Origin: Lactococcus garvieae
GTDB lineage: Bacteria; Bacillota; Bacilli; Lactobacillales; Streptococcaceae
Length of the DNA: 64,000 nucleotides
Direction of reading: 5' to 3'
NCBI RefSeq assembly: GCF_016027715.1
Contig: NZ_CP065691.1
Location: 1,893,954-1,957,953, forward strand
In this document: piece by piece, positions 1 to 64,000 of the stretch
Layout of the letters: each line of letters starts with the position of its first letter
Numbering within the stretch: position 1 is the first letter of the stretch
Position numbers and translations under genes: made by a program
The notes under the pieces: generated by a model
Database searches by the model: none
What the model saw: only the letters and a program-made list of their open reading frames with translations
What the model was told of the DNA's origin: nothing

Positions 1-2
1 CC

Positions 3-905
3 ATCAGTATTCAGCAGGCCGCATCACTTTCCTATGATGTCCTATATTATATAGCGATTTTTGCTTGTTTCTCTTTAATGAGTAATTTGTGGACACGTAA
101 AGAAAAAATAGGATACAAATGGTATTTTTATCTCTTTTTCATAGCACTTCTTTTATTTATTCCTAAAGAAGCTGTGTTAGTTCTAGGAATTTACTTTTTG
201 ACATTGCCAATGCGTCTGTTCGGAGATAATAAGCTAACACGGTTGGTTGATAAATTTTGGAATTTCTGGGCTCGACATAAAAAAATAGCTTTACTAGCAA
301 TTATCGTTTTATTTTATGCCTTGTTTGTTTATGAATTCCGACAAGCAGGGGGGGCATTACGTGGTGTACAAATTATGTTTAATACTTTCTTCAGACCGGA
401 TTTCTACAATAATATGGATAGTGTCTTAGTCACAGGCATGATTGGTAATTTTGGGCAAATGACTTATCGGTTACCGGGATGGCTTGTAATTATTAACTTT
501 ATCTTCTTATTCATTCTGGGTCTCACAGAGAAAGAAGTGAAACTAGATCAACGAGTGGCAGTTTCTAGTGGTATAGCTTATACTTTAGTTGTGCTGATGA
601 CTGCTATTGCAATGTTTATGAGTTGGACTTTAAATCACCTACAGATTGCTGGTGCTTTGATAAGCTTGGGAAATCAAGGGCGCTATTATACACCATTTTT
701 AATTATACTCGTACCTATTATGTTAACATTGAAAAAGTGGGTGAAAGTGGAAATAAATGAAGCCTTCAAAAGAAGAGTTTTTAAGCTGCTCATGTTATTT
801 AATCTTTCCTTTTTTATAGTACTAACAATTTTATTTTACTATACCGCAGATCGAGGAGCCAACTTTTTACCTCACCTAATAATTTGGGCCAAAAATCTTA
901 TTTAA
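3..905 (+). CDS. DUF2142-type multi-span membrane protein, 5' end outside window
   Basis: The reading frame is open from the first bases, so the ATG at 78 is internal and the gene begins before the window. The visible part has about seven hydrophobic segments. Just before residue 1 of the internal ATG it encodes AASLSYDVLYY, which matches the SLSYDG segment of the complete DUF2142 protein at 9094-10470. DUF2142 proteins are polytopic, GT-C-like membrane proteins often found in surface polysaccharide clusters. By position it could be the membrane glycosyltransferase that adds a side sugar outside the cell, using the lipid-linked sugar made by the next two genes. Family assignment is fairly sure; function is inferred. 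Confidence 0.7.
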   Translation: MSIQQAASLSYDVLYYIAIFACFSLMSNLWTRKEKIGYKWYFYLFFIALLLFIPKEAVLVLGIYFLTLPMRLFGDNKLTRLVDKFWNFWARHKKIALLAIIVLFYALFVYEFRQAGGALRGVQIMFNTFFRPDFYNNMDSVLVTGMIGNFGQMTYRLPGWLVIINFIFLFILGLTEKEVKLDQRVAVSSGIAYTLVVLMTAIAMFMSWTLNHLQIAGALISLGNQGRYYTPFLIILVPIMLTLKKWVKVEINEAFKRRVFKLLMLFNLSFFIVLTILFYYTADRGANFLPHLIIWAKNLI

Positions 906-931
906 TAAAGGATTGATAGACATTTGGGAGT

Positions 932-960
932 TTGTTTTTCAACGAAATATAAGATATAAT
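932..960 (+). promoter_or_regulatory. Candidate sigma-A promoter upstream of the GT2 gene
   Basis: TTGTTT and TATAAT are separated by 17 bases, about 40 bases before the ATG at 1000. This suggests that the genes from 1000 onward can be transcribed separately from the DUF2142 gene. Confidence 0.55.
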
Positions 961-999
961 AAGTAAGATACGTTTTATGTAAATATTGTAAGGAATAAA

Positions 1000-1737
1000 A
1001 TGAAGAAAAAAACTGAACAGAAAATATTATTGATAATTCCTGCTTATAATGAATCTGAAGGAATCGTTAGTGTAATTGAAACAGTTGAGAATTATAGACA
1101 AAGATGTGAGTATCAATTGGATTATATTGTAATTAACGATGGATCAACAGATAATGAAGAAGAAGTTCTCCGCGCTCATAATATCCACCATGTGGAGTTA
1201 ATACAAAATTTAGGTATCGGAGGCGCTGTCCAAACTGGTTATATCTATGCTTTAGTAAATGATTATGATATTGCTATTCAATATGATGGAGATGGACAAC
1301 ACGATATTGAATCCCTACCAAATCTGGTTGAACCTATTTTGAGCGGAGAATCAGATTTTACAGTTGGGTCACGCTTTTTAGACGAGAGTAATTCAGAATT
1401 CAAGTCGTCTAAAGCCCGCCAGTTAGGTATTAAAATTTTGTCTTCGCTGATTTTTATGACCTCAAAATTTAGAATCAAAGATGTTACCAGTGGTTATCGA
1501 GCAGGAAATCGAAAAGTAATTGAACAGTTTACTAAACGGTACCCGAGACAGTATCCAGAACCAGAAAGTTATATGCATCTTTTCGCTAAAAATATACGTG
1601 TAAAGGAAGTTGGAGTACGTATGTTTGAAAGAACGACAGGCGTTTCCAGCATCAACTTACTCAAGGGAGCAAACTATATGATTAGTGTTTCTCTCGCGGT
1701 TTTAGTATCATCTTTGATTGGAAAGGAGAAAGGATAA
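1000..1737 (+). CDS. Family 2 glycosyltransferase, WpsA/DPM1-like (lipid-linked sugar synthesis)
   Basis: This 245-residue GT-A fold enzyme has LIIPAYNE at 11-18, INDGST at 45-50 and the metal-binding DGDGQHD at 96-102. A short hydrophobic tail near 227-242 suggests membrane association. Enzymes of this type move a sugar from a nucleotide donor to undecaprenyl phosphate at the inner membrane face. The stop overlaps the start of the DUF2304 gene, the same pairing as wpsA-wpsB in the Lactococcus lactis pellicle cluster. The ribosome binding site AAGGAA lies just upstream. The sugar it transfers cannot be told from sequence. Confidence 0.85.
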   Translation: MKKKTEQKILLIIPAYNESEGIVSVIETVENYRQRCEYQLDYIVINDGSTDNEEEVLRAHNIHHVELIQNLGIGGAVQTGYIYALVNDYDIAIQYDGDGQHDIESLPNLVEPILSGESDFTVGSRFLDESNSEFKSSKARQLGIKILSSLIFMTSKFRIKDVTSGYRAGNRKVIEQFTKRYPRQYPEPESYMHLFAKNIRVKEVGVRMFERTTGVSSINLLKGANYMISVSLAVLVSSLIGKEKG

Positions 1738-2096
1738 TGCCTACTCAATTACGGATTTTAGCGATTGTTTTATCTATTACTTTTTTCATCTATGTTATTC
1801 AGTTGATAAAAAAAGATAATGCTGAAATAAGACATATGCTTAAATGGTTTATTTTAGCACTTATCATCTTGTTTGGTGCACTCTTTCCTGATTTAGGAAG
1901 TAGCGTTGCCCATTTCTTGGGAATAAAGACTTTAACATCTCTATCTTTGTTTATACTCGTTGGTCTGCTTCTCTTAATATCTTTGAAGTATCAAATGTCA
2001 CTTATTTCTGCAGAAAAACAGATTAAGAACCTGGTACAGGAAGTTTCATTATTAAAGAAGAAAGTGGAAGAAGCTGACACTTTGGATAAGAACTAA
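1737..2096 (+). CDS. DUF2304 small membrane protein, WpsB-like partner of the upstream GT2
   Basis: This is a 119-residue protein with three membrane spans, at roughly 5-23, 34-53 and 65-87. A charged, helix-forming tail from 88 on looks like a coiled coil. The length and layout fit DUF2304, a family nearly always found beside GT2 enzymes that make lipid-linked sugars. It may help flip or present the lipid-sugar. The start codon shares a base with the stop codon of the GT2 gene, so the two are probably translated together. The biochemical role of the family is inferred. Confidence 0.8.
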   Translation: MPTQLRILAIVLSITFFIYVIQLIKKDNAEIRHMLKWFILALIILFGALFPDLGSSVAHFLGIKTLTSLSLFILVGLLLLISLKYQMSLISAEKQIKNLVQEVSLLKKKVEEADTLDKN

Positions 2097-2164
2097 GGAT
2101 CTTTTCATCAACCGGTTAGGCTGTTGTCTAGAGCAAACAGAGGAAAGGTTAGATTACACTACCC

Positions 2165-2962
2165 ATGCAAGACAAACATTTTGCACACACTTTTGTTATT
2201 TGTGCATATCAAGATTCACCCTACTTAGAAAAGTGTATTGAGTCTTTGTTATCACAGTCTTCTGTGATAGAAAAAAAATCAAAAGTCATCTTATATACAT
2301 CAACTCCGACAGAAACAATGTTCAATATCGCTGAAAAATACAATATTGAGCAATTTATTGGAAAAGGAGGAGGTATTGGTGCGGACTGGAATGGTGCCTT
2401 ATCTTTTGTTGACACAAAATATGCTACTATTGCGCATCAGGATGATACTTATGAGCCAGAATACGGAGCAAAAGTTTTACAAGAATTTGAATCCAAAGAA
2501 GATTTGAACATTGTTTTTTCTGATTATTATGAAACAGATGAAAATGATCAGCTTAGAAAGAGAAACCTAAATCTAAAAGTGAAAACTTTAGGTCTACGTC
2601 TGCTTTCTCTCTTTAATAATAAGGCTTACCAAAGACGTGTTTATTCTTTTGGGAATTTTATTTGTTGCCCAGCTGTCTCTTATAATATGGACCGCCTTAG
2701 TAATTTCAAATTTAACGAATCACTGCGTATGGCTTTGGATTGGGACGCTTGGGAGCGCATTATGCGTCGCCCAGGTTTTATCAAATATATTCCAGAAAGA
2801 TTAATGGCTCATCGTATACATAGTGATTCGGAAACAAGTGCTAATACGATTGATAAAAATAGAGAAAAAGAAGAATATGATATGTTTCGTCGATACTGGG
2901 GTGATAAAATGTCCCAGTTTCTTATGAAAATTTATGTGAATAATCAAAAAGGGAATATATAG
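2165..2962 (+). CDS. Family 2 (GT-A) glycosyltransferase
   Basis: This 265-residue protein has VICAYQDSPYLEKCIESLL near residues 11-29, typical of the nucleotide-sugar binding start of GT2 enzymes. HQDDTYEP at 91-98 supplies the DxD-like metal site. A later DWDAWERI segment near 194 resembles the acceptor-side motif ED/DWD. It has no membrane span and is probably a cytoplasmic enzyme that extends the repeat unit on its lipid carrier. The 68-base gap upstream holds no clear promoter, and the purine-rich AGAGGAAAGG lies rather far from the ATG. Donor and linkage are unknown. Confidence 0.8.
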   Translation: MQDKHFAHTFVICAYQDSPYLEKCIESLLSQSSVIEKKSKVILYTSTPTETMFNIAEKYNIEQFIGKGGGIGADWNGALSFVDTKYATIAHQDDTYEPEYGAKVLQEFESKEDLNIVFSDYYETDENDQLRKRNLNLKVKTLGLRLLSLFNNKAYQRRVYSFGNFICCPAVSYNMDRLSNFKFNESLRMALDWDAWERIMRRPGFIKYIPERLMAHRIHSDSETSANTIDKNREKEEYDMFRRYWGDKMSQFLMKIYVNNQKGNI

Positions 2963-2964
2963 TA

Positions 2965-4098
2965 ATGAAGAAAGTAACTTTTGCTGTTGGAGATTTACGT
3001 ATGGGTGGTTCTATGCGAGTACAGAGTGTAATTGCCAATAATTTAGATAAAGAGAAATATGATATTACCGTGTTTTCGATGAGAAAAGTTAAAAGTTATT
3101 TTCATTTAGATCCTGAGATAATATATTCTAAAAATGCAATAACCAATAATCAATTTAGAGGTATATTAGTAAAAACAGGTATTCAAAAATATATTTTGAG
3201 ACAACCTGTTGATATGACAGTTGTACCAAATGCTAAAATGATAAACGATCTAGTCAAATACGTTAAAGATAATAGAATTGAAACACTAGTGCTAGTTGAA
3301 CAATGGGCGGTAGTTGCTAAAGAGTTAAAAGAACAACTTCCAGCTACGAAATTGATTGCATGGCTGCATTTAAATGTGACAATATATGAATCGTTTTTAT
3401 ATGGTAAAAGTTATGCAAAATTAAAGAAAAGTTATGAGTATTGTGATTTAATATGTGTTTTAACTCAAGAAGATCGAGACACTTTAATTTCGAATGGGTT
3501 TGACAAAGTTAAAGTGATGCATAACCCACTGACAATTGAACAGCATAATGAGAAAGCAGATTTAGAGAGTAAGAAAATCAGTTTTGTAGGAAGAATTGAT
3601 TACCACCATAAGGGCTTAGATTATTTGCTCGAAGTTGCTCAACAGATGAGTGATGAGTGGAGTATTGAGATTGCTGGGAAAGGGATGTTATTTGAAGAAA
3701 AACGTTTTTCCCGAGAAATCAAAAAAAAAGGCCTTGATAAAAAAATCCACTGGTATGGAGCAAAAACAGGAGAAGACTTAAAAAAACATTTCCAAGATAG
3801 TTCTATATTTATTAGCACAAGTCGTTTTGAAGGGTTTCCGTTAGTTTTTGCTGAAGCAATGAGCTTTGGCTTACCGGTATTGGCCATGAAAAATTCAGGA
3901 TCAGAGGAAGTGCTGAACAAAGGAGAATATGGTATTTTAGTGGATCAAGGAGATACTTGTGACTTTACAAAAAAATTGAAACAACTTCAAGAGACAATGG
4001 ATTTAAAAGTTAAATATGGAACACTTTCTAAGAAAAGATCAGAAATGTTTAGCATAGATAAAATTATTACTCTTTGGGAGGAAATACTTGATTACTAA
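2965..4098 (+). CDS. Family 4 (GT-B) glycosyltransferase
   Basis: This 377-residue protein begins with the glycine-rich GDLRMGGSMR loop at 9-18, typical of GT4 acceptor domains. The C-terminal donor domain has FVGRID near 205, an IEIAGKG segment near 230 and EGFPLVFAEAMSFGLPV near 288-304, which contains the family's EX7E nucleotide-sugar motif. It starts two bases after the preceding stop, so it lies in the same transcript. It probably adds a sugar to the cytoplasmic, lipid-linked repeat unit. The exact sugar is not readable from sequence. Confidence 0.87.
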   Translation: MKKVTFAVGDLRMGGSMRVQSVIANNLDKEKYDITVFSMRKVKSYFHLDPEIIYSKNAITNNQFRGILVKTGIQKYILRQPVDMTVVPNAKMINDLVKYVKDNRIETLVLVEQWAVVAKELKEQLPATKLIAWLHLNVTIYESFLYGKSYAKLKKSYEYCDLICVLTQEDRDTLISNGFDKVKVMHNPLTIEQHNEKADLESKKISFVGRIDYHHKGLDYLLEVAQQMSDEWSIEIAGKGMLFEEKRFSREIKKKGLDKKIHWYGAKTGEDLKKHFQDSSIFISTSRFEGFPLVFAEAMSFGLPVLAMKNSGSEEVLNKGEYGILVDQGDTCDFTKKLKQLQETMDLKVKYGTLSKKRSEMFSIDKIITLWEEILDY

Positions 4099-4119
4099 AG
4101 TTAACTAGAGAGATAGATT

Positions 4120-5130
4120 ATGAAAGAAAAGATAACAGATAAAATTGACTTCGTGGTAACTTATTTAGATGGTGCAGACGCGGAATGGATTAAAGAAAAA
4201 GCAAAGTATAGTGGGGAAGCTATAGAGAAAACCTTAAATTCAGAAGATAGGTTTAGAAATTTAGAAAATTTTCATTATTGGTTTAGAGCTGTTGAAAAAT
4301 ATGCACCGTGGGTCAATAAAATTCATTTAATAACATGGGGCCATGTACCAGAATGGTTAGATATTGAAAATCCAAAATTGAACATTGTAAACCATGAAGA
4401 TTATATTGAAGATAAGTATCTTCCCACTTTCAATTCGAATGTTATTGAACTTAACTTAGATCAAATCGATGAGCTATCCGAGCAATTTGTTAACTTCAAT
4501 GATGATATGTTTTTGTGTTCTGAAACGAGAGCTGAGGACTTTTTTTATCAAGGACAACCACGTTTGCAAATGATGTATATGCCTATTCAGGCTGTTGAAA
4601 AATTTAGCTCTGTTTTGTTTAATAATACTCTAGTCTTAAATCAATTGCCATACCCAAAGAAAGTGTTAAATAAAAAAATGTATTCAACAAAAAATGGCTT
4701 GTTTTCGGTTCTTTCGAATATTTACTTGACGCCATTGTTAAAGTATTTTGATAAATTTATGGGTTTCATGCCTGATCACTTACCTTATGCTCTTTCAAAA
4801 AGTTCAATGAAAGAACTAAAAACTAAAGCTACGGAACCTTTTAGGGAAACGAGTAATCATAAATTTAGAACAGTTAGTGATATCAATATCTGGTTATGCC
4901 AAGACTATCTTAGAGCAACGGGAAATTTTTACCCACGTAACTCTTTTAAATTTGGAAAACTTATAGAAGTGAAAAGAGGTGTAGATTATAGAAGTGCCCT
5001 TTTTTCCAAGTATAAAGTAGTGTGCATAAATGATTCCAACTGTGATATATCAGAATTTGTAGACGAAAAAAATACAATACTTAAGTTATTAGAAGAGAAA
5101 TTTCCAGAGAAAAGTAAATTTGAAAAGTAA
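4120..5130 (+). CDS. Stealth-family sugar-phosphate transferase
   Basis: This 336-residue protein shows the conserved regions of the Stealth family. CR1 is IDFVVTYLDGAD at 9-20. CR2 runs from RFRNLENFHYW through EKYAPWV and EWLDIENPKLNIVNHEDY to NFNDDMFL near 126-133. CR3/CR4-like parts follow near 225 and 250. Stealth enzymes move hexose-1-phosphate to a glycan acceptor, making phosphodiester links in capsules and in teichoic-acid-like polymers. The surface polymer made here may therefore contain phosphate, as the L. lactis pellicle does. AGAGAG upstream is a modest ribosome binding site. Confidence 0.85.
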   Translation: MKEKITDKIDFVVTYLDGADAEWIKEKAKYSGEAIEKTLNSEDRFRNLENFHYWFRAVEKYAPWVNKIHLITWGHVPEWLDIENPKLNIVNHEDYIEDKYLPTFNSNVIELNLDQIDELSEQFVNFNDDMFLCSETRAEDFFYQGQPRLQMMYMPIQAVEKFSSVLFNNTLVLNQLPYPKKVLNKKMYSTKNGLFSVLSNIYLTPLLKYFDKFMGFMPDHLPYALSKSSMKELKTKATEPFRETSNHKFRTVSDINIWLCQDYLRATGNFYPRNSFKFGKLIEVKRGVDYRSALFSKYKVVCINDSNCDISEFVDEKNTILKLLEEKFPEKSKFEK

Positions 5131-5260
5131 ACGGAAGTAAAATCTATTATTGTGCTGGTTAGAATAAAGGCTTGTGAATTTTGTAAGAAAAGTGAATGTT
5201 TCTTAAAGATATGGGGAATTCTTCAAAAATTTAAAGAAAGTACATAGTATAGGAGAGAAG

Positions 5261-6235
5261 ATGAAAAAAATTATATTGAATGCGAGTGGCCGCCTCGGTA
5301 ATCAACTTTTTCAATATGGATTTGCTAAGAAAGTACAAAATAATCTGGGTGGAAAAATCCTAATCAATTTTAACGATATTGAAGCTAAAGATAAAGAGTT
5401 TCCTAATCAAAATTGGGAAGATAGTTTGAAAGGATTTCGAGTAGAATATGAAAAAATTTCTTTGCCTAAAAAGGAGTTTATAATTTCTTTTTTTTCTGTA
5501 AAACAAAAACTTTTAATATTAATTCACTTTATTTTAGTTCGAACAATATTTAAAGCGGAAAATTTCAAAACATATGAAAATTTGAATACTCTTAGTAAAA
5601 AATATGCTAATTTTTTGTATAGGAATGCCTTATATATGTTTCCTATATTATCAGGAGCTTATGCGCCTTCTACAAAGGATGAAGCTTTTTTAAATGGAAA
5701 GTTTGAAGTTGCTCATTATTTTGAAGAAGTTTCTGATGAATTAAAAGCAGAGATCGTACCTAAAGCACCTCCTCTAGAACAAAATATACCTTTTTTAAAT
5801 ATTATTGGAAGTAGCCAAAGTGTTTGTATAACTATTCGTAGAGGTGACTATCTCTCTGATAAAAACAGTACGAATTTTTTTCATTGTGATGAAAAATACT
5901 TTGATAAGGGAATTAAGATTATAAAAAGTAAAGTTAAGAATCCGGTTTTCTTTTTCTTTAGCGATGATCTTGATTATGCCAGAGAATTTGCACAGGCATA
6001 TTTAAGTAAAAATGATAAATATTATATAGAATTACCCGGAAATCCAATATGGGAAAAATTAAGAATAATGAGTGCATGTAAGCACTTCATTATTTCTAAT
6101 TCTACTTTTTCTTGGTGGGCACAGTTCTTAGGTAAAAATCCAGATAAAATTGTTATTGGTCCAAAAACTTGGTTTCCGCCAAAATCCGAGTATAATGGGG
6201 ATGCTCTATTACAAGATACTTGGATAAAGATTTAA
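5261..6235 (+). CDS. Family 11 glycosyltransferase (alpha-1,2-fucosyltransferase-like)
   Basis: This 324-residue protein has three landmarks of GT11. GRLGNQLFQYGFAKK lies at 10-24, the donor-binding TIRRGDYL near 190, and SNSTFSWWAQFLG near 279. Family members transfer L-fucose or a related deoxy sugar in alpha-1,2 linkage. In a lactococcal cluster the donor could equally be another GDP or dTDP sugar, because no GDP-fucose synthesis genes lie in the window. A 130-base gap separates it from the Stealth gene, and AGGAGAG precedes the ATG. Confidence 0.83.
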   Translation: MKKIILNASGRLGNQLFQYGFAKKVQNNLGGKILINFNDIEAKDKEFPNQNWEDSLKGFRVEYEKISLPKKEFIISFFSVKQKLLILIHFILVRTIFKAENFKTYENLNTLSKKYANFLYRNALYMFPILSGAYAPSTKDEAFLNGKFEVAHYFEEVSDELKAEIVPKAPPLEQNIPFLNIIGSSQSVCITIRRGDYLSDKNSTNFFHCDEKYFDKGIKIIKSKVKNPVFFFFSDDLDYAREFAQAYLSKNDKYYIELPGNPIWEKLRIMSACKHFIISNSTFSWWAQFLGKNPDKIVIGPKTWFPPKSEYNGDALLQDTWIKI

Positions 6236-6249
6236 GGTGAGAAGGTATT

Positions 6250-7320
6250 ATGCTTATGTTAATGGAACAGGAAGATTTATTAGTTTCGGTAATTATACCT
6301 TGCTATAATGTGGAAAATTTTGTTGAAGTTTCTCTTAAGAGTGTATTAAAGCAAACTTACCGTAACTTAGAGATTATTATTATTAATGATGGGAGTACAG
6401 ATAGGACTTTAGAAATTCTAGAAGAATTTAAAAGACTAGATTCACGTATTAGCTTAATATCACAAGAGAATAAGGGACAGAGTGTTGCAAGAAATAAAGG
6501 AATTTCCTTAGCCAGTGGTAAATACTTGTGTTTTATTGATAGTGATGATTTTATACAACAAGACATGATTGAAGTTCTACTTACACAAGCATTAAAAGAA
6601 GGCTCCGATATTATAAGTTGTGGAGTAAGACGTTATAATTTGAAGAAAGATTCTACTACTTATTTTCCATTGTATACAGAAAGTGCCCTCATACAAATCA
6701 ATAGTTATACACAGGATAATGTTATGGGAGCTTTCTTAAAAGGAGAGGGATTTAATAGAGGGCCAGTTGCGACTTTGTATTGTTCTAGTTTATTTGATGG
6801 TATTCGTTTTGAGACAGGTAGATTGCACGAGGATAATTTTTTCAACTATCAGATGTTTTCCAAAGCTCAAAAAGCCACAGCAATTGCTTATGATGCTTAC
6901 TTTTATGTTGATAATTTTAGCAGTTCTACAAAATCGAAATTCACTTTGAGGCATATTGATAAGATAACTGAAGAGCAAAAGATTTTAAAGGAAGTCTTGA
7001 AACATTACCCTCACTATAAGAATGTAGAAAAAAATAACCTTGCTGTACGCTATTGTTGGGTATTTACAAAATTATTTAGAGATAGCACAATAAGAGAATT
7101 ATTACATGGTAAGGTTAGATATAATATAGAAGAAATAAAAAAGTATTATAAAGAAGACGAAAAAGAATTTTTTAAAAGTGGGGGGGTATCTTTAAAATGG
7201 AGATTTTTACTAAAGGGGTTTACCAAATTACCAGCGTTACTTTTGTTACCATTCTATAAAATAATAACATCAATTTTAAAGTTATTCAGTAAACTGAAAA
7301 GATTAAAGGATAAAAAATGA
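6250..7320 (+). CDS. Family 2 glycosyltransferase with C-terminal extension
   Basis: This 356-residue protein has VSVIIPCYNVENFV near 11-24, IINDGSTD near 46 and the catalytic IDSDDFI near 95-101, the standard GT2 set. The part after about residue 230 is basic and ends with an amphipathic or hydrophobic stretch around 315-345, which may hold the enzyme at the membrane. The start is set by GAAGG seven bases upstream of ATG 6250; a second ATG at 6256 is possible. Its stop overlaps the start of the next gene in ATGA, so the pair is translationally coupled. Confidence 0.83.
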   Translation: MLMLMEQEDLLVSVIIPCYNVENFVEVSLKSVLKQTYRNLEIIIINDGSTDRTLEILEEFKRLDSRISLISQENKGQSVARNKGISLASGKYLCFIDSDDFIQQDMIEVLLTQALKEGSDIISCGVRRYNLKKDSTTYFPLYTESALIQINSYTQDNVMGAFLKGEGFNRGPVATLYCSSLFDGIRFETGRLHEDNFFNYQMFSKAQKATAIAYDAYFYVDNFSSSTKSKFTLRHIDKITEEQKILKEVLKHYPHYKNVEKNNLAVRYCWVFTKLFRDSTIRELLHGKVRYNIEEIKKYYKEDEKEFFKSGGVSLKWRFLLKGFTKLPALLLLPFYKIITSILKLFSKLKRLKDKK

Positions 7321-9113
7321 AGCGAATAAAGATATCTATATTTTTCATATTTGTCTTTGGATTAATTGGTATTTTTAGTACTAATGTATCAGCAAATAGC
7401 AAACTAGTCAATAATGTAAAACTAGTTGTGAGTAATAATGGACAACCGGTCTATAACACACTTTTTACAGCAAGAAGTTTAGAACCTGCTTATAATAAAA
7501 TTAAGACAGGGGAAATAACAGATGAAGATATGAATTCAGTTGCGTGGAAAAATTTGGAATCTGGTAATGTTGATATTTCTAAAAAATTCAACATTGGTAA
7601 AGGAAATGTACATTCACATAGTGAAACTATTGATATTTTGGAAGACTTGGTTAAAGAAGGCGGAAATGGTATTGCATTAATTAATTCTTTTAACGAACCT
7701 GTACCATCCTATGCATTTCATTGGCCAGGAAACTCTTCTAGAAGATTTACAAATAATCAGGGAATAGCAGAAGCAAATATTCCTAGGGGGCTTGTAGGTA
7801 TTTTTAGTTCAAGTAGTAATACCAGTCTTTTGAAAATAGTAAATGTTACTAATGATACTAAAGAAATTAACTTGGATAAGGTTAATAGTTCAGATATTAT
7901 ACATGGTGAAATTACTAACTTCACGAATGAGAACCAATTTAATAACAGACAATATGTGGTTGAATATGGTCAAGAGATAGTTTATAAATTAACGTTAAAG
8001 AAAGAGTTTCTCACTGCTTCCACAACAATCGATATTCATCCACAATCTAATCTTATTATTGACAGTATCTCTATTCCCTATACTAAAAATAGTATATTTT
8101 CAGAACAACCAACGCCACAAAGCTTTGGTGTAACCCCAAATACCTCCTTTAGTAATGAAGCGATGCTGTCCCAGATGACCCAAGACATTCAGACAAATTT
8201 ATATAATGGAACAACTGATCGCTATAATATCCCGATAATAGATAATCAAACTGATATTACAATTGAAATAAAAGCGCACATTGATCCAAACGTTAAATTT
8301 TCTACAAAAGTTTACGGCATATCAGCTAACATTCCTGAGAGTCAAGTGGATATAACTATAGGTGGAGAAAACATTCACCCTAATACAAGTTTCTTCATGA
8401 ATATCACGGCAAACAATGGCGAGCAGAGTGTTGATTACGCCATGCCAGTTGTTCGAACTAGTGGTGCAAATTTTGTTACAGTAAAATCTTCAGAAAAAAA
8501 ACTAGTAAGTGGATATAGCTACTTTCTTGGCTATAAAGATAATGAAAAAAATTATATTTATTCTGATACGGGTTGGAAACAAGTAGAGGGTAGCCTAACT
8601 GATTTAAATAATTCTCAATACCGTGTGTTTTCAGGAGGTAAGATTTATTATTTAGGAAGTGGATTTTCTATGGACATACCTTTAACATCAAATTTATTTA
8701 GTTTCAACGAAGAAGAAAACATTTTAGCTAATCAGTCTTTAATTAAGTTTATAGGATTGGGGCAGGGGAGGAAGTATTTTCTCTATAGTACGAACTCACC
8801 TAAGGACAGTTTGAATGTGAAAGAAGAAATACCATTTGAAGTTTCAAGTACAGATTATCTTACCCCTTCTGGAAATTTATCTACACGCTCAACTATTGGT
8901 TTTGCTAAAAGTCAAGACTTTAATATTAATAATCAAATTCCTGATTATAGTGCGGGAAATATAGAATATCAAGCCATTTCAGTAGATGGCTCTAAAAAGA
9001 GTGATGCAAGTAGACGTATTATTACTTTTGTAATAATAAGTATCCTTTTAATTGGAACTTTTGGTGTAATCTTAGTAAGATTGGGAGACAAGAATGATGA
9101 AAAATATTATTGA
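7317..9113 (+). CDS. Secreted, C-terminally membrane-anchored protein of unknown function
   Basis: This 598-residue protein has a signal peptide (basic start, hydrophobic core to about 23, cleavage near VSA-NS) and a single C-terminal span near 568-588 with a short charged tail. The region between is polar, rich in Asn, Ser, Thr and Ile, and predicted extracellular with a beta-rich look. I do not recognise a domain, and there is no LPXTG motif or cysteine lipobox. It overlaps its neighbours by 4 and 20 bases, so it is an integral part of the polysaccharide operon. A protein held outside the cell among glycosyltransferases could be a glycan-binding or assembly factor, but this is a guess from position. 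Confidence 0.6.
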   Translation: MKRIKISIFFIFVFGLIGIFSTNVSANSKLVNNVKLVVSNNGQPVYNTLFTARSLEPAYNKIKTGEITDEDMNSVAWKNLESGNVDISKKFNIGKGNVHSHSETIDILEDLVKEGGNGIALINSFNEPVPSYAFHWPGNSSRRFTNNQGIAEANIPRGLVGIFSSSSNTSLLKIVNVTNDTKEINLDKVNSSDIIHGEITNFTNENQFNNRQYVVEYGQEIVYKLTLKKEFLTASTTIDIHPQSNLIIDSISIPYTKNSIFSEQPTPQSFGVTPNTSFSNEAMLSQMTQDIQTNLYNGTTDRYNIPIIDNQTDITIEIKAHIDPNVKFSTKVYGISANIPESQVDITIGGENIHPNTSFFMNITANNGEQSVDYAMPVVRTSGANFVTVKSSEKKLVSGYSYFLGYKDNEKNYIYSDTGWKQVEGSLTDLNNSQYRVFSGGKIYYLGSGFSMDIPLTSNLFSFNEEENILANQSLIKFIGLGQGRKYFLYSTNSPKDSLNVKEEIPFEVSSTDYLTPSGNLSTRSTIGFAKSQDFNINNQIPDYSAGNIEYQAISVDGSKKSDASRRIITFVIISILLIGTFGVILVRLGDKNDEKYY

Positions 9114-10470
9114 AAATAAAATTTCTAAAATTTATTTAATACTTGCTCTCACTTTTGGCGTGATTATTTCTTTAGCGATGCCGTTTTTCAATGAGCCTGA
9201 TGGGCAGTATCATTTTATGGTTTCTAGCGCTATAACGCGTCACACAGTAGATATATCACGTTATGGAGAGCCTAAGGTAGGTACAGGTATGAATATGCAA
9301 AAAAATTCATATCAAAACGGCAAAAGGTTCGAAAAATATTATTTGACAAAAGCAACAATTATGTCACCTTTACAATCTCCTAGAGGTTTAGATTTAGATA
9401 ATAAGTTAAGCTATAATTACCTTGGACATATTATTCCCGCAATCGGAATATGGATTGGGCATAGAGTCTATTCCTCTTTAGGGGTCATGATTACATTTGG
9501 TCGTTTATTCTCGATGTTCGTTTATACTATGGCTATGTATTTCATTATAAAAAAAGTTAAATTTGGAAAATTGACTTTCATGTTGGTTAGTTTAAGCCCT
9601 GTGATTATGAACCAATTTTCTAGTCTTTCTTATGATGGCCTAGGATATATTGTTACGGCTGCGATAGTTGCGCTTGCAATAAATACAATTGCGGAGAAAA
9701 GTTTTGATAAGCGTTCACTTTTGTATATGTTTATTTTAGCTGTCAGTTCAATCTTTTTAATTAAGCCTAATTTATTGCTAGCCAATTTACTTTTTCCTGT
9801 AGCATTAGTTTATGTGAAGCTCGAAGAAAACAAGCAAGAAGCGTTATTGCATAGTCTAAGCAGAAAGAGAAAATTTAATCCAAAGTTCAGTTTAATTAAG
9901 AAGTATAAATATTTATTTATAGGAGCAGGTGCTATTTTTGCTTTCCTGGCTGTACTTCATATGGCATCATCGAGTGGAGGACTCCTTGAAGTAATGGCTA
10001 GAATCTGGATGTCACTAACGTTCCAATTCTTTAATACAATGAGTACAACGAATGTTATTAACCTTCTGGTGGCCCCTTATCCTGGCTTTAATTATATGCC
10101 CCCTTGGCTTATAGGATTATGGTTTGGGTTATTATTCATAGGACTTTTAGTTGATAAGAAAGTATACAAATCTAAGTTTATTAGTTTAAGCAGTCTCGGG
10201 ATCATTGTTCTAGGTGTTGTTTCAGTTTATTATGGATTTTTGTACTCCGGAAGCTTAGTCTCGAGCTTCGGAGTTAGGTTTGGTATTCAGGGAGTTCAGG
10301 GAAGATATTCTACACCTTTACTACTTATACTTCCCTTAGTATTTAGTAATGAGAAAATTAAGTTAAAGGTCTTAGGTTATCATAAAGTAGTATTGTTAAT
10401 GATTTTTGCAGTTGTTATATCAAATTTTCTACTAGTATTTAACACTTTATGGGCAATGATTTATGTATGA
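9094..10470 (+). CDS. DUF2142 family multi-span membrane protein (GT-C-like)
   Basis: This 458-residue protein has about ten hydrophobic segments. The start resembles the DUF2142 pattern: a first span, then PFFNEPDGQYHF near 29-40, where acidic and histidine residues face outside. QFSSLSYDGLGY near 172 is the second family landmark and also occurs in the truncated gene at the left edge. Such proteins are related in layout to GT-C glycosyltransferases that use lipid-linked sugars outside the cell. The gene overlaps the preceding secreted-protein gene by 20 bases, so the two products may act together. The enzymatic role is inferred. Confidence 0.78.
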   Translation: MMKNIIENKISKIYLILALTFGVIISLAMPFFNEPDGQYHFMVSSAITRHTVDISRYGEPKVGTGMNMQKNSYQNGKRFEKYYLTKATIMSPLQSPRGLDLDNKLSYNYLGHIIPAIGIWIGHRVYSSLGVMITFGRLFSMFVYTMAMYFIIKKVKFGKLTFMLVSLSPVIMNQFSSLSYDGLGYIVTAAIVALAINTIAEKSFDKRSLLYMFILAVSSIFLIKPNLLLANLLFPVALVYVKLEENKQEALLHSLSRKRKFNPKFSLIKKYKYLFIGAGAIFAFLAVLHMASSSGGLLEVMARIWMSLTFQFFNTMSTTNVINLLVAPYPGFNYMPPWLIGLWFGLLFIGLLVDKKVYKSKFISLSSLGIIVLGVVSVYYGFLYSGSLVSSFGVRFGIQGVQGRYSTPLLLILPLVFSNEKIKLKVLGYHKVVLLMIFAVVISNFLLVFNTLWAMIYV

Positions 10471-10510
10471 AATTATAATAGTAATGCGGGGCCCTTTTAT
10501 GTATGAAATT
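10460..10510 (+). repeat. 15-base direct repeat at the end of the DUF2142 gene
   Basis: TTTATGTATGAAATT occurs at 10460-10474, across the stop codon of the DUF2142 gene, and again exactly at 10496-10510. The 21 bases between include a GGGGCCC tract. It looks like a small duplication or a recombination joint inside the polysaccharide cluster. Confidence 0.7.
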
Positions 10511-10537
10511 GCTAAAAACATCAAAACATGATAGAAT
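10509..10537 (+). promoter_or_regulatory. Candidate promoter for the pyruvyltransferase-like gene
   Basis: TTGCTA and TAGAAT are separated by 17 bases and lie about 75 bases before the ATG at 10613. The -35 element lies in the second copy of the 15-base repeat, so the duplication may have helped create this promoter. Confidence 0.5.
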
Positions 10538-10612
10538 ATGTACTTCAAATTATCTCGAAAATAGAAATTGATCGAAACAAGATTAGAATCAAATATGAAA
10601 GAGGCTAAAAAG

Positions 10613-11467
10613 ATGAAGAAAAGTGTGAAATTGTTTTATTTTGCTAATAATAATATGGGGGATGAGCTCAGTAAAATTATTGTGGAAGAATTATTTAACT
10701 TAGAAGTTGAAAGAGAAAGACCCATTTTTTCAGATATGTTTGCTATAGGAAGTATTTTAGGAGGAATGGTTTTTAGTAAAAAATCTCCTTTTTTAGGGGT
10801 AGCAAAAACTATTTTGGGTTTTTTTGATAGAAAGCCTCTCTATATATGGGGAACAGGATTTATAACTGACCAGATTGAAGGCCCCTTCTTTTATAGAAAG
10901 AATATTAGGTTTAACGCTTTACGTGGTAAATTATCACATCAAAAGGTAGAAAAAATATTAGGGAAAAGTATCGATCCCGTGTATGGAGATGCTGGTATTT
11001 TGGCATCTAAATTAATAGTAGATAAGTCTAAAATCACTAAAAAGTATAAGTGGGGAATTATTCCACATTATGTAGACAAAGAGCATTTAGCGGTAAAAAA
11101 TTTAGAAAAAAATTTAGAAAAATCGTTTGTAATTGATGTTATGCTTCCCCCTAAAGAAGTTATCCAACAAATTGCGGAATGTGATTATATTTTATCAAGT
11201 AGTATGCATGGTTTAATTATTGCAGATTCTTTTAATATCCCTAATCATCATATTTTAATATCTGACAAAGTTATTGGTGACAATTTTAAGTTTAAAGATT
11301 ATTATTCTGCTTTTGGGTTAGAGCATTCGTTCACAAATGTTGCTAAAGATGACCATGTTATATTTTCAGATGAATTCATGAAAGAAAAATATAAAATAAC
11401 AGAAAAAATGGTAGAAAAAATGAAGAAGGATATGGAAGATGCTTTTCCACAACAACTTATTTTATAA
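10613..11467 (+). CDS. Polysaccharide pyruvyltransferase family protein
   Basis: This 284-residue protein resembles the PS_pyruv_trans / CsaB family. It has FYFANNNMGDELSK near the start, WGTGF near 80, YGDAG near 123, IPHYVD near 147 and SSSMHGLIIADSFNIP near 194-209, the conserved family block. Members put ketal pyruvate on a sugar; some relatives are glycan-modifying enzymes of other specificity. I chose ATG 10613 because AGAGG lies eight bases before it. An upstream in-frame TTG at 10568 has no ribosome binding site. The modification would give the surface polymer negative charge. Confidence 0.78.
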   Translation: MKKSVKLFYFANNNMGDELSKIIVEELFNLEVERERPIFSDMFAIGSILGGMVFSKKSPFLGVAKTILGFFDRKPLYIWGTGFITDQIEGPFFYRKNIRFNALRGKLSHQKVEKILGKSIDPVYGDAGILASKLIVDKSKITKKYKWGIIPHYVDKEHLAVKNLEKNLEKSFVIDVMLPPKEVIQQIAECDYILSSSMHGLIIADSFNIPNHHILISDKVIGDNFKFKDYYSAFGLEHSFTNVAKDDHVIFSDEFMKEKYKITEKMVEKMKKDMEDAFPQQLIL

Positions 11468-11498
11468 AAAAGTTACAATTTACGAGAGAAAGGTATAG

Positions 11499-11702
11499 TT
11501 AAAAAATATATCATCTGAGTTAGATAATGTTACCTTGAAAGATAACATTAATAAGGTAATTAAGTTTTATTTAGGATACTTAGCCTTAGAGTATTCACGA
11601 GATGAAGTTATCAGATTTAAACTTACCAATAAATATTATAATTTACAATTTATGATTGTGGACGATAATTCTAATCAAGTGAAGAAACACGTTTCCTTAT
11701 AG
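11499..11702 (+). pseudogene. Possible gene remnant, reading frame without a start codon
   Basis: Between the pyruvyltransferase-like gene and the flippase gene, 67 codons are open with coding-like composition (for example NKVIKFYLGYLALEYSRDEV), but there is no ATG, GTG or TTG at the head. It may be the remains of a gene lost from this variable cluster. I do not recognise the product. The rest of the 330-base gap (11468-11798) shows nothing clear apart from a ribosome binding region before the flippase. Confidence 0.25.
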
Positions 11703-11798
11703 ATATCGATATCGACAAAATTTTATTTTGAGTTTATCAAATTGAGGTTTGTAGAATAAGCTTAGAGGGTAGAAATAACCAAAGAATAGAGAGTAAAA

Positions 11799-13334
11799 AT
11801 GCAAATGAGTGAAATGTCAGCTAATAGGCAAATGATGATAAATCTCTTCGCGACGTTAATGGTTTTTATAGCAAATGCTTTAATTAATTTTTTGCTATCT
11901 CCTTTTATCGTTCGTGAATTAGGAGTAGAAGCAAATGGTTTTGTGCAATTAGCTACAAATTTTGTGTCTTATATTGCCATTATTATGTCAGCAATGAATT
12001 CCATGTCTTCCAGATTTATGACAATAGCTTACCATGAGAAAAAAATAGATAAGATGCGAGAATATTACACGTCTACTTTTATTGGGAATAATGCTTTGAT
12101 ATTGCTTCTATTAGTCCCAGTTTTGTTTGGGATTTATTTCTTAGATAGTATTATACAGATATCACCAGAATTAGTCATCCAAGTGAAATTACTCTTTCTA
12201 ATGGTATTTTTAAATTATTTTGTATCAATGGCAACACCAAATTGGGATATATCATTTTTTGTTACTAATAAAGTGTATATGCGTTCAATTGGTAATATGA
12301 TATCATATATTGTACGAGCCTTTGTTATTGTAGTCATGTTTGCTTTCCTCCCTCCTAAAGTCTGGTATGTGGGAGTGTCTGCGATTATGGCTACACTTGT
12401 GCTACAAGTTTGGTTTTTATTTGGAATGAAAAAAGAGCTCCCTTTTTTAAAATTAAATAAAAAGTTCATTAAACTTGGAGCACTAAAAGATTTAGTTTCA
12501 AGTGGCATCTGGAACTCTATTAATCAACTTGGTTTTGTTCTTTCAAACGGTTTGGACTTACTACTTACAAATCTATTCATTAGTGGAGAAATGATGGGTA
12601 TCGTTTCTTTAGCAAAAATAGTTCCTGCTATTATTGGAGGATTACAAAATACTGTTTCAACAACTTTTACCCCTCAATTAACAATTCTTTACTCCCAAGG
12701 TAAGGTTGAGGAGATGATTAAAGAAATATATAAAGCAAGTAAGGTCACTCTAATCGTTATTGGGCTTCCTTTAACAGGTTTTATTGCATTTGGTGAACCA
12801 TTTTTCAAATTGTGGCTCCCTGGACAAGATGCTTTACAACTTCAAGTCCTTTCATTTCTTACAATGGTAAATTTGGCTGTTATTAATGGGAGTCAACCCC
12901 TGTGGCAAATTTTTGCGGTGGTTAATAAAAATAAGCCAGATGCTTTAAGTGTAATTTATAGTGGTATTGCCAGTGTTGTTATTACATTCATTATCCTGGA
13001 AACAACAGATTTAGGAGCATATGCTATAGTGGCAATTAGCTCAATAATCAGTATTTTAAGATACTTAATATTTGTAATCCCTTACTCAGCCAAGTATTTA
13101 GGTTTAAAGTGGACTACCTTTTACCCTTTAATTGGATACGCTTTACTAACATTAGCTTTGAATCTTGGAATAGGAAAAGTAATTAATATGTTTTTAAAAA
13201 TAAATAATTGGCTTAATTTATCAGGCGCGGTTTTAGTATTTTCGATAGTTAGTGGAATCCTTACAACCATCATTGTACTTAATAAAAATGAACGTAAAGC
13301 GACTTGGAATGCTATAATATCAAGAATCCATTAA
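11799..13334 (+). CDS. Polysaccharide flippase (Wzx/MATE-like, MOP superfamily)
   Basis: This 511-residue protein has about 12 to 14 hydrophobic segments over its whole length. The first, MVFIANALINFLLSPFIVRELGVEANG, is the typical opening of oligosaccharide flippases, with the conserved RELG-x-x-x-xG loop. These proteins move a lipid-linked repeat unit across the membrane for polymerisation or attachment. It closes the polysaccharide cluster and is followed by a terminator, which suits a last gene. Three in-frame ATGs lie within 16 bases (11799, 11805, 11814). AGAGAG before the first favours it, but the choice is not firm. Confidence 0.85.
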   Translation: MQMSEMSANRQMMINLFATLMVFIANALINFLLSPFIVRELGVEANGFVQLATNFVSYIAIIMSAMNSMSSRFMTIAYHEKKIDKMREYYTSTFIGNNALILLLLVPVLFGIYFLDSIIQISPELVIQVKLLFLMVFLNYFVSMATPNWDISFFVTNKVYMRSIGNMISYIVRAFVIVVMFAFLPPKVWYVGVSAIMATLVLQVWFLFGMKKELPFLKLNKKFIKLGALKDLVSSGIWNSINQLGFVLSNGLDLLLTNLFISGEMMGIVSLAKIVPAIIGGLQNTVSTTFTPQLTILYSQGKVEEMIKEIYKASKVTLIVIGLPLTGFIAFGEPFFKLWLPGQDALQLQVLSFLTMVNLAVINGSQPLWQIFAVVNKNKPDALSVIYSGIASVVITFIILETTDLGAYAIVAISSIISILRYLIFVIPYSAKYLGLKWTTFYPLIGYALLTLALNLGIGKVINMFLKINNWLNLSGAVLVFSIVSGILTTIIVLNKNERKATWNAIISRIH

Positions 13335-13342
13335 AAATATAT

Positions 13343-13372
13343 AAAAAAGATATCATAATTGATATCTTTTTT
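13343..13372. terminator. Bidirectional terminator between flippase and GH25 genes
   Basis: AAAAAAGATATCA and TGATATCTTTTTT pair around a four-base loop. A-tracts and T-tracts on both sides serve the two converging genes. Confidence 0.85.
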
Positions 13373-13380
13373 ATATTTTT

Positions 13381-16488
<3,108 letters not shown>

Positions 16489-16495
16489 AATAAAA

Positions 16496-16519
16496 GAACA
16501 GGTTTATCCTGTTTTTTTT
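16496..16519 (+). terminator. guaB terminator
   Basis: AACAGG pairs with CCTGTT around a short loop, followed by a run of T. Confidence 0.8.
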
Positions 16520-16534
16520 ATTTATAAGCTAAGG

Positions 16535-16563
16535 TTGACAAGGACTTCTGAATTTGGTAGAAT
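16535..16563 (+). promoter_or_regulatory. rpsU promoter
   Basis: TTGACA and TAGAAT with a 17-base spacer, about 50 bases before rpsU. Confidence 0.8.
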
Positions 16564-16613
16564 GTTAGGAGTGCTCTTTGGGGCAAATACGAAACTGAAA
16601 TGGGGTGAAATCA

Positions 16614-16790
16614 ATGTCAAAAACTATCGTTCGTAAAAATGAATCGCTTGACGACGCACTCCGCCGTTTCAAACGTTCAGTAACAAAAGCTGGAACTCTT
16701 CAAGAGCTTCGCAAACGTGAACACTACGAAAAACCTTCTGTAAAAGCTAAACGCAAATCAGAAGCTGCTCGTAAACGTAAAAAATTCTAA
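16614..16790 (+). CDS. rpsU: 30S ribosomal protein S21
   Basis: This 58-residue, strongly basic protein has the S21 pattern: [23 protein letters not shown] at the start and a Lys/Arg-rich end ([13 protein letters not shown]). S21 sits near the anti-Shine-Dalgarno end of 16S rRNA and helps initiation. The start is ATG 16614 after GGGGTG; an upstream in-frame ATG at 16605 lies inside that site. It has its own strong promoter and its own terminator, so it is a single-gene unit. Confidence 0.96.
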
Positions 16791-16802
16791 TTGAAAATTT
16801 TG

Positions 16803-16828
16803 AACCTGTCCTTTGGGCAGGTTTTTTT
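16803..16828 (+). terminator. rpsU terminator
   Basis: AACCTGTC pairs with GGCAGGTT and is followed by a T-run. Confidence 0.88.
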
Positions 16829-16900
16829 ATTGCAAAAAATTGTGACATGATGCTAATTTTTACGTACTATTGAATATAAATCAAAATGATTGGAGGAGAA

Positions 16901-17836
16901 ATGATTCAAAAATTGGCAAGGGATCTTTTGCAAAAAGCAGTAGAAAAAAGTATTCATGATATTTATCTGATTGCTATCTTAGGAAGTTACCGACTTTATT
17001 TCCGTACCGCAAGTGAGAGGAAATTTGAGCAAACCCTCCCTCTAGAACAAGGGCAATCCTTGATTGCACATCTAAAATTTATCTCGGGGATGAATCTTGG
17101 CGAAACGAGACGAACACAGCTTGGTTCTTGTTCTTACCCGCTTGCGGGAGTCGAGCAGCGTTTGCGCCTTTCCACTGTTGGTGATTTCGAAGGAAATGAA
17201 AGTCTGGTTATCCGTCTTCTCCATAATGGGAAAGATAAGTTGAGCTTTTGGCAAAAGGATATCTATAATAATCTTATAGAAGGAAGGGGACTCTATCTTT
17301 TTTCTGGACCCGTTGGTTCAGGGAAAACCAGTTTAATGTATGAATGTGCTCGGCGCCATTTTCAAGAGCAACAGGTGATTTGTATTGAAGATCCAGTGGA
17401 GCTAGTGGAACCCCATTTTTTACAGCTTCAAGTGAACAAGGTGATTGGAAATGATTATGATGCCTTGATTAAGCTCTCTTTGCGTCATCGCCCCGATTTG
17501 CTGATTGTTGGAGAAATAAGAGATAAGCAGACGGCTAAGGCCGTTTTACGTGCGAGTTTAACAGGTTATACCGTTTTTTCTACTGTACATGCAAAGTCAA
17601 TCCCCGGTGTAGTTGCTCGCCTGAAAGAACTAGGCTTAACAGATTGGGAATTACAATCAAGTCTTCAGCTGGTGGCTTACCAACGCTTGATTGCAGGAAA
17701 AGGACTATTGGTTTATGCAAAAAAAGAATTCGAAAGCTGGCAGCCAGAAAACTGGAATAAACAAATTAACCAACTTTTTACAGATGGATATATCTCAGCT
17801 GCTACAGCTTCGTACGAAAAAATTGAGTCTAACTAA
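16901..17836 (+). CDS. comGA: Competence pseudopilus assembly ATPase ComGA
   Basis: This secretion-type ATPase (PilB/GspE family, 311 residues) drives assembly of the competence pseudopilus that brings DNA to the membrane channel. The Walker A motif GPVGSGKTS lies near 142-150, the Asp box CIEDPVE near 174, and the Walker B region LLIVGEIRD near 208-216 with a downstream HRPDL/TVHA context. Start ATG 16901 is preceded by GGAGGAG; the upstream ATG 16886 lies before that site. It is the first gene of the comG operon. A T-rich TACG element at 16861-16868 is only a poor match to the ComX box. Confidence 0.93.
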   Translation: MIQKLARDLLQKAVEKSIHDIYLIAILGSYRLYFRTASERKFEQTLPLEQGQSLIAHLKFISGMNLGETRRTQLGSCSYPLAGVEQRLRLSTVGDFEGNESLVIRLLHNGKDKLSFWQKDIYNNLIEGRGLYLFSGPVGSGKTSLMYECARRHFQEQQVICIEDPVELVEPHFLQLQVNKVIGNDYDALIKLSLRHRPDLLIVGEIRDKQTAKAVLRASLTGYTVFSTVHAKSIPGVVARLKELGLTDWELQSSLQLVAYQRLIAGKGLLVYAKKEFESWQPENWNKQINQLFTDGYISAATASYEKIESN

Positions 17837-18803
17837 ACAGATCAAACTTATTCAGCTGATGAATAATCTATTTTCGAGCGGTTTTCATATAGGTGAAACC
17901 ATTGATTTTCTTGAACATTCGGGTTTGGTGGAAATATATTTTGTTTCTAAGATGCGCGAGGGTTTACTAAGAGGAGAGAGTCTTTCGAGTATCTTAGATG
18001 ACCTCAAAGTATCCAAAGATATTGTGACACAGTTGTCTTTGGCAGAAACACATGGAAATATCGAACTCACATTAGGACTAATAGAAAAAAAGTTATCTCG
18101 AGTTTTAGAAATTAGAAAAAAATTATTCCAAGTTTCAACCTATCCTTTAATTCTATTGGTCTTCTTAACTTTCATCATGTTAGGTTTAAAAAATTATTTA
18201 TTACCACAGTTAGAAAACAACTCAAGTATGCCTGTGTATATCATTCAAAATTTACCTTATCTTTTTTTATTTAGTGTGTTAGGTTTGGTCCTTTTCTTCG
18301 CCAGCTTTCGATTTTATTTTAAGAAGAGAGATGCTCTGGCAAATGCAAAATTTATGATAAAAATCCCTTTTTTAGGAGGTTTCGTTAAACTTTACTTGAC
18401 CGCTTATTTCTCGAGAGAGTGGGGAAATTTAATTGCCCAAGCAGTAGATTTACGCCAAATTTGTCTCATTATGCAGGAACAAAGGAGTCGCATTTTTAGA
18501 GAATTTGGTTTAGAGCTGATTCAGGCTTTAGATAGTGGTCAGAAGTTTGAAGAAGTGCTTCGTTTTCATCCGATATTTACAAAAGAGCTTGCACTAATCA
18601 TTGAATATGGAGAACTAAAGTCAAAGCTTGGAAAAGAATTAATGATTTTTTCTGAAGAAAGTTGGTTAAGGTTTTTCGAAAAAATTGAAAGAGCGATGCA
18701 GTTTATCCAGCCTATGGTTTTTTTAGTTGTTGCTTTGCTTATTGTTTTAATATACGCTGCAATGCTACTCCCAATATATAACAATATAGGTGTAGCCATG
18801 TGA
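17784..18803 (+). CDS. comGB: Competence pseudopilus inner-membrane platform protein ComGB
   Basis: This GspF/PilC family protein of about 339 residues has three hydrophobic regions, near 125-145, 180-200 and at the C-terminus (310-335). It forms the membrane platform on which pseudopilins are assembled, next to ComGA. The start is uncertain: ATG 17784 overlaps the end of comGA by 53 bases and gives a normal family length, but no good ribosome binding site precedes it. An upstream ATG at 17715 and a TTG at 17691 are alternatives. The overlap suggests translational coupling with comGA. Confidence 0.88.
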   Translation: MDISQLLQLRTKKLSLTKQIKLIQLMNNLFSSGFHIGETIDFLEHSGLVEIYFVSKMREGLLRGESLSSILDDLKVSKDIVTQLSLAETHGNIELTLGLIEKKLSRVLEIRKKLFQVSTYPLILLVFLTFIMLGLKNYLLPQLENNSSMPVYIIQNLPYLFLFSVLGLVLFFASFRFYFKKRDALANAKFMIKIPFLGGFVKLYLTAYFSREWGNLIAQAVDLRQICLIMQEQRSRIFREFGLELIQALDSGQKFEEVLRFHPIFTKELALIIEYGELKSKLGKELMIFSEESWLRFFEKIERAMQFIQPMVFLVVALLIVLIYAAMLLPIYNNIGVAM

Positions 18804-18825
18804 CAAAAGATAAGGAGAAAAAATA

Positions 18826-19131
18826 ATGAAAAAGAAAGTTCTTAAATCTTTTACTTTGATTGAAATGCTGGTAGTTTTGCTCATTATCAGTGTTCTACTT
18901 TTACTGTTTATTCCAAATTTGGCCAAAGAAAAGAAAAATATTCAAAATACAGGTCAATCTGCAGTTGTCAAGGTTGTAGAAAGCCAAGCTGAGCTCTATC
19001 AATTGGATAAACAAGATGGACCGAGCTTAGGAAAGCTTGTTTCTGACGGTTTGATTACCCAAAAGCAAGCGGACAGTTACAATGATTACTATGCTAAAAA
19101 TCCAAATGCCAAGCGTCATGTCCCGAATTAA
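18826..19131 (+). CDS. comGC: Major competence pseudopilin ComGC
   Basis: This 101-residue prepilin has a short basic leader KKKVLKS followed by FTLIEMLVVLLIISVLLLLFIP, the type IV pilin N-terminal helix with Glu5 after the ComC cleavage point. It forms the body of the transformation pseudopilus. AAGGAG precedes the ATG at good spacing, the best ribosome binding site in the operon, which suits the most abundant subunit. The stop lies 14 bases inside comGD. Confidence 0.93.
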   Translation: MKKKVLKSFTLIEMLVVLLIISVLLLLFIPNLAKEKKNIQNTGQSAVVKVVESQAELYQLDKQDGPSLGKLVSDGLITQKQADSYNDYYAKNPNAKRHVPN

Positions 19132-19522
19132 ATCCTTTACATTATTAGAAAGTTTGTTAGTTCTTTTGATATGCTCCTTTGTTTTATTGCTCTTTACTGG
19201 ATCGGTTAAACAAAGTATTCATATTGTACGTGCCGAAATTTTTGTATTGCAGTTTGAAAGACTCTACAAGGATACGCAGTATATAGCAGGTTTAAAAAGT
19301 CAAAACCAAACATTAAAATCAATAAAGGGAACCTTATCCAACCAAGATGAAGAGCTAAAGGTTCCAGAGGGGGTCGAAATAAATGATTTTTCCATTACTT
19401 TTGATCAAAATGCGGGAAATTCGAGTTTACAAAAAATTACGATTTATCTTCCTTATCAGAAAAAAACGATTTCCTATCAGCTGCAGATTGGAAGTGGGAA
19501 GTACAAGAAAAAAATTTCTTAA
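19118..19522 (+). CDS. comGD: Minor competence pseudopilin ComGD
   Basis: This protein of about 134 residues starts MSRIKS-FTLLESLLVLL, the prepilin cleavage motif with Glu5, and then has a hydrophobic helix and a soluble domain. It is a minor subunit needed to start pseudopilus assembly. ATG 19118 puts the cleavage motif at the usual distance; ATG 19106 or 19082 would lengthen the leader. The gene overlaps both comGC and comGE, as is normal in this operon. Confidence 0.88.
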   Translation: MSRIKSFTLLESLLVLLICSFVLLLFTGSVKQSIHIVRAEIFVLQFERLYKDTQYIAGLKSQNQTLKSIKGTLSNQDEELKVPEGVEINDFSITFDQNAGNSSLQKITIYLPYQKKTISYQLQIGSGKYKKKIS

Positions 19523-19787
19523 ATCTTATATCTTGCTGGAGAGTTTAATAGCAATGGGACTAATAATCTTTTTAGTAACCCTTGTTTTAAATCAGGTTAT
19601 CCAAGTCAGGAAGCAAACACAATTGGAAAATAGAGAAATAGAGGCTTTGAATGTAGCACAAATGGCTGTAGATATAGGAGCTGAGCGGTTGAAGATAAAT
19701 GGAGTAGACGTCTTTATTGAAGAAAGCTCTACGCGTATCATTATTAAAGAGTCTGGAAAGGTATTGGTTACTCTTGAGAAGAAGTAA
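19494..19787 (+). CDS. comGE: Minor competence pseudopilin ComGE
   Basis: This protein of about 97 residues has RKKFLKS-YILLESLIAMGLIIFLVTLVL near its start, a prepilin-type cleavage region with Glu5. The reading frame extends upstream inside comGD, but the motif position points to GTG 19494 (or TTG 19488) as the start, overlapping comGD by 29 bases. No strong ribosome binding site is present, so translation is probably coupled. Family and position are clear; the start codon is not. Confidence 0.82.
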   Translation: MGSTRKKFLKSYILLESLIAMGLIIFLVTLVLNQVIQVRKQTQLENREIEALNVAQMAVDIGAERLKINGVDVFIEESSTRIIIKESGKVLVTLEKK

Positions 19788-20202
19788 ACTATTGAGCTTC
19801 ACACTATTGGAGGCATTAGTTGCTCTATTTGTTTTATCTGGAAGTTTCTTACTCTTTTTAGGAATGACCAAGCTCTTTCATGAGGAAATAAAAAAATCGA
19901 GAATAGATTATACTCAAGATTGGCAATTGTTCTGTACCTTAATGAGAAATGAACTTGAAGGAGCACGTTTAGAAAAAGTAGAGAATAATTATCTCTATGT
20001 AAACAAAAGAACTCCTCTGCGATTTGGGCTTTCTGCACAAGGAGATTTTCGAAAAACAAATGCAGATGGTCGTGGCTATCAACCCCTGGTACATGATTTA
20101 AAAAAGGCAGAAATTGTTCAGAATGAAAAGCAAATAAAGATAGTCCTCGTTTTTAAGCAAGGAGGTGAGCACATATTTTACTACCAATTTATAGAGGAGT
20201 AA
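19774..20202 (+). CDS. comGF: Minor competence pseudopilin ComGF
   Basis: This protein of about 142 residues begins RRSKLLS-FTLLEALVALFVLSGSFLLFL, the pilin helix with Glu5, and continues into a soluble domain ending in YYQFIEE. ComGF is a minor pseudopilin of the DNA uptake machine. There is no ATG at the expected place; TTG 19774 fits the leader length and overlaps comGE by 14 bases. AAAGG lies about 13 bases upstream, which is far, so coupling to comGE translation is likely. Confidence 0.85.
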   Translation: MRRSKLLSFTLLEALVALFVLSGSFLLFLGMTKLFHEEIKKSRIDYTQDWQLFCTLMRNELEGARLEKVENNYLYVNKRTPLRFGLSAQGDFRKTNADGRGYQPLVHDLKKAEIVQNEKQIKIVLVFKQGGEHIFYYQFIEE

Positions 20203-20369
20203 GAATTAAAGCTGGGGTGTTGCTTTATACTCTCGTACTCTCGTTGATGTTTAGTTTGCTTCTCCAATACTATTTGCAAGGAGCAGTAAATGCTAGGAAA
20301 CAGCGGCTATTACAACGAGATCGCTTAAAGTCTCAACTAACACTGAAGTTGGCTCAGCGTATAAGATAA
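20169..20369 (+). CDS. comGG: Competence protein ComGG, short and without a canonical start codon
   Basis: The frame after the TGA at 20166-20168 encodes RIKAGVLLYTLVLSLMFSLLLQYYL and then a polar, basic helix ending in KLAQRIR, the layout of lactococcal ComGG. It overlaps the end of comGF. No ATG, GTG or TTG precedes the membrane helix; the first GTG (20216) would remove RIKAG and part of the hydrophobic segment. An ATT or another rare start near 20175-20205 is possible. At no more than 66 residues it is shorter than the roughly 100 I expect, so it may be C-terminally truncated. The promoter-like zit operator follows 28 bases after the stop. Confidence 0.65.
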   Translation, partial: AHILLPIYRGVRIKAGVLLYTLVLSLMFSLLLQYYLQGAVNARKQRLLQRDRLKSQLTLKLAQRIR

Positions 20370-20397
20370 GGCGACTAAAATAAAAAAACTAATTTAC

Positions 20398-20434
20398 TTA
20401 ACCGGTTGACATTATTTCCGGTTTGTATTATACT
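20398..20434 (+). promoter_or_regulatory. zitS promoter with overlapping ZitR/AdcR-type operator
   Basis: TTAACCGGTTGA (20398-20409) matches the TTAACYRGTTAA zinc-repressor box at 11 of 12 positions and overlaps the -35 TTGACA (20406-20411). TATACT (20429-20434) follows after 17 bases. The expected transcription start is at about 20440-20441, directly on the zitS ATG. The same arrangement is seen at zitR (46820-46867), so zinc-bound ZitR probably shuts off both. Confidence 0.85.
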
Positions 20435-20440
20435 AGCTTT

Positions 20441-21286
20441 ATGAAAAAATATACTCTTTTATTGCTTATTCCCATGTTGCTTCTTTTGACAGCTTGTCAA
20501 AAAACAGCCAGTAACAAACCGCAAATTGTGACAACTTTTGAACCAATGTACGAGTTTACTAAAGCTGTTGTAGGGGATAAAGTCGATATTATTAATATTG
20601 TTCCTTCTAATCAAGAAGCTCATGATTTTGAGCCAAGTGCTAAAGATATGACGACACTCACTAATGCAGATGCGATTGTCTATAATTCAAAAAATCTTGA
20701 AAAGTGGGCACCTTCAGTTAAAAATAAAGGTGTAAAAATAGAAGCCAGTACTCCAGTTGAAAAGATAGGAGATGATCCTCATACGTGGGTCAGTCCCAAA
20801 TCTGCTCTTTTAGAAGTTAATTATATTGCAGAAGAACTCTCAAAAAAATTCCCTGAATACAAGGAAGACTTTACTAAAAATGCCAAAGAATACATGGCTA
20901 AATTGAAAAAAATTGACCACGATTTTGACCAGTTAAAGTCTGCAAAAAACAAAACTTTTATTACTCAACATGAGGCTTTTGGATATCTTGGACGTGATTA
21001 TGGATTGACAACTATAGCTATTACGGGTCTAGATCCTGAAGCAGAACCTTCAAGTTCCACTTTAATTAAATTGAAAGAAGAAATGCAAAAGGCAAATCTT
21101 AATACGGTTTATTTTGAAGATAACTCAAGCAGCAAGCTTGCAGAAACTTTAGCAAAAGAAGCTGGGGCAAAATTATTGGTGATTAACCCAGTTGAAGGCT
21201 TAACAGATGAGCAAAAAAAAGCAGGCGAAAGTTACCTGACAATTATGGAAGAAAACTTAGTATCTTTAAAAGAAACAATCAAATAG
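20441..21286 (+). CDS. zitS: Zinc ABC transporter substrate-binding lipoprotein
   Basis: This 281-residue lipoprotein (lipobox LLTAC near residue 18) belongs to the ZnuA/AdcA/ZitS cluster A-I metal-binding proteins. Probable zinc ligands are the histidines in QEAHDFEP, DDPHTW and TQHEAFGY and an acidic residue in YFEDNSS. It lacks a His-rich loop and the extra ZinT domain of streptococcal AdcA. It delivers zinc to the ZitP/ZitQ transporter encoded 24 kb away, instead of beside them as in L. lactis. ATG 20441 is chosen because the upstream ATG at 20423 lies in the promoter. There is no room for a ribosome binding site, so the mRNA is probably leaderless. Confidence 0.9.
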   Translation: MKKYTLLLLIPMLLLLTACQKTASNKPQIVTTFEPMYEFTKAVVGDKVDIINIVPSNQEAHDFEPSAKDMTTLTNADAIVYNSKNLEKWAPSVKNKGVKIEASTPVEKIGDDPHTWVSPKSALLEVNYIAEELSKKFPEYKEDFTKNAKEYMAKLKKIDHDFDQLKSAKNKTFITQHEAFGYLGRDYGLTTIAITGLDPEAEPSSSTLIKLKEEMQKANLNTVYFEDNSSSKLAETLAKEAGAKLLVINPVEGLTDEQKKAGESYLTIMEENLVSLKETIK

Positions 21287-21357
21287 GACTTAAGTTTATT
21301 TTAAGAAGCATTCACTATAATAAAGACCTTCCTAAAAAATCTTTTCATAAAACTCCT

Positions 21358-21386
21358 GAAGTCCACAGATTAATGTGGGCTTTTTT
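21358..21386. terminator. Terminator between zitS and the pseudouridine synthase gene
   Basis: AGTCCACA pairs with TGTGGGCT and is followed by a T-run for zitS. It lies over the 3' end of the converging gene. Confidence 0.75.
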
Positions 21387-22239
21387 TATCATAAATAAAG
21401 GTGTTACTTGGTGCAGAAATATCTAATAATTTACCCGATAAGGGATGAATAAAGCTTATGGCTCCAGCATGAAGCATCATGCGCTCACTTTTGGAATGGG
21501 GATTATAAAGTGGATCACCGATAATTGGATGGTTTTCACTGGAGAGATGTACCCGGATTTGATGCGTACGACCGGTATCAAGTGAGCATTTGACTAAGGA
21601 GGAGACTTTGCTCTTTTCCAAAGTCTCCACGTGCGTGATGGCTTTTTTACCAGACTTTGTGGTTACATATTTTTTACGGTTGTGTCTATCTCTTCCAATA
21701 TTTTTATTAAGAGTTAAGCTTCTTTCGTTAAAATAGCCCTGAATGACGGCAAAATAAGAGCGATGAATTTTGTTTTCCTCAAACATTCGCCCTAAAATAG
21801 GTAATACAAATTGATTTTTTGCGAAGAGAACAGCACCGGAGGTTTCTCTATCAAGGCGATGAACAACATACACAGGAGAGTTGAGATATGCGGCAATATG
21901 ATTTTGAAGCTCTAATTCCTCAGATGTATTGCCGTGTGTTTTCATACCCTCAGGCTTATTAGCAATAATGAGATGTTCATCTTCGTATAAGATGTCAGCA
22001 AGGTCAGGCTTTCCAAACTTAAGGGTCAGAACTTCAAAATCTTCTTGATCAAAAATAAGAGTTATTTCATCCATCGGTCCAACAACTTCTTCCCAGTCTA
22101 CAAGTTGACCATTCACAAAAAGATGTTTTTTCATACGTAGAAAATGCCTTTGCTTACGTGGGATAAGCCAGGTTTTCTCTAACAAGTGCGAAACACTTTG
22201 CATTTTAATATTTTTTGGTAAAATTAAACTAAATTCCAT
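21370..22239 (-). CDS. RluA/RluD-family RNA pseudouridine synthase
   Basis: This 289-residue enzyme converts uridines in rRNA or tRNA to pseudouridine. The catalytic motif HRLDRETSG, with its aspartate, lies near 127-135; EHLIIANKPEGMKTHG precedes it near 93-108; and GRTHQIRVH near 218-226 is the second conserved block. The N-terminal part has only a weak S4-like look (FVNGQLV). The target base is not readable from sequence. The gene lies head to head with pbp2A, about 72 bases apart, so the two may share a divergent promoter region. Confidence 0.9.
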   Translation of the reverse strand: MEFSLILPKNIKMQSVSHLLEKTWLIPRKQRHFLRMKKHLFVNGQLVDWEEVVGPMDEITLIFDQEDFEVLTLKFGKPDLADILYEDEHLIIANKPEGMKTHGNTSEELELQNHIAAYLNSPVYVVHRLDRETSGAVLFAKNQFVLPILGRMFEENKIHRSYFAVIQGYFNERSLTLNKNIGRDRHNRKKYVTTKSGKKAITHVETLEKSKVSSLVKCSLDTGRTHQIRVHLSSENHPIIGDPLYNPHSKSERMMLHAGAISFIHPLSGKLLDISAPSNTFIYDKKSPH

Positions 22240-22311
22240 ATAGAATATTGTAACACAAAGACTTTTTTGTTAAAATAAGCAAAATATATAATAAAGGATT
22301 TTCAAAAAATC

Positions 22312-24615
22312 ATGTCAGAAAAAGATCAGAATTTTAGTCGACGTGCCAAAGGCAAGAAGTCGACTAAAAAAAATACGGATAAGCAAAATATAGAAGAAAG
22401 TAATATAGAGGAGAAGGAAATAAAAGAAGCGGAAATTCCGCTTGAAGATCTTAAAGGTATTAAAAAATATTTAAGAATGCTCGCGCCTTATACAGCAAAA
22501 ATAGGGCGATTTTTACGTCCAGTAAGACGCTTCTGGAAAAAATATAATTTAACGAAAATTACGATCATTGCTATTTTGGTTATGATTTTGGCGACAGGTT
22601 CATACCTGTTCTACTTGGCCAAAACAGCAAATGTTTCTATTTTGCAAAAATCCATTGATGCTCAAACGCAAATTGTGGATAAAAATGGAGATGAAGCAGG
22701 TCTCCTCTATGGAAGTAAAGGGACAACAGTCAAATTTGATGAAATTAGTGACAACATCAAAAATGCGGTAGTAGCCACAGAAGATCGTACATTTTATAAA
22801 AATCATGGCGTAAATCTCAGCCGCTTTACTTTAGCAGTTGTTACTTTAGGGCGATTCGGTGGTGGCTCCACAATTACTCAACAGTTGGCTAAAAATGCTT
22901 ATCTCACACAGAAACAAACAATTGACCGAAAGGCAAGAGAATTTTTCTTAGCTCTAGAAATTAATAAACACTATAGCAAGAAAGAAATTCTGGCTATGTA
23001 CCTCAACAATGCGTATTTTGGTAATGGGGTCTGGGGCATTGAAGATGCCAGCAAAAAATATTTTGGCGTATCGGCAAGTCAGGTAACGGTTGATGAAGCT
23101 GCCACTCTTGCAGGGATGCTCAAAGGTCCTGAGATTTACAATCCGCTCTATCAAGACGGGAAATATGCAACCGCACGTCGAGATACGGTTTTACAAAATA
23201 TGGTGAGTGCAGGCTTCCTCAAACAAGAAGAAGCTGACAGTTATGCCTCGGTCAATCTTGCTTCACAAGTTAATGACACCTATGTGTCCCAATCTGAAGC
23301 CTACAAATACCCGAGTTACTTTAACGCTGTCATTGCTGAAGCAGAGCGTAAATATGGTCTTAGTCTTCAAGATATTATGAATGACGGCTATAAGATTTAT
23401 ACCACATTAGACCAAAATAAACAGGCGGGAATGCAAGTAACATATGATAATGCTGCACTTTTCCCCCAAGCAGCGGATGGAACACATGCGCAATCAGGTT
23501 CTGTGGCTATTAATCCTAAAACGGGTGGTGTAGAAGCCTTAGTCGGTAATGTTACTGCTGAAGACCATAACAGTTTCCTTGATTTCAACTACGCAACTCA
23601 GTCTAGACGATCTACAGGATCAGTTATTAAGCCCTTAATTGCTTATACTCCTGCTGTGCAAGCGGGCTGGGCGATTGATAAAATTCTAGAGGATAAACCG
23701 ACAACTTATGAGGGAAACTGGCAACCACAAAATTACAGTGGTGAGTATCTTGGAACAGTGCCAATGTATCAGGCACTGGCTAATTCCTATAATATCCCTG
23801 CTATCAATACTTATAAAGAAATTACCCCTGAAAAAGGGAATGATGTTGGCCGTGAATTTGGTTTGAACTTAACGGAGTCAAATGATAAGAACTTATCTAC
23901 TGTACTTGGATCTGGTGTCGAAACAAATCCGTGGGAGATGGCTCAGGCATATGCAGCATTTGCCAATGAAGGTGTTATGAACAGTGCGCACTTGATTACT
24001 AAAATCGAAAATGCCGCTGGGGATACCGTTGCTACCGCTAAAGTTACACAAAAACGTGTCATGACAAAAGAAGTTGCAGATAAAATGAATGCGATGATGT
24101 TAGGGACATTTACTAATGGTTCAGCTTGGAATGCTGCGCCTGCAAGTTATGCTATGGCAGGTAAAACGGGGACTAATAATACAACAGACCAATGGGTTAT
24201 CGGTTATACGCCCGATATTGCCATTGCGCTTTGGATTGGCTTCCCAAGTGAAACTAATGAGCAACAACAATTGCAAGGTTCATCCGAAGGACAGCCATCT
24301 GTCATTTTCCGCAATATAGCAAGTTACTTGTTGCCTTACACACCAGGAACAGCCTTTACTGCAGAAAATGCGTATGCAATGCACAATATTGCTCCAATTA
24401 CTCCAGCGTGGACCGCGATGCGTGATCAACAAGATGCCATTGTCTACCAAGAACAAAGTGCACAAAACAGCACAGGAAATATGCCTACAACAGAATCTTC
24501 TAGTAGTGAATCTTCAAACTCAAATGACGGGTTTGACTTCCAGAAAACAGTGGATGATGCGAAAAATGCTACCAAAAATATCTGGGATAAAATTACTGGA
24601 TTTTTCGGTGGTTAA
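22312..24615 (+). CDS. pbp2A: Class A penicillin-binding protein 2A
   Basis: This bifunctional peptidoglycan synthase has 767 residues. A long charged cytoplasmic tail (to about 82) leads to one membrane span near 84-104. The GT51 glycosyltransferase domain follows with EDRTFYKNHGV near 160 and GGSTITQQLAKNAYL near 184. The transpeptidase domain carries STGSVIKP (serine nucleophile), NSYN and KTGTNN. A Ser/Thr-rich tail ends the protein. It polymerises and crosslinks wall glycan at the membrane surface. The length and motifs are complete. Confidence 0.95.
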   Translation: MSEKDQNFSRRAKGKKSTKKNTDKQNIEESNIEEKEIKEAEIPLEDLKGIKKYLRMLAPYTAKIGRFLRPVRRFWKKYNLTKITIIAILVMILATGSYLFYLAKTANVSILQKSIDAQTQIVDKNGDEAGLLYGSKGTTVKFDEISDNIKNAVVATEDRTFYKNHGVNLSRFTLAVVTLGRFGGGSTITQQLAKNAYLTQKQTIDRKAREFFLALEINKHYSKKEILAMYLNNAYFGNGVWGIEDASKKYFGVSASQVTVDEAATLAGMLKGPEIYNPLYQDGKYATARRDTVLQNMVSAGFLKQEEADSYASVNLASQVNDTYVSQSEAYKYPSYFNAVIAEAERKYGLSLQDIMNDGYKIYTTLDQNKQAGMQVTYDNAALFPQAADGTHAQSGSVAINPKTGGVEALVGNVTAEDHNSFLDFNYATQSRRSTGSVIKPLIAYTPAVQAGWAIDKILEDKPTTYEGNWQPQNYSGEYLGTVPMYQALANSYNIPAINTYKEITPEKGNDVGREFGLNLTESNDKNLSTVLGSGVETNPWEMAQAYAAFANEGVMNSAHLITKIENAAGDTVATAKVTQKRVMTKEVADKMNAMMLGTFTNGSAWNAAPASYAMAGKTGTNNTTDQWVIGYTPDIAIALWIGFPSETNEQQQLQGSSEGQPSVIFRNIASYLLPYTPGTAFTAENAYAMHNIAPITPAWTAMRDQQDAIVYQEQSAQNSTGNMPTTESSSSESSNSNDGFDFQKTVDDAKNATKNIWDKITGFFGG

Positions 24616-24669
24616 ATTGTTCTAAAATGGCGTAAAAAGTGATAAAATGAGGATGTGCAGATATGAAGG

Positions 24670-24696
24670 AAAAAAGTCATACCACGGCTTTTTTTC
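24670..24696 (+). terminator. Probable pbp2A terminator
   Basis: AAAAAAGTC pairs (with one G-U pair) with GGCTTTTTTT around a seven-base loop. Confidence 0.6.
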
Positions 24697-24763
24697 TTAT
24701 AAAAAAATTAACTAAAATATAATAAGATAAAGAATAGATACTATTATTTAAAGGAGGACAGAG

Positions 24764-26599
24764 ATGAAAGCAGAAAAACGCTACGTTACCGGTTTTAACG
24801 GCTTACGTACCTTAGGGGTTCTTGCTGTCATTTTATATCATCTTTATCCTCAGAAAATTCAAGGAGGATTTCTTGGAGTCGTCCTTTTCTTTGTTTTATC
24901 TGGTTATTTAGTCACTGATTCACTATTAAGAGAGTTTCTCAAAACGAAAAAAATAAGCCCGATTCAGTTTTGGAAAAAGCGAGCAAAGCGTATTTATCCA
25001 ATGCTTCTGGCAATTTTTCTGATTGTATCGCCTTATCTGTTTTTCTTTCAGCCGAACCAAATGAGGGGTTTAAGATCCAACTTCCTTTCAAGTATTTTTA
25101 TGGTGCAAAACTGGTGGCAAATTCAGCAAGGCTCTTCTTATTTTGCTGATTCAGCAGGTGAGTCGCCGTTTAAGCATATTTATTATTTGGCTATTGAAGG
25201 ACAATTCTTTATTTTGTGGCCTCTTGTGCTCCTCTTTTTAGTTAAAGTTATTCGTAGTAAGAAACATAGTTTTCTATTGACTAATTTTTTGGCACTTATT
25301 TCTTTGATACTGATGATTGCTCAGTACAAGATTGGGCAAGACCCAACTCGCGTTTATTATGGAACAGACACACGGGTATTTAGTCTTTTAATGGGAGCGA
25401 GCATGGCTTTCATCTGGCCAATAAATAAAATGCCAGCTAAGTTGAATAAAAAAGGACAAGTTTTTGGCCGAAATCTATTATTAGGTGTACTTGGTCTTAC
25501 TTTAATCTTATATGTCTTTATGCCGGCACAAAGCCCCATTACCTATTATGGAGGTCTTTGGTTTGTCAGCTTATTGTCTATGCTCTTGATCGCTTTGGTA
25601 GTACATCCGGGATTAAAAGCCAATAAAATATTGTCAAATAGAGTTTTTGATTATATTGGTTCTCGTTCTTATGGCATTTATCTGTGGCAGTTACCTGTTT
25701 TTGCCCTAGTTGCTGCAAAAGTTGTTAATCCAACCCGTTGGTACAATGTTATTTGGCAACTCGCCTTGATATTCGTTTTGTCTGAGTTTTCTTATCGGTT
25801 TATTGAACGACCACTGGTAGCTTATGATTATAGTAGCCTATGGTCTTGGATGAAAATGAAAGCAGAAGCGATTAAAAAAGACAAATGGCGAGCCATTCCA
25901 AAAAGAGTGCTTGTCATTACCCTATTGGTACTTATTTCTTTGATTTTCATTTTAACTTCTCCGAAATCTCCACATGACCAGCAGCTTTTGGAAGCTAAAA
26001 TTATGGAACAGCAAAAGGCTCTAGAAGAGGCTAATCTCAAAGCCGCTAATGCGCGCGTGAGCACTCCTCTTAAAAGCGTTGCTGAAAAATACGGTGTGGA
26101 TCCAGTTGTGATAGAAAAAGCAAGTAAAATGCAGGTTTTTGCAGTTGGAGATTCCGTGATGGTTGCCGGCTCTACAGACTTGCAAGAAGCTTTCCCACGA
26201 ATGACTATCCAAGCTGTTGTGGGGGAACAAGTTGATGCTGGTGCAACTATTCTAGCAGATAACAAAGAGGCTGTACAAAAATCAGATGCTATTTTGATTG
26301 GGCTAGGGACGAATGGAACTCTCACTGTAGGGAATACAAATTATGTTGAAAAGATTATGAAAGAAGCTGGTGATAAGCCCGTTTACTGGATTAACAATCG
26401 TATGCCACGTCCTTGGGAAGCAAGCAACAATGAGCAACTGACAGAAATCGCTAAGAAGTATTCTAACCTAACGATTATTGACTGGTATGGTTTTTCTGAA
26501 CATCAAGATTCGTGGTTTTATAGTGATGGTATTCATCCTAAAGATCAAGGTGCTATAAATTACACACGTTTAATTTTAGAGAGTATGGCGAAAAGATAG
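24764..26599 (+). CDS. oatA: Peptidoglycan O-acetyltransferase
   Basis: This 611-residue protein has an acyltransferase-3 membrane domain (about 1-385, ten or so spans) starting with FNGLRTLGVLAVILYHL. A C-terminal extracellular SGNH-type domain follows, with VGDSVMVAG near 464-472 (catalytic Ser) and DGIHPKD near 587-593 (Asp-His). Such OatA proteins put acetyl groups on the C6 hydroxyl of N-acetylmuramic acid and so resist lysozyme. A GGAGGACAG site precedes the ATG. The family could also acetylate other wall polymers, but the length and SGNH fusion favour OatA. Confidence 0.88.
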   Translation: MKAEKRYVTGFNGLRTLGVLAVILYHLYPQKIQGGFLGVVLFFVLSGYLVTDSLLREFLKTKKISPIQFWKKRAKRIYPMLLAIFLIVSPYLFFFQPNQMRGLRSNFLSSIFMVQNWWQIQQGSSYFADSAGESPFKHIYYLAIEGQFFILWPLVLLFLVKVIRSKKHSFLLTNFLALISLILMIAQYKIGQDPTRVYYGTDTRVFSLLMGASMAFIWPINKMPAKLNKKGQVFGRNLLLGVLGLTLILYVFMPAQSPITYYGGLWFVSLLSMLLIALVVHPGLKANKILSNRVFDYIGSRSYGIYLWQLPVFALVAAKVVNPTRWYNVIWQLALIFVLSEFSYRFIERPLVAYDYSSLWSWMKMKAEAIKKDKWRAIPKRVLVITLLVLISLIFILTSPKSPHDQQLLEAKIMEQQKALEEANLKAANARVSTPLKSVAEKYGVDPVVIEKASKMQVFAVGDSVMVAGSTDLQEAFPRMTIQAVVGEQVDAGATILADNKEAVQKSDAILIGLGTNGTLTVGNTNYVEKIMKEAGDKPVYWINNRMPRPWEASNNEQLTEIAKKYSNLTIIDWYGFSEHQDSWFYSDGIHPKDQGAINYTRLILESMAKR

Positions 26600-26605
26600 A
26601 GAGAT

Positions 26606-26634
26606 TTGTATTTTTTCGTTAGTTCTGCTAAAAT
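26606..26634 (+). promoter_or_regulatory. rpmG promoter placing the transcript start at the ATG
   Basis: TTGTAT and TAAAAT are 17 bases apart. Only six bases lie between the -10 element and the ATG at 26641, so the mRNA is predicted to be leaderless or nearly so. Confidence 0.6.
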
Positions 26635-26640
26635 AAAACC

Positions 26641-26790
26641 ATGTTAAAAAAAGCAGGATTGGCATGTACTGTCTGTGGCTCGAGAAATTATTCTCTCCAA
26701 CTGTCAGGTACAGCAAAAGAAAAACGTATTGAAGTCAAGAAGTTTTGTTCACGATGTGGCAAACATACTTTGCATAAGGAAACGAGATAA
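26641..26790 (+). CDS. rpmG: 50S ribosomal protein L33 (zinc-ribbon form)
   Basis: This 49-residue protein has the L33 layout: [17 protein letters not shown] at the start and [11 protein letters not shown] near 35-45. It holds four cysteines in two CxxC pairs, the zinc-binding form. It starts the rpmG-secE-nusG group, the usual order in this family of bacteria. No Shine-Dalgarno sequence is visible before the ATG, and the promoter sits directly upstream. L33 lies on the large subunit near the exit site. Confidence 0.92.
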
Positions 26791-26795
26791 AGCAG

Positions 26796-26993
26796 ATGTT
26801 CAAATTTATTGGTAGTGTTGTCAGGGAAATGAAGTTAACAACGTGGCCGACGCGTAAGCAGTCTGTCATTGATTTTTTCATGGTTATTGAATATACTGTT
26901 TTCTTCCTCATCTTTTTGATGATTTTTGACTGGGTAACACAAAACGGTATCACCAGTGCTGTACAGCACCTACTTCCATTTGTACGCAATTAG
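26796..26993 (+). CDS. secE: Preprotein translocase subunit SecE
   Basis: This 65-residue protein has one membrane span near 30-52 and the conserved MKLTTWPTRKQ segment just before it. SecE clamps the two halves of SecY in the Sec channel. It starts only six bases after the rpmG stop, so the two genes share a transcript; the tail of rpmG contains the purine-rich GGAAACGAG that can bind the ribosome. The length is normal for Gram-positive SecE. Confidence 0.92.
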   Translation: MFKFIGSVVREMKLTTWPTRKQSVIDFFMVIEYTVFFLIFLMIFDWVTQNGITSAVQHLLPFVRN

Positions 26994-27010
26994 TGATATA
27001 ATAAAAGAAA

Positions 27011-27057
27011 GAAGGGGCGAAAGCCTTTTTCTTATACAATCCGTTCATATTATGAAC
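27011..27057 (+). promoter_or_regulatory. Hairpins between secE and nusG, possible attenuator
   Basis: A G/C-rich hairpin (GAAGGGGC, GAAA loop, GCCTTTTT) ends in a T-run, like an intrinsic terminator. GTTCATA/TATGAAC forms a second small hairpin. A -10-like TATAAT lies just before at 26997-27002. Partial termination here could set NusG against SecE levels. Confidence 0.45.
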
Positions 27058-27098
27058 TTATAAATTTGAATATAAAAAAATAATAAAGAGGTGCTCAA

Positions 27099-27659
27099 AT
27101 GGACGAAAGTACATTGACAAGTTTTGACCAAGGTTGGTTCGTTATCCAAACTTACTCTGGTTATGAAAAAAAAGTTAAAGAAGATTTGTTGGAACGCGCA
27201 GAACTTTACAACATGGCTGACAAGATTCTTCGTGTAGAAATTCCAACTGAAACTGTTCGTTCAGAAGTGAACGGCAAGATGAAAGATGTTGAAGAAAATC
27301 TTTTCCCTGGTTATGTTTTAGTTGAAATGAACATGACAGACGAAGCTTGGTTTATTGTTCGTAACACTCCAAACGTTACAGGTTTCGTTGGCTCACATGG
27401 TAACCGTTCTAAACCAACGCCACTTTTTGAAGAAGAAATTCAAGAAATCCTAATCGGGATGGGCAAAGTGGTACGCGAAATCGACTTTGATATCTTTGTT
27501 GGCAAACGTGTACGCATTATTGATGGTGCTTTCTCAGGATTTGAAGCACCGATCACTGAAGTTCTTGGCGACGACAAGATTAAAGTTATGGTTGATATGT
27601 TTGGACGCGAAACTCCAGTAGAACTTGACTTGCACCAAATTGAAGAAGTTGAAGGATAA
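27099..27659 (+). CDS. nusG: Transcription antitermination/pausing factor NusG
   Basis: This 186-residue protein has the NGN domain (WFVIQTYSGYEKKVKEDL near 13-30, LFPGYVLVEM near 67) and a C-terminal KOW domain (GKRVRIIDGAFSGFEAPI near 133-150). It binds RNA polymerase, affects pausing and Rho-related steps, and couples transcription to translation. AGAGGTG precedes the ATG. The neighbourhood with secE and rpmG is the usual one. Confidence 0.96.
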   Translation: MDESTLTSFDQGWFVIQTYSGYEKKVKEDLLERAELYNMADKILRVEIPTETVRSEVNGKMKDVEENLFPGYVLVEMNMTDEAWFIVRNTPNVTGFVGSHGNRSKPTPLFEEEIQEILIGMGKVVREIDFDIFVGKRVRIIDGAFSGFEAPITEVLGDDKIKVMVDMFGRETPVELDLHQIEEVEG

Positions 27660-27705
27660 AAAATAAGGGCGTGTCTTTTGAGGTGCGTCTTTATTTATTT
27701 TAAAT

Positions 27706-28983
27706 ATGAAATCAACAAAAGAAATATTGAAATTTGCGCTTCCCGCAGTCATTGAGAATTTTTTACAAATGTTAGTGGGGATTAGTGATACGTTTTTGGT
27801 TACTCGTATTGGTCTTTCAGCTGTAGCAGGGGTTTCGCTCGCTAATAATATTATTACTGTTTATCAGGCTGTTTTTATTGCTTTAGGAACGATACTGTCA
27901 AGTTTTCTTGCTAGAAAAATGACAAGGCAGATGATTAATGCGGGAGTGAAATTGACCATTTTTTTGGGTGGACTTATTGGTATTTTCACTGCCTTATTTT
28001 CTCAAAATTTAGTCCGCTTTTTTGGTGGCGAAGGAGAAGTTGCTGCTTTAGGTACCAAGTATTTGATGTTAGTGGGAGGCACTGTCATTCTACTTGCCTT
28101 GATGACAAGCTTTGGTGCAGTGATCAGAGCAAGTGGAGATAGTCGTACACCGATGTATGCGAGTCTTTTTGCCAATGTCTTGAATATTATTCTTTCCGCT
28201 GTTTTGATTTTTATTTTCCATATGGGAGTCATGGGGGCAGCCATAGGAACAACATTATCCCGCGCCTTGTCGCTTATTTATTTGAACCACAAACTACATA
28301 CCAAGGACCTACAACCCTCAAAGTACTTTTTGAAAGAAAAAATCAGCAAGGACTTAATCTTACTGACGCTTCCGGCGGCTGGTGAACGTTTGGCGATGCG
28401 CCTAGGTGATTTGGTAATCATGGTTTTGATAATTTCTTTGGGCGATCGCGTATTTGCAGGGAATGCAATTGGCGAAAGTATTACCCAGTTTAACTATATG
28501 CCTGCATTTGGTTTAGCTACTGTTACTGTTATTTTGGTTGCCCAAGAGTTCGGACAAGAAAATCTTCCAGCTATTCGTTCCTATATCAAGAGAACTTACT
28601 GGCTGGCGACCGGGATGATGTTCAGTATCGGTTTGTTACTTTTTCTCGCTTCTTCATTTTTGAGTGGCCTTTTTACTTCTGATGTGCTGGCTATTGCATC
28701 AAGTAATACGGTTATTCTTTTCTCGTTCTTAGCGACCTTTTTTGTTACAGGAACGACGACCTACACTGCAGCTTTTCAAGGAATAGGAAATGCTAAACTT
28801 CCCTTGTACACAACGATTATAGGAATGCTTATCATACGGGTTGGACTGGGCTATCTTTTGAGTCAAAGTTTTGCCTTTGGCTTAGAAGGGATCTGGCTCG
28901 CTGTTCTGGCAGATAATTTTTTCCGTTTTGTATTTTTGAAAATTTGTTTTCAAAGAGCTGTCCAAAAAAACTTTAAAATATAA
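27706..28983 (+). CDS. MATE family multidrug/metabolite exporter
   Basis: This 425-residue protein has about twelve membrane spans in two similar halves. It opens with LKFALPAVIENFLQMLVGISDTFLV, the MATE pattern, and the second half repeats ILLTLPAAGERLAMRLGD. MATE proteins export cationic drugs or metabolites using a sodium or proton gradient. It starts 46 bases after nusG with no strong terminator between, but the substrate is unknown and no functional link to nusG is implied. A bidirectional terminator follows. Confidence 0.88.
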   Translation: MKSTKEILKFALPAVIENFLQMLVGISDTFLVTRIGLSAVAGVSLANNIITVYQAVFIALGTILSSFLARKMTRQMINAGVKLTIFLGGLIGIFTALFSQNLVRFFGGEGEVAALGTKYLMLVGGTVILLALMTSFGAVIRASGDSRTPMYASLFANVLNIILSAVLIFIFHMGVMGAAIGTTLSRALSLIYLNHKLHTKDLQPSKYFLKEKISKDLILLTLPAAGERLAMRLGDLVIMVLIISLGDRVFAGNAIGESITQFNYMPAFGLATVTVILVAQEFGQENLPAIRSYIKRTYWLATGMMFSIGLLLFLASSFLSGLFTSDVLAIASSNTVILFSFLATFFVTGTTTYTAAFQGIGNAKLPLYTTIIGMLIIRVGLGYLLSQSFAFGLEGIWLAVLADNFFRFVFLKICFQRAVQKNFKI

Positions 28984-29012
28984 AAAAGCCATTAATTTAA
29001 TGGCTTTTTTAA
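28982..29012. terminator. Bidirectional terminator between MATE and mscL genes
   Basis: AAAAAAGCCATT pairs with AATGGCTTTTTT, with A- and T-tracts for both directions. Confidence 0.88.
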
Positions 29013-29018
29013 TTCAAA

Positions 29019-29399
29019 TTATTTAGAAAGTTCTTTTTCTTTCAAGAGATCTCGAATTTCACGTAATGTATCTAGTTCTTCATTAGGATCTACAGCTTCC
29101 TCCACTTCTTTTTTAGGGAAGAGCTTGTTAATTGTTTTGATGATAATGAAGATAACAAAAGCAGTAATCAAGAAGTTAATAACATCATTCAAGAAAGCAC
29201 CATAAGTAAATGTAGCGCCTGCAAGTTTTACACTCATGTGTGATAGAGCACCGTCTTGCACAAAGAGACCAATAAGTGGATTAATCAGGTTATTAACCAA
29301 AGATGTAACAATAGCAGTGAAAGCAGCACCGATGATTACACCAACAGCTAAGTCTAGTACGTTCCCACGTAAAATAAATTCTTTAAATTCTTTAATCAT
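29019..29399 (-). CDS. mscL: Large-conductance mechanosensitive channel
   Basis: This 126-residue protein has two membrane spans. The first is the glycine- and alanine-rich pore helix ([18 protein letters not shown] near 15-32) and the second lies near 75-95. It opens under sudden osmotic downshock to release solutes. The C-terminal helix is acidic and charged, as usual. GGAGGAAT precedes the start. It converges on the MATE gene and has its own promoter region to the right. Confidence 0.95.
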
Positions 29400-29557
29400 A
29401 ATTCCTCCTATAATAATATGTATTTATTAACATTATATAATATTTCTGAAAACATGGGAATTATTCTGTCGGCAAATATTGGGTGTGACTTTAAAGAGGT
29501 TTCTACAGGGTTTCGTTTATATAGAAAAAATAAATAAAATAAAATGTATGAACACCC

Positions 29558-29586
29558 TTGACAAGAGAAAGTCGCTTTGGTAGAAT
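29558..29586 (+). promoter_or_regulatory. S10 operon promoter
   Basis: TTGACA and TAGAAT with a 17-base spacer, about 130 bases before rpsJ. The 318-base gap between mscL and rpsJ holds this promoter, the leader below, and no gene. Confidence 0.85.
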
Positions 29587-29613
29587 AGTTAGGTGCTGTA
29601 AAAATTACAGTAT

Positions 29614-29688
29614 TAGCGACGAAGTGAGAGGTTGCGACACACCCGAAAGTATTGCCATACTTCAGTGTCGGTTTTCTCGCTGAGCTAG
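29614..29688 (+). promoter_or_regulatory. Structured leader of the S10 operon
   Basis: Bases fold into a nested structure: TAGC/GCTA outside, GTGAGAG/TTCTCGC next, then CGACAC/GTGTCG and AAGTAT/ATACTT inside. Long leaders before rpsJ are known in many Firmicutes and can be targets for ribosomal protein feedback, with L4 the classic case in E. coli. Which protein binds here is not known from sequence. Confidence 0.6.
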
Positions 29689-29717
29689 CCTATTAACAAA
29701 TAGACGAAGGAGAAAAA

Positions 29718-30026
29718 ATGGCAACTAAAAAAATCCGTATCCGCCTCAAAGCATACGAACATCGTATCCTTGACGCTGCTGCTGAAAAAATTGTAGAAAC
29801 TGCAAAACGTACAAACGCAGAAGTAAGTGGTCCAATCCCACTTCCAACTGACCGTAGCGTCTACACAGTTATCCGCGCGACTCACAAATATAAAGACTCT
29901 CGCGAACAATTTGAAATGCGTACACACAAACGTTTGATCGACATCATCGAACCAACACAAAAAACTGTTGATTCATTGATGAAACTTGATCTTCCAAGTG
30001 GCGTAAACATCGAAATTAAATTATAA
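29718..30026 (+). CDS. rpsJ: 30S ribosomal protein S10
   Basis: This 102-residue S10 has the typical [15 protein letters not shown] start and the [12 protein letters not shown] block near 76. It is part of the 30S head and also pairs with NusB in antitermination. It is first in the S10-spc cluster and is preceded by GAAGGAG. Its leader probably sets expression of the whole operon. Confidence 0.97.
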
Positions 30027-30040
30027 GAAAGGTAATTCTC

Positions 30041-30664
30041 ATGTCAAAAGGAATCTTAGGGAAAAAAGTGGGAATGACTCAAATCTTCACGGACAACGGT
30101 GAATTAATCCCCGTAACTGTGATCGAAGCAACTCCGAACGTTGTGCTTCAAACAAAAACTGTCGATACAGACGGTTATGAAGCTGTTCAAGTTGGTTTCG
30201 ATGACAAACGTGAAGTTTTGTCTAACAAACCTGCCAAAGGTCATGTAGCTAAAGCTAACACAGCTCCTAAGCGCTTCATTCGTGAATTCAAAGGAATCGA
30301 AGGCTTAGAAGTTGGATCAGAAATTAAAGTAGATACTTTCGAAGCTGGAGATGTCGTTGATGTTACCGGTACTTCTAAAGGTAAAGGTTTCCAAGGACCA
30401 ATCAAACGTTGGGGTCAATCACGCGGGCCAATGGCTCACGGTTCACGCTACCACCGTCGTCCTGGTTCAATGGGTCCTGTTGCAGCTAACAAAGTTCCAA
30501 AAGGTAAACGCCTTGCTGGACGTATGGGTAACAAAAAAGTTACTGTACAAAACCTTGTTATTGCACAAGTACTTCCAGAACAAAATGTTATCCTTGTAAA
30601 AGGTAACGTACCTGGATCTAAAAAATCATTGATCGTTATTAAATCAGCGATCAAATCTAAATAA
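30041..30664 (+). CDS. rplC: 50S ribosomal protein L3
   Basis: This 207-residue L3 opens with [14 protein letters not shown]. The conserved loop that reaches the peptidyl transferase centre ([24 protein letters not shown]) lies near 122-146. It is an early-assembly protein of the large subunit. It lies 14 bases after rpsJ, with AAGG before the ATG. Confidence 0.97.
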
Positions 30665-30686
30665 TAAGGAAAGGAGATAGATTATA

Positions 30687-31313
30687 ATGGCAAAAGTATC
30701 ATTATTTAAACAAGACGGCACACAAGCTGGTGAAGTAACACTTAACGATGCAGTATTTGGTATTGAACCAAACGAAACTGTAGTGTTTGATGTCGTTCTT
30801 TCACAACGCGCTAGCCTCCGTCAAGGTACACACGCTCATAAAAACCGTTCACTCGTATCTGGTGGCGGTAAAAAACCATGGCGTCAAAAAGGAACTGGAC
30901 GTGCCCGTCAAGGTTCAATCCGCTCACCACAATTCCGTGGTGGTGGTACTGTCTTCGGACCTAACCCACGTAGCTATGCTTACAAACTTCCACAAAAAGT
31001 ACGTCAGTTAGCTCTTAAATCAGCTTACTCACAAAAAGTTATCGACAACACTCTCTTGGCTGTTGACGAATTGAACTTCTCAGCACCAAAAACTAGCGAA
31101 TTCGCTAAAGTTCTTGAAGCTCTTTCAATCGAACGTAAAGTGCTTGTTGTTCTTCCTAACGAAGGTAACGAATTTGCAGAACTCTCTGCTCGTAACCTTA
31201 AAAACGTTAAGGTATCAACTGCTGGTTCAGTAAGCGTACTTGATCTTGTAAACACTGACAAAGTTCTTGCTACTCAAGCAGCTCTGTCTCAAATTGAGGA
31301 GGTTCTTGCATAA
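30687..31313 (+). CDS. rplD: 50S ribosomal protein L4
   Basis: This 208-residue L4 has the extended basic loop ([19 protein letters not shown] near 55-75) that lines the exit tunnel, followed by a globular domain. In enteric bacteria L4 represses its own operon through the S10 leader; whether that happens here is unknown. AAAGGAG lies before the start. Its stop shares a base with the rplW start. Confidence 0.97.
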
Positions 31314-31609
31314 TGTCTCTTTATGACGTAATCCGTAAACCAATTATTACAGAAGCTTCTATGCAAGCAATGGATCAAAAGAAATACACTTTTGAAGTAG
31401 ACGCTCGCGCACACAAACTCCTTATCAAACAAGCTGTTGAAGCAGCATTTGAAGGTGTTCAAGTTGCATCTGTAAACACTATCAGCGTTAAGCCTAAAGC
31501 TAAACGCGTTGGTCGTTACACAGGTTTCAAACCTGGTTACAAAAAAGCAATCATCACTTTGACTGAAGGTTCAAAATCTATTGACATCTTCGGCGAAGAC
31601 GCAGAATAA
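31313..31609 (+). CDS. rplW: 50S ribosomal protein L23
   Basis: This 98-residue L23 has the [12 protein letters not shown] start, the [11 protein letters not shown] segment and the later [17 protein letters not shown] block. L23 sits at the tunnel exit and docks trigger factor and SRP. The start overlaps the rplD stop (TAATG), which implies coupled translation; GAGGAGG lies inside rplD. Confidence 0.97.
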
Positions 31610-31624
31610 TAAAGGAGGAAAATC

Positions 31625-32458
31625 GTGGGAATTAAAGTTTACAAACCTACCACAAACGGTCGTCGTAATATGACTGGTAGCGATTTTGCAGAAATCACTA
31701 CAAGTACTCCTGAAAAGAGCTTGCTTGTAAGTCTTAGCAAAAACGCTGGTCGTAACAACCTTGGCCGCATTACAGTACGTCACCACGGTGGCGGACACAA
31801 ACGTAAATACCGTTTGATCGACTTCAAACGTACAACTGATGACGTAAAAGCTAAAGTTGCTACAATCGAATACGATCCAAACCGTTCAGCGAACATCGCG
31901 CTTATCGTATACGAAAATGGTATCAAATCATACATCCTTGCACCTAAAGGTCTTGAAGTTGGTATGACAGTTGTTTCTGGTCCTGAATCAGATATCAAAG
32001 TTGGTAACGCATTGCCACTTGCTAACATCCCTGTTGGTACTTTGATCCACAACATCGAGATGAAACCTGGTAAAGGTGGACAACTCGTACGTTCAGCTGG
32101 TACATCTGCACAAGTACTTGGTACAGAAGGTAAATACACACTTGTTCGTCTTCAATCAGGCGAAATGCGTATGATTCTTTCATCATGTCGTGCTACAGTT
32201 GGTACAGTTGGTAACGAACAACACAACTTGATCAACTACGGTAAAGCCGGACGTACACGTTGGCGTGGTATCCGTCCAACAGTTCGTGGTTCTGTAATGA
32301 ACCCGAATGATCACCCACACGGTGGTGGTGAAGGTAAACAACCTGTTGGTCGTAAATCACCAATGACTCCATGGGGCAAACCAGCTCTTGGTCTCAAAAC
32401 TCGTAACAAAAACGCACGTTCTAACAAACTTATTGTTAAACGTATCAACGATAAATAA
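31625..32458 (+). CDS. rplB: 50S ribosomal protein L2 (GTG start)
   Basis: This 277-residue L2 carries TSSRRN-like [12 protein letters not shown] near the start, a central OB/SH3-like region and the conserved C-terminal [18 protein letters not shown] with the histidine near the peptidyl transferase centre. It uses GTG after AGGAGGAAAATC, a strong site. The gene is followed by an unusually long 209-base gap with strong hairpins before rpsS. Confidence 0.97.
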
Positions 32459-32467
32459 TTTCGCTGC

Positions 32468-32635
32468 ATGATTGGTTGTTTGATTTATCTTAAATCGGGC
32501 AAGCAATCATTAGTGAAACTATGGTTGAGATGCCTTCTCGGCGTCTTGCTAAAATTGATAAAACTTGTCAACTTTAGTAAGATGTCGAGAAGATGTCTAT
32601 ATAAATCATCCGCCAACCTGGTCCTAGTAGCCAGC
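32468..32635 (+). ncRNA. Three strong hairpins in the rplB-rpsS gap
   Basis: First, a stem of about 20 bp at 32468-32510 with a three-base loop. Second, a 31-bp stem at 32528-32558/32568-32598 with only two mismatches (the rest Watson-Crick or G-U) and a nine-base loop. Third, CTGG/CCAG at 32619-32635. A T-run after the second stem is absent, so it is not a normal terminator. It could be an RNase III processing site, a feedback site for a ribosomal protein, or a stability element. The structure is clear from the bases; the role is not. Confidence 0.6.
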
Positions 32636-32667
32636 GTGGTATCAAATTTAAAGGAGAACTCAAAAAT

Positions 32668-32946
32668 ATGAGTCGTAGTCTTAAGAAGGGGCCTTTCGCT
32701 GACGAGCATTTGATGAAAAAAGTCGAAGCTCAAGAAAATGCCGAAAAGAAATCTGTGATCAAAACTTGGTCACGCCGTTCTACAATCTACCCTAACTTTG
32801 TAGGACTTACAATTGCTGTTTACGATGGTCGCAAACACGTTCCTGTTTATGTTCAAGAAGATATGGTTGGACACAAATTAGGTGAATTTGCACCAACTCG
32901 TACATACCGTGGTCACGCTGCTGACGACAAGAAAACTAGACGCTAA
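32668..32946 (+). CDS. rpsS: 30S ribosomal protein S19
   Basis: This 92-residue S19 begins [19 protein letters not shown] and has [16 protein letters not shown] and [16 protein letters not shown], all standard. It sits in the 30S head and contacts S13. AAAGGAG precedes the ATG, and the long hairpin region lies directly upstream. It is the usual gene after rplB. Confidence 0.97.
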
Positions 32947-32961
32947 TAGGAGGAGAACAAA

Positions 32962-33309
32962 ATGGCAGAAATTACTTCAGCTAAAGCAACTGCAAAAACA
33001 GTTCGCGTTTCACCTCGTAAAACTCGTCTTGTTACAGACTTGATTCGTGGTAAACGTGTTGCGGATGCAATCGCAATCTTGAAATTCACACCGACTAAAG
33101 GTGCTGCAGAAGTTCTTAACGTAATGAACTCAGCTATCGCTAATGCAGAAAACAACTTTGGTCTTGAAAAAGCTAACTTGGTAGTTAGCGAAACTTTCGT
33201 CAACGAAGGACCAACAATGAAACGTTTCCGTCCACGTGCGAAAGGTTCAGCTTCACCAATCAACAAACGTACTAGCCACATCACAGTAGTAGTGGCTGAG
33301 AAAGAATAA
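32962..33309 (+). CDS. rplV: 50S ribosomal protein L22
   Basis: This 115-residue L22 has [21 protein letters not shown] at the start and the tunnel-lining beta hairpin with [22 protein letters not shown] near 78-99. It binds 23S rRNA and lines the nascent peptide tunnel, where some macrolide resistance changes occur. TAGGAGG precedes the start. It is 15 bases after rpsS. Confidence 0.97.
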
Positions 33310-33321
33310 GGAGGTAAAATC

Positions 33322-33975
33322 GTGGGTCAAAAAATTCATCCAATTGGTATGCGTGTTGGCGTTATTCGCGACTGGGATGCCAAATGGTATGCTGAGAAAG
33401 AATATGCGGATTACCTTCACGAAGATTTGGCTATTCGCCAACTCGTTCAAACAAAACTTGCTGATGCTTCAGTTTCACTTATCGAAACAGAACGTGCTGT
33501 AAACAAAGTTATCGTAACTTTGCACACTGCAAAACCAGGTATGGTTATCGGTAAATCTGGTGCTAACGTTGATGCACTCCGTGCAGACCTCAACAAACTC
33601 ACTGGTAAACAAGTTCACATCAACATCGTTGAGATCAAACGTCCTGACTTGGATGCTCACTTAGTTGGTGAAGGAATTGCTAGACAACTCGAAGCACGTA
33701 TCGCTTTCCGTCGTGCTCAAAAACAAGCTATCCAACGTGCTATGCGTGCAGGAGCTAAAGGTATCAAAACTCAAGTATCTGGTCGTTTGAACGGTGCGGA
33801 CATCGCCCGTGCAGAAGGATACTCTGAAGGTACAGTTCCACTTCACACATTGCGTGCGGATATCGACTATGCTTGGGAAGAAGCAGACACTACTTATGGT
33901 AAACTCGGCGTTAAAGTTTGGATCTACCGTGGTGAAGTTCTCCCAACTAAAAAATCTGTGAAAGGAGAAAATTAA
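33322..33975 (+). CDS. rpsC: 30S ribosomal protein S3 (GTG start)
   Basis: This 217-residue S3 opens [21 protein letters not shown]. It has a KH domain with [10 protein letters not shown] near 76-85 and the C-terminal [30 protein letters not shown] block. It forms part of the mRNA entry channel. It uses GTG after GGAGGTAAAATC. Confidence 0.97.
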
Positions 33976-33978
33976 TCC

Positions 33979-34395
33979 ATGTTAGTACCAAAACGTGTAA
34001 AACACCGTCGTGAATTCCGCGGTAAAATGCGTGGCGAAGCTAAAGGCGGTAAAGAAATCGCATTCGGTGAATTTGGTCTTCAAGCGACTACTTCTCACTG
34101 GATCACTAACCGTCAAATCGAAGCAGCCCGTATTGCTATGACTCGTTACATGAAACGTAACGGTCAAGTTTGGATTAAAATCTTCCCTCATAAATCATAT
34201 ACAGCCAAAGCTATTGGTGTACGTATGGGTTCAGGGAAAGGTGCTCCTGAAGGTTGGGTATCACCAGTTAAACGTGGTAAAATCATGTTTGAAATTGCTG
34301 GTGTAAGTGAAGAAGTAGCACGCGAAGCTTTGCGTCTTGCATCTCACAAACTTCCAGTCAAGACTAAATTTGTAAAACGAGGTGACGCAGAATGA
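33979..34395 (+). CDS. rplP: 50S ribosomal protein L16
   Basis: This 138-residue L16 begins [19 protein letters not shown] and holds the conserved [20 protein letters not shown] and [22 protein letters not shown] segments. L16 organises the A-site region and joins late in assembly. It begins three bases after rpsC and overlaps rpmC by four, so the three are tightly coupled. Confidence 0.97.
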
Positions 34396-34601
34396 AATTG
34401 AACGAAACAAAATCACTTCTCAAGGATCTCCGCGCTTTGTCAATCGACGAATTGGCTACACGCGAAGCTGAATTGAAAAAAGAATTGTTTGAACTTCGTT
34501 TCCAAGCTGCAGCTGGTCGTCTCGAAAACACAGCGAAACTTGACGAAGTGAAGAAAACAATTGCACGTGTAAAAACTGTGCAACGCGAATTGACTAAATA
34601 G
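34392..34601 (+). CDS. rpmC: 50S ribosomal protein L29
   Basis: This 69-residue, two-helix protein matches L29: [29 protein letters not shown], then a second helix ending in VQRELTK. It lies near the tunnel exit beside L23. Its ATG overlaps the rplP stop (ATGA), with GAGGTGACG inside rplP as ribosome binding site. Confidence 0.96.
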
Positions 34602-34619
34602 ATCGGGAGAAATACATAA

Positions 34620-34880
34620 ATGGAACGTAATCAACGTAAAGTTTATCAAGGCCGCGTGGTTTCAGACAAAATGGATAAAACTATCACAGTTGTCGTAGAA
34701 ACTAAACGTAACCACCCAGTCTATGGTAAACGCATTAACTACTCTAAAAAATACAAAGCTCATGACGAAAACAATACTGCCAAAACTGGTGATATCGTAC
34801 GTATCATGGAAACTCGTCCACTTTCAAAAGACAAACGTTTCCGCTTGATCGAAATCGTTGAAGAAGCTGTAATTATCTAA
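34620..34880 (+). CDS. rpsQ: 30S ribosomal protein S17
   Basis: This 86-residue S17 has the OB-fold pattern: [33 protein letters not shown] and the later [27 protein letters not shown]. It is a primary 16S rRNA-binding protein. A GGGAG site precedes the ATG. Next in the usual spc order comes rplN. Confidence 0.97.
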
Positions 34881-34901
34881 GCTAACTAGGAGGAAAAAAG
34901 C

Positions 34902-35270
34902 ATGATTCAAACAGAAAGCCGTTTGAAAGTTGCAGATAACTCTGGTGCCAAAGAAATCTTGACTATCCGTGTACTCGGTGGTTCAAGCCGTAAATTCGCT
35001 GGTATTGGTGATGTTATCGTAGCTACAGTAAAATCAGCTGCCCCTGGTGGAGCTGTTAAAAAAGGTGAAGTTGTTAAAGCTGTTATCGTTCGTACTAAAT
35101 CTGGTGCTAAACGTCCTGATGGATCTTACATCAAATTTGATGAGAACGCAGCAGTTATTATCCGTGACGATAAAACACCTAAAGGAACACGTATCTTTGG
35201 CCCAGTAGCTCGTGAACTTCGCGAAGCTGGTTACATGAAGATTGTTTCTTTGGCACCTGAAGTTCTCTAA
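34902..35270 (+). CDS. rplN: 50S ribosomal protein L14
   Basis: This 122-residue L14 begins [28 protein letters not shown] and ends with [28 protein letters not shown], as expected. It forms an intersubunit contact with 16S rRNA helix 14. TAGGAGGAAAA is a strong ribosome binding site. A 157-base structured gap follows before rplX. Confidence 0.97.
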
Positions 35271-35274
35271 TATT

Positions 35275-35395
35275 TAGAGAGTTTCTTGAGTTGGAGGACT
35301 TGTTCTCTAATTCACGTCAAAATTAACAAAAGGAATTTAATTCCGCATTTATAAATCCACTTCTATCTCAGATAGAAACAGTCCCCTACATGTAG
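35275..35395 (+). promoter_or_regulatory. Series of small hairpins in the rplN-rplX gap
   Basis: TAGAGA/TCTCTA, GGAAT/ATTCC, TTCTATC/GATAGAA and CCCTA/TAGGG occur one after another in about 120 bases. None is followed by a clear T-run, and no promoter is obvious. The role is unknown. Confidence 0.45.
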
Positions 35396-35427
35396 GGTGC
35401 CCAGAGGGCGTAAGAAAGGAATATCAA

Positions 35428-35733
35428 ATGTTTGTAAAAACTGGAGATACTGTAAAAGTTATCGCAGGTAAAGACCGCGGTACAACTGGTAAAGTTATCA
35501 AAGCTTTGCCAAAAATGAACAAAGTCATTGTTGAAGGTGTTGCTATCATGAAGAAACACCAAAAACCAGACGCTGTTAATCCAAACGGCGCTATCCTTGA
35601 AATCGAAGCACCAATTCACGTTTCTAACGTACAAGTGCTCGACAAAAACGGTGTAGCAGGTCGTGTTGGTTATAAAGAAGTTGACGGCAAAAAAGTTCGT
35701 TTCAACAAAAAATCAGGCGAAGTCCTAGACTAA
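35428..35733 (+). CDS. rplX: 50S ribosomal protein L24
   Basis: This 101-residue L24 has the KOW motif ([23 protein letters not shown] near 2-24) and the AIMKKHQKP block. L24 starts 50S assembly by binding the 5' end of 23S rRNA. It is the slightly longer bacterial form. AAGAAAGGAA precedes the ATG. Confidence 0.97.
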
Positions 35734-35752
35734 GACGGGAAGGAGAAAGAAT

Positions 35753-36295
35753 ATGACTAATCGTTTAAAAGAAAAATACTCTAACGAAGTAGTACCAGCA
35801 TTGACTGAAAAATTCGGTTACACTTCAATCATGGCAGTGCCAAAAGTTGAAAAAATCGTGCTTAACATGGGTGTTGGGGATGCAGTAAGCAACTCTAAAA
35901 ACCTTGATAAAGCCGTTGCTGAATTGGCTTTGATTTCTGGTCAAAAACCATTGATTACTAAAGCTAAGAAATCAATCGCGGCTTTCCGTCTTCGTGAAGG
36001 TCAAGCTATCGGTGCGAAAGTAACTCTTCGTGGCGAACGTATGTACGAATTTTTGGACAAACTCGTAACTGTTTCTCTTCCACGTGTACGTGATTTCCAT
36101 GGTGTATCAAACAAAGCGTTTGATGGACGCGGAAACTACACACTTGGTGTGAAAGAACAATTGATCTTCCCAGAAATCTCATACGATGATGTTGACAAAG
36201 TACGTGGTTTGGATGTTGTTATTGTAACAACTGCTAACACTGACGAAGAATCACATGAATTGCTTGCTAAACTTGGCATGCCGTTTGCTAAATAA
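35753..36295 (+). CDS. rplE: 50S ribosomal protein L5
   Basis: This 180-residue L5 has [37 protein letters not shown] at the start and [29 protein letters not shown] in the C-terminal part. It binds 5S rRNA and helps build the central protuberance. GGAAGGAG precedes the start. It lies 19 bases after rplX. Confidence 0.97.
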
Positions 36296-36314
36296 TAGGA
36301 TAGGAGAATAACTA

Positions 36315-36500
36315 ATGGCTAAGAAGTCTATGGTTGTTAAAAACCAACGCCCTGCAAAATTCTCAACGCAAGCCTACACTCGTTGCGAACGCTGCGGACG
36401 CCCACATTCAGTTTACCGCAAATTTAAACTTTGCCGTATCTGTCTTCGTGAGTTGGCTTATAAAGGTCAACTTCCAGGCGTTAAGAAAGCATCTTGGTAA
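36315..36500 (+). CDS. rpsN: 30S ribosomal protein S14, zinc-binding type
   Basis: This 61-residue S14 is the short form with four cysteines, CERCGRPH and CRICLREL (near 24-27 and 40-43), which hold one zinc. It begins [16 protein letters not shown]. Located in the 30S head, it is normally followed by rpsH; here a terminator and a transporter gene come in between. AGGATAGGAG precedes the ATG. Confidence 0.97.
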
Positions 36501-36521
36501 TTTAAAATTTATATATAACGG

Positions 36522-36571
36522 GCATGTTCAGAAGCGTAGCTTAGTGCCCATGCAATTCCCACGGGGAATTG
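36522..36571 (+). promoter_or_regulatory. Two hairpins downstream of rpsN
   Basis: GGGCA/TGCCC spans 36522-36549, and CAATTCCC/GGGAATTG at 36553-36571 is a perfect 8-bp stem. They lie before the terminator and may protect the 3' end or act with it. Confidence 0.5.
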
Positions 36572-36584
36572 TGGTTCTAACAAA

Positions 36585-36617
36585 TAAAAAGACTCCCTCT
36601 TTGAGGAAGTTTTTTTT
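36585..36617 (+). terminator. Terminator after rpsN, inside the spc cluster
   Basis: ACTCCCTC pairs with GAGGAAGT (one mismatch), loop TTT, followed by eight T. It separates the S10/first spc part from the inserted transporter gene. Confidence 0.8.
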
Positions 36618-36727
36618 ATTTTGTATGAAAGACTTACGTAATATCGCTTTTAGATAAAATTAAAATAAGATATACTTAAAATGAGAAAAACCTAATCTGT
36701 TAAATGAATAAATAAGGAGCACGAACA

Positions 36728-38332
36728 ATGACTATCTATGATATCTTCTTTTTACTAGGAGGTTTAGGCTTATTTTTATACGGTATGAGTTTGATGAGTG
36801 AAGGGCTAAGTTTAATAGCCGGATCCAAGTTGAAAAATATCTTAGGTAAATTAACACGTAATAAATGGTTAGGTGCTTTTTTTGGTTTTTTGGTAACAAT
36901 GGTAATTCAAAGCTCGACTGCCACCACGATGATGGTTATGGGCTTTATTGATTCATCGCTGATGACCTTAACACAGGGTACAGGGGTTATCATGGGTGCA
37001 AACGCAGGTACAACTCTAACCGGGATATTATTTACTTTTAATATCCAAGATATTGTGCCATTTGTGATTTTTATCGGCACTATTGCTACTCTTTTTGTTA
37101 AACGTAAAACTTTTAATCACATGGGAATGATTCTTTTAGGGTTTGGGCTTTTATTTCTGGGGTTAAATCTTATGAGTTCTTCGATGATGCCCTTGCGGGA
37201 ATCTACGCTGATGATGGATTTGTTTACTCATACTCAGATGCCGTTGGTTGGTTTACTTGTAGGTTTTACTGTAACCGCGTTAATCCAAAGTTCGACTGCT
37301 TCAGTGGGGATATTACTCACCATGGTAGCAGCAGGAATAGTGGCTGATCTTCATCAAGCTATCTTTATCTTATATGGCTTCAACGCTGGAACAGTGGTGA
37401 CAACACTCATAGCTTCAATACGCAGTAACACAGCGACTAAACAAGCGGCGATGGTCCATGTTTTATTTAATGCGATTGGTGCTTTAATATTTACTTTATT
37501 TACAATATTGCCTTTTGGGTTTGTTAATCTAATACAGAGTATGTCAGATAATATTGCACTACAACTTGTGTATGCACATATTATCTTTAACACTGCAACG
37601 ATGTTAATTTTACTTCCAGTTTCTAAATACATTGTGCAAATGGCACGGAAGATGGTAAAAACAGGTCCAGAAGACAATAAGCAATTCAAGCTACATTTTA
37701 TTGATCGTCGCTTGATTTATTCACCGGAAATTGAAGTTGAGCATATAGTGAAAGAAACAGAAAGAACCTTTGAACTCATCTATGAGGATTTTAAACAAGC
37801 CACTAACTATAAGCTTTTGCATTCTGAAAGTGAAAAAACACAGCTCCTTGCTAACGAGCTACTGGTGGAATATTTGTTTAAAGAAATAAACAAGGCTCTC
37901 GTCAATGTCAATACTGTGAAGCTAAAAGATGAATATGCTATTACGGTTGGAATCTGTTATAAAATCATCAATTATCTTCTGCAAATTGAAGGTTATTCCA
38001 AAGACATCGCATATATTATGAAGCGTTATGAAAAGATAAAGAAAAGCTCTCTAGAAGGAGAAGTAGCAATACATCTCGTTATGGAAGCAATTATTCCACT
38101 GATTGATAGAATGCTGCTACAGACATACAACTTCTTTGGAGATAAGGAATATAGGGAAGGTAAGCAGCTCTTGCAAGATATAGAAAAATTAGATCAAGAG
38201 ATACTTAATCTCACCCAAACCAATCGAGATTTGTTAAGAGCAGACTTTGAAGACATTCGGATTTTAAATAACTTGAGAAGAATCGGGACAGATCTAGTGA
38301 GTATAGCAACGGTACTAGAATATAAAACTTAA
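36728..38332 (+). CDS. Na+/phosphate cotransporter (NptA/YqeW-like) with PhoU-like C-terminal domain
   Basis: This 534-residue protein has about eight spans in the first 310 residues, with the repeated QSSTATT (near 60) and QSSTAS (near 187) motifs of the PNaS sodium/phosphate family. MGANAGTTLTG and GFNAGTVVTT are the matching repeats. The remainder, about 340-530, is a helical PhoU-like domain facing the cytoplasm. It probably takes up (or, as in some family members, exports) phosphate using sodium. It has no role in translation, yet lies between rpsN and rpsH. AAGGAGCACGAACA precedes the ATG. It is probably expressed alone. Confidence 0.85.
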   Translation: MTIYDIFFLLGGLGLFLYGMSLMSEGLSLIAGSKLKNILGKLTRNKWLGAFFGFLVTMVIQSSTATTMMVMGFIDSSLMTLTQGTGVIMGANAGTTLTGILFTFNIQDIVPFVIFIGTIATLFVKRKTFNHMGMILLGFGLLFLGLNLMSSSMMPLRESTLMMDLFTHTQMPLVGLLVGFTVTALIQSSTASVGILLTMVAAGIVADLHQAIFILYGFNAGTVVTTLIASIRSNTATKQAAMVHVLFNAIGALIFTLFTILPFGFVNLIQSMSDNIALQLVYAHIIFNTATMLILLPVSKYIVQMARKMVKTGPEDNKQFKLHFIDRRLIYSPEIEVEHIVKETERTFELIYEDFKQATNYKLLHSESEKTQLLANELLVEYLFKEINKALVNVNTVKLKDEYAITVGICYKIINYLLQIEGYSKDIAYIMKRYEKIKKSSLEGEVAIHLVMEAIIPLIDRMLLQTYNFFGDKEYREGKQLLQDIEKLDQEILNLTQTNRDLLRADFEDIRILNNLRRIGTDLVSIATVLEYKT

Positions 38333-38406
38333 AATGGGACTGAAATAAAAGCGAGGAAACTTTCGAGAATTAATAGAAATTAAGCACTAAGAAACACCCG
38401 AGACTA

Positions 38407-38435
38407 TTGACATACATGAAATATTTTGCTAAACT
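38407..38435 (+). promoter_or_regulatory. Promoter restarting the spc cluster before rpsH
   Basis: TTGACA and TAAACT with a 17-base spacer. A hairpin GGTCTTTTT/AAAAAGACC follows at about 38445-38462 in the leader. Because a terminator and a foreign gene lie upstream, rpsH and the genes after it need this promoter. Confidence 0.75.
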
Positions 38436-38522
38436 ATATAAGTTCGGTCTTTTTAAAAAGACCTCATTAATTTGAAAGTGGGATTGAACAAACCCAAACT
38501 ACAAATAAGGAGAAATTACATT

Positions 38523-38921
38523 ATGGTAATGACAGACCCAATTGCAGACTTCCTCACACGTATCCGTAACGGAAACATGCGTCGTTTTGAAGTTGTTGAA
38601 GCACCTGCTTCAAAAATCAAACGTGAAATCGCAGAAATCCTCAAAGCTGAAGGTTATGTGAAAGACGTTGAATACGTTGAAGATAACAAACAAGGTGTTA
38701 TTCGTGTATTCTTGAAATACGGAAAAAACAACGAAAAAGTTATCACTAACTTGAAACGTATCTCTAAACCAGGTCTCCGTGTTTACGTGAAATCTGATGA
38801 AGTACCACGCGTTCTTAACGGTCTTGGTACAGCAATCATCTCAACTTCTGAAGGCGTTGTAACTGATAAAGCAGCACGCTCTAAGAACATCGGTGGTGAA
38901 GTTCTCGCTTACATCTGGTAA
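38523..38921 (+). CDS. rpsH: 30S ribosomal protein S8
   Basis: This 132-residue S8 begins [18 protein letters not shown] and ends [26 protein letters not shown]. It binds central 16S rRNA and in E. coli represses the spc operon by binding its mRNA. The start is ATG 38523 after AAGGAGAAATTACATT; the in-frame ATG at 38472 lies in the leader. It opens the second part of the split spc cluster. Confidence 0.96.
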
Positions 38922-39008
38922 TCTCTTACCTCTAAGCAGTTCAAAAAACATTTGTGAAAACAGGCAGTAGAAATACTCTTGATAATTTAACAGAAAAGGT
39001 AAAAAAAC

Positions 39009-39545
39009 ATGTCACGTATTGGTAATAAAGTCGTTGTTTTACCAGCTGGTGTAACAGTTGAACAAAACGGCGCAACAGTAACAGTTAAAGGCCCTAAAGG
39101 CGAATTGACTCGTACATTTGCAGAAGCAATCACAATGGAAATCAATGGATCTGAAGTAACATTCAAACGTCCAGATGATTCTAAAGAAATGAAAACTATC
39201 CACGGAACAACTCGTGCGAACTTCAACAACATGGTTGTTGGTGTAAGCGAAGGTTTCCGTAAAGAACTCGAAATGATCGGGGTTGGTTACCGTGCACAAC
39301 TTCAAGGTTCAAAACTTGTATTGGCTGTTGGTAAATCTCACCCAGACGAAGTTGAAGCTCCAGAAGGAATCACTTTCGAAGTTCCAGATGCTACACACAT
39401 CAACGTTTCAGGTTCAGATAAAGAAGTTGTTGGTCAAACAGCAGCTTACATCCGTAGCCGTCGTTCACCAGAACCTTATAAAGGTAAAGGTATTCGTTAT
39501 GTTGGCGAATTTGTACGTCGTAAAGAAGGTAAAACTGGTAAATAA
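39009..39545 (+). CDS. rplF: 50S ribosomal protein L6
   Basis: This 178-residue L6 has two similar domains. It opens with [15 protein letters not shown] and carries the conserved [16 protein letters not shown] and [18 protein letters not shown] blocks. It lies near the sarcin-ricin loop and elongation factor site. GAAAAGG precedes the start. Its stop codon lies within a hairpin that opens the structured gap below. Confidence 0.97.
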
Positions 39546-39659
39546 TCTCTTTGAGATTATGATCCGACATTTGGTGAAGTTAACTTTGCCAAAATTCTGC
39601 GTGAGCAGAAACTTCCCGCTTGCAATTTTTGCAAGAAAATCGATGGCATAAACTATCGA
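39542..39659 (+). ncRNA. Array of five hairpins in the rplF-rplR gap
   Basis: ATAATCTC/GAGATTAT (includes the rplF stop), TTTGGTGAAG/CTTTGCCAAA, TTCTGC/GCAGAA with a GTGA tetraloop, CTTGCAA/TTGCAAG, and TCGAT/ATCGA follow each other with little unpaired sequence. No terminator T-run and no promoter are clear. Five stems in 118 bases between two ribosomal genes suggest a structured mRNA region, but the function is unknown. Confidence 0.55.
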
Positions 39660-39687
39660 AATATAAAAATATTAAAGAGGTAGAATT

Positions 39688-40035
39688 GTGATTTCTAAAC
39701 CAGATAAAAACAAACTCCGTCAAAAACGCCACATTCGCGTTCGCGGAAAAATCTCAGGTACTGCTGAGACTCCACGTTTGAACGTTTTCCGTTCAAACAC
39801 AAACATTTATGCACAAGTTATTGATGACGAAGCAGCTGTAACACTTGCATCTGCATCATCACTCAAATTAACTGGTACTAAAACAGAACAAGCTGCTGAA
39901 GTTGGTAAACTTGTTGCTGAAGCTGCTAAAGCTAAAGGTGTTGAAGCAGTTGTATTTGACCGCGGTGGTTATCTCTATCACGGACGTATCCAAGCACTTG
40001 CAGAAGCTGCACGTGAAGCTGGATTGAAATTCTAA
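39688..40035 (+). CDS. rplR: 50S ribosomal protein L18 (GTG start)
   Basis: This 115-residue L18 has [22 protein letters not shown] at the start and [28 protein letters not shown] at the end. It binds 5S rRNA with L5. It uses GTG after AGAGGTAGAATT. The five-hairpin gap lies directly upstream, and rpsE follows after 20 bases. Confidence 0.97.
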
Positions 40036-40055
40036 GGAAAGGGGTAATCATTAAA

Positions 40056-40550
40056 ATGGCTAGAAACGAAGAAGTTAAAGAATTCGAAGAACGCGTTGTT
40101 GGTATCAACCGCGTTACTAAAGTTGTTAAAGGTGGACGTCGTCTCCGCTTTGCTGCACTTGTTGTAGTTGGTGACCGTAACGGTCGTGTAGGTTTTGGTA
40201 CTGGTAAAGCTCAAGAAGTTCCAGAAGCAATCCGTAAAGCTATCGAAGCAGCTAAGAAAAACATCGTGACTGTTCCTATGGTAGGAACTACTGTACCTCA
40301 CGAAGTACTTGGTGTATTCGGCGGTGGTAAAATCCTTATCAAACCAGCTGTAGAAGGTTCTGGAGTTGCCGCAGGTGGTGCTGTTCGTGCCGTCCTCGAA
40401 CTCGCAGGTGTTGCTGACGTAACATCAAAATCATTAGGTTCAAACACAGCAATCAACGTTGTTCGCGCAACTGTTGAAGGTTTGCAACAATTGAAACGCG
40501 CTGAAGAAGTTGCGGAACTCCGCGGCAAATCAGTAAGCGATTTGGCATAA
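40056..40550 (+). CDS. rpsE: 30S ribosomal protein S5
   Basis: This 164-residue S5 has the double-stranded RNA-binding domain ([32 protein letters not shown] near 9-40) and the later [29 protein letters not shown] block. It acts in mRNA unwinding and decoding fidelity. GGAAAGGGG precedes the start at slightly long spacing. It is 20 bases after rplR. Confidence 0.97.
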
Positions 40551-40560
40551 GGAGGATATC

Positions 40561-40743
40561 ATGGCTCAAATCAAAATTACATTGGTAAAATCACCAATCG
40601 GCCGTATCCCTGCACAACGTAAAACTGTTGTTGCGCTTGGCCTTGGTAAACTTGGTTCATCAGTAGTGAAAGAAGACAATGCAGCACTTCGCGGCATGGC
40701 TAACTCAATTTCACACTTGGTAACAATTGAAGAAGTTAAATAA
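40561..40743 (+). CDS. rpmD: 50S ribosomal protein L30
   Basis: This 60-residue L30 reads [23 protein letters not shown], then [15 protein letters not shown], as expected of bacterial L30. AAGGAGG precedes the start. A strong terminator follows, which is unusual, because rplO should come next in the spc order. Confidence 0.96.
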
Positions 40744-40748
40744 TAAAT

Positions 40749-40777
40749 AAAAAAGTTCAGATGATCTGAACTTTTTT
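40749..40777 (+). terminator. Terminator after rpmD
   Basis: AAAAAAGTTCAG pairs with CTGAACTTTTTT around five bases. Confidence 0.88.
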
Positions 40778-40889
40778 TATGAGAAATTTGTAAAAATTTT
40801 CAAGAAGCTGAATTAAATAAGTAAAAATGTACAAAGAATTTTAAGGTATAATTGTCTTTAAATGTGAAAGGAAGAAAAGGAAGAGAAGA

Positions 40890-41939
40890 ATGAACAAACG
40901 AATTTTTGCACTTGCAGCCGTCGCACTTGCATCAGTAGTAGTACTTGCAGGATGTGGAGGACGCAATACAGAAACGTCACATGCGAAAACAGACCTTAAA
41001 GCAGCTCTAGTTTTAGGAAATGATGGGGTAGATGATCGCTCATTTAACCAATCAGCCTGGGAAGGTCTCCAATCATGGGGAAAAGACAATGGTCTATCTA
41101 AAGGCAAGGGAATCAACTATTTCCAATCAAATTCACCAGCGGAATTTACATCAAATTTTAATTCAGCCGTTTCAGGTGGTTATAATTTAGTCTTTAGTAT
41201 TGGTTTTGTATTGCATGAAGCTACTTCTCAAGCAGCACAAAATAATCCAGATACAAAATTTGCCGTTATTGATTCTGTAATTGAAGGGAAAGATAATGTC
41301 GTTTCTGCTACTTTTGCAGACCAACAATCGGCTTATCTTGCAGGAGTCGCTGCGGCTAAAACAAGTAAAACAAACCATGTTGGCTTCATCGGGGGGATTA
41401 AATCAGACGTTCTTGCTGCCTTTGAAACAGGATTTACCGCTGGTGCGAAGTCTGTAAGTCCCGATATCAAAGTTGATGTACAATATGCTCAATCTTTTAC
41501 AGATGCAGGTAAAGGAAAAACAATTGCTTCTGCAATGTATGCAAGTGGTGCAGATGTAATCTATCAAGCAGCTGGTAGCGTAGGAACAGGCTTGTTCACA
41601 GAAGCAAAAAACCGTAATGAAACTAAAAATGAAGCTGATAAAGTATGGGTGATTGGCGTAGACCAAGACCAAGAATATTTAGGCGGATACAAATCGAAAG
41701 ATGGAAAAGAGTCAAACTTTGTTCTTGTTTCAACAGTTAAAGAAGTTGGAAATGCTGTTAAAGATATCTCAACTCGAACAGAGAAAAATGAATTTCCTGG
41801 AGGCGAAAATCTTAAATACGATCTTTCTAATGGTGGTGTGACACTTGCCCGTGATAATGCTTCAGACGAAGCGTGGAAGGCAGTGGAAGCAGCGAAAGCG
41901 GATATTATTTCTGGAAAAATCGTAGTGCCAGCAAAATAA
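40890..41939 (+). CDS. BMP family nucleoside-binding lipoprotein (BmpA/PnrA-like)
   Basis: This 349-residue lipoprotein has a signal peptide with lipobox VLAGC near 17-21. The family core follows: KAALVLGNDGVDDRSFNQSAWEGL near 36-59 and VWVIGVDQDQEY near 255. Such proteins bind purine or pyrimidine nucleosides for a NupABC-type ABC importer. No permease or ATPase gene is next to it, so it must work with a transporter encoded elsewhere. It lies between rpmD and rplO with a terminator on each side, so it is an insertion in the spc cluster. GGAAGAGAAGA precedes the ATG. Confidence 0.88.
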   Translation: MNKRIFALAAVALASVVVLAGCGGRNTETSHAKTDLKAALVLGNDGVDDRSFNQSAWEGLQSWGKDNGLSKGKGINYFQSNSPAEFTSNFNSAVSGGYNLVFSIGFVLHEATSQAAQNNPDTKFAVIDSVIEGKDNVVSATFADQQSAYLAGVAAAKTSKTNHVGFIGGIKSDVLAAFETGFTAGAKSVSPDIKVDVQYAQSFTDAGKGKTIASAMYASGADVIYQAAGSVGTGLFTEAKNRNETKNEADKVWVIGVDQDQEYLGGYKSKDGKESNFVLVSTVKEVGNAVKDISTRTEKNEFPGGENLKYDLSNGGVTLARDNASDEAWKAVEAAKADIISGKIVVPAK

Positions 41940-41948
41940 GTAAAAAAT

Positions 41949-41971
41949 AGTATGGGGAACCATACTTTTTT
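41949..41971 (+). terminator. Terminator after the BmpA-like gene
   Basis: AGTATGG pairs with CCATACT around GGAA, followed by T. Confidence 0.85.
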
Positions 41972-42015
41972 GATTCTTCAATAGAGCATAGACAGTCAAA
42001 AAGTACCTGAATGAT

Positions 42016-42044
42016 TTGCTTTTTGATAGTAAATTTAGTAAAAT
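42016..42044 (+). promoter_or_regulatory. Promoter restarting ribosomal genes before rplO
   Basis: TTGCTT and TAAAAT with a 17-base spacer, about 100 bases before rplO. The leader between holds GTACAGGC...GCATTGTAC-type complementarity. Confidence 0.6.
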
Positions 42045-42147
42045 GGAAAAGGCTCAAAAGCCAAATAGAAAAAGTACAGGCGAGTCGAACCCTGCCCTTC
42101 CTTAGAGTGGAGTGAGGCGTCAGCATTGTACAAAATAAGGAGAAAAC

Positions 42148-42600
42148 ATGAAACTTCATGAAATGAAAGCTGCTGAAGGCAGCCGTAAAGTTCGCAACCG
42201 CGTAGGTCGTGGTACTTCATCTGGTAACGGTAAAACATCTGGTCGTGGACAAAAAGGTCAAAAATCACGTTCAGGTGGTGGCGTACGTCCAGGTTTTGAA
42301 GGTGGACAAACAGAATTGTTCCGTCGTCTTCCAAAACGCGGATTTACTAACGTAAACCGTAAAGAATACGCAATCGTAAACCTTGACACTTTGAACCGTC
42401 TTGGTGATGGTGCAGAAGTTACAGCTGAAACACTTGTAGCTGCTAAAATCATTAAAGATGTTAAATCTGGTATCAAAGTTCTTGCTAACGGCGAATTGAC
42501 AGTTAAAAACCTTAAGGTTAACGTTGCTAAAGCATCTGCTACTGCTAAAGCTGCTATTGAAGCTGCTGGTGGTTCTGTAGAAATTCTTGAAGCAAAATAA
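42148..42600 (+). CDS. rplO: 50S ribosomal protein L15
   Basis: This 150-residue L15 begins [14 protein letters not shown] and has the glycine-rich RNA-binding stretch [23 protein letters not shown], then [10 protein letters not shown]. It is a late-assembly large-subunit protein. AAGGAG precedes the ATG. secY follows, as in other bacteria, with a hairpin between. Confidence 0.97.
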
Positions 42601-42607
42601 TTCAATT

Positions 42608-42636
42608 GGCGGTTGATTTTCAACCGCTTATTTTAT
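42608..42636 (+). terminator. Hairpin between rplO and secY, possible attenuator
   Basis: GCGGTTG pairs with CAACCGC; the following T-run is interrupted by one A. Partial readthrough would lower secY relative to rplO. Confidence 0.55.
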
Positions 42637-42670
42637 AGGATTAATATTTAAGAAAGTTTAGAGGGAAATT

Positions 42671-43987
42671 ATGTTTTTCAAAACTCTAAAGGAAGCCTTT
42701 AAGATAAAAGATGTTAGAGCTAGAATTATCTTTACTATCTTTATTCTTTTTGTCTTTCGATTAGGTGCCCATATCACAGTACCAGGGATCAATGTTGAAA
42801 ACTTGAAAGCCCTAAGTGATTTACCATTCTTGAACATGATGAACTTGGTTTCAGGTAATGCCATGCAAAACTATTCGTTATTTGCTATGGGGGTGTCGCC
42901 TTATATCACAGCTTCAATCATTGTTCAGCTTTTACAAATGGATATTTTACCTAAGTTTGTGGAATGGTCAAAACAAGGGGAAATTGGACGTCGTAAGCTA
43001 AACCAAGCTACACGTTACATCACCCTCGTTTTAGCTATGGCTCAATCAGTTGGTATTACTGCTGGTTTCCAAGCAATGAGCTCAGCCAATATTGTGCAAA
43101 ATCCAAATTGGCAAACATATTTGATGATTGGTATTATCTTGACAACAGGTTCCATGGTTGTTACTTGGATGGGTGAACAAATCAATGAAAAAGGATTTGG
43201 TTCTGGTATCTCAGTAATTATCTTTGCGGGTATCGTTTCAGGTATTCCAAGTGCTATTCACGAAGTTTACACAGAGTGGTTTGTAAATGTACGTCCAAGT
43301 CAAATTCCAATGTCATGGGTTATGGTTGGTATCTTAGTAATTGCTTCAGCCTTGATTATTTACTTTACAACGTTTGTACAGCAAGCTGAGCGTAAAGTCC
43401 CAATTCAATACACGAAATTGACACAAGGTGCGCCAACAAGCTCATATTTGCCACTACGTGTAAACCCAGCAGGTGTTATCCCTGTTATCTTTGCGGGTTC
43501 AATTACAACTGCTCCTGCAACTATTTTACAGTTCTTACAACGTGCTCAGGGGAATAATGTGGGATGGCTTAATACGTTACAATCAGCCCTTTCTTACAAC
43601 ACTTGGACAGGTATGTTGCTCTATGGTTTACTCATCGTCCTCTTTACTTTCTTCTATTCATTTGTACAAGTTAATCCAGAGAAGATGGCAGAAAATCTGC
43701 AGAAGCAAGGGTCATACATTCCATCTGTTCGTCCAGGTAAAGGGACTGAAAAATATGTTTCAAGCTTATTGATGCGTCTAGCCACAGTAGGTGCCTTATT
43801 CCTTGGCTTTATTTCGATTGTACCAATTGTTGCCCAAAATATATGGGGATTGCCAAAAATCGTTGCCTTGGGAGGAACGTCTCTCTTGATCTTGATTCAA
43901 GTTGCTATCCAAGCAGTTAAACAGTTGGAAGGCTATCTATATAAGAAAAATTACAAGGGATTCATGGATAATCCAATTGAAAATTAA
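42671..43987 (+). CDS. secY: Protein translocase channel subunit SecY
   Basis: This 438-residue protein has ten membrane spans. It opens with FKTLKEAFKIKDVRARIIFTIFILFVFRLGAHI and contains the conserved GVSPYITASIIVQLLQMD and NPEKMAENLQKQGSYIPSVRPGKGTEKY (cytoplasmic loop) segments. It forms the Sec channel with SecE, whose gene lies 16 kb to the left. AGAGGGAA precedes the start. The length is normal. Confidence 0.97.
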   Translation: MFFKTLKEAFKIKDVRARIIFTIFILFVFRLGAHITVPGINVENLKALSDLPFLNMMNLVSGNAMQNYSLFAMGVSPYITASIIVQLLQMDILPKFVEWSKQGEIGRRKLNQATRYITLVLAMAQSVGITAGFQAMSSANIVQNPNWQTYLMIGIILTTGSMVVTWMGEQINEKGFGSGISVIIFAGIVSGIPSAIHEVYTEWFVNVRPSQIPMSWVMVGILVIASALIIYFTTFVQQAERKVPIQYTKLTQGAPTSSYLPLRVNPAGVIPVIFAGSITTAPATILQFLQRAQGNNVGWLNTLQSALSYNTWTGMLLYGLLIVLFTFFYSFVQVNPEKMAENLQKQGSYIPSVRPGKGTEKYVSSLLMRLATVGALFLGFISIVPIVAQNIWGLPKIVALGGTSLLILIQVAIQAVKQLEGYLYKKNYKGFMDNPIEN

Positions 43988-43989
43988 AA

Positions 43990-44014
43990 AAATCTTGCCT
44001 AGGCAAGGTTTTTC
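43990..44014 (+). terminator. Terminator between secY and adk
   Basis: CTTGCC pairs with GGCAAG around TA, with flanking A and T runs. Confidence 0.75.
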
Positions 44015-44048
44015 TTTATTTATCTTTAAAAATGCGGTAAAATGTTAA

Positions 44049-44777
<729 letters not shown>

Positions 44778-44781
44778 AATA

Positions 44782-44812
44782 AAAAAATCATGTCTAAGCA
44801 TGATTTTTTTAT
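44782..44812. terminator. Bidirectional terminator between adk and zitP
   Basis: AAAAAAATCATG pairs with CATGATTTTTTT around TCTAAG. Confidence 0.88.
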
Positions 44813-44813
44813 T

Positions 44814-45623
44814 TTATCTCTTGAAGAAGCGTTTCAGCACCGAAACAAGCAAGAAGAGAGCGACAAAGATTAGAGTGATTGCTGAACTGGCAGGGGCATT
44901 GAAATAATAAGAAATAATCAAACCACTATTCATACCAATAAAACCAATAATGACAGACCAGATGAGTACTGTTTTAAATGATTTTCCTATCAACATCGAA
45001 ACACTAGCGGGCAAGACCATAATAGCAGAAACAAGCAAGGCTCCACAAGCAGGAATCATTAAAGCAATAGCGATACCAGTGACAATATTGAAAATCATTG
45101 ACATAGCCCGGACAGGAAGACCATCTACTAAGGCCGTATCTTCATCAAAAGTCATCACATAAAGCGGACGGAGGAAGAAGATGAATCCAGCTAGAACGAT
45201 AAGAGCAATGATATACAGCATAATCACTTGTGGAGTTGCAATTGTAACGATTGAGCCGAAAAGATATTGGTCAATGCTGATACTGGTTTTACTCCCAGCA
45301 ACATTGATGATAAACATAGCAAGAGCAAGACCCGCAGACATCAAAATAGCAGTTGCTAACTCAAGGTAATTTTTATAAACAGTACGGAGAAATTCCATAA
45401 AAATAGCTGCAATAATAACAACAATAAGCGTAGTCCATGTGGGATTAGAGCTAAATAATATACCAAAGGCCACACCTGCTAAAGAAACGTGAGAAAGTGT
45501 ATCAGAAAGGAGTGATTGACGGCGAAGTACAAGGAAGACACCAAGAAGTGGGGCGAAGAGTGAAATAGCAGTTGTCGCTAAAAGTGCATTTCGCATAAAA
45601 TCATAAGAGAGAATTTCAAACAC
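44814..45623 (-). CDS. zitP: Zinc ABC transporter permease
   Basis: This 269-residue protein of the ZnuB/AdcB/ZitP family has about eight spans. It opens with [51 protein letters not shown], whose [11 protein letters not shown] block is a family landmark. It forms the zinc channel with ZitQ. It overlaps the zitQ 3' end by eight bases. It is the last gene of a minus-strand zitR-zitQ-zitP operon set between adk and infA. Confidence 0.92.
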
Positions 45624-46338
45624 TGAGACTCACCTCCTCTTGAGACTTTTTGCTGCCATTTCCATGAAGTTCGAAACATTCGAACTTACCGTTTTTATCT
45701 CTGGCTAGATGGATATTGCGGTCCATGTATTTTTTAACAGAATCCGGGTCATGTGTCACCATAAGAACACTTTTTCCATGTTCATGAGCGGCATGAGCCA
45801 TAAGTTCATAGAATGCGTCTGTTGTTACATCATCCATCCCCACAGTAGGCTCATCGAGAACAAAAACATCTGGATCAGATGCAAAGGTGCGTGCAATAAT
45901 GATACGTTGCTTTTGACCACCTGAAAGTTCTCCGATTTTTTTATGACGGTATTCCCACATCCCCACAGCTTTGAGTGCTGCTTCAACGTGTTCCTCATCG
46001 TGTGCGTTGAGGGTGCGGAACCATCCCTTACGCGGATAGCGACCAGAACGTACAAACTCATGGACGGTTGATGGAAAACCAGCATTAAAGCTTGAGATTT
46101 GTTGAGGTACGTAAGCAATTCTTAAACGTCTGTTTTGTGTGTCATGGCGTGCAATGACGACTTGGCCAGACTTTGGCTTTAGAATACCTAAAGTGATTTT
46201 GATTAGGGTTGATTTTGCAGCACCATTTTCACCAGTTAGAGTGACAAATTCCCCAGGGTTAACTGTATAACTTACATCTTCTAAAACAGGATTATTGTCA
46301 TAATGAAAGCTTACATTTTGTACATCAATATAAGGCAT
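45616..46338 (-). CDS. zitQ: Zinc ABC transporter ATPase
   Basis: This 240-residue ABC protein has Walker [10 protein letters not shown] near 37-45 (the alanine before Lys is usual in AdcC/ZitQ), signature LSGGQKQR near 137-144 and Walker [13 protein letters not shown] near 157-168. A C-terminal extension follows. It powers zinc import with ZitP and the lipoprotein ZitS. It lies 21 bases after zitR; in L. lactis zitS stands at that place but here it lies at 20.4 kb. Confidence 0.93.
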
Positions 46339-46359
46339 AATTTTAATATACTTCCTAAA

Positions 46360-46803
46360 CTATTTAAATTTTTCGGCTAATTGATTGAGAAAATCCTTAA
46401 TGACTTCCTGTTCTTCAGCTGTATACTTTTGAGTAAGTTGTTGGTAACTATTAAGCGTTGCGGCGTGGTGAGCAGCATGCTCTTGCGCAATCGGTAAAGC
46501 TTTAGGGGTTAAATTCCATAAAACAACACGCTCGTCTGTCTGACTTTTCGTAGGAGAGATAAGTTCTAAATCTTGTAATTTTTTTAAAGCTTTAGTAATG
46601 GCTGCAGGTGAGACTGCCAGCGTTTCGGCCATCCGTGCGTTTGTTGTTGCTTCCTCATTGAGTAACATGAGTAGATGTTCCTGCGTAGATGTTAATTTGA
46701 TATCGCTTTGACATTTACCCAAAAGGATTTCATGTTTATTTTCTGCGAATTGCATGACTTGAGATAAGAAGTGATCAATTTGGTTTTCTAAATTTGTGTA
46801 CAT
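46360..46803 (-). CDS. zitR: Zinc-responsive MarR-family repressor
   Basis: This 147-residue winged-helix protein resembles ZitR/AdcR. The N-terminal part carries a possible metal-site cluster ([24 protein letters not shown]), the central helix-turn-helix [25 protein letters not shown] lies near 57-81, and two more histidines occur in EHAAHHAAT near 107-115. When bound to zinc it represses zit promoters. Its own promoter has two operator copies. AAAGGAGAAAG precedes the start. Confidence 0.93.
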
Positions 46804-46819
46804 ATTCTTTCTCCTTTTG

Positions 46820-46867
46820 TTTACTGGTTAATAATAACACGCTTACCTATAAATGTCAACCAGTTAA
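46820..46867 (-). promoter_or_regulatory. zitR promoter with two ZitR operators
   Basis: On the minus strand TTGACA (46854-46859) and TATTAT (46831-46836) are 17 bases apart. TTAACTGGTTGA (46856-46867) overlaps the -35, and TTAACCAGTAAA (46820-46831) adjoins the -10. Both match the TTAACYRGTTAA box. The -35-side copy is nearly the same as that at zitS. Confidence 0.88.
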
Positions 46868-46912
46868 TATTAAAAGCTCCCATAAAAATTAAGAAAAAAA
46901 AGAAGGAAGGGC

Positions 46913-46941
46913 TTGTTATTTGTTATGCAGTATGCTATAAT
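46913..46941 (+). promoter_or_regulatory. infA promoter, start of the alpha-operon part
   Basis: TTGTTA and TATAAT with a 17-base spacer. The leader carries a hairpin AGATAC/GTATCT (about 46960-46975) within a CCGA/TCGG stem. Confidence 0.75.
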
Positions 46942-47004
46942 ATATCAGTCCGACTTTTTAGATACGCTTGTATCTTTCGGGGATTTTTAAGGAGGTACTT
47001 TTGC

Positions 47005-47223
47005 TTGGCAAAAGATGATGTTATCGAAATTGAAGGTAGAGTAGTAGATACTATGCCGAATGCGATGTTCACTGTTGAACTTGAAAATGGTCACAAAGTT
47101 TTGGCGACGATTTCTGGAAAAATTCGTAAGAATTATATCCGTATCCTGCCAGGAGACCGCGTGCAAGTGGAAATGTCACCATATGATTTGACACGTGGAC
47201 GCATTACCTACCGTTTTAAATAA
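47005..47223 (+). CDS. infA: Translation initiation factor IF-1 (TTG start)
   Basis: This 72-residue OB-fold protein reads [21 protein letters not shown], then [24 protein letters not shown], as expected for IF-1. IF-1 binds the 30S A site and helps IF-3 select start codons. The start is TTG after AAGGAGG, eight bases upstream. A weak start codon on a gene that affects start choice could be self-regulating, as for infC in enteric bacteria, but this is a guess. Confidence 0.95.
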
Positions 47224-47277
47224 CCTGGACATTCATTGAGTGCGAAAGCACAGTAACCTATAAGAAAGGAAGACACA

Positions 47278-47394
47278 ATGAAAGTAAGACCATCAGTTAA
47301 ACCAATCTGCGAATACTGTAAAGTAATTCGTCGTAACGGTCGTGTTATGGTAATTTGCCCTGTAAATCCAAAACACAAACAACGTCAGGGATAG
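47278..47394 (+). CDS. rpmJ: 50S ribosomal protein L36 (zinc form)
   Basis: This 38-residue protein begins [23 protein letters not shown] and ends with [13 protein letters not shown]. Three cysteines (CxxC plus one) and a histidine hold zinc, the usual form. AAAGGAAG precedes the start. It is the smallest ribosomal protein and follows infA in the common order. Confidence 0.95.
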
Positions 47395-47411
47395 AAAGGA
47401 ATTATTAAATT

Positions 47412-47777
47412 ATGGCTCGTTTTGCTGGAGTTGATATTCCAAACGAAAAACGTATTGTTATTTCATTGACATACGTTTACGGTGTTGGACTACAAACTGC
47501 TAAAAAAGTGCTTGCTGCTGCAGGTGTTTCAGAAGATGTACGTACTAAAGATCTTACATCTGATCAAGAAGATGCAATCCGTCGTGAACTTGACGGCTTG
47601 AAACTCGAAGGAGATCTTCGTCGTGAAGTAAACCTCAACATCAAACGCTTAATGGAAATTGGTAGCTACCGTGGTATGCGTCACCGTCGTGGACTTCCTA
47701 CACGTGGACAAAACACAAAAAACAATGCACGTACTCGTAAGGGTCCTGCTAAAGCTATCGCTGGTAAGAAAAAATAA
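47412..47777 (+). CDS. rpsM: 30S ribosomal protein S13
   Basis: This 121-residue S13 begins [26 protein letters not shown] and ends with the basic tail [25 protein letters not shown]. It contacts tRNA in the P site and forms bridges to the large subunit. AAAGGAA precedes the start, 17 bases after rpmJ. Confidence 0.97.
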
Positions 47778-47794
47778 TCTAGAAAGGAGTTAAA

Positions 47795-48178
47795 ATGGCA
47801 AAAATTACTCGTAAACGTCGTGTGAAAAAGAATATTGAAACTGGTATCGCCCACATTCAATCAACTTTTAACAACACTATCATTATGATTACTGACGTTC
47901 ATGGTAACGCTCTTGCTTGGTCATCTGCAGGCTCACTTGGTTTTAAAGGTTCTAAAAAATCTACACCATTCGCTGCGCAAATGGCTTCTGAAGCTGCTGC
48001 TAAAGCTGCTCAAGAACAAGGGTTGAAAACAGTATCTGTTACAGTTAAAGGTCCTGGTTCAGGTCGTGAATCTGCAATCCGTGCACTCGCGGCTGCTGGT
48101 CTTAACGTAACTTCTATTAGTGATGTGACTCCTGTACCTCACAATGGTGCACGTCCTCCAAAACGTCGTCGTGTATAA
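47795..48178 (+). CDS. rpsK: 30S ribosomal protein S11
   Basis: This 127-residue S11 begins [30 protein letters not shown] and ends with [16 protein letters not shown], both strongly conserved. It lies on the platform near mRNA exit. GAAAGGAG precedes the ATG; rpoA follows after 51 bases. Confidence 0.97.
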
Positions 48179-48229
48179 TCGTTAGTGAGTTGCAAAATCA
48201 CTTTACTTTTCTTTTAGAGGAGACTATAC

Positions 48230-49168
48230 ATGATTGAGTTTGAAAAACCAAAAATTATTAAATTAGACGAAACAGAATTTTACGGTAAATTTGTAGTAGA
48301 ACCGCTTGAACGTGGTTATGGTACAACTTTGGGTAATTCTTTGCGTCGCGTTCTCTTGTCTTCATTGCCTGGTTCAGCTGTTACTTCAATTCAAATTGAA
48401 GGAGTTCAACACGAATTCGCAACTATTCCTGGTGTACGTGAAGATGTGGTCCAAATTATCCTTGCTATTAAAGGACTTGCGATCAAATCTTACGTTGAAA
48501 ATGAAAAACAAATTGAGCTTGACGTTACTGGACCTATGGCAGTAACTGCAGGTGACATTTTGACAGATAGTGATATCGAAATTGTCAATAAAGACCATTA
48601 TCTTTTCTCTATCGCAGAAGGTCATTCTATGCGCGCTGTTATGACAGTAAACAAAGGTTACGGATACGTTCCTGCTGACGAAAACAAAGTCGAAGGTGCA
48701 CCTATCGGTACAATTGCTGTGGACTCAATTTACACACCAGTTAGCAAAGTTAACTATCAAGTAGAACCAGCTCGTGTAGGTGGTGATGCATCTTACGATA
48801 AGTTGACTTTGGAAATCACTACAAACGGCACAATCGTTGCTGACGATGCTTTGTCTCTCTCTGCGAAGATTTTGACAGATCACTTGAACTTGTTTGTTGA
48901 CTTGTCAGAAACAGCTTCAGAATCTGAAACTCTCGTAGCTAAAGAAGAAGTGAAAACAGAACGTGTTCTCGATAAAATTATCGAAGAAATGGACTTCTCA
49001 GTTCGTGCCTATAATGGTTTGAAACGCGCTGGAATCAATACCGTAGCTGATATTGTGGAAATGAGTGAAGCTGACATGATTAAAGTCAAAAACCTCGGTC
49101 ACAAATCAGTAGAAGAAGTCAAGGTTAAATTGACTGACTTGGGCTTGGAGCTCAAAAAACGAAAATAA
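48230..49168 (+). CDS. rpoA: RNA polymerase alpha subunit
   Basis: This 312-residue protein has the N-terminal assembly domain ([28 protein letters not shown] near 21-48) and, after a flexible acidic linker near 230, the C-terminal domain ([37 protein letters not shown]) that contacts UP elements and activators. AGAGGAG precedes the start. Its place between rpsK and rplQ is standard. Confidence 0.97.
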
Positions 49169-49183
49169 TACAGGAGGAAAAAA

Positions 49184-49564
49184 ATGGGTTACCGTAAACT
49201 TGGACGCACATCTTCACAACGTAAAGCTATGCTTCGTGATTTGACAACAGATCTTCTTATCAACGAAACTATCGTTACAACTGAAGCTCGTGCTAAAGAA
49301 ATCCGTAAAACAGTTGAAAAGATGATCACTCTTGGTAAACGTGGTGACTTGCACGCTCGTCGTCAAGCCGCAGCTTACGTTCGTAACGAAGTCGCTATTA
49401 AAGATTTCAACGAAGAAACTGAAACTTTCCCAACTGCACTTCAAAAATTGTTCGACGATATTGCTAAACGCTACGAAGGCCGTAACGGTGGTTACACTCG
49501 TATCTTGAAAGTTGAACCACGTCGTGGTGATGCTGCCCCTATGGCAATCATCGAGCTTGTTTAA
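49184..49564 (+). CDS. rplQ: 50S ribosomal protein L17
   Basis: This 126-residue L17 begins [25 protein letters not shown] and ends [24 protein letters not shown]. It lies near the tunnel exit. CAGGAGG precedes the start. It is the last gene of the ribosomal cluster and is followed by an unusual structured 3' region. Confidence 0.97.
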
Positions 49565-49599
49565 GATTAGTTCGGATTGAATAATATATAAGATTACTT

Positions 49600-49722
49600 A
49601 TTGAGTGTTATGATGATGGCGCTGTGTTTGAGTTGACGTATAGACGTCGAGTAGCACTGCTTAGTCTAGCTCTGTCTACCGAAATTTTTATTTCGGTAGT
49701 TCACTCAATATGTTTTTTTTTT
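49600..49722 (+). terminator. Large structured terminator region after rplQ
   Basis: ATTGAGTG (49600-49607) pairs with CACTCAAT (49702-49709), directly before a run of ten T. Inside the loop CTACCGAAAT/ATTTCGGTAG forms a 10-bp stem, and TTGACG/CGTCGA a smaller one. The outer stem closes a branched structure of about 110 bases, much larger than a common terminator. It may be both terminator and 3' processing or regulatory element. Confidence 0.6.
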
Positions 49723-49742
49723 GCATTTTTACAAAATATTTA

Positions 49743-49773
49743 GAGCCTTTTTTATATTGAAAAGGCTTTTTTA
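49743..49773 (+). terminator. Second terminator after rplQ
   Basis: AGCCTTTT pairs with AAAAGGCT, followed by T. The rest of the gap to 50225 (about 450 bases) shows no recognisable gene. A TATAAT at about 50192-50197 may serve the next gene. Confidence 0.75.
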
Positions 49774-50225
49774 ATTTTATTTATTTCAGTTGGGTTCTCA
49801 GTAGAATAATAGGATTAAATGATTTTTGGGAGGTAGCCAGTAAGCATTAATCTTCTTCTCGTAATTTCTACCTACGAATTTGGTCATATTCCTCGATAAA
49901 AAGAAGAAACCTTAGAATAAACTGCTATTAATAAACTGAGTTTAAAATATAAGTATGTTTTAGTAAGGTGAACGAAGGCTCCAATAGCATATCTAGAAGA
50001 AAGATACGTTGTATCCGTAGAGAAAGTGCATATAAATATAAAATAAAATTGTGAAATATACAATGTAAGTGATTCACTCAAGTGCTTTTAGGTCATAGAC
50101 TGAATGAAAAATAGTGTTTGCAGATAGTGAATCAATTTTGACGAAAAAAGTATCTTAATACTATTTACAATTTAACTTAGAACTCATTATGATATAATCA
50201 TATACAAGGAGGAGTGAGATAGTTT

Positions 50226-51560
50226 ATGAAAAATAAAAAACTTTTTTTATTGGGGCTAGTGTTGCTGGCAGGGGGAACTCTAAGTCATGTAGCAAGGGCT
50301 GAAATGGGTGATACATCAACTACACCTCAAGTCTTAGTTGAATCTACAAGTGATGACAGAACTGTGACTGAAGAAACTCCGAGCTCCTCTCAAAACGAAG
50401 AAAGCTCAATAACGGAAGAAACAAGTAGTACACAAGTTTCAAGTCAATCTTCAACATCATCTGATGAAGATACAGCAACTGAAAGCTCATCAAGCGCACG
50501 TAGCGAAACTGTAGAAAGTAACAGTTCCCAAAGCCAACCAAGTACAACTGAGCAAGAAAAACCGAAAGAACAAACGGTAAAAGTAAAGAAAACCTACATT
50601 ACGGTTTATCGGCTTTATAATACACGTAATAAAGAACATCTTTATACTACAGATAAAAATGAAATGACTGTTCTTCTTAAAATTTATAACTCTGATTGGA
50701 AGTATGAAGGCCCAGCATGGATGTCGCCAAACAGTACGGGTTCAAAGGTTTATCGTGTCTATAATTCTCGTTCAGGAGAACATCTCTATACAAAAGACAG
50801 TTATGAGGCAAAAATTCTTAGTTCAAAATTTGGCTGGAGAAATGAAGGTAAAAAATTCTATTCAGATACAAAAGGTTTATCAGTATATCGATTATTTAAT
50901 TCAGCTGCTGGCATTGGGGCTCACTTTGTTACACGAGACGCTTATGAGAAGAACTCTTTGGCTTCAAGGGGCTGGAAATATGAAGGGGTTGCATGGAAAA
51001 GTAGCAACACCTCATTAATTAATGACTACACGCCTCCTCAAACACCTCGGCCGCCAAAACCTCATGCCAAGCGTCCTACTTACTACTCTCAGTTAGATGC
51101 GCGTTGGGCAAATGTAAGATTAAATGACTCCCTCGTTAAAGTTTCCGGTTGTGTACCAACTAGCCTTGCTATGGTGTTCAGAGGAAGTTATGGGATGAAT
51201 GTGGATCCAGGTACTGTAGCTAAAAAAGCAGATGTTATCAGTAAACATAGTTTTGGCCTATCAGGAAAAGATTTAATCAATACTGCTAAAGCTTATGGTC
51301 ACTCTGTAGAGCAAATTAATAATAAAAGTAGAGCGATAACATTATTAAAAGCAGGTTATCCCCTCGTATTCTATATTAACGTAGGTATCGGCCATGCAGT
51401 GGTTACATATGGTTATTATAATGGGATTGTAGAGGTTTTTGACCCATATAACAGACAATTTTATCCCAGTGGACGTGCTTCTTTAAGCTCAATTTGGAAT
51501 AAACCATCTGCTGACACAATGGACTGGGATGCAGGTCGCCCAGTATTTGCAATTAAATAG
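50226..51560 (+). CDS. Secreted protein with DUF5648-type repeats and C39-like peptidase domain
   Basis: This 444-residue protein has a signal peptide (to about 26), a Ser/Thr/Glu-rich linker to about 115, then three YRLYN/YRVYN...EHLYT...E...W units at about 125-265, closely like the C-terminus of the GH25 muramidase at 13381. A proline-rich hinge leads to a C39-family, papain-like domain at about 288-444, with SGCVPTSLAMVF (Cys near 318), GHAVVTYGYYNG (His near 388) and DPYNRQF. The domain may cut wall peptides or another protein. The repeats may bind the wall. AAGGAGGAG precedes the start. Confidence 0.82.
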   Translation: MKNKKLFLLGLVLLAGGTLSHVARAEMGDTSTTPQVLVESTSDDRTVTEETPSSSQNEESSITEETSSTQVSSQSSTSSDEDTATESSSSARSETVESNSSQSQPSTTEQEKPKEQTVKVKKTYITVYRLYNTRNKEHLYTTDKNEMTVLLKIYNSDWKYEGPAWMSPNSTGSKVYRVYNSRSGEHLYTKDSYEAKILSSKFGWRNEGKKFYSDTKGLSVYRLFNSAAGIGAHFVTRDAYEKNSLASRGWKYEGVAWKSSNTSLINDYTPPQTPRPPKPHAKRPTYYSQLDARWANVRLNDSLVKVSGCVPTSLAMVFRGSYGMNVDPGTVAKKADVISKHSFGLSGKDLINTAKAYGHSVEQINNKSRAITLLKAGYPLVFYINVGIGHAVVTYGYYNGIVEVFDPYNRQFYPSGRASLSSIWNKPSADTMDWDAGRPVFAIK

Positions 51561-51571
51561 AAAGAGAAAAA

Positions 51572-51934
51572 ATGAAAAAGTATATTTTACTCTTAATAGT
51601 AGGGTTGACAATGCTTAATTTAACTGCATGTCAAAAATCAGAAAAAACAACAGAATATTCTCAAAGTACATCTACAGAGAAGAAAAGTTCTACTTCACCT
51701 TCATCCTCATCTGATAGCGAAAATTCAAGTAAACCATCAAGTTCTTCCAAAAAATCTATACATACTTCAGAAGGAAGTGAGTCAAATTTAGGGAAGGCAA
51801 GGATAGCAATTTATCAAGCAGGAATTGACTCTTCCGCACTTTCGGATGAAGACGTTCTTCGACTGTGGAATCAATCGGTAAAAGATAAAGTTGATTTTAT
51901 TTCTTTAGTTAAGGAGGAACTTGCGAAAAAATAA
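51572..51934 (+). CDS. Small lipoprotein with Ser-rich linker
   Basis: This 120-residue protein has a lipoprotein signal with lipobox LTAC near 17-20. A Ser/Lys/Thr-rich linker runs to about 68, followed by a folded-looking C-terminal part (GKARIAIYQAGIDSSALSDEDVLRLWNQSV). I do not recognise the domain. It starts 12 bases after the C39-like protein gene with GAAAGAGAAA before it, so the two are probably co-expressed and may act together on the outer surface. Confidence 0.65.
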   Translation: MKKYILLLIVGLTMLNLTACQKSEKTTEYSQSTSTEKKSSTSPSSSSDSENSSKPSSSSKKSIHTSEGSESNLGKARIAIYQAGIDSSALSDEDVLRLWNQSVKDKVDFISLVKEELAKK

Positions 51935-52013
51935 AAACTCCTTCACAAGACTTTATAAAAGATTTTAAATCATGAACCCCACTGTATGGAGTCTAACCGA
52001 CCTCCACTTTACT
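51934..52013. repeat. Left copy of tRNA-Thr 3' end repeat (candidate attachment-site scar)
   Basis: Bases here resemble 58045-58127. CTTTATAAAAGATTT, then CATGAA, CCACTG, ATGGA, AACC and GACCTCCAC follow in the same order, with a few changes and a three-base deletion. The right copy is the 3' half of tRNA-Thr(GGU) with its terminator; this copy lacks the 5' half, so it is a decayed duplicate. Such pairs mark the ends of elements inserted at tRNA genes. Confidence 0.65.
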
Positions 52014-52121
52014 TAAGAAGTTGGTAATTAATAAAAGTAGATAAACTAAAAGATATTTAAAGACATTGGGAGGTATAATCCTGATGCTTTTTTGTTTGAA
52101 AAAGACTAGTGTTTACTAAAT

Positions 52122-52373
52122 TTATTTATTGTTATTATCATTAGTTTTATTATAAGAAGTATTGGTAAGATACTTTTCAGGTGAAATCCATTCAAGTAGC
52201 CAAAGATTTGTCGCTTTATTATGAGGGGAAGGACAATGTTGTGCTTTGCCGGTAGTCGCTGTTACTCCTATTAACGGATTACTTAACATGGTTAAGGTGC
52301 CTTTCATGGTGGGAAAGGTATTATGAAGCTTCAACCCACATTCTTCAAAAGTTGTAAAACCTAAGGCAGTGGT
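52122..52373 (-). pseudogene. Unrecognised gene remnant
   Basis: The minus strand is open from just after a TAA to a TAA at 52122, encoding about 82 residues with gene-like composition (ALGFTTFEECGLKLHNTFP, later NKATNLWLLEWISPEKYL). The first ATG lies 13 codons in and has no good ribosome binding site. It looks like the C-terminal end of a lost gene. The remainder of the 51935-52863 gap holds the left repeat, a small hairpin near 52422-52450, a promoter at 52550 and no other gene that I can support. Confidence 0.3.
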
Positions 52374-52549
52374 TTAAATGTAAAATACTTTGCTTATGAA
52401 TAAAAAAATGAATTTAGGCGCCAGATGAGGAATAGCAATTCGTCATCTGAAGGGAAATTAATTTAAAAACTCAACAGTAACACTCATACTCGTTAATATC
52501 CCCCTTACATGATAACCCTTCACCTAAAAAATAAACGTTGTAGAAATAA

Positions 52550-52578
52550 TTGACAAATCTCATATCTAAGTGTATCCT
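52550..52578 (+). promoter_or_regulatory. Candidate promoter of the xrtG operon
   Basis: TTGACA and TATCCT with a 17-base spacer. It lies about 285 bases before the xrtG ATG, which implies a long untranslated leader if this is the promoter used. Confidence 0.5.
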
Positions 52579-52863
52579 ATTATAGACATATATTTAAAAT
52601 TGTACAAAATTTATAATGATATATTGTATTTACGATAACCTAGGTTAGGCAGGTTTAGATCTGAGATTTAAAGTTTCCCTAATAACCTAATAATATGAAG
52701 AAATATTTTATTCACGAACAACTGGAGTAGACAATAACCTCCTTCCTAGCAAACGCAAAGTATCACGAGTATCAAATATAAATACCAACGAGGCTTGATT
52801 GTTTGGAAAATTATTAAAGTAACTTGAATTACGTTTGTGTTATCTAGAAAAAAGGGAATAACA

Positions 52864-53466
52864 ATGACAGTGATGTTTTTAGTCGGTCTTGTAGTATGGG
52901 TGTACATACTATCTGTATTTCGAAGAGCTCAGCTTACAGCCTATTACTATATATGGGGAAGTATTGGTATATTTTTTATTCTTATTAAATTATCCAATCC
53001 TTTTTGGGTATGGGAATTGACTCAACTTATAACTGCTATAGTTGGCTCTATATCACATTTTTTTCATTTGGGACAATCTTTTACTCAATATGGAGGAATT
53101 TGGATTAATAATGTGAATTCACCTGTTTTTCTAACAATTGACTATGAATGCTCAGGAATAATAGAAATCGTGGCTTTGCTTTCTTTATTGCTATTTTTTC
53201 CAGTATACAGCCGCAAAGAGAAATTAGTTTATGCGCTATTAGGTAGTATTAGTATCACTATTGCTAATGTGGTAAGGCTAATGACAGTTATAATTATTGT
53301 AAATACCTATGGCAGTCAAAGCTTTTTTTGGGCGCATTCAATAATTGGCAGAATTATTTTTTATGTTATAACAATCATTATTTATTACTATACATTTACT
53401 TATACACAGGTTAATAGTGAAGGTTACAAACAATTATTAAAGAGATTTAGAAAGAGAGAAATATGA
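52864..53466 (+). CDS. xrtG: Exosortase family protein XrtG
   Basis: This 200-residue multi-span protein is a Gram-positive exosortase (family TIGR03110). The active-site triad expected of exosortases is visible: Cys in DYECSGIIE near 96, Arg in NVVRLMT near 138, and His in WAHSIIGR near 157. Exosortases are membrane transpeptidases that recognise a C-terminal sorting domain and are nearly always tied to glycan clusters. ATG 52864 is preceded by AAGGGA; an upstream GTG at 52837 is possible. The stop overlaps the next start, so the cluster is an operon. Confidence 0.87.
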   Translation: MTVMFLVGLVVWVYILSVFRRAQLTAYYYIWGSIGIFFILIKLSNPFWVWELTQLITAIVGSISHFFHLGQSFTQYGGIWINNVNSPVFLTIDYECSGIIEIVALLSLLLFFPVYSRKEKLVYALLGSISITIANVVRLMTVIIIVNTYGSQSFFWAHSIIGRIIFYVITIIIYYYTFTYTQVNSEGYKQLLKRFRKREI

Positions 53467-54824
53467 TAGGGCAACTGTTCCGATTAAGTTTATCTCAAAT
53501 GGGATTTTGGGCTTCGTGGACGATGATACCAATATTGGTTGAGATACTTCCTTCCATTATTTCTATCATTAGACTCCTTATCAGTACGCTTAGAAATAGG
53601 AAAAAAAAGGAGATGATGGCCTTTCCTGAAGTTAAGCCCTACGTTTCAATCATCATCCCTGTGTTTAACTCAAAAGATTCACTTTACGAATGTATAAAAT
53701 CAGTTGATAATTCAAGTTATCCCCATGAATTAATTCAAATTATATTAGTTGATAATAAACCTGGGGGAGATAAAGAGTGCTTCGACATCTTTGATCAGAT
53801 GCACAACCATGAGTTCAGCCATCTTAATATGGTCTATTTAAGAAGTGCACCCGGGAAAGCCAAAGCTTTAAATACAGCTATTTATAGCTGTATTGGTACT
53901 TATATTGTAAATATTGATAGTGATGGTATTCTAGAACGGGATGCCATCTCAAACCTTATTTTGAAATATGAGAACGACAGCAGTATAGCCGCAATGACAG
54001 GCGTCATCTTAACTCAAAAAGATATGATACAATCTGAAAAGTCTTTGTATAAAAGAATATTGCAGAAAAACGAATATTTTGAATATGCTCACTCTTTTTT
54101 GACTGGTAGAACTAAAGAAACAACGCATAATCAATTGTTTACAATGGCAGGTGCTTTTTCTAGTTTTAGAAAAGAAGTTTTAATTTCTACATTTTTATAT
54201 GATGTGGATACAGTTGGGGAAGACACCGATATGACCTTTCAAATCCGGGTCAACGGAGGGCAAAAGGTAGATATTTGTGAAGATGCTTTCTTTTTTGTTG
54301 ATCCTATAGAAGATTTAGATACGCTCTATATTCAGCGTCAAAGATGGCAACGTGGACAGTTAGAAGTTGTGGGTAATTACATGACTGGACGAAACCATAT
54401 CACAGGATTTTTTAAAGATTTTCTTATTCGTAGAATGATTATAGATCATACGTTTATTTTTCCAAAGATGATATGGCTATTTGCAAGTTTTATTCTTATA
54501 CAGTTTGGTTATTCATATCGAATGATTCTCCTGTCTTATGGGTTAATCTATTTACTTTATTTCTTTGTCTCGGTATTGAATACAATATGCACTCTTCTAT
54601 TTTTTAATAATTTCAAAGAGGAAAGACAATTCTATGTGAGAAACATATGGTGTTTATTAACTTTGCCTATTTACACTTTTATCTGTTCATGGTTTAGGTT
54701 GGTAGGAGTGCTCAATAGCATCACTTCGCCAGCTAAATGGGATACGAAAAAGTTTAAAGAGGAGAAAAAGCAGGTAATTGAGATGATAAGAAATGATTTT
54801 ATGAAAGTTAAAAAAGGAAGATAA
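53463..54824 (+). CDS. XrtG-associated processive glycosyltransferase (GT2)
   Basis: This 453-residue protein has an N-terminal membrane span, a GT2 domain with VSIIIPVFNSKDS near 60-72, NIDSDG near 157-162 and the QRQRWQRGQ (QxxRW) motif near 296-304, then several C-terminal spans. This layout fits processive synthases such as hyaluronan or cellulose synthases, and the exosortase-G-associated family TIGR03111. It overlaps xrtG by four bases. It probably makes a lipid-linked or extruded glycan used on the sorted protein. The sugar is unknown. Confidence 0.87.
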   Translation: MIGQLFRLSLSQMGFWASWTMIPILVEILPSIISIIRLLISTLRNRKKKEMMAFPEVKPYVSIIIPVFNSKDSLYECIKSVDNSSYPHELIQIILVDNKPGGDKECFDIFDQMHNHEFSHLNMVYLRSAPGKAKALNTAIYSCIGTYIVNIDSDGILERDAISNLILKYENDSSIAAMTGVILTQKDMIQSEKSLYKRILQKNEYFEYAHSFLTGRTKETTHNQLFTMAGAFSSFRKEVLISTFLYDVDTVGEDTDMTFQIRVNGGQKVDICEDAFFFVDPIEDLDTLYIQRQRWQRGQLEVVGNYMTGRNHITGFFKDFLIRRMIIDHTFIFPKMIWLFASFILIQFGYSYRMILLSYGLIYLLYFFVSVLNTICTLLFFNNFKEERQFYVRNIWCLLTLPIYTFICSWFRLVGVLNSITSPAKWDTKKFKEEKKQVIEMIRNDFMKVKKGR

Positions 54825-54832
54825 GGGTAGAA

Positions 54833-55201
54833 ATGAAAAGAATTTATAGATTAAAGTTTTATATCAACGCTAGCCATGCCATTCGGTGGGAAAAGGGAAT
54901 CGGGCAAAAACATAATCATACGTGGGAAATTGTGTGTGAGTTCAAAGGGTTAAATGACAAATTCATCTCCTTTTTTGAAGCAGAGAAGGTTGTAAGAAAT
55001 ATTTTAGATAAGTTCGAGGGTACTTACTTGAATGAGACACCTACGTTTAAAAATATCAATCCTACGCTTGAAAATGTTACAGAAGTCTTTTTTGAAAGGC
55101 TGAGTCAAGATATAAAAAAAGTAGACGGACAATTGGTACAAGTTGAAATAGCAGAGAAACCTACTCATATCTTTAGGATTGAGGCTGAGGATGATTTATG
55201 A
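54833..55201 (+). CDS. 6-pyruvoyl-tetrahydropterin-synthase-like protein of the XrtG locus
   Basis: This 122-residue protein resembles the PTPS/QueD fold. LKFYINASHAIRW near 6-18 and QKHNHTWEIVCEF near 24-36 hold the histidines that bind zinc in PTPS enzymes. The family tied to XrtG loci is TIGR03112. What a pterin-type enzyme does in a glycan and sorting locus is not known; it may have been recruited for another reaction. It lies eight bases after the GT2 gene, and its stop overlaps the next start, so it is part of the operon. Confidence 0.82.
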   Translation: MKRIYRLKFYINASHAIRWEKGIGQKHNHTWEIVCEFKGLNDKFISFFEAEKVVRNILDKFEGTYLNETPTFKNINPTLENVTEVFFERLSQDIKKVDGQLVQVEIAEKPTHIFRIEAEDDL

Positions 55202-56733
55202 GAGATAAATTTTTTTCTTTTAGTAATTCTTCCATACGGATATTATTCTATTTCTTATTTGCTTTAACATTTTATTTTTCGCTTACTTCTGTCAACCTCA
55301 CGGTGGGCGATAGTAAGTATTATGGAATGAGCACTACGATAGTAACTACAGTTTTCATTTTAGCTGCTCTTCTACTCATTGTAGCCGTTGCGACTTTTAA
55401 CAGTCTAAGAAAATTTTTATACTTCATCTTCTGGGAAAAAGGCTTGCTGACCTCCCTATGTATTTTGTTAATTGTTATCGTCCTTCAAATAACATTTGTC
55501 TACTTGGTACACCCAGCTATAGGTTTTGACGTTGGAGCCATACATGAGGCTTTAACTAATACTTGGGATCCTGAAATTAAGGCATACTATAGTATGTACC
55601 CGAATAATATGCTTATTTTGTTGTTACAACATGGGCTATCCACTGTATTTAATAGTAATTCTTGGCTTTTCTTTGACCTTATCACACTACTTTTAGTAGA
55701 TTTATCTGTTTTATTTAATATCTCAACAGTTTATGTAATCGATAAAAAATATATTGTACCGGCTATTTACATTCATTCCTTATGGCTGCTGGCCTTTCCT
55801 ATGATAATTATCCCTTATACGGATACATGGGTTATCCCCTTTGTCTCGGGATATTTATTGTCCTACAGTATTATTGCATTTGGAAAATGTAAAAATATTT
55901 ACAAATACTTTGCCGCGCTTACTTTTGGGATTTGTTTAATCACTTCATATTTTATGAAGCCTTCGGCTATTATACCAGTCATTGCCATTATTATCATAGA
56001 AATTTTATTTACTTTCAAGACCAAGAGACAACCAGAAAACAAGCTTTTTTTAAATAAGCTTTCATATCTTATAATGTTGCTCTCTACGGTAATTGCATTA
56101 TGGGGGATTGGAAAATTTGTAAATCAGCAGACCTATATTGAAGTGGATCCCAATCGAAGCATCCCTGTTTTACATTTCATGAATATGGGGTTATCTAATG
56201 AAGGTGGATATAACCCTGAAGATGCATTAATGATGGGTAAATTACCAACTAAAAAAGAAAGAATAGACTATTCCAAAAAAAATATAAAGAAAAGATTACA
56301 GGAAAAGGGATTAGGTGGTTACCTTGTTTTTCTTCTGAATAAACATTCTAATAATACCTCTGATGGCACTTTTGCTTGGCAAAAGGAGGGACATTTCATA
56401 AGCAATGAAAAACAAACTGTAAAAATAGATGATTTTTCGAGTGCTATAAAGTCATTTTTCTACTTGTATGGTGAGCATATCTCCGATTACAGGTTTATTG
56501 CTCAAGTCATTTGGCTCATAATACTTAGTCTCATTTTATTTGGTGGCATAGAGAATATAAAATTTAAACAAATTTTAAGGTTAGGTATAATTGGAGGATT
56601 TCTTTATCTTCTACTATTTGAAGGTGGACGGAGTCGTTATCTTATCCAGTTTTTACCATTAATACTTATCTTTGCCTCGCTAAGCAGTGCCAAAGCTTTA
56701 ACCAATATTAAGAGAGTATTTAGTTGGAAATAA
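55198..56733 (+). CDS. XrtG-associated multi-span GT-C-like membrane protein
   Basis: This 511-residue protein has about twelve hydrophobic segments, with an outside loop after the third (HPAIGFDVGAIHEAL near 104-118, an acidic site as in GT-C enzymes) and NMLILLLQHGLS near 138. It fits the XrtG-associated glycosyltransferase family TIGR03766. It probably transfers a sugar from a lipid carrier to the sorted protein or its glycan outside the cell. It overlaps the PTPS-like gene by four bases. Confidence 0.82.
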   Translation: MRDKFFSFSNSSIRILFYFLFALTFYFSLTSVNLTVGDSKYYGMSTTIVTTVFILAALLLIVAVATFNSLRKFLYFIFWEKGLLTSLCILLIVIVLQITFVYLVHPAIGFDVGAIHEALTNTWDPEIKAYYSMYPNNMLILLLQHGLSTVFNSNSWLFFDLITLLLVDLSVLFNISTVYVIDKKYIVPAIYIHSLWLLAFPMIIIPYTDTWVIPFVSGYLLSYSIIAFGKCKNIYKYFAALTFGICLITSYFMKPSAIIPVIAIIIIEILFTFKTKRQPENKLFLNKLSYLIMLLSTVIALWGIGKFVNQQTYIEVDPNRSIPVLHFMNMGLSNEGGYNPEDALMMGKLPTKKERIDYSKKNIKKRLQEKGLGGYLVFLLNKHSNNTSDGTFAWQKEGHFISNEKQTVKIDDFSSAIKSFFYLYGEHISDYRFIAQVIWLIILSLILFGGIENIKFKQILRLGIIGGFLYLLLFEGGRSRYLIQFLPLILIFASLSSAKALTNIKRVFSWK

Positions 56734-56759
56734 CTTCATTTTATAGAAAAGAGTAAATA

Positions 56760-57494
56760 ATGTTGAAAAAAATAACCCTCATCTTATGTTTTATAATAGT
56801 ATCAATTATCCCCCTTACAGTGAGCGCCAGTTCACGAGATTATAACATCGCAATAGATGGTAACATGTCTGATTGGCAGGATAAGCCTAAAACAGTTATT
56901 ACCCCTTATGATAGTATTTATAATAATCATGAGGTTTCACTTCTTTCAGATGACAGTAACGTATATTTTTATGTGCAGATGGCTAAAGCTGGAGGTAACA
57001 ATACGATGATTACTTCTGAGTATATCTTAGACATAGGCGATACAGAATTTGCGATATTGATGCCGGATATTAATAATCCTTATTCAGGATTGCCAATCAC
57101 AAACGATACCTTAAAAATTGGAGAAAGTATGGCTATAGGGGTTGCAGCACAGTTACGTAAGGGAAGTAGTACAATCATACCTTCTCAGTATACCGTGCTC
57201 AATGATGCAAATGTGAAAGCCTATATAACGAGAACGCCTAATGATGATTCCTTTGTTGACGAAATGGAGATTCAAATTCCTTTCAGTACCTTAGGAATTG
57301 AAAACTCTACAAGTCAAACGATTAGTTTATCTAATCCCAATTTAGGAACTCAAGAAGCTACTATTTCAGGTGGAAGTACAGGGCCGATAGTATTAGCAGT
57401 CGTCGCTCTATTTCTTGCTGGTTTAGGTTATATGTATAAAGTGAAGAATAAACCAAATCTTTTTGCCAAAGTTTGGAGAAGAAGCGGAAAATAA
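56760..57494 (+). CDS. Firmicu-CTERM surface protein, probable target of XrtG
   Basis: This 244-residue protein has a signal peptide (to about 23, VSAS), an extracellular part that begins with the CBM9-like or DOMON-like pattern IAIDGNMSDWQDKP near 30-43, and a C-terminal sorting region. That region consists of GGSTGPIVLAVVALFLAGLGYMYK near 205-228 and a basic tail KNKPNLFAKVWRRSGK, as in the Firmicu-CTERM domain. It lies 26 bases after the membrane protein gene and is the last gene, followed by a terminator. It is probably the only local protein handled by XrtG and decorated with the locus glycan. Confidence 0.83.
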   Translation: MLKKITLILCFIIVSIIPLTVSASSRDYNIAIDGNMSDWQDKPKTVITPYDSIYNNHEVSLLSDDSNVYFYVQMAKAGGNNTMITSEYILDIGDTEFAILMPDINNPYSGLPITNDTLKIGESMAIGVAAQLRKGSSTIIPSQYTVLNDANVKAYITRTPNDDSFVDEMEIQIPFSTLGIENSTSQTISLSNPNLGTQEATISGGSTGPIVLAVVALFLAGLGYMYKVKNKPNLFAKVWRRSGK

Positions 57495-57565
57495 CTTCTA
57501 CTTGTTTGCACAAAAACAGAAAATCTGACAGACAAGTAAGCAGTTAAAATAAAATCGGGGAATAT

Positions 57566-57597
57566 TAAGGGTGAGTCAAGTCTCGCCCTTATTTTTT
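57566..57597 (+). terminator. Terminator of the xrtG operon
   Basis: TAAGGGTGAG pairs with CTCGCCCTTA around six bases, followed by a T-run. From here to the tRNA gene (57598-58087) I see no sure gene. Confidence 0.85.
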
Positions 57598-57664
57598 GTA
57601 TAGAGAAGAAAGTATAGAAGATCAAAAAGAATGTCAGAAAAGCCTTTGAGGGAATGTGATATAA

Positions 57665-57793
57665 TCTATTTATTCATATACTACATTTTTATCGTATTGT
57701 CATAGAAATGCGGAAAAATGTTTACAAAAAAAACAAGCTGTCAGTGAAGTTGCAATTTATGCTGAAGGAACCCCTTATTTTGCCCAAGAATAA
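57665..57793 (+). pseudogene. Possible coding remnant between xrtG locus and tRNA
   Basis: About 43 codons are open without a start codon, ending in AVSEVAIYAEGTPYFAQE, which reads like the end of a real protein. A different frame from 57708 to 57926 is open for 72 codons and is probably chance. I cannot name the gene. It would fit decayed material at the edge of an island. Confidence 0.2.
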
Positions 57794-58044
57794 GTTTTTG
57801 AAATTTCTACTCAAGTTATACATGAAATATTTTTTTCAGGCAATCGTTCAGATACACATAAGAGGAGTTGCAAAGCATTTTGAAATAATTATTGACTATG
57901 CAGTAGTCTTAGGTTATGTTATATAGAAGAAAACATAACCTAGATACCCCATCTCTATATGTTATAATCTTACTATAGGCCTTGGTTTGGTGAGTTTAAA
58001 AACGTATCCAAGGTCAAGGCAAACAGAACCATCCATAAAAAAAG

Positions 58045-58127
58045 AAAAAAGCCCTCCAAGGGCTTTATAAAAGATTTAAAACATGAATGCCACTGAATGG
58101 AATCGAACCATCGACCTCCACCTTACC
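58045..58127. repeat. Right copy of tRNA-Thr 3' end repeat
   Basis: This stretch covers the tRNA-Thr terminator (AAAGCCCTCCAAGGGCTTT) and the 3' half of the tRNA, and is matched by the decayed copy at 51934-52013. The two copies enclose the 6 kb xrtG region. Confidence 0.65.
58048..58066 (-). terminator. tRNA-Thr terminator
   Basis: On the minus strand AAAGCCCTTGGAGGGCTTT forms a stem, followed by T-runs. Confidence 0.85.
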
Positions 58128-58160
58128 ATGGTGTTGCTCTACCTACTGAGCTACAGCGGC
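58088..58160 (-). tRNA. tRNA-Thr (anticodon GGU)
   Basis: The minus strand folds into a cloverleaf of 73 bases. The acceptor stem is GCCGCTG/CAGTGGC, the D arm GCTC...GAGC, the anticodon arm CACC-ATGGTAA-GGTG with anticodon GGU, and the T arm GATGG-TTCGATT-CCATT. The discriminator base is A. CCA is not encoded. It reads ACC/ACU threonine codons. Its 3' half is duplicated at 51934-52013. Confidence 0.95.
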
Positions 58161-58270
58161 TAATTTTAATACTCCAGTTTATAATCTCATAAGCTAGAGT
58201 TAAACAATAATAATTTTAACAAAAATATACATAAAAGTCTATAAAAATAAGTAAAAGTGAGGACATAAAA

Positions 58271-59632
58271 ATAGCTAAGAAAAAATCAACATTTCTCTGT
58301 CAAGAGTGTGGCTACAAATCTGTCAAAAAACTGGGACGGTGTCCCAACTGTGGTGCTTGGGGTTCCTTTGTCGAAGAAGTTGCGGTGCAGGAAGTTAAAA
58401 ATCAGAGAGTAAGTCTTACGGGTGAGCATTCAAAACCGATGAAGCTTGATCAAGTTGAGCTTTTTGATACGCCTCGCGTGGAGACTGATTTGGGTGAATT
58501 TAATAGAGTATTGGGCGGAGGTGTTGTGCCCGGGAGCTTGGTACTCATCGGAGGAGATCCCGGAATCGGTAAATCCACGCTTTTACTCCAAGTCTCAACG
58601 CAACTGGCTTCTCGAGGACGGGTCCTCTATGTAAGTGGTGAAGAGTCCGCTCAACAAATTAAGCTTCGCGCAGAACGTTTGGGCGATATTGACACGGATT
58701 TCTATCTTTATGCGGAAACAAATATGCAAAGTATTCGCAATGAGGTTGAACGCTTGCAACCCGATTTTTTGATTGTTGACTCGATTCAAACAATCATGAC
58801 ACCTGAAATTCAAAGCACACAAGGTTCAGTGAGCCAAGTCCGTGAAGTCACGGGAGAACTCATGCAGCTGGCTAAAACAAATGATATTGCAACCTTTATT
58901 GTTGGACATGTGACAAAAGAAGGGCAGCTTGCAGGGCCTCGAATGTTAGAGCATATGGTAGATACTGTGTTGTATTTTGAGGGAGAACGACAAAATACTT
59001 TTCGGATTTTACGCGCTGTTAAAAATCGTTTTGGTTCGACGAATGAAATAGGGATTTTTGAAATGCAGGGCACAGGTTTAGTCGAAGTAACCAATCCCAG
59101 TGAGGTCTTTTTAGAAGAACGGTTGGAAGGTTCCACAGGTTCAGCCATCGTTTGTGCACTAGAAGGAACACGTCCGATTTTAGTTGAGATACAGGCCTTG
59201 ACAACACCTACCATGTTTGGAAATGCTAAAAGAACGACTTCTGGTTTGGACTTCAATCGCGTAAGTTTGATTATGGCGGTACTTGAAAAACGTGCAGGCT
59301 TTCTTTTACAGCAACAAGATGCCTATTTAAAATCAGCAGGGGGTGTTAAACTGGATGAGCCTGCTATTGACTTAGCTGTAGCAATTGCGATTGCTTCAAG
59401 CTACAAAGAAGAGCCCACAGATGCGCGTGAGTGTTTTATTGGTGAAATTGGCCTTACTGGGGAGATACGTCGTGTAACGCGTATGGAACAGCGTTTAAAT
59501 GAAGCCAGTAAGTTAGGATTTAAAAAAGTTTATGCGCCTAAAAATAGTTTGGCGGGTGTCGATATCCCAGATAATTTAAAAGTTATTGGTGTAACGACTC
59601 TGTCAGAATGTTTGAAAAAAGTATTTGGATAA
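58271..59632 (+). CDS. radA: DNA repair protein RadA with apparent AUA start codon
   Basis: This protein of about 453 residues has an N-terminal zinc finger (CQECGYKS...CPNCGAW), a RecA-like core with Walker [11 protein letters not shown] near 94-103, the RadA motif [11 protein letters not shown] near 250, and a Lon-like C-terminal domain. It acts as a helicase or branch-migration factor in recombination and transformation. Homology starts at [17 protein letters not shown], whose first codon is ATA at 58271, with GAGGA seven bases upstream. No ATG, GTG or TTG lies in frame between the upstream stop and this point. A start at ATG 58439 or GTG 58385 would remove the zinc finger. Confidence 0.88.
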
Positions 59633-59661
59633 AAAAGAGCTTTGTGGGATAAGAAGTCATA

Positions 59662-59695
59662 ATCGCAATAAGACAAACCAGTATCTTATTGTGAT
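59662..59695 (+). terminator. Strong hairpin between radA and the PIN-domain gene
   Basis: ATCGCAATAAGA pairs with TCTTATTGTGAT (12 bp, one G-U pair). Outside it, AAAGAGCTTTGTG and CACAGAGCTTTTTT can pair over 90 bases and end in a T-run, so the whole may be a branched terminator. TATAAT at about 59701-59706 may be a -10 for the next gene. Confidence 0.5.
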
Positions 59696-59763
59696 GTGTG
59701 ATATAATTAACACAGAGCTTTTTTATTTATAAAAAATAAGGTTACGTATAGAAAGGAAGTCTT

Positions 59764-60837
59764 ATGCGTCGTTGGATAATTCATGTTCTCATGGGTATTG
59801 TTGGTGCCTCTTTGGGTATCACAACTCTCCCATGGGTTTGGCATCTCTTTGGACAAGAGAAAAATGCTTTTAATCAGGAAATTGTAAATGGTTTAATTGG
59901 AGCAATTATTTTTGTTATTCTTTCATTTTTTATGTCCAATTTACTGATGAGAGGCTTGAGAAAACTTGACCAAAAAATCACTAGAGTTAATATTTCAAAA
60001 ATGGTCTTCAATTTTATTGGTGCCATTTTAGGCTTAACTGTTGGTGTCTTACTGACAATTCCCTTATCATTATTAGGGGTGCCTGTACTCAGCAATATTA
60101 TTTCGTTTGTGGTAATTATTGGTCTCCTCTATTTGGGTTACACCGTCTTTGACAAGCGAGGCGATGAGATCTTTAAGACAGTTTTTCGCAAGCGCAAAGA
60201 AGTTGCAGTCGACAAAGCCGCTGCTAAAGAAGAAAAAGTGCCACAGCACGCGATGCTTTTGGATACCAGCTCAGTCATTGATGGGCGTATATTGGATGTG
60301 CTTAAGACAGGATTTATTAGTGATAAAGTTATTGTCCCTAATTTTGTTTTATTAGAATTGCAGCTGATTTCGGATAGTGCTGACCCCCTTAAGCGTGCTA
60401 AAGGGCGTCGAGGTCTCGATTTAGTGAATTCCTTGAAAGAATTTGAGAATGTCGAGATTTCAATGAAGGATTATAAAGATATCCGCGAAGTTGATACTAA
60501 ACTGTTGCGCTATGCGAGTGAAATTGGTGCCAAATTAGTCACTAATGATTTCAACCTCAATAAAGTGGCAGAAATTCAAGGTGTCATTGTCTTGAATATT
60601 AATGACTTGGCAAATGCAGTGAAAACACAGCTCGTCGTTGGCGAACAAATCGAAGTAACTATTATACGTGAAGGATCTGAGCGCCAACAAGGTGTAGCTT
60701 ATCTTCCAGATGGCACGATGATTGTTATTGAAGACACAGCTAAGATGATTGACAAAAAAGTCTTAGTGGAGGTTGCCAAAGTTCTACAAACCAGTGCAGG
60801 CCGTATGATTTTTGCTGAGCTCGTTAATTCAAAATAA
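59764..60837 (+). CDS. PIN/TRAM-domain membrane protein (YacL family)
   Basis: This 357-residue protein has four membrane spans in the first 130 residues. A PIN nuclease domain follows with acidic residues in LLDTSSVIDGR near 162-172, LELQLISDS and VTNDFNLNKVA near 260, then a C-terminal TRAM domain (VGEQIEVTIIREGSERQQGVAYLPDGTMIVIE near 293-325) for RNA binding. YacL-type proteins may cut or sense RNA at the membrane, but the target is not known. GAAAGGAAG precedes the start. Together with radA and gltX this is a common Firmicute neighbourhood. Confidence 0.85.
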   Translation: MRRWIIHVLMGIVGASLGITTLPWVWHLFGQEKNAFNQEIVNGLIGAIIFVILSFFMSNLLMRGLRKLDQKITRVNISKMVFNFIGAILGLTVGVLLTIPLSLLGVPVLSNIISFVVIIGLLYLGYTVFDKRGDEIFKTVFRKRKEVAVDKAAAKEEKVPQHAMLLDTSSVIDGRILDVLKTGFISDKVIVPNFVLLELQLISDSADPLKRAKGRRGLDLVNSLKEFENVEISMKDYKDIREVDTKLLRYASEIGAKLVTNDFNLNKVAEIQGVIVLNINDLANAVKTQLVVGEQIEVTIIREGSERQQGVAYLPDGTMIVIEDTAKMIDKKVLVEVAKVLQTSAGRMIFAELVNSK

Positions 60838-60877
60838 GTAACAAAATAATTCATTAAGAGAGGGACCTAGAAAAACA

Positions 60878-61507
60878 ATGTATCTCAAGCGATTTGTGCA
60901 ACTTTTTCTGATTTATGTATTAGCAGCTTTAGTTTTAATAGGAATTTTTGCTACTGATTTTTTACAGAATAAAACCTTGACTTTTCTTGTCGCCCTTTTA
61001 ATTTCTTATGCTGTATTGACTCTGCCCTTGGTCTTACTAACTGTACTGAAGAGTAACAAAAAAGCCAATATTGTTGGCGGGAAACATCAAGCTGGAGAAG
61101 TGAGTCGTATACTCAAACGACTTCCTGGTTATCTCGCTTTGACTTGTCAGTCAACAGATGGAAAATCCTCTACTACTATCATGAGTTTTGTTCAATCTGC
61201 TAATGAAGAGAATATCTGGTATATGGTAGCTGATAAAAAAGCTAGTAAAGTGCGGAGTATACAAGAAAACCCACAAGTTTCATTGACGACATGGTTTGAT
61301 AACTTGGAAAAAGGGGAGCGCCTATCTACTAACCATGTTACTGCAGAAGTTTTACAAGGAGAACTTGCAAAAAAACTTGTTAAACAAGAAAGTAGTATAC
61401 TTGACCTCCATGAAAATGCAACAAATATGGCAATAATCAAGCTTACCATACATTCATTAGTACATGAAAATTTTAAAGATGAAGCCCGAATCATAGATTT
61501 TAATTGA
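60878..61507 (+). CDS. Membrane protein with FMN-binding split-barrel (PNPOx-like) domain
   Basis: This 209-residue protein has two membrane spans near 6-25 and 34-57. The soluble part then begins LPGYLALTCQSTDGKSSTTIMSF, a pyridoxamine-phosphate-oxidase-like split barrel (WYMVADKKASKVRSIQENPQVSLTTWFD near 109-136). The family binds FMN, F420 or haem-like ligands. No substrate is evident. GAGAGGGAC precedes the ATG at a slightly long distance. It is an uncommon fusion, so the function is uncertain. Confidence 0.65.
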   Translation: MYLKRFVQLFLIYVLAALVLIGIFATDFLQNKTLTFLVALLISYAVLTLPLVLLTVLKSNKKANIVGGKHQAGEVSRILKRLPGYLALTCQSTDGKSSTTIMSFVQSANEENIWYMVADKKASKVRSIQENPQVSLTTWFDNLEKGERLSTNHVTAEVLQGELAKKLVKQESSILDLHENATNMAIIKLTIHSLVHENFKDEARIIDFN

Positions 61508-61563
61508 AGTCTAAGGCTTCTTTTTTTGTTACTTTTGTAGATAAAATACGTATAAGTTTATAG

Positions 61564-61611
61564 TTGCAATAAAACTTTAGAAATGTTATTCTAATTGTAA
61601 AAGCGGTTACA
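61564..61611 (+). promoter_or_regulatory. ald promoter with CcpA cre site
   Basis: TTGCAA (61564-61569) and TATTCT (61587-61592) are 17 bases apart. TAAAAGCGGTTACA (61598-61611) matches the cre consensus TGWAANCGNTNWCA with one mismatch, directly over the expected transcript start, so CcpA would repress ald on good sugars. Confidence 0.65.
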
Positions 61612-61691
61612 TTTTCGCTTTTGAGGCATAAATGGGTTAAATAAAAAGGGGAATAAACCCCAGAACATATATCTATATGGAGGATAAAATT

Positions 61692-62813
61692 ATGAAAATA
61701 GGTGTTCCAACTGAAATCAAAAAGCATGAATATCGTGTAGGACTTGCACCAGAATTTGCAGCCGCTTATGTTGCTGCAGGACATGATGTTTATATCCAAA
61801 AAGGAGCAGGTGAAGGTTCTTCTTACCCTGATGAACTCTATACGGCTGTGGGTTGTAATATCTTGCCAACCGCCGAGGATATTTATGCGACAGCAGAGAT
61901 GATTATTAAGGTTAAAGAACCACTTGAACCAGAATACTCATTGATGCGTGAGGGACAGATTTTTTACACCTATTTCCATTTAGCGGCAGATAAAGCTTTG
62001 ACCGAAGCAGTGCTGGAAAAGAAGATTGTAGCCATTGCTTATGAAACCATTCGTGATCGCAATGGTGCCCTTCCAGCTCTAAAACCAATGTCAGAGATTG
62101 CTGGTCGTTTATCTGTACAAGAGGGAGCGAAATATTTGGAGCGTCCTTTTGGTGGCCGTGGTGTTTTACTTGGTGGTGTAACAGGGGTGCTTCCTGCCAA
62201 CGTTCTCGTTTTGGGTGGTGCAGGAGTAGTTGGACGTAACGCTGTCGCTATGGCAGTAGGGATGCATGCCAATGTTACGGCAGTAGATGTGAACTTGGAT
62301 GCTTTGACAGAGCTGGATAAGCTTTATGAAGGACGTGTAAATACAGTTTACAGTACAGATCATACAGTAAAAGAACTTATCTCAAAAGCGGATCTTGTGA
62401 TTGGTGCTGCTCTTATCCCCGGTGCTGCAACGCCCCAACTTATTCGCCGTGAACACTTGCCTTTGATGAAGAAGGGAGCGGTTATCGTTGACGTGGCTAT
62501 TGACCAAGGTGGAACTTGCCAAAGCTCACACGTCACGTATCATGACAATCCTGTTTTTGAAGAAGAAGGTGTGATTCACTATTGTGTCGGAAATATGCCA
62601 GGTGCAGTACCTGTAACTTCTACAGCAGCCTTAAATAATGCAACATTGGCAAATGGCTTAGCTATAGCGAACAAAGGGTATAAAGAAGCTCTGAAAGCTA
62701 ATCCAGGACTAAAAGAAGGCCTTAATGCAGATCAGGGTAAACTGACATGCAAACCTGTCGCTGATTTATACAACATGGTTTACACTGAAGTTGACACAGT
62801 GATTAACAAATAA
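61692..62813 (+). CDS. ald: Alanine dehydrogenase
   Basis: This 373-residue enzyme converts L-alanine and NAD to pyruvate, ammonia and NADH, or the reverse. It begins MKIGVPTEIKKHEYRVGLAPE, has KVKEPLEPEY near 74, the NAD-binding VLVLGGAGVVGRNAVAMAVGM near 170-190, and the His/Asp region KGAVIVDVAIDQGG near 262. ATG 61692 follows GGAGGATAAAATT; the ATG at 61677 lies before that site. A probable cre site indicates carbon catabolite control. A bidirectional terminator follows. Confidence 0.95.
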   Translation: MKIGVPTEIKKHEYRVGLAPEFAAAYVAAGHDVYIQKGAGEGSSYPDELYTAVGCNILPTAEDIYATAEMIIKVKEPLEPEYSLMREGQIFYTYFHLAADKALTEAVLEKKIVAIAYETIRDRNGALPALKPMSEIAGRLSVQEGAKYLERPFGGRGVLLGGVTGVLPANVLVLGGAGVVGRNAVAMAVGMHANVTAVDVNLDALTELDKLYEGRVNTVYSTDHTVKELISKADLVIGAALIPGAATPQLIRREHLPLMKKGAVIVDVAIDQGGTCQSSHVTYHDNPVFEEEGVIHYCVGNMPGAVPVTSTAALNNATLANGLAIANKGYKEALKANPGLKEGLNADQGKLTCKPVADLYNMVYTEVDTVINK

Positions 62814-62842
62814 AAAAAGCGCTGCTACAGCAGCGTTTTTTA
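62814..62842. terminator. Bidirectional terminator between ald and GNAT gene
   Basis: CGCTGC pairs with GCAGCG, with A- and T-tracts on both sides. Confidence 0.85.
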
Positions 62843-63334
62843 TAATGGAAGAACCATGTTGTACCATGTTTCTCCTGCAAGTTGTGAGTCAGAAATTCCT
62901 TTAGAAACAAAACCATAGCGTTCATAATAAGGAATAAGGCTTTCTACACAAGTAAGGCTGATACCTTGACGGCTTTCCTCAGCTGTAGCTTCCTTCATTA
63001 AATCCAGAAGTGAAGTAGCAATACCAAGTCCTTGGTATTCACTATCTACAGCTAGGCTGACGATAATTTGAAAGCGGTCTGTAGGAAGACTAGCTTCTGT
63101 TTTCTCAAACATATCGTCTGTCAGATAACATTTGTCAGAAGTCGGGCCTACAAGCATACCGACCACTCGACCTTCTTCATTACGAGCCACAAAAAAGCGC
63201 TCAGGAATGACTTGGATACGTTCTAACATTGAAGCGCGTGAGAGAACTTCGTCCGCAGGGAAAGAAGTTTCCTCGATGTGCATCACATCATCAATGTCTG
63301 TGATTTTTACTTTGTCATATGTAATTTTAGTCAT
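62840..63334 (-). CDS. GNAT family N-acetyltransferase
   Basis: This 164-residue protein has the GNAT core. RFFVARNEEGRVVGMLVG near 46-63 is the beta4 part, and LAVDSEYQGLGIATSLLDLMKEA near 93-115 holds the acetyl-CoA pyrophosphate loop Q/RxxGxG/A (QGLGIA). YYERYGFVSKGISD near 139-152 is the usual end. It moves an acetyl group from acetyl-CoA to an unknown amine; it looks like the arylalkylamine-N-acetyltransferase-like branch. The start context is modest. Confidence 0.85.
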   Translation of the reverse strand: MTKITYDKVKITDIDDVMHIEETSFPADEVLSRASMLERIQVIPERFFVARNEEGRVVGMLVGPTSDKCYLTDDMFEKTEASLPTDRFQIIVSLAVDSEYQGLGIATSLLDLMKEATAEESRQGISLTCVESLIPYYERYGFVSKGISDSQLAGETWYNMVLPL

Positions 63335-63482
63335 ATCTTTATTTTAACATGCAGGTTGACATCGAGTCAAGGAAGCCTCTTATATTTCTTTAATTACAGT
63401 ATGATTTAATAATGACTCACTGTTAGAAACATTACTCATAATATGATAAAATAAGAAGGATCGAAACTAACAGGAGAAAACT

Positions 63483-64000
63483 ATGTCTAATAACATTCGA
63501 GTGCGTTATGCACCATCACCAACAGGCCTCTTACATATCGGTAATGCTCGTACAGCACTTTTTAACTATCTCTTTGCACGTCACTATGATGGAGATTTCA
63601 TCATTCGTATCGAAGATACGGACCGTGAGCGTCATGTTGAAGATGGAGAGCGTTCACAACTTGAAAACTTGCGTTGGTTGGGTATTGACTGGGATGAAAG
63701 CCCAGAAACACATGAAAACTACCGTCAGTCAGAACGTTTGAGCCTTTATCAAAAATATATTGATCAACTTTTAACTGAAGGGAAAGCATACTACTCGTAT
63801 AAAACACCGGAAGAGCTTGAAGCTGATCATGAGGCGCAAGAAGCAGCAGGAGTTGCACCGCATTACGTAAATGAATATGCGGGTATGTCAGAAGCAGAAA
63901 AAGAAGCTTATATCGAAGACCGTAAAGCACAAGGAATCACACCTGTTGTGCGTATTTCTGTGAATGAAACAGCCGTTTACAAATGGACAGATATGGTTAA
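63483..64000 (+). CDS. gltX: Glutamyl-tRNA synthetase, 3' end outside window
   Basis: The first 172 residues are present. [25 protein letters not shown] near 6-30 contains the class I HIGH motif as HIGN, and [12 protein letters not shown] near 43-54 follows as usual. The enzyme charges tRNA-Glu (and probably tRNA-Gln, to be amidated later, as in most Firmicutes). CAGGAG precedes the ATG. The KMSKS motif and anticodon-binding part lie past the window end. Confidence 0.96.

Follow-up and report, generated by a model that had tools for sequence, protein, structure and literature searches.

The window analysed here, 64,000 nucleotides of a Lactococcus garvieae genome (contig NZ_CP065691.1, positions 1,893,954 to 1,957,953), contains what is, judged by sequence, a further and intact member of the computationally defined XrtG/Firmicu-CTERM system, since five family models are matched, key residues are kept, and XrtG and the target each occur once in the genome. 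Comparison of XrtG loci across hundreds of genomes links them to genes of the biofilm messenger cyclic-di-GMP (c-di-GMP), a link that is new here and suggests that these gene kits work under c-di-GMP control. The joint explanation we favour, with a probability of roughly 45%, is that a cassette inserted at tRNA-Thr would join a clipped target protein to a surface glycan or lipid made by its own glycosyltransferases, probably gated by c-di-GMP.

A preliminary description had proposed a compact locus encoding an exosortase, a GT2, a PTPS-like protein, a TIGR03766 membrane protein and a target. The complete set is indeed present, as five ORFs on the + strand in which neighbours share 4 nt or sit 8–26 nt apart (table 1). 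The assignment to NCBIfam families also held when the models were searched: bit scores against cut-offs were 197/102.75 for TIGR03110, 561/364 for TIGR03111, 120/69 for TIGR03112, 665/500 for TIGR03766 and 161/50 for TIGR04145, and as all lie well above the curated cut-offs, chance is excluded as the source of the five matches. Pfam concurs on the exosortase, the GT2 and the PTPS-like protein; the TIGR03766 protein and the target matched no Pfam family over cut-off, and Rfam detected no riboswitch in the locus. The whole genome (2.11 Mb, 2 contigs) encodes one XrtG. Across 80 named XrtG loci the five-gene set moves together, with varying gene order.

Table 1. Features of the XrtG locus and its borders (window coordinates).
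Feature	Coordinates	Strand	Remarks
Left direct repeat	51926..52012	-	degenerate tRNA-Thr 3' half and downstream flank; ends at anticodon loop
Promoter-like site	52550..52578	+	TTGACA-17-TATCCT, 5' of operon; match to consensus only
xrtG exosortase (TIGR03110)	52864..53466	+	ATG start with plausible ribosome-binding site AAAAAGGGA; alternative start GTG 52837
TIGR03111 membrane GT2	53463..54824	+	DxD (152-154), ED (253-254), Q291-xx-R294-W295
TIGR03112 PTPS-like T-fold protein	54833..55201	+	His15/27/29 retained, catalytic Cys and Asp-His gone
TIGR03766 polytopic membrane protein	55198..56733	+	predicted fold GT-C-like, conserved Asp111
Firmicu-CTERM target	56760..57494	+	signal peptide, probable CBM9/DOMON-like beta domain, GGSTGP motif, TM helix, basic tail
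Terminator-like hairpin and T run	57566..57591	+	directly 3' of target gene
Intact tRNA-Thr(GGT)	58088..58160	-	right border of insertion

In the exosortase, Cys96, Arg138 and His158 (numbered from the ATG) occur in every one of the 81 aligned rows, bearing out the earlier statement that these residues are in place. The single target proposed at the same time was likewise recovered: TIGR04145 has one match genome-wide, in the gene that closes the xrtG operon with three genes between, and a model of the tail alone found that one match and no further Firmicu-CTERM tails in the genome even at E ≤ 10. The tail runs from GGSTGP through a TM helix (208–229) to a basic end. Of 90 target ORFs, some of them fragments, 59 carry a GGSTG-type motif and 14 more have G-x-S-T variants.

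The motifs of the GT2 (DxD, ED and QxxRW) are invariant in every covered row of an alignment of 81 rows, in keeping with the QxxRW noted previously, and predict an enzyme of the processive type. Against the PgaC/IcaA model TIGR03937 it scores 110 bits (E 1.3e-31) for a cut-off of 422, leaving the equivalog threshold unmet, and it shares 25% identity over 271 residues with a PgaC-like GT2 elsewhere in the L. garvieae genome. In the TIGR03766 protein, Asp111 is kept in 69 of 70 covered rows and is a candidate GT-C catalytic acid. This pair of glycosyltransferases may glycosylate the target; just as well, their product could be a polysaccharide independent of the target or an acceptor linked to lipid.

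Solved structures searched by sequence with XrtG, TIGR03766 and target profiles gave no meaningful match. Confident AlphaFold2 models of the target and the TIGR03766 protein (mean pLDDT 86 and 89, respectively), built from window and locus sequences, were compared with known structures using Foldseek. The best matches of the TIGR03766 model were STT3, ArnT, PMT1-2, ALG3 and PimE; the top seven PDB matches were all GT-C, with probabilities of 0.90–1.00 but E-values of 0.02–0.17 and low TM-scores. For the target, the best matches were ethylbenzene dehydrogenase gamma, CBM9 modules, nitrite oxidoreductase chain C and a putative carbohydrate-binding protein, all with DOMON/CBM9-like folds. The CBM9 entries 7nwo, 7nwn, 1i82 and 4jpq were among them, with probabilities of 0.80–0.96 and weak E-values of 0.008–0.04. 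Since no E-value reached 0.001 for either model and TM-scores were about 0.3–0.4, a CBM9/DOMON-like target ectodomain and a GT-C-like TIGR03766 fold are probable rather than proven.

Judged by the catalytic residues of QueD/PTPS enzymes, the third gene product combines retained and lost sites. The zinc histidines of E. coli QueD (4ntk) and eukaryotic PTPS align with H15, H27 and H29, which are present in the L. garvieae protein and in 71–72 of 76 aligned rows, and the pterin/purine anchor position is taken by E108, with an acidic residue (E or D) there in 71 of the 76 rows. Another residue replaces the catalytic Cys in each of the 73 testable rows, none of which has a Cys in that segment; no row shows His at the position of QueD His71, and the score against the QueD model is 38 bits for a cut-off of 89. 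With the catalytic residues gone in all relatives, the zinc histidines notwithstanding, the alignment indicates a catalytically dead protein rather than a pterin enzyme of known kind. The label 'PTPS-like' given in the preliminary description must be corrected to this extent: it fits the sequence similarity and the zinc histidines, but the catalytic Cys and Asp-His are absent. In clostridial XrtG loci, the PTPS-like domain forms the N-terminus of a protein of approximately 1000 aa, the rest of which belongs to the Pfam PTPS_related membrane family, presumably GT-C-like; in L111 and L122, it instead closes a longer protein, which in L111 looks like a membrane sensor. Binding or regulation beside membrane glycosyltransferases would be the role that fits best. 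The gene is not indispensable everywhere, as XrtG systems without it exist (L035/L036, L046, L047, L049, L053 and L088). Among these, leaving L088 aside, some have two target genes and some share the genome with a second XrtG system.

In Enterococcus (L048 and L054), the TIGR03766 gene and the target gene are separated by EAL and GGDEF genes; such genes sit directly upstream of the XrtG operon in L096 and L106 and flank it on both sides in L125. Further XrtG loci have them approximately 4 kb downstream, some (e.g. L052) apparently within a gts-like GT2 operon. Several clostridial loci encode, between the GT2 and the PTPS-like gene, a membrane protein resembling a degenerate GGDEF, by weak similarity and in two cases with no Pfam match. 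One of the loci named above, L106, is filed under the archaeon Methanovirga and resembles an archaeal XrtG, a reading rejected here: besides a full XrtG set its contig carries GGDEF, EAL and Mga-type regulators, and on account of the GGDEF and Mga-type regulators it probably comes from Firmicutes and was misbinned.

Co-occurrence across genomes follows the same direction. In a Lactobacillales sample, GGDEF was present in 20 of 20 genomes with XrtG over cut-off versus 146 of 378 others. For Lactobacillaceae, the counts were 56 of 58 genomes with XrtG and 93 of 243 without (Fisher p 8e-18, shared ancestry ignored), and such p-values overstate the case because species are not independent. The contrast with a SecA2 control is clear: in a hand count of 301 Lactobacillaceae genomes, GGDEF accompanied SecA2 (over cut-off) in 23 of 56 against a background of 149 of 301, with no enrichment. 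The gts operon of L. acidophilus, in which a c-di-GMP-binding EAL protein is encoded next to a BcsA/PgaC-like GT2 (PMC6123363), offers an experimental precedent for c-di-GMP control in the lactic acid group. Titles and abstracts of the literature searched on exosortases and c-di-GMP did not join XrtG with this nucleotide.

The L. garvieae XrtG locus itself contains no c-di-GMP genes. Elsewhere in the genome there are three GGDEF genes, each with EAL neighbours (L165 5760-11639; L166 6616-8610; L167 6354-10256). One set lies by a 710-aa GT2 and a UDP-GlcNAc 2-epimerase and one in a gts/PgaC-like operon, so c-di-GMP has other clients in this genome too, and the GGDEF genes likely have GT2 operons as other partners. 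The unit had been described as self-contained, which is right for its full gene set and one dedicated target but too strong for its control, since XrtG systems co-occur with c-di-GMP genes, which some species encode within the operon and L. garvieae at other places in its genome. Inside the genus, GGDEF fails on its own as a tracker of XrtG (GGDEF in 6 of 19 genomes, XrtG in 1 of 19, five congeners having GGDEF without XrtG). GGDEF is rare in Streptococcaceae, with 4 genomes among the matches listed in the Lactobacillales sample.

The XrtG cassette was apparently gained horizontally by insertion at tRNA-Thr. In a local alignment, the left repeat matches the intact tRNA-Thr region at 58038-58126; separate comparisons gave 83% identity over 62 nt (E 2.5e-10) and, for the ungapped repeat D1, 80% over 44 nt. 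GC content is 0.31–0.34 within the locus versus 0.35–0.42 outside, XrtG is present in only one of 19 congeners, and two other genomes (G003 and G005) have rplQ, tRNA-Thr and radA in order at an insert-free site. A repeat that breaks at the anticodon loop would be the pattern left by site-specific insertion into a tRNA gene. No integrase is left, 51935-52836 and 57495-58384 containing no ORF of at least 80 aa, so that the mode of insertion is inferred.

In the explanation we favour, one cell-surface glycan or glycolipid would be made jointly by the GT2, drawing on a nucleotide sugar, and by the GT-C-like TIGR03766 protein, drawing on a polyprenyl-phosphate sugar. Sec would export the target, which its C-terminal helix would retain. 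XrtG would then cut near GGSTGP using Cys96 with Arg138 and His158 and hand the new target C-terminus to this glycan or lipid, thereby displaying the CBM9-like domain on the surface, where it could bind polysaccharide. Glycan synthesis would probably be gated by c-di-GMP, and the catalytically dead PTPS-like protein may serve the glycosyltransferases as an adaptor or a regulatory subunit. Against this explanation stand the low Foldseek scores, the lack of c-di-GMP genes in the locus itself, the other likely partners of the GGDEF genes in this genome, the five congeners that have GGDEF but no XrtG, and the XrtG systems that lack the PTPS-like gene. We consider it quite unlikely that the dead PTPS-like T-fold protein senses a guanine nucleotide and thereby switches on the glycosyltransferase pair, which would make XrtG systems a new class of protein-glycan conjugation machines under c-di-GMP control.

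The same genes could instead make a free polysaccharide that the processed CBM9-like protein holds non-covalently at the cell surface, an account that is possible though doubtful. The PgaC-like character of the GT2 (E 1.3e-31), the CBM9-like target and a c-di-GMP link typical of exopolysaccharides all accord with it, as does the stabilization of cell-surface polysaccharide by PEP-CTERM proteins in other bacteria (PMC12188702); however, the GT2 scores far below the PgaC cut-off and is distant from the PgaC-like GT2 of the same genome, and the CBM9 match is weak. The preliminary description had read the locus as a surface-protein glycosylation and sorting unit; on such a reading, the glycosyltransferases would build a glycan to be placed directly on target side chains, XrtG merely trimming the C-terminus. 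This would suit the resemblance of the TIGR03766 fold to the protein glycosyltransferases STT3 and PMT, the one dedicated target, and the position by tRNA-Thr/radA, in two sibling species, of accessory Sec with GtfA/GtfB, a protein-glycosylation/export system. We nevertheless think it unlikely, as a GT2 of the QxxRW type suggests a polymer and exopolysaccharide genes are the usual association of exosortases (PMC12188702). Finally, the rarity of XrtG among congeners, the low GC and the degenerate left repeat might indicate a decayed or silent acquired cassette with no function in L. garvieae, but five intact frames with all key residues kept, tight gene spacing and a terminator after the last gene make this very improbable.

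With other XrtG/Firmicu-CTERM systems, the L. garvieae locus shares all five components over cut-off and one target in the operon. It differs in that its target ends the operon, whereas in most Lactobacillaceae loci the target precedes xrtG, in the one CBM9-like domain of that target where many Lactobacillaceae targets have two domains, and in being an insert at tRNA-Thr. Exosortase/PEP-CTERM and archaeosortase systems have in common with it a Cys-Arg-His membrane enzyme, a tripartite C-terminal signal and a link to polysaccharide genes, but use a PEP or PGF motif; the XrtG system has GGSTGP, a single target and a Gram-positive host without an outer membrane. PgaC/BcsA-type synthases and the L. 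acidophilus gts operon (gtsA-gtsB-pdeB) also pair a membrane GT2 bearing QxxRW with GGDEF/EAL, yet lack a GT-C-like partner or exosortase, and the XrtG-locus GT2 falls far under the PgaC equivalog cut-off. QueD/6-pyruvoyl-tetrahydropterin synthase resembles the PTPS-like protein in sequence, zinc histidines and the acidic anchor-position residue, from which the latter departs by its lost catalytic Cys and Asp-His and its glycosyltransferase partner genes. The accessory Sec (SecA2/GtfA/GtfB) serine-rich-repeat system is also a surface-glycoprotein module by the same tRNA-Thr/radA in two sibling species, although its proteins and mechanism are unrelated.

XrtG has been known for more than a decade from comparative genomics, and the literature searched contains no tested substrate, glycan or regulator and no biochemical result or enzymology for it. 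This agrees with the earlier remark that its enzymology is not established; in that literature, XrtG appears in one relevant paper, at transcript level only. L. plantarum strains that self-aggregate and induce interferon show higher transcripts of a four-gene XrtG system, in a study with apparently no mutant of that system (PMC12854382). A cyanobacterium with its exosortase deleted lost adhesion to its own polysaccharide (PMC12188702). With one enzyme and one target, such a cassette brings exosortase chemistry within reach in lactic acid bacteria, which include many safe laboratory strains, and our main additions, both computational, are directly testable: the c-di-GMP association predicts how the system is switched on, and a role is predicted for the catalytically dead PTPS-like protein. 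Also new are the insertion at tRNA-Thr and the predicted folds, CBM9/DOMON-like for the target and GT-C-like for TIGR03766.

The interval from rplQ to radA (window 49564-58385; loci L147-L157) is a variable slot for surface proteins in the genus. In G011, it holds only relatives of the two left neighbours of the insert (C39 peptidase and lipoprotein), and in two genomes of sibling species (G007 and G009) an accessory Sec system (SecA2, GtfA, GtfB, Asp2) adjoins tRNA-Thr/radA, with rplQ outside the stretches compared. The interval of G017 contains an ORF of approximately 1750 aa. Between tRNA-Thr and radA (L147-L151), sibling species have a second, broken tRNA-Thr-like 5' fragment by radA, absent from the L. 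garvieae genome. In the window, 50226-51934, left of the insert, encodes a secreted protein with DUF5648 and a C39-like peptidase and a small Ser-rich lipoprotein, the two with relatives in G011, and an L17 ribosomal protein downstream element (RF01708) follows rplQ at 49602-49696.
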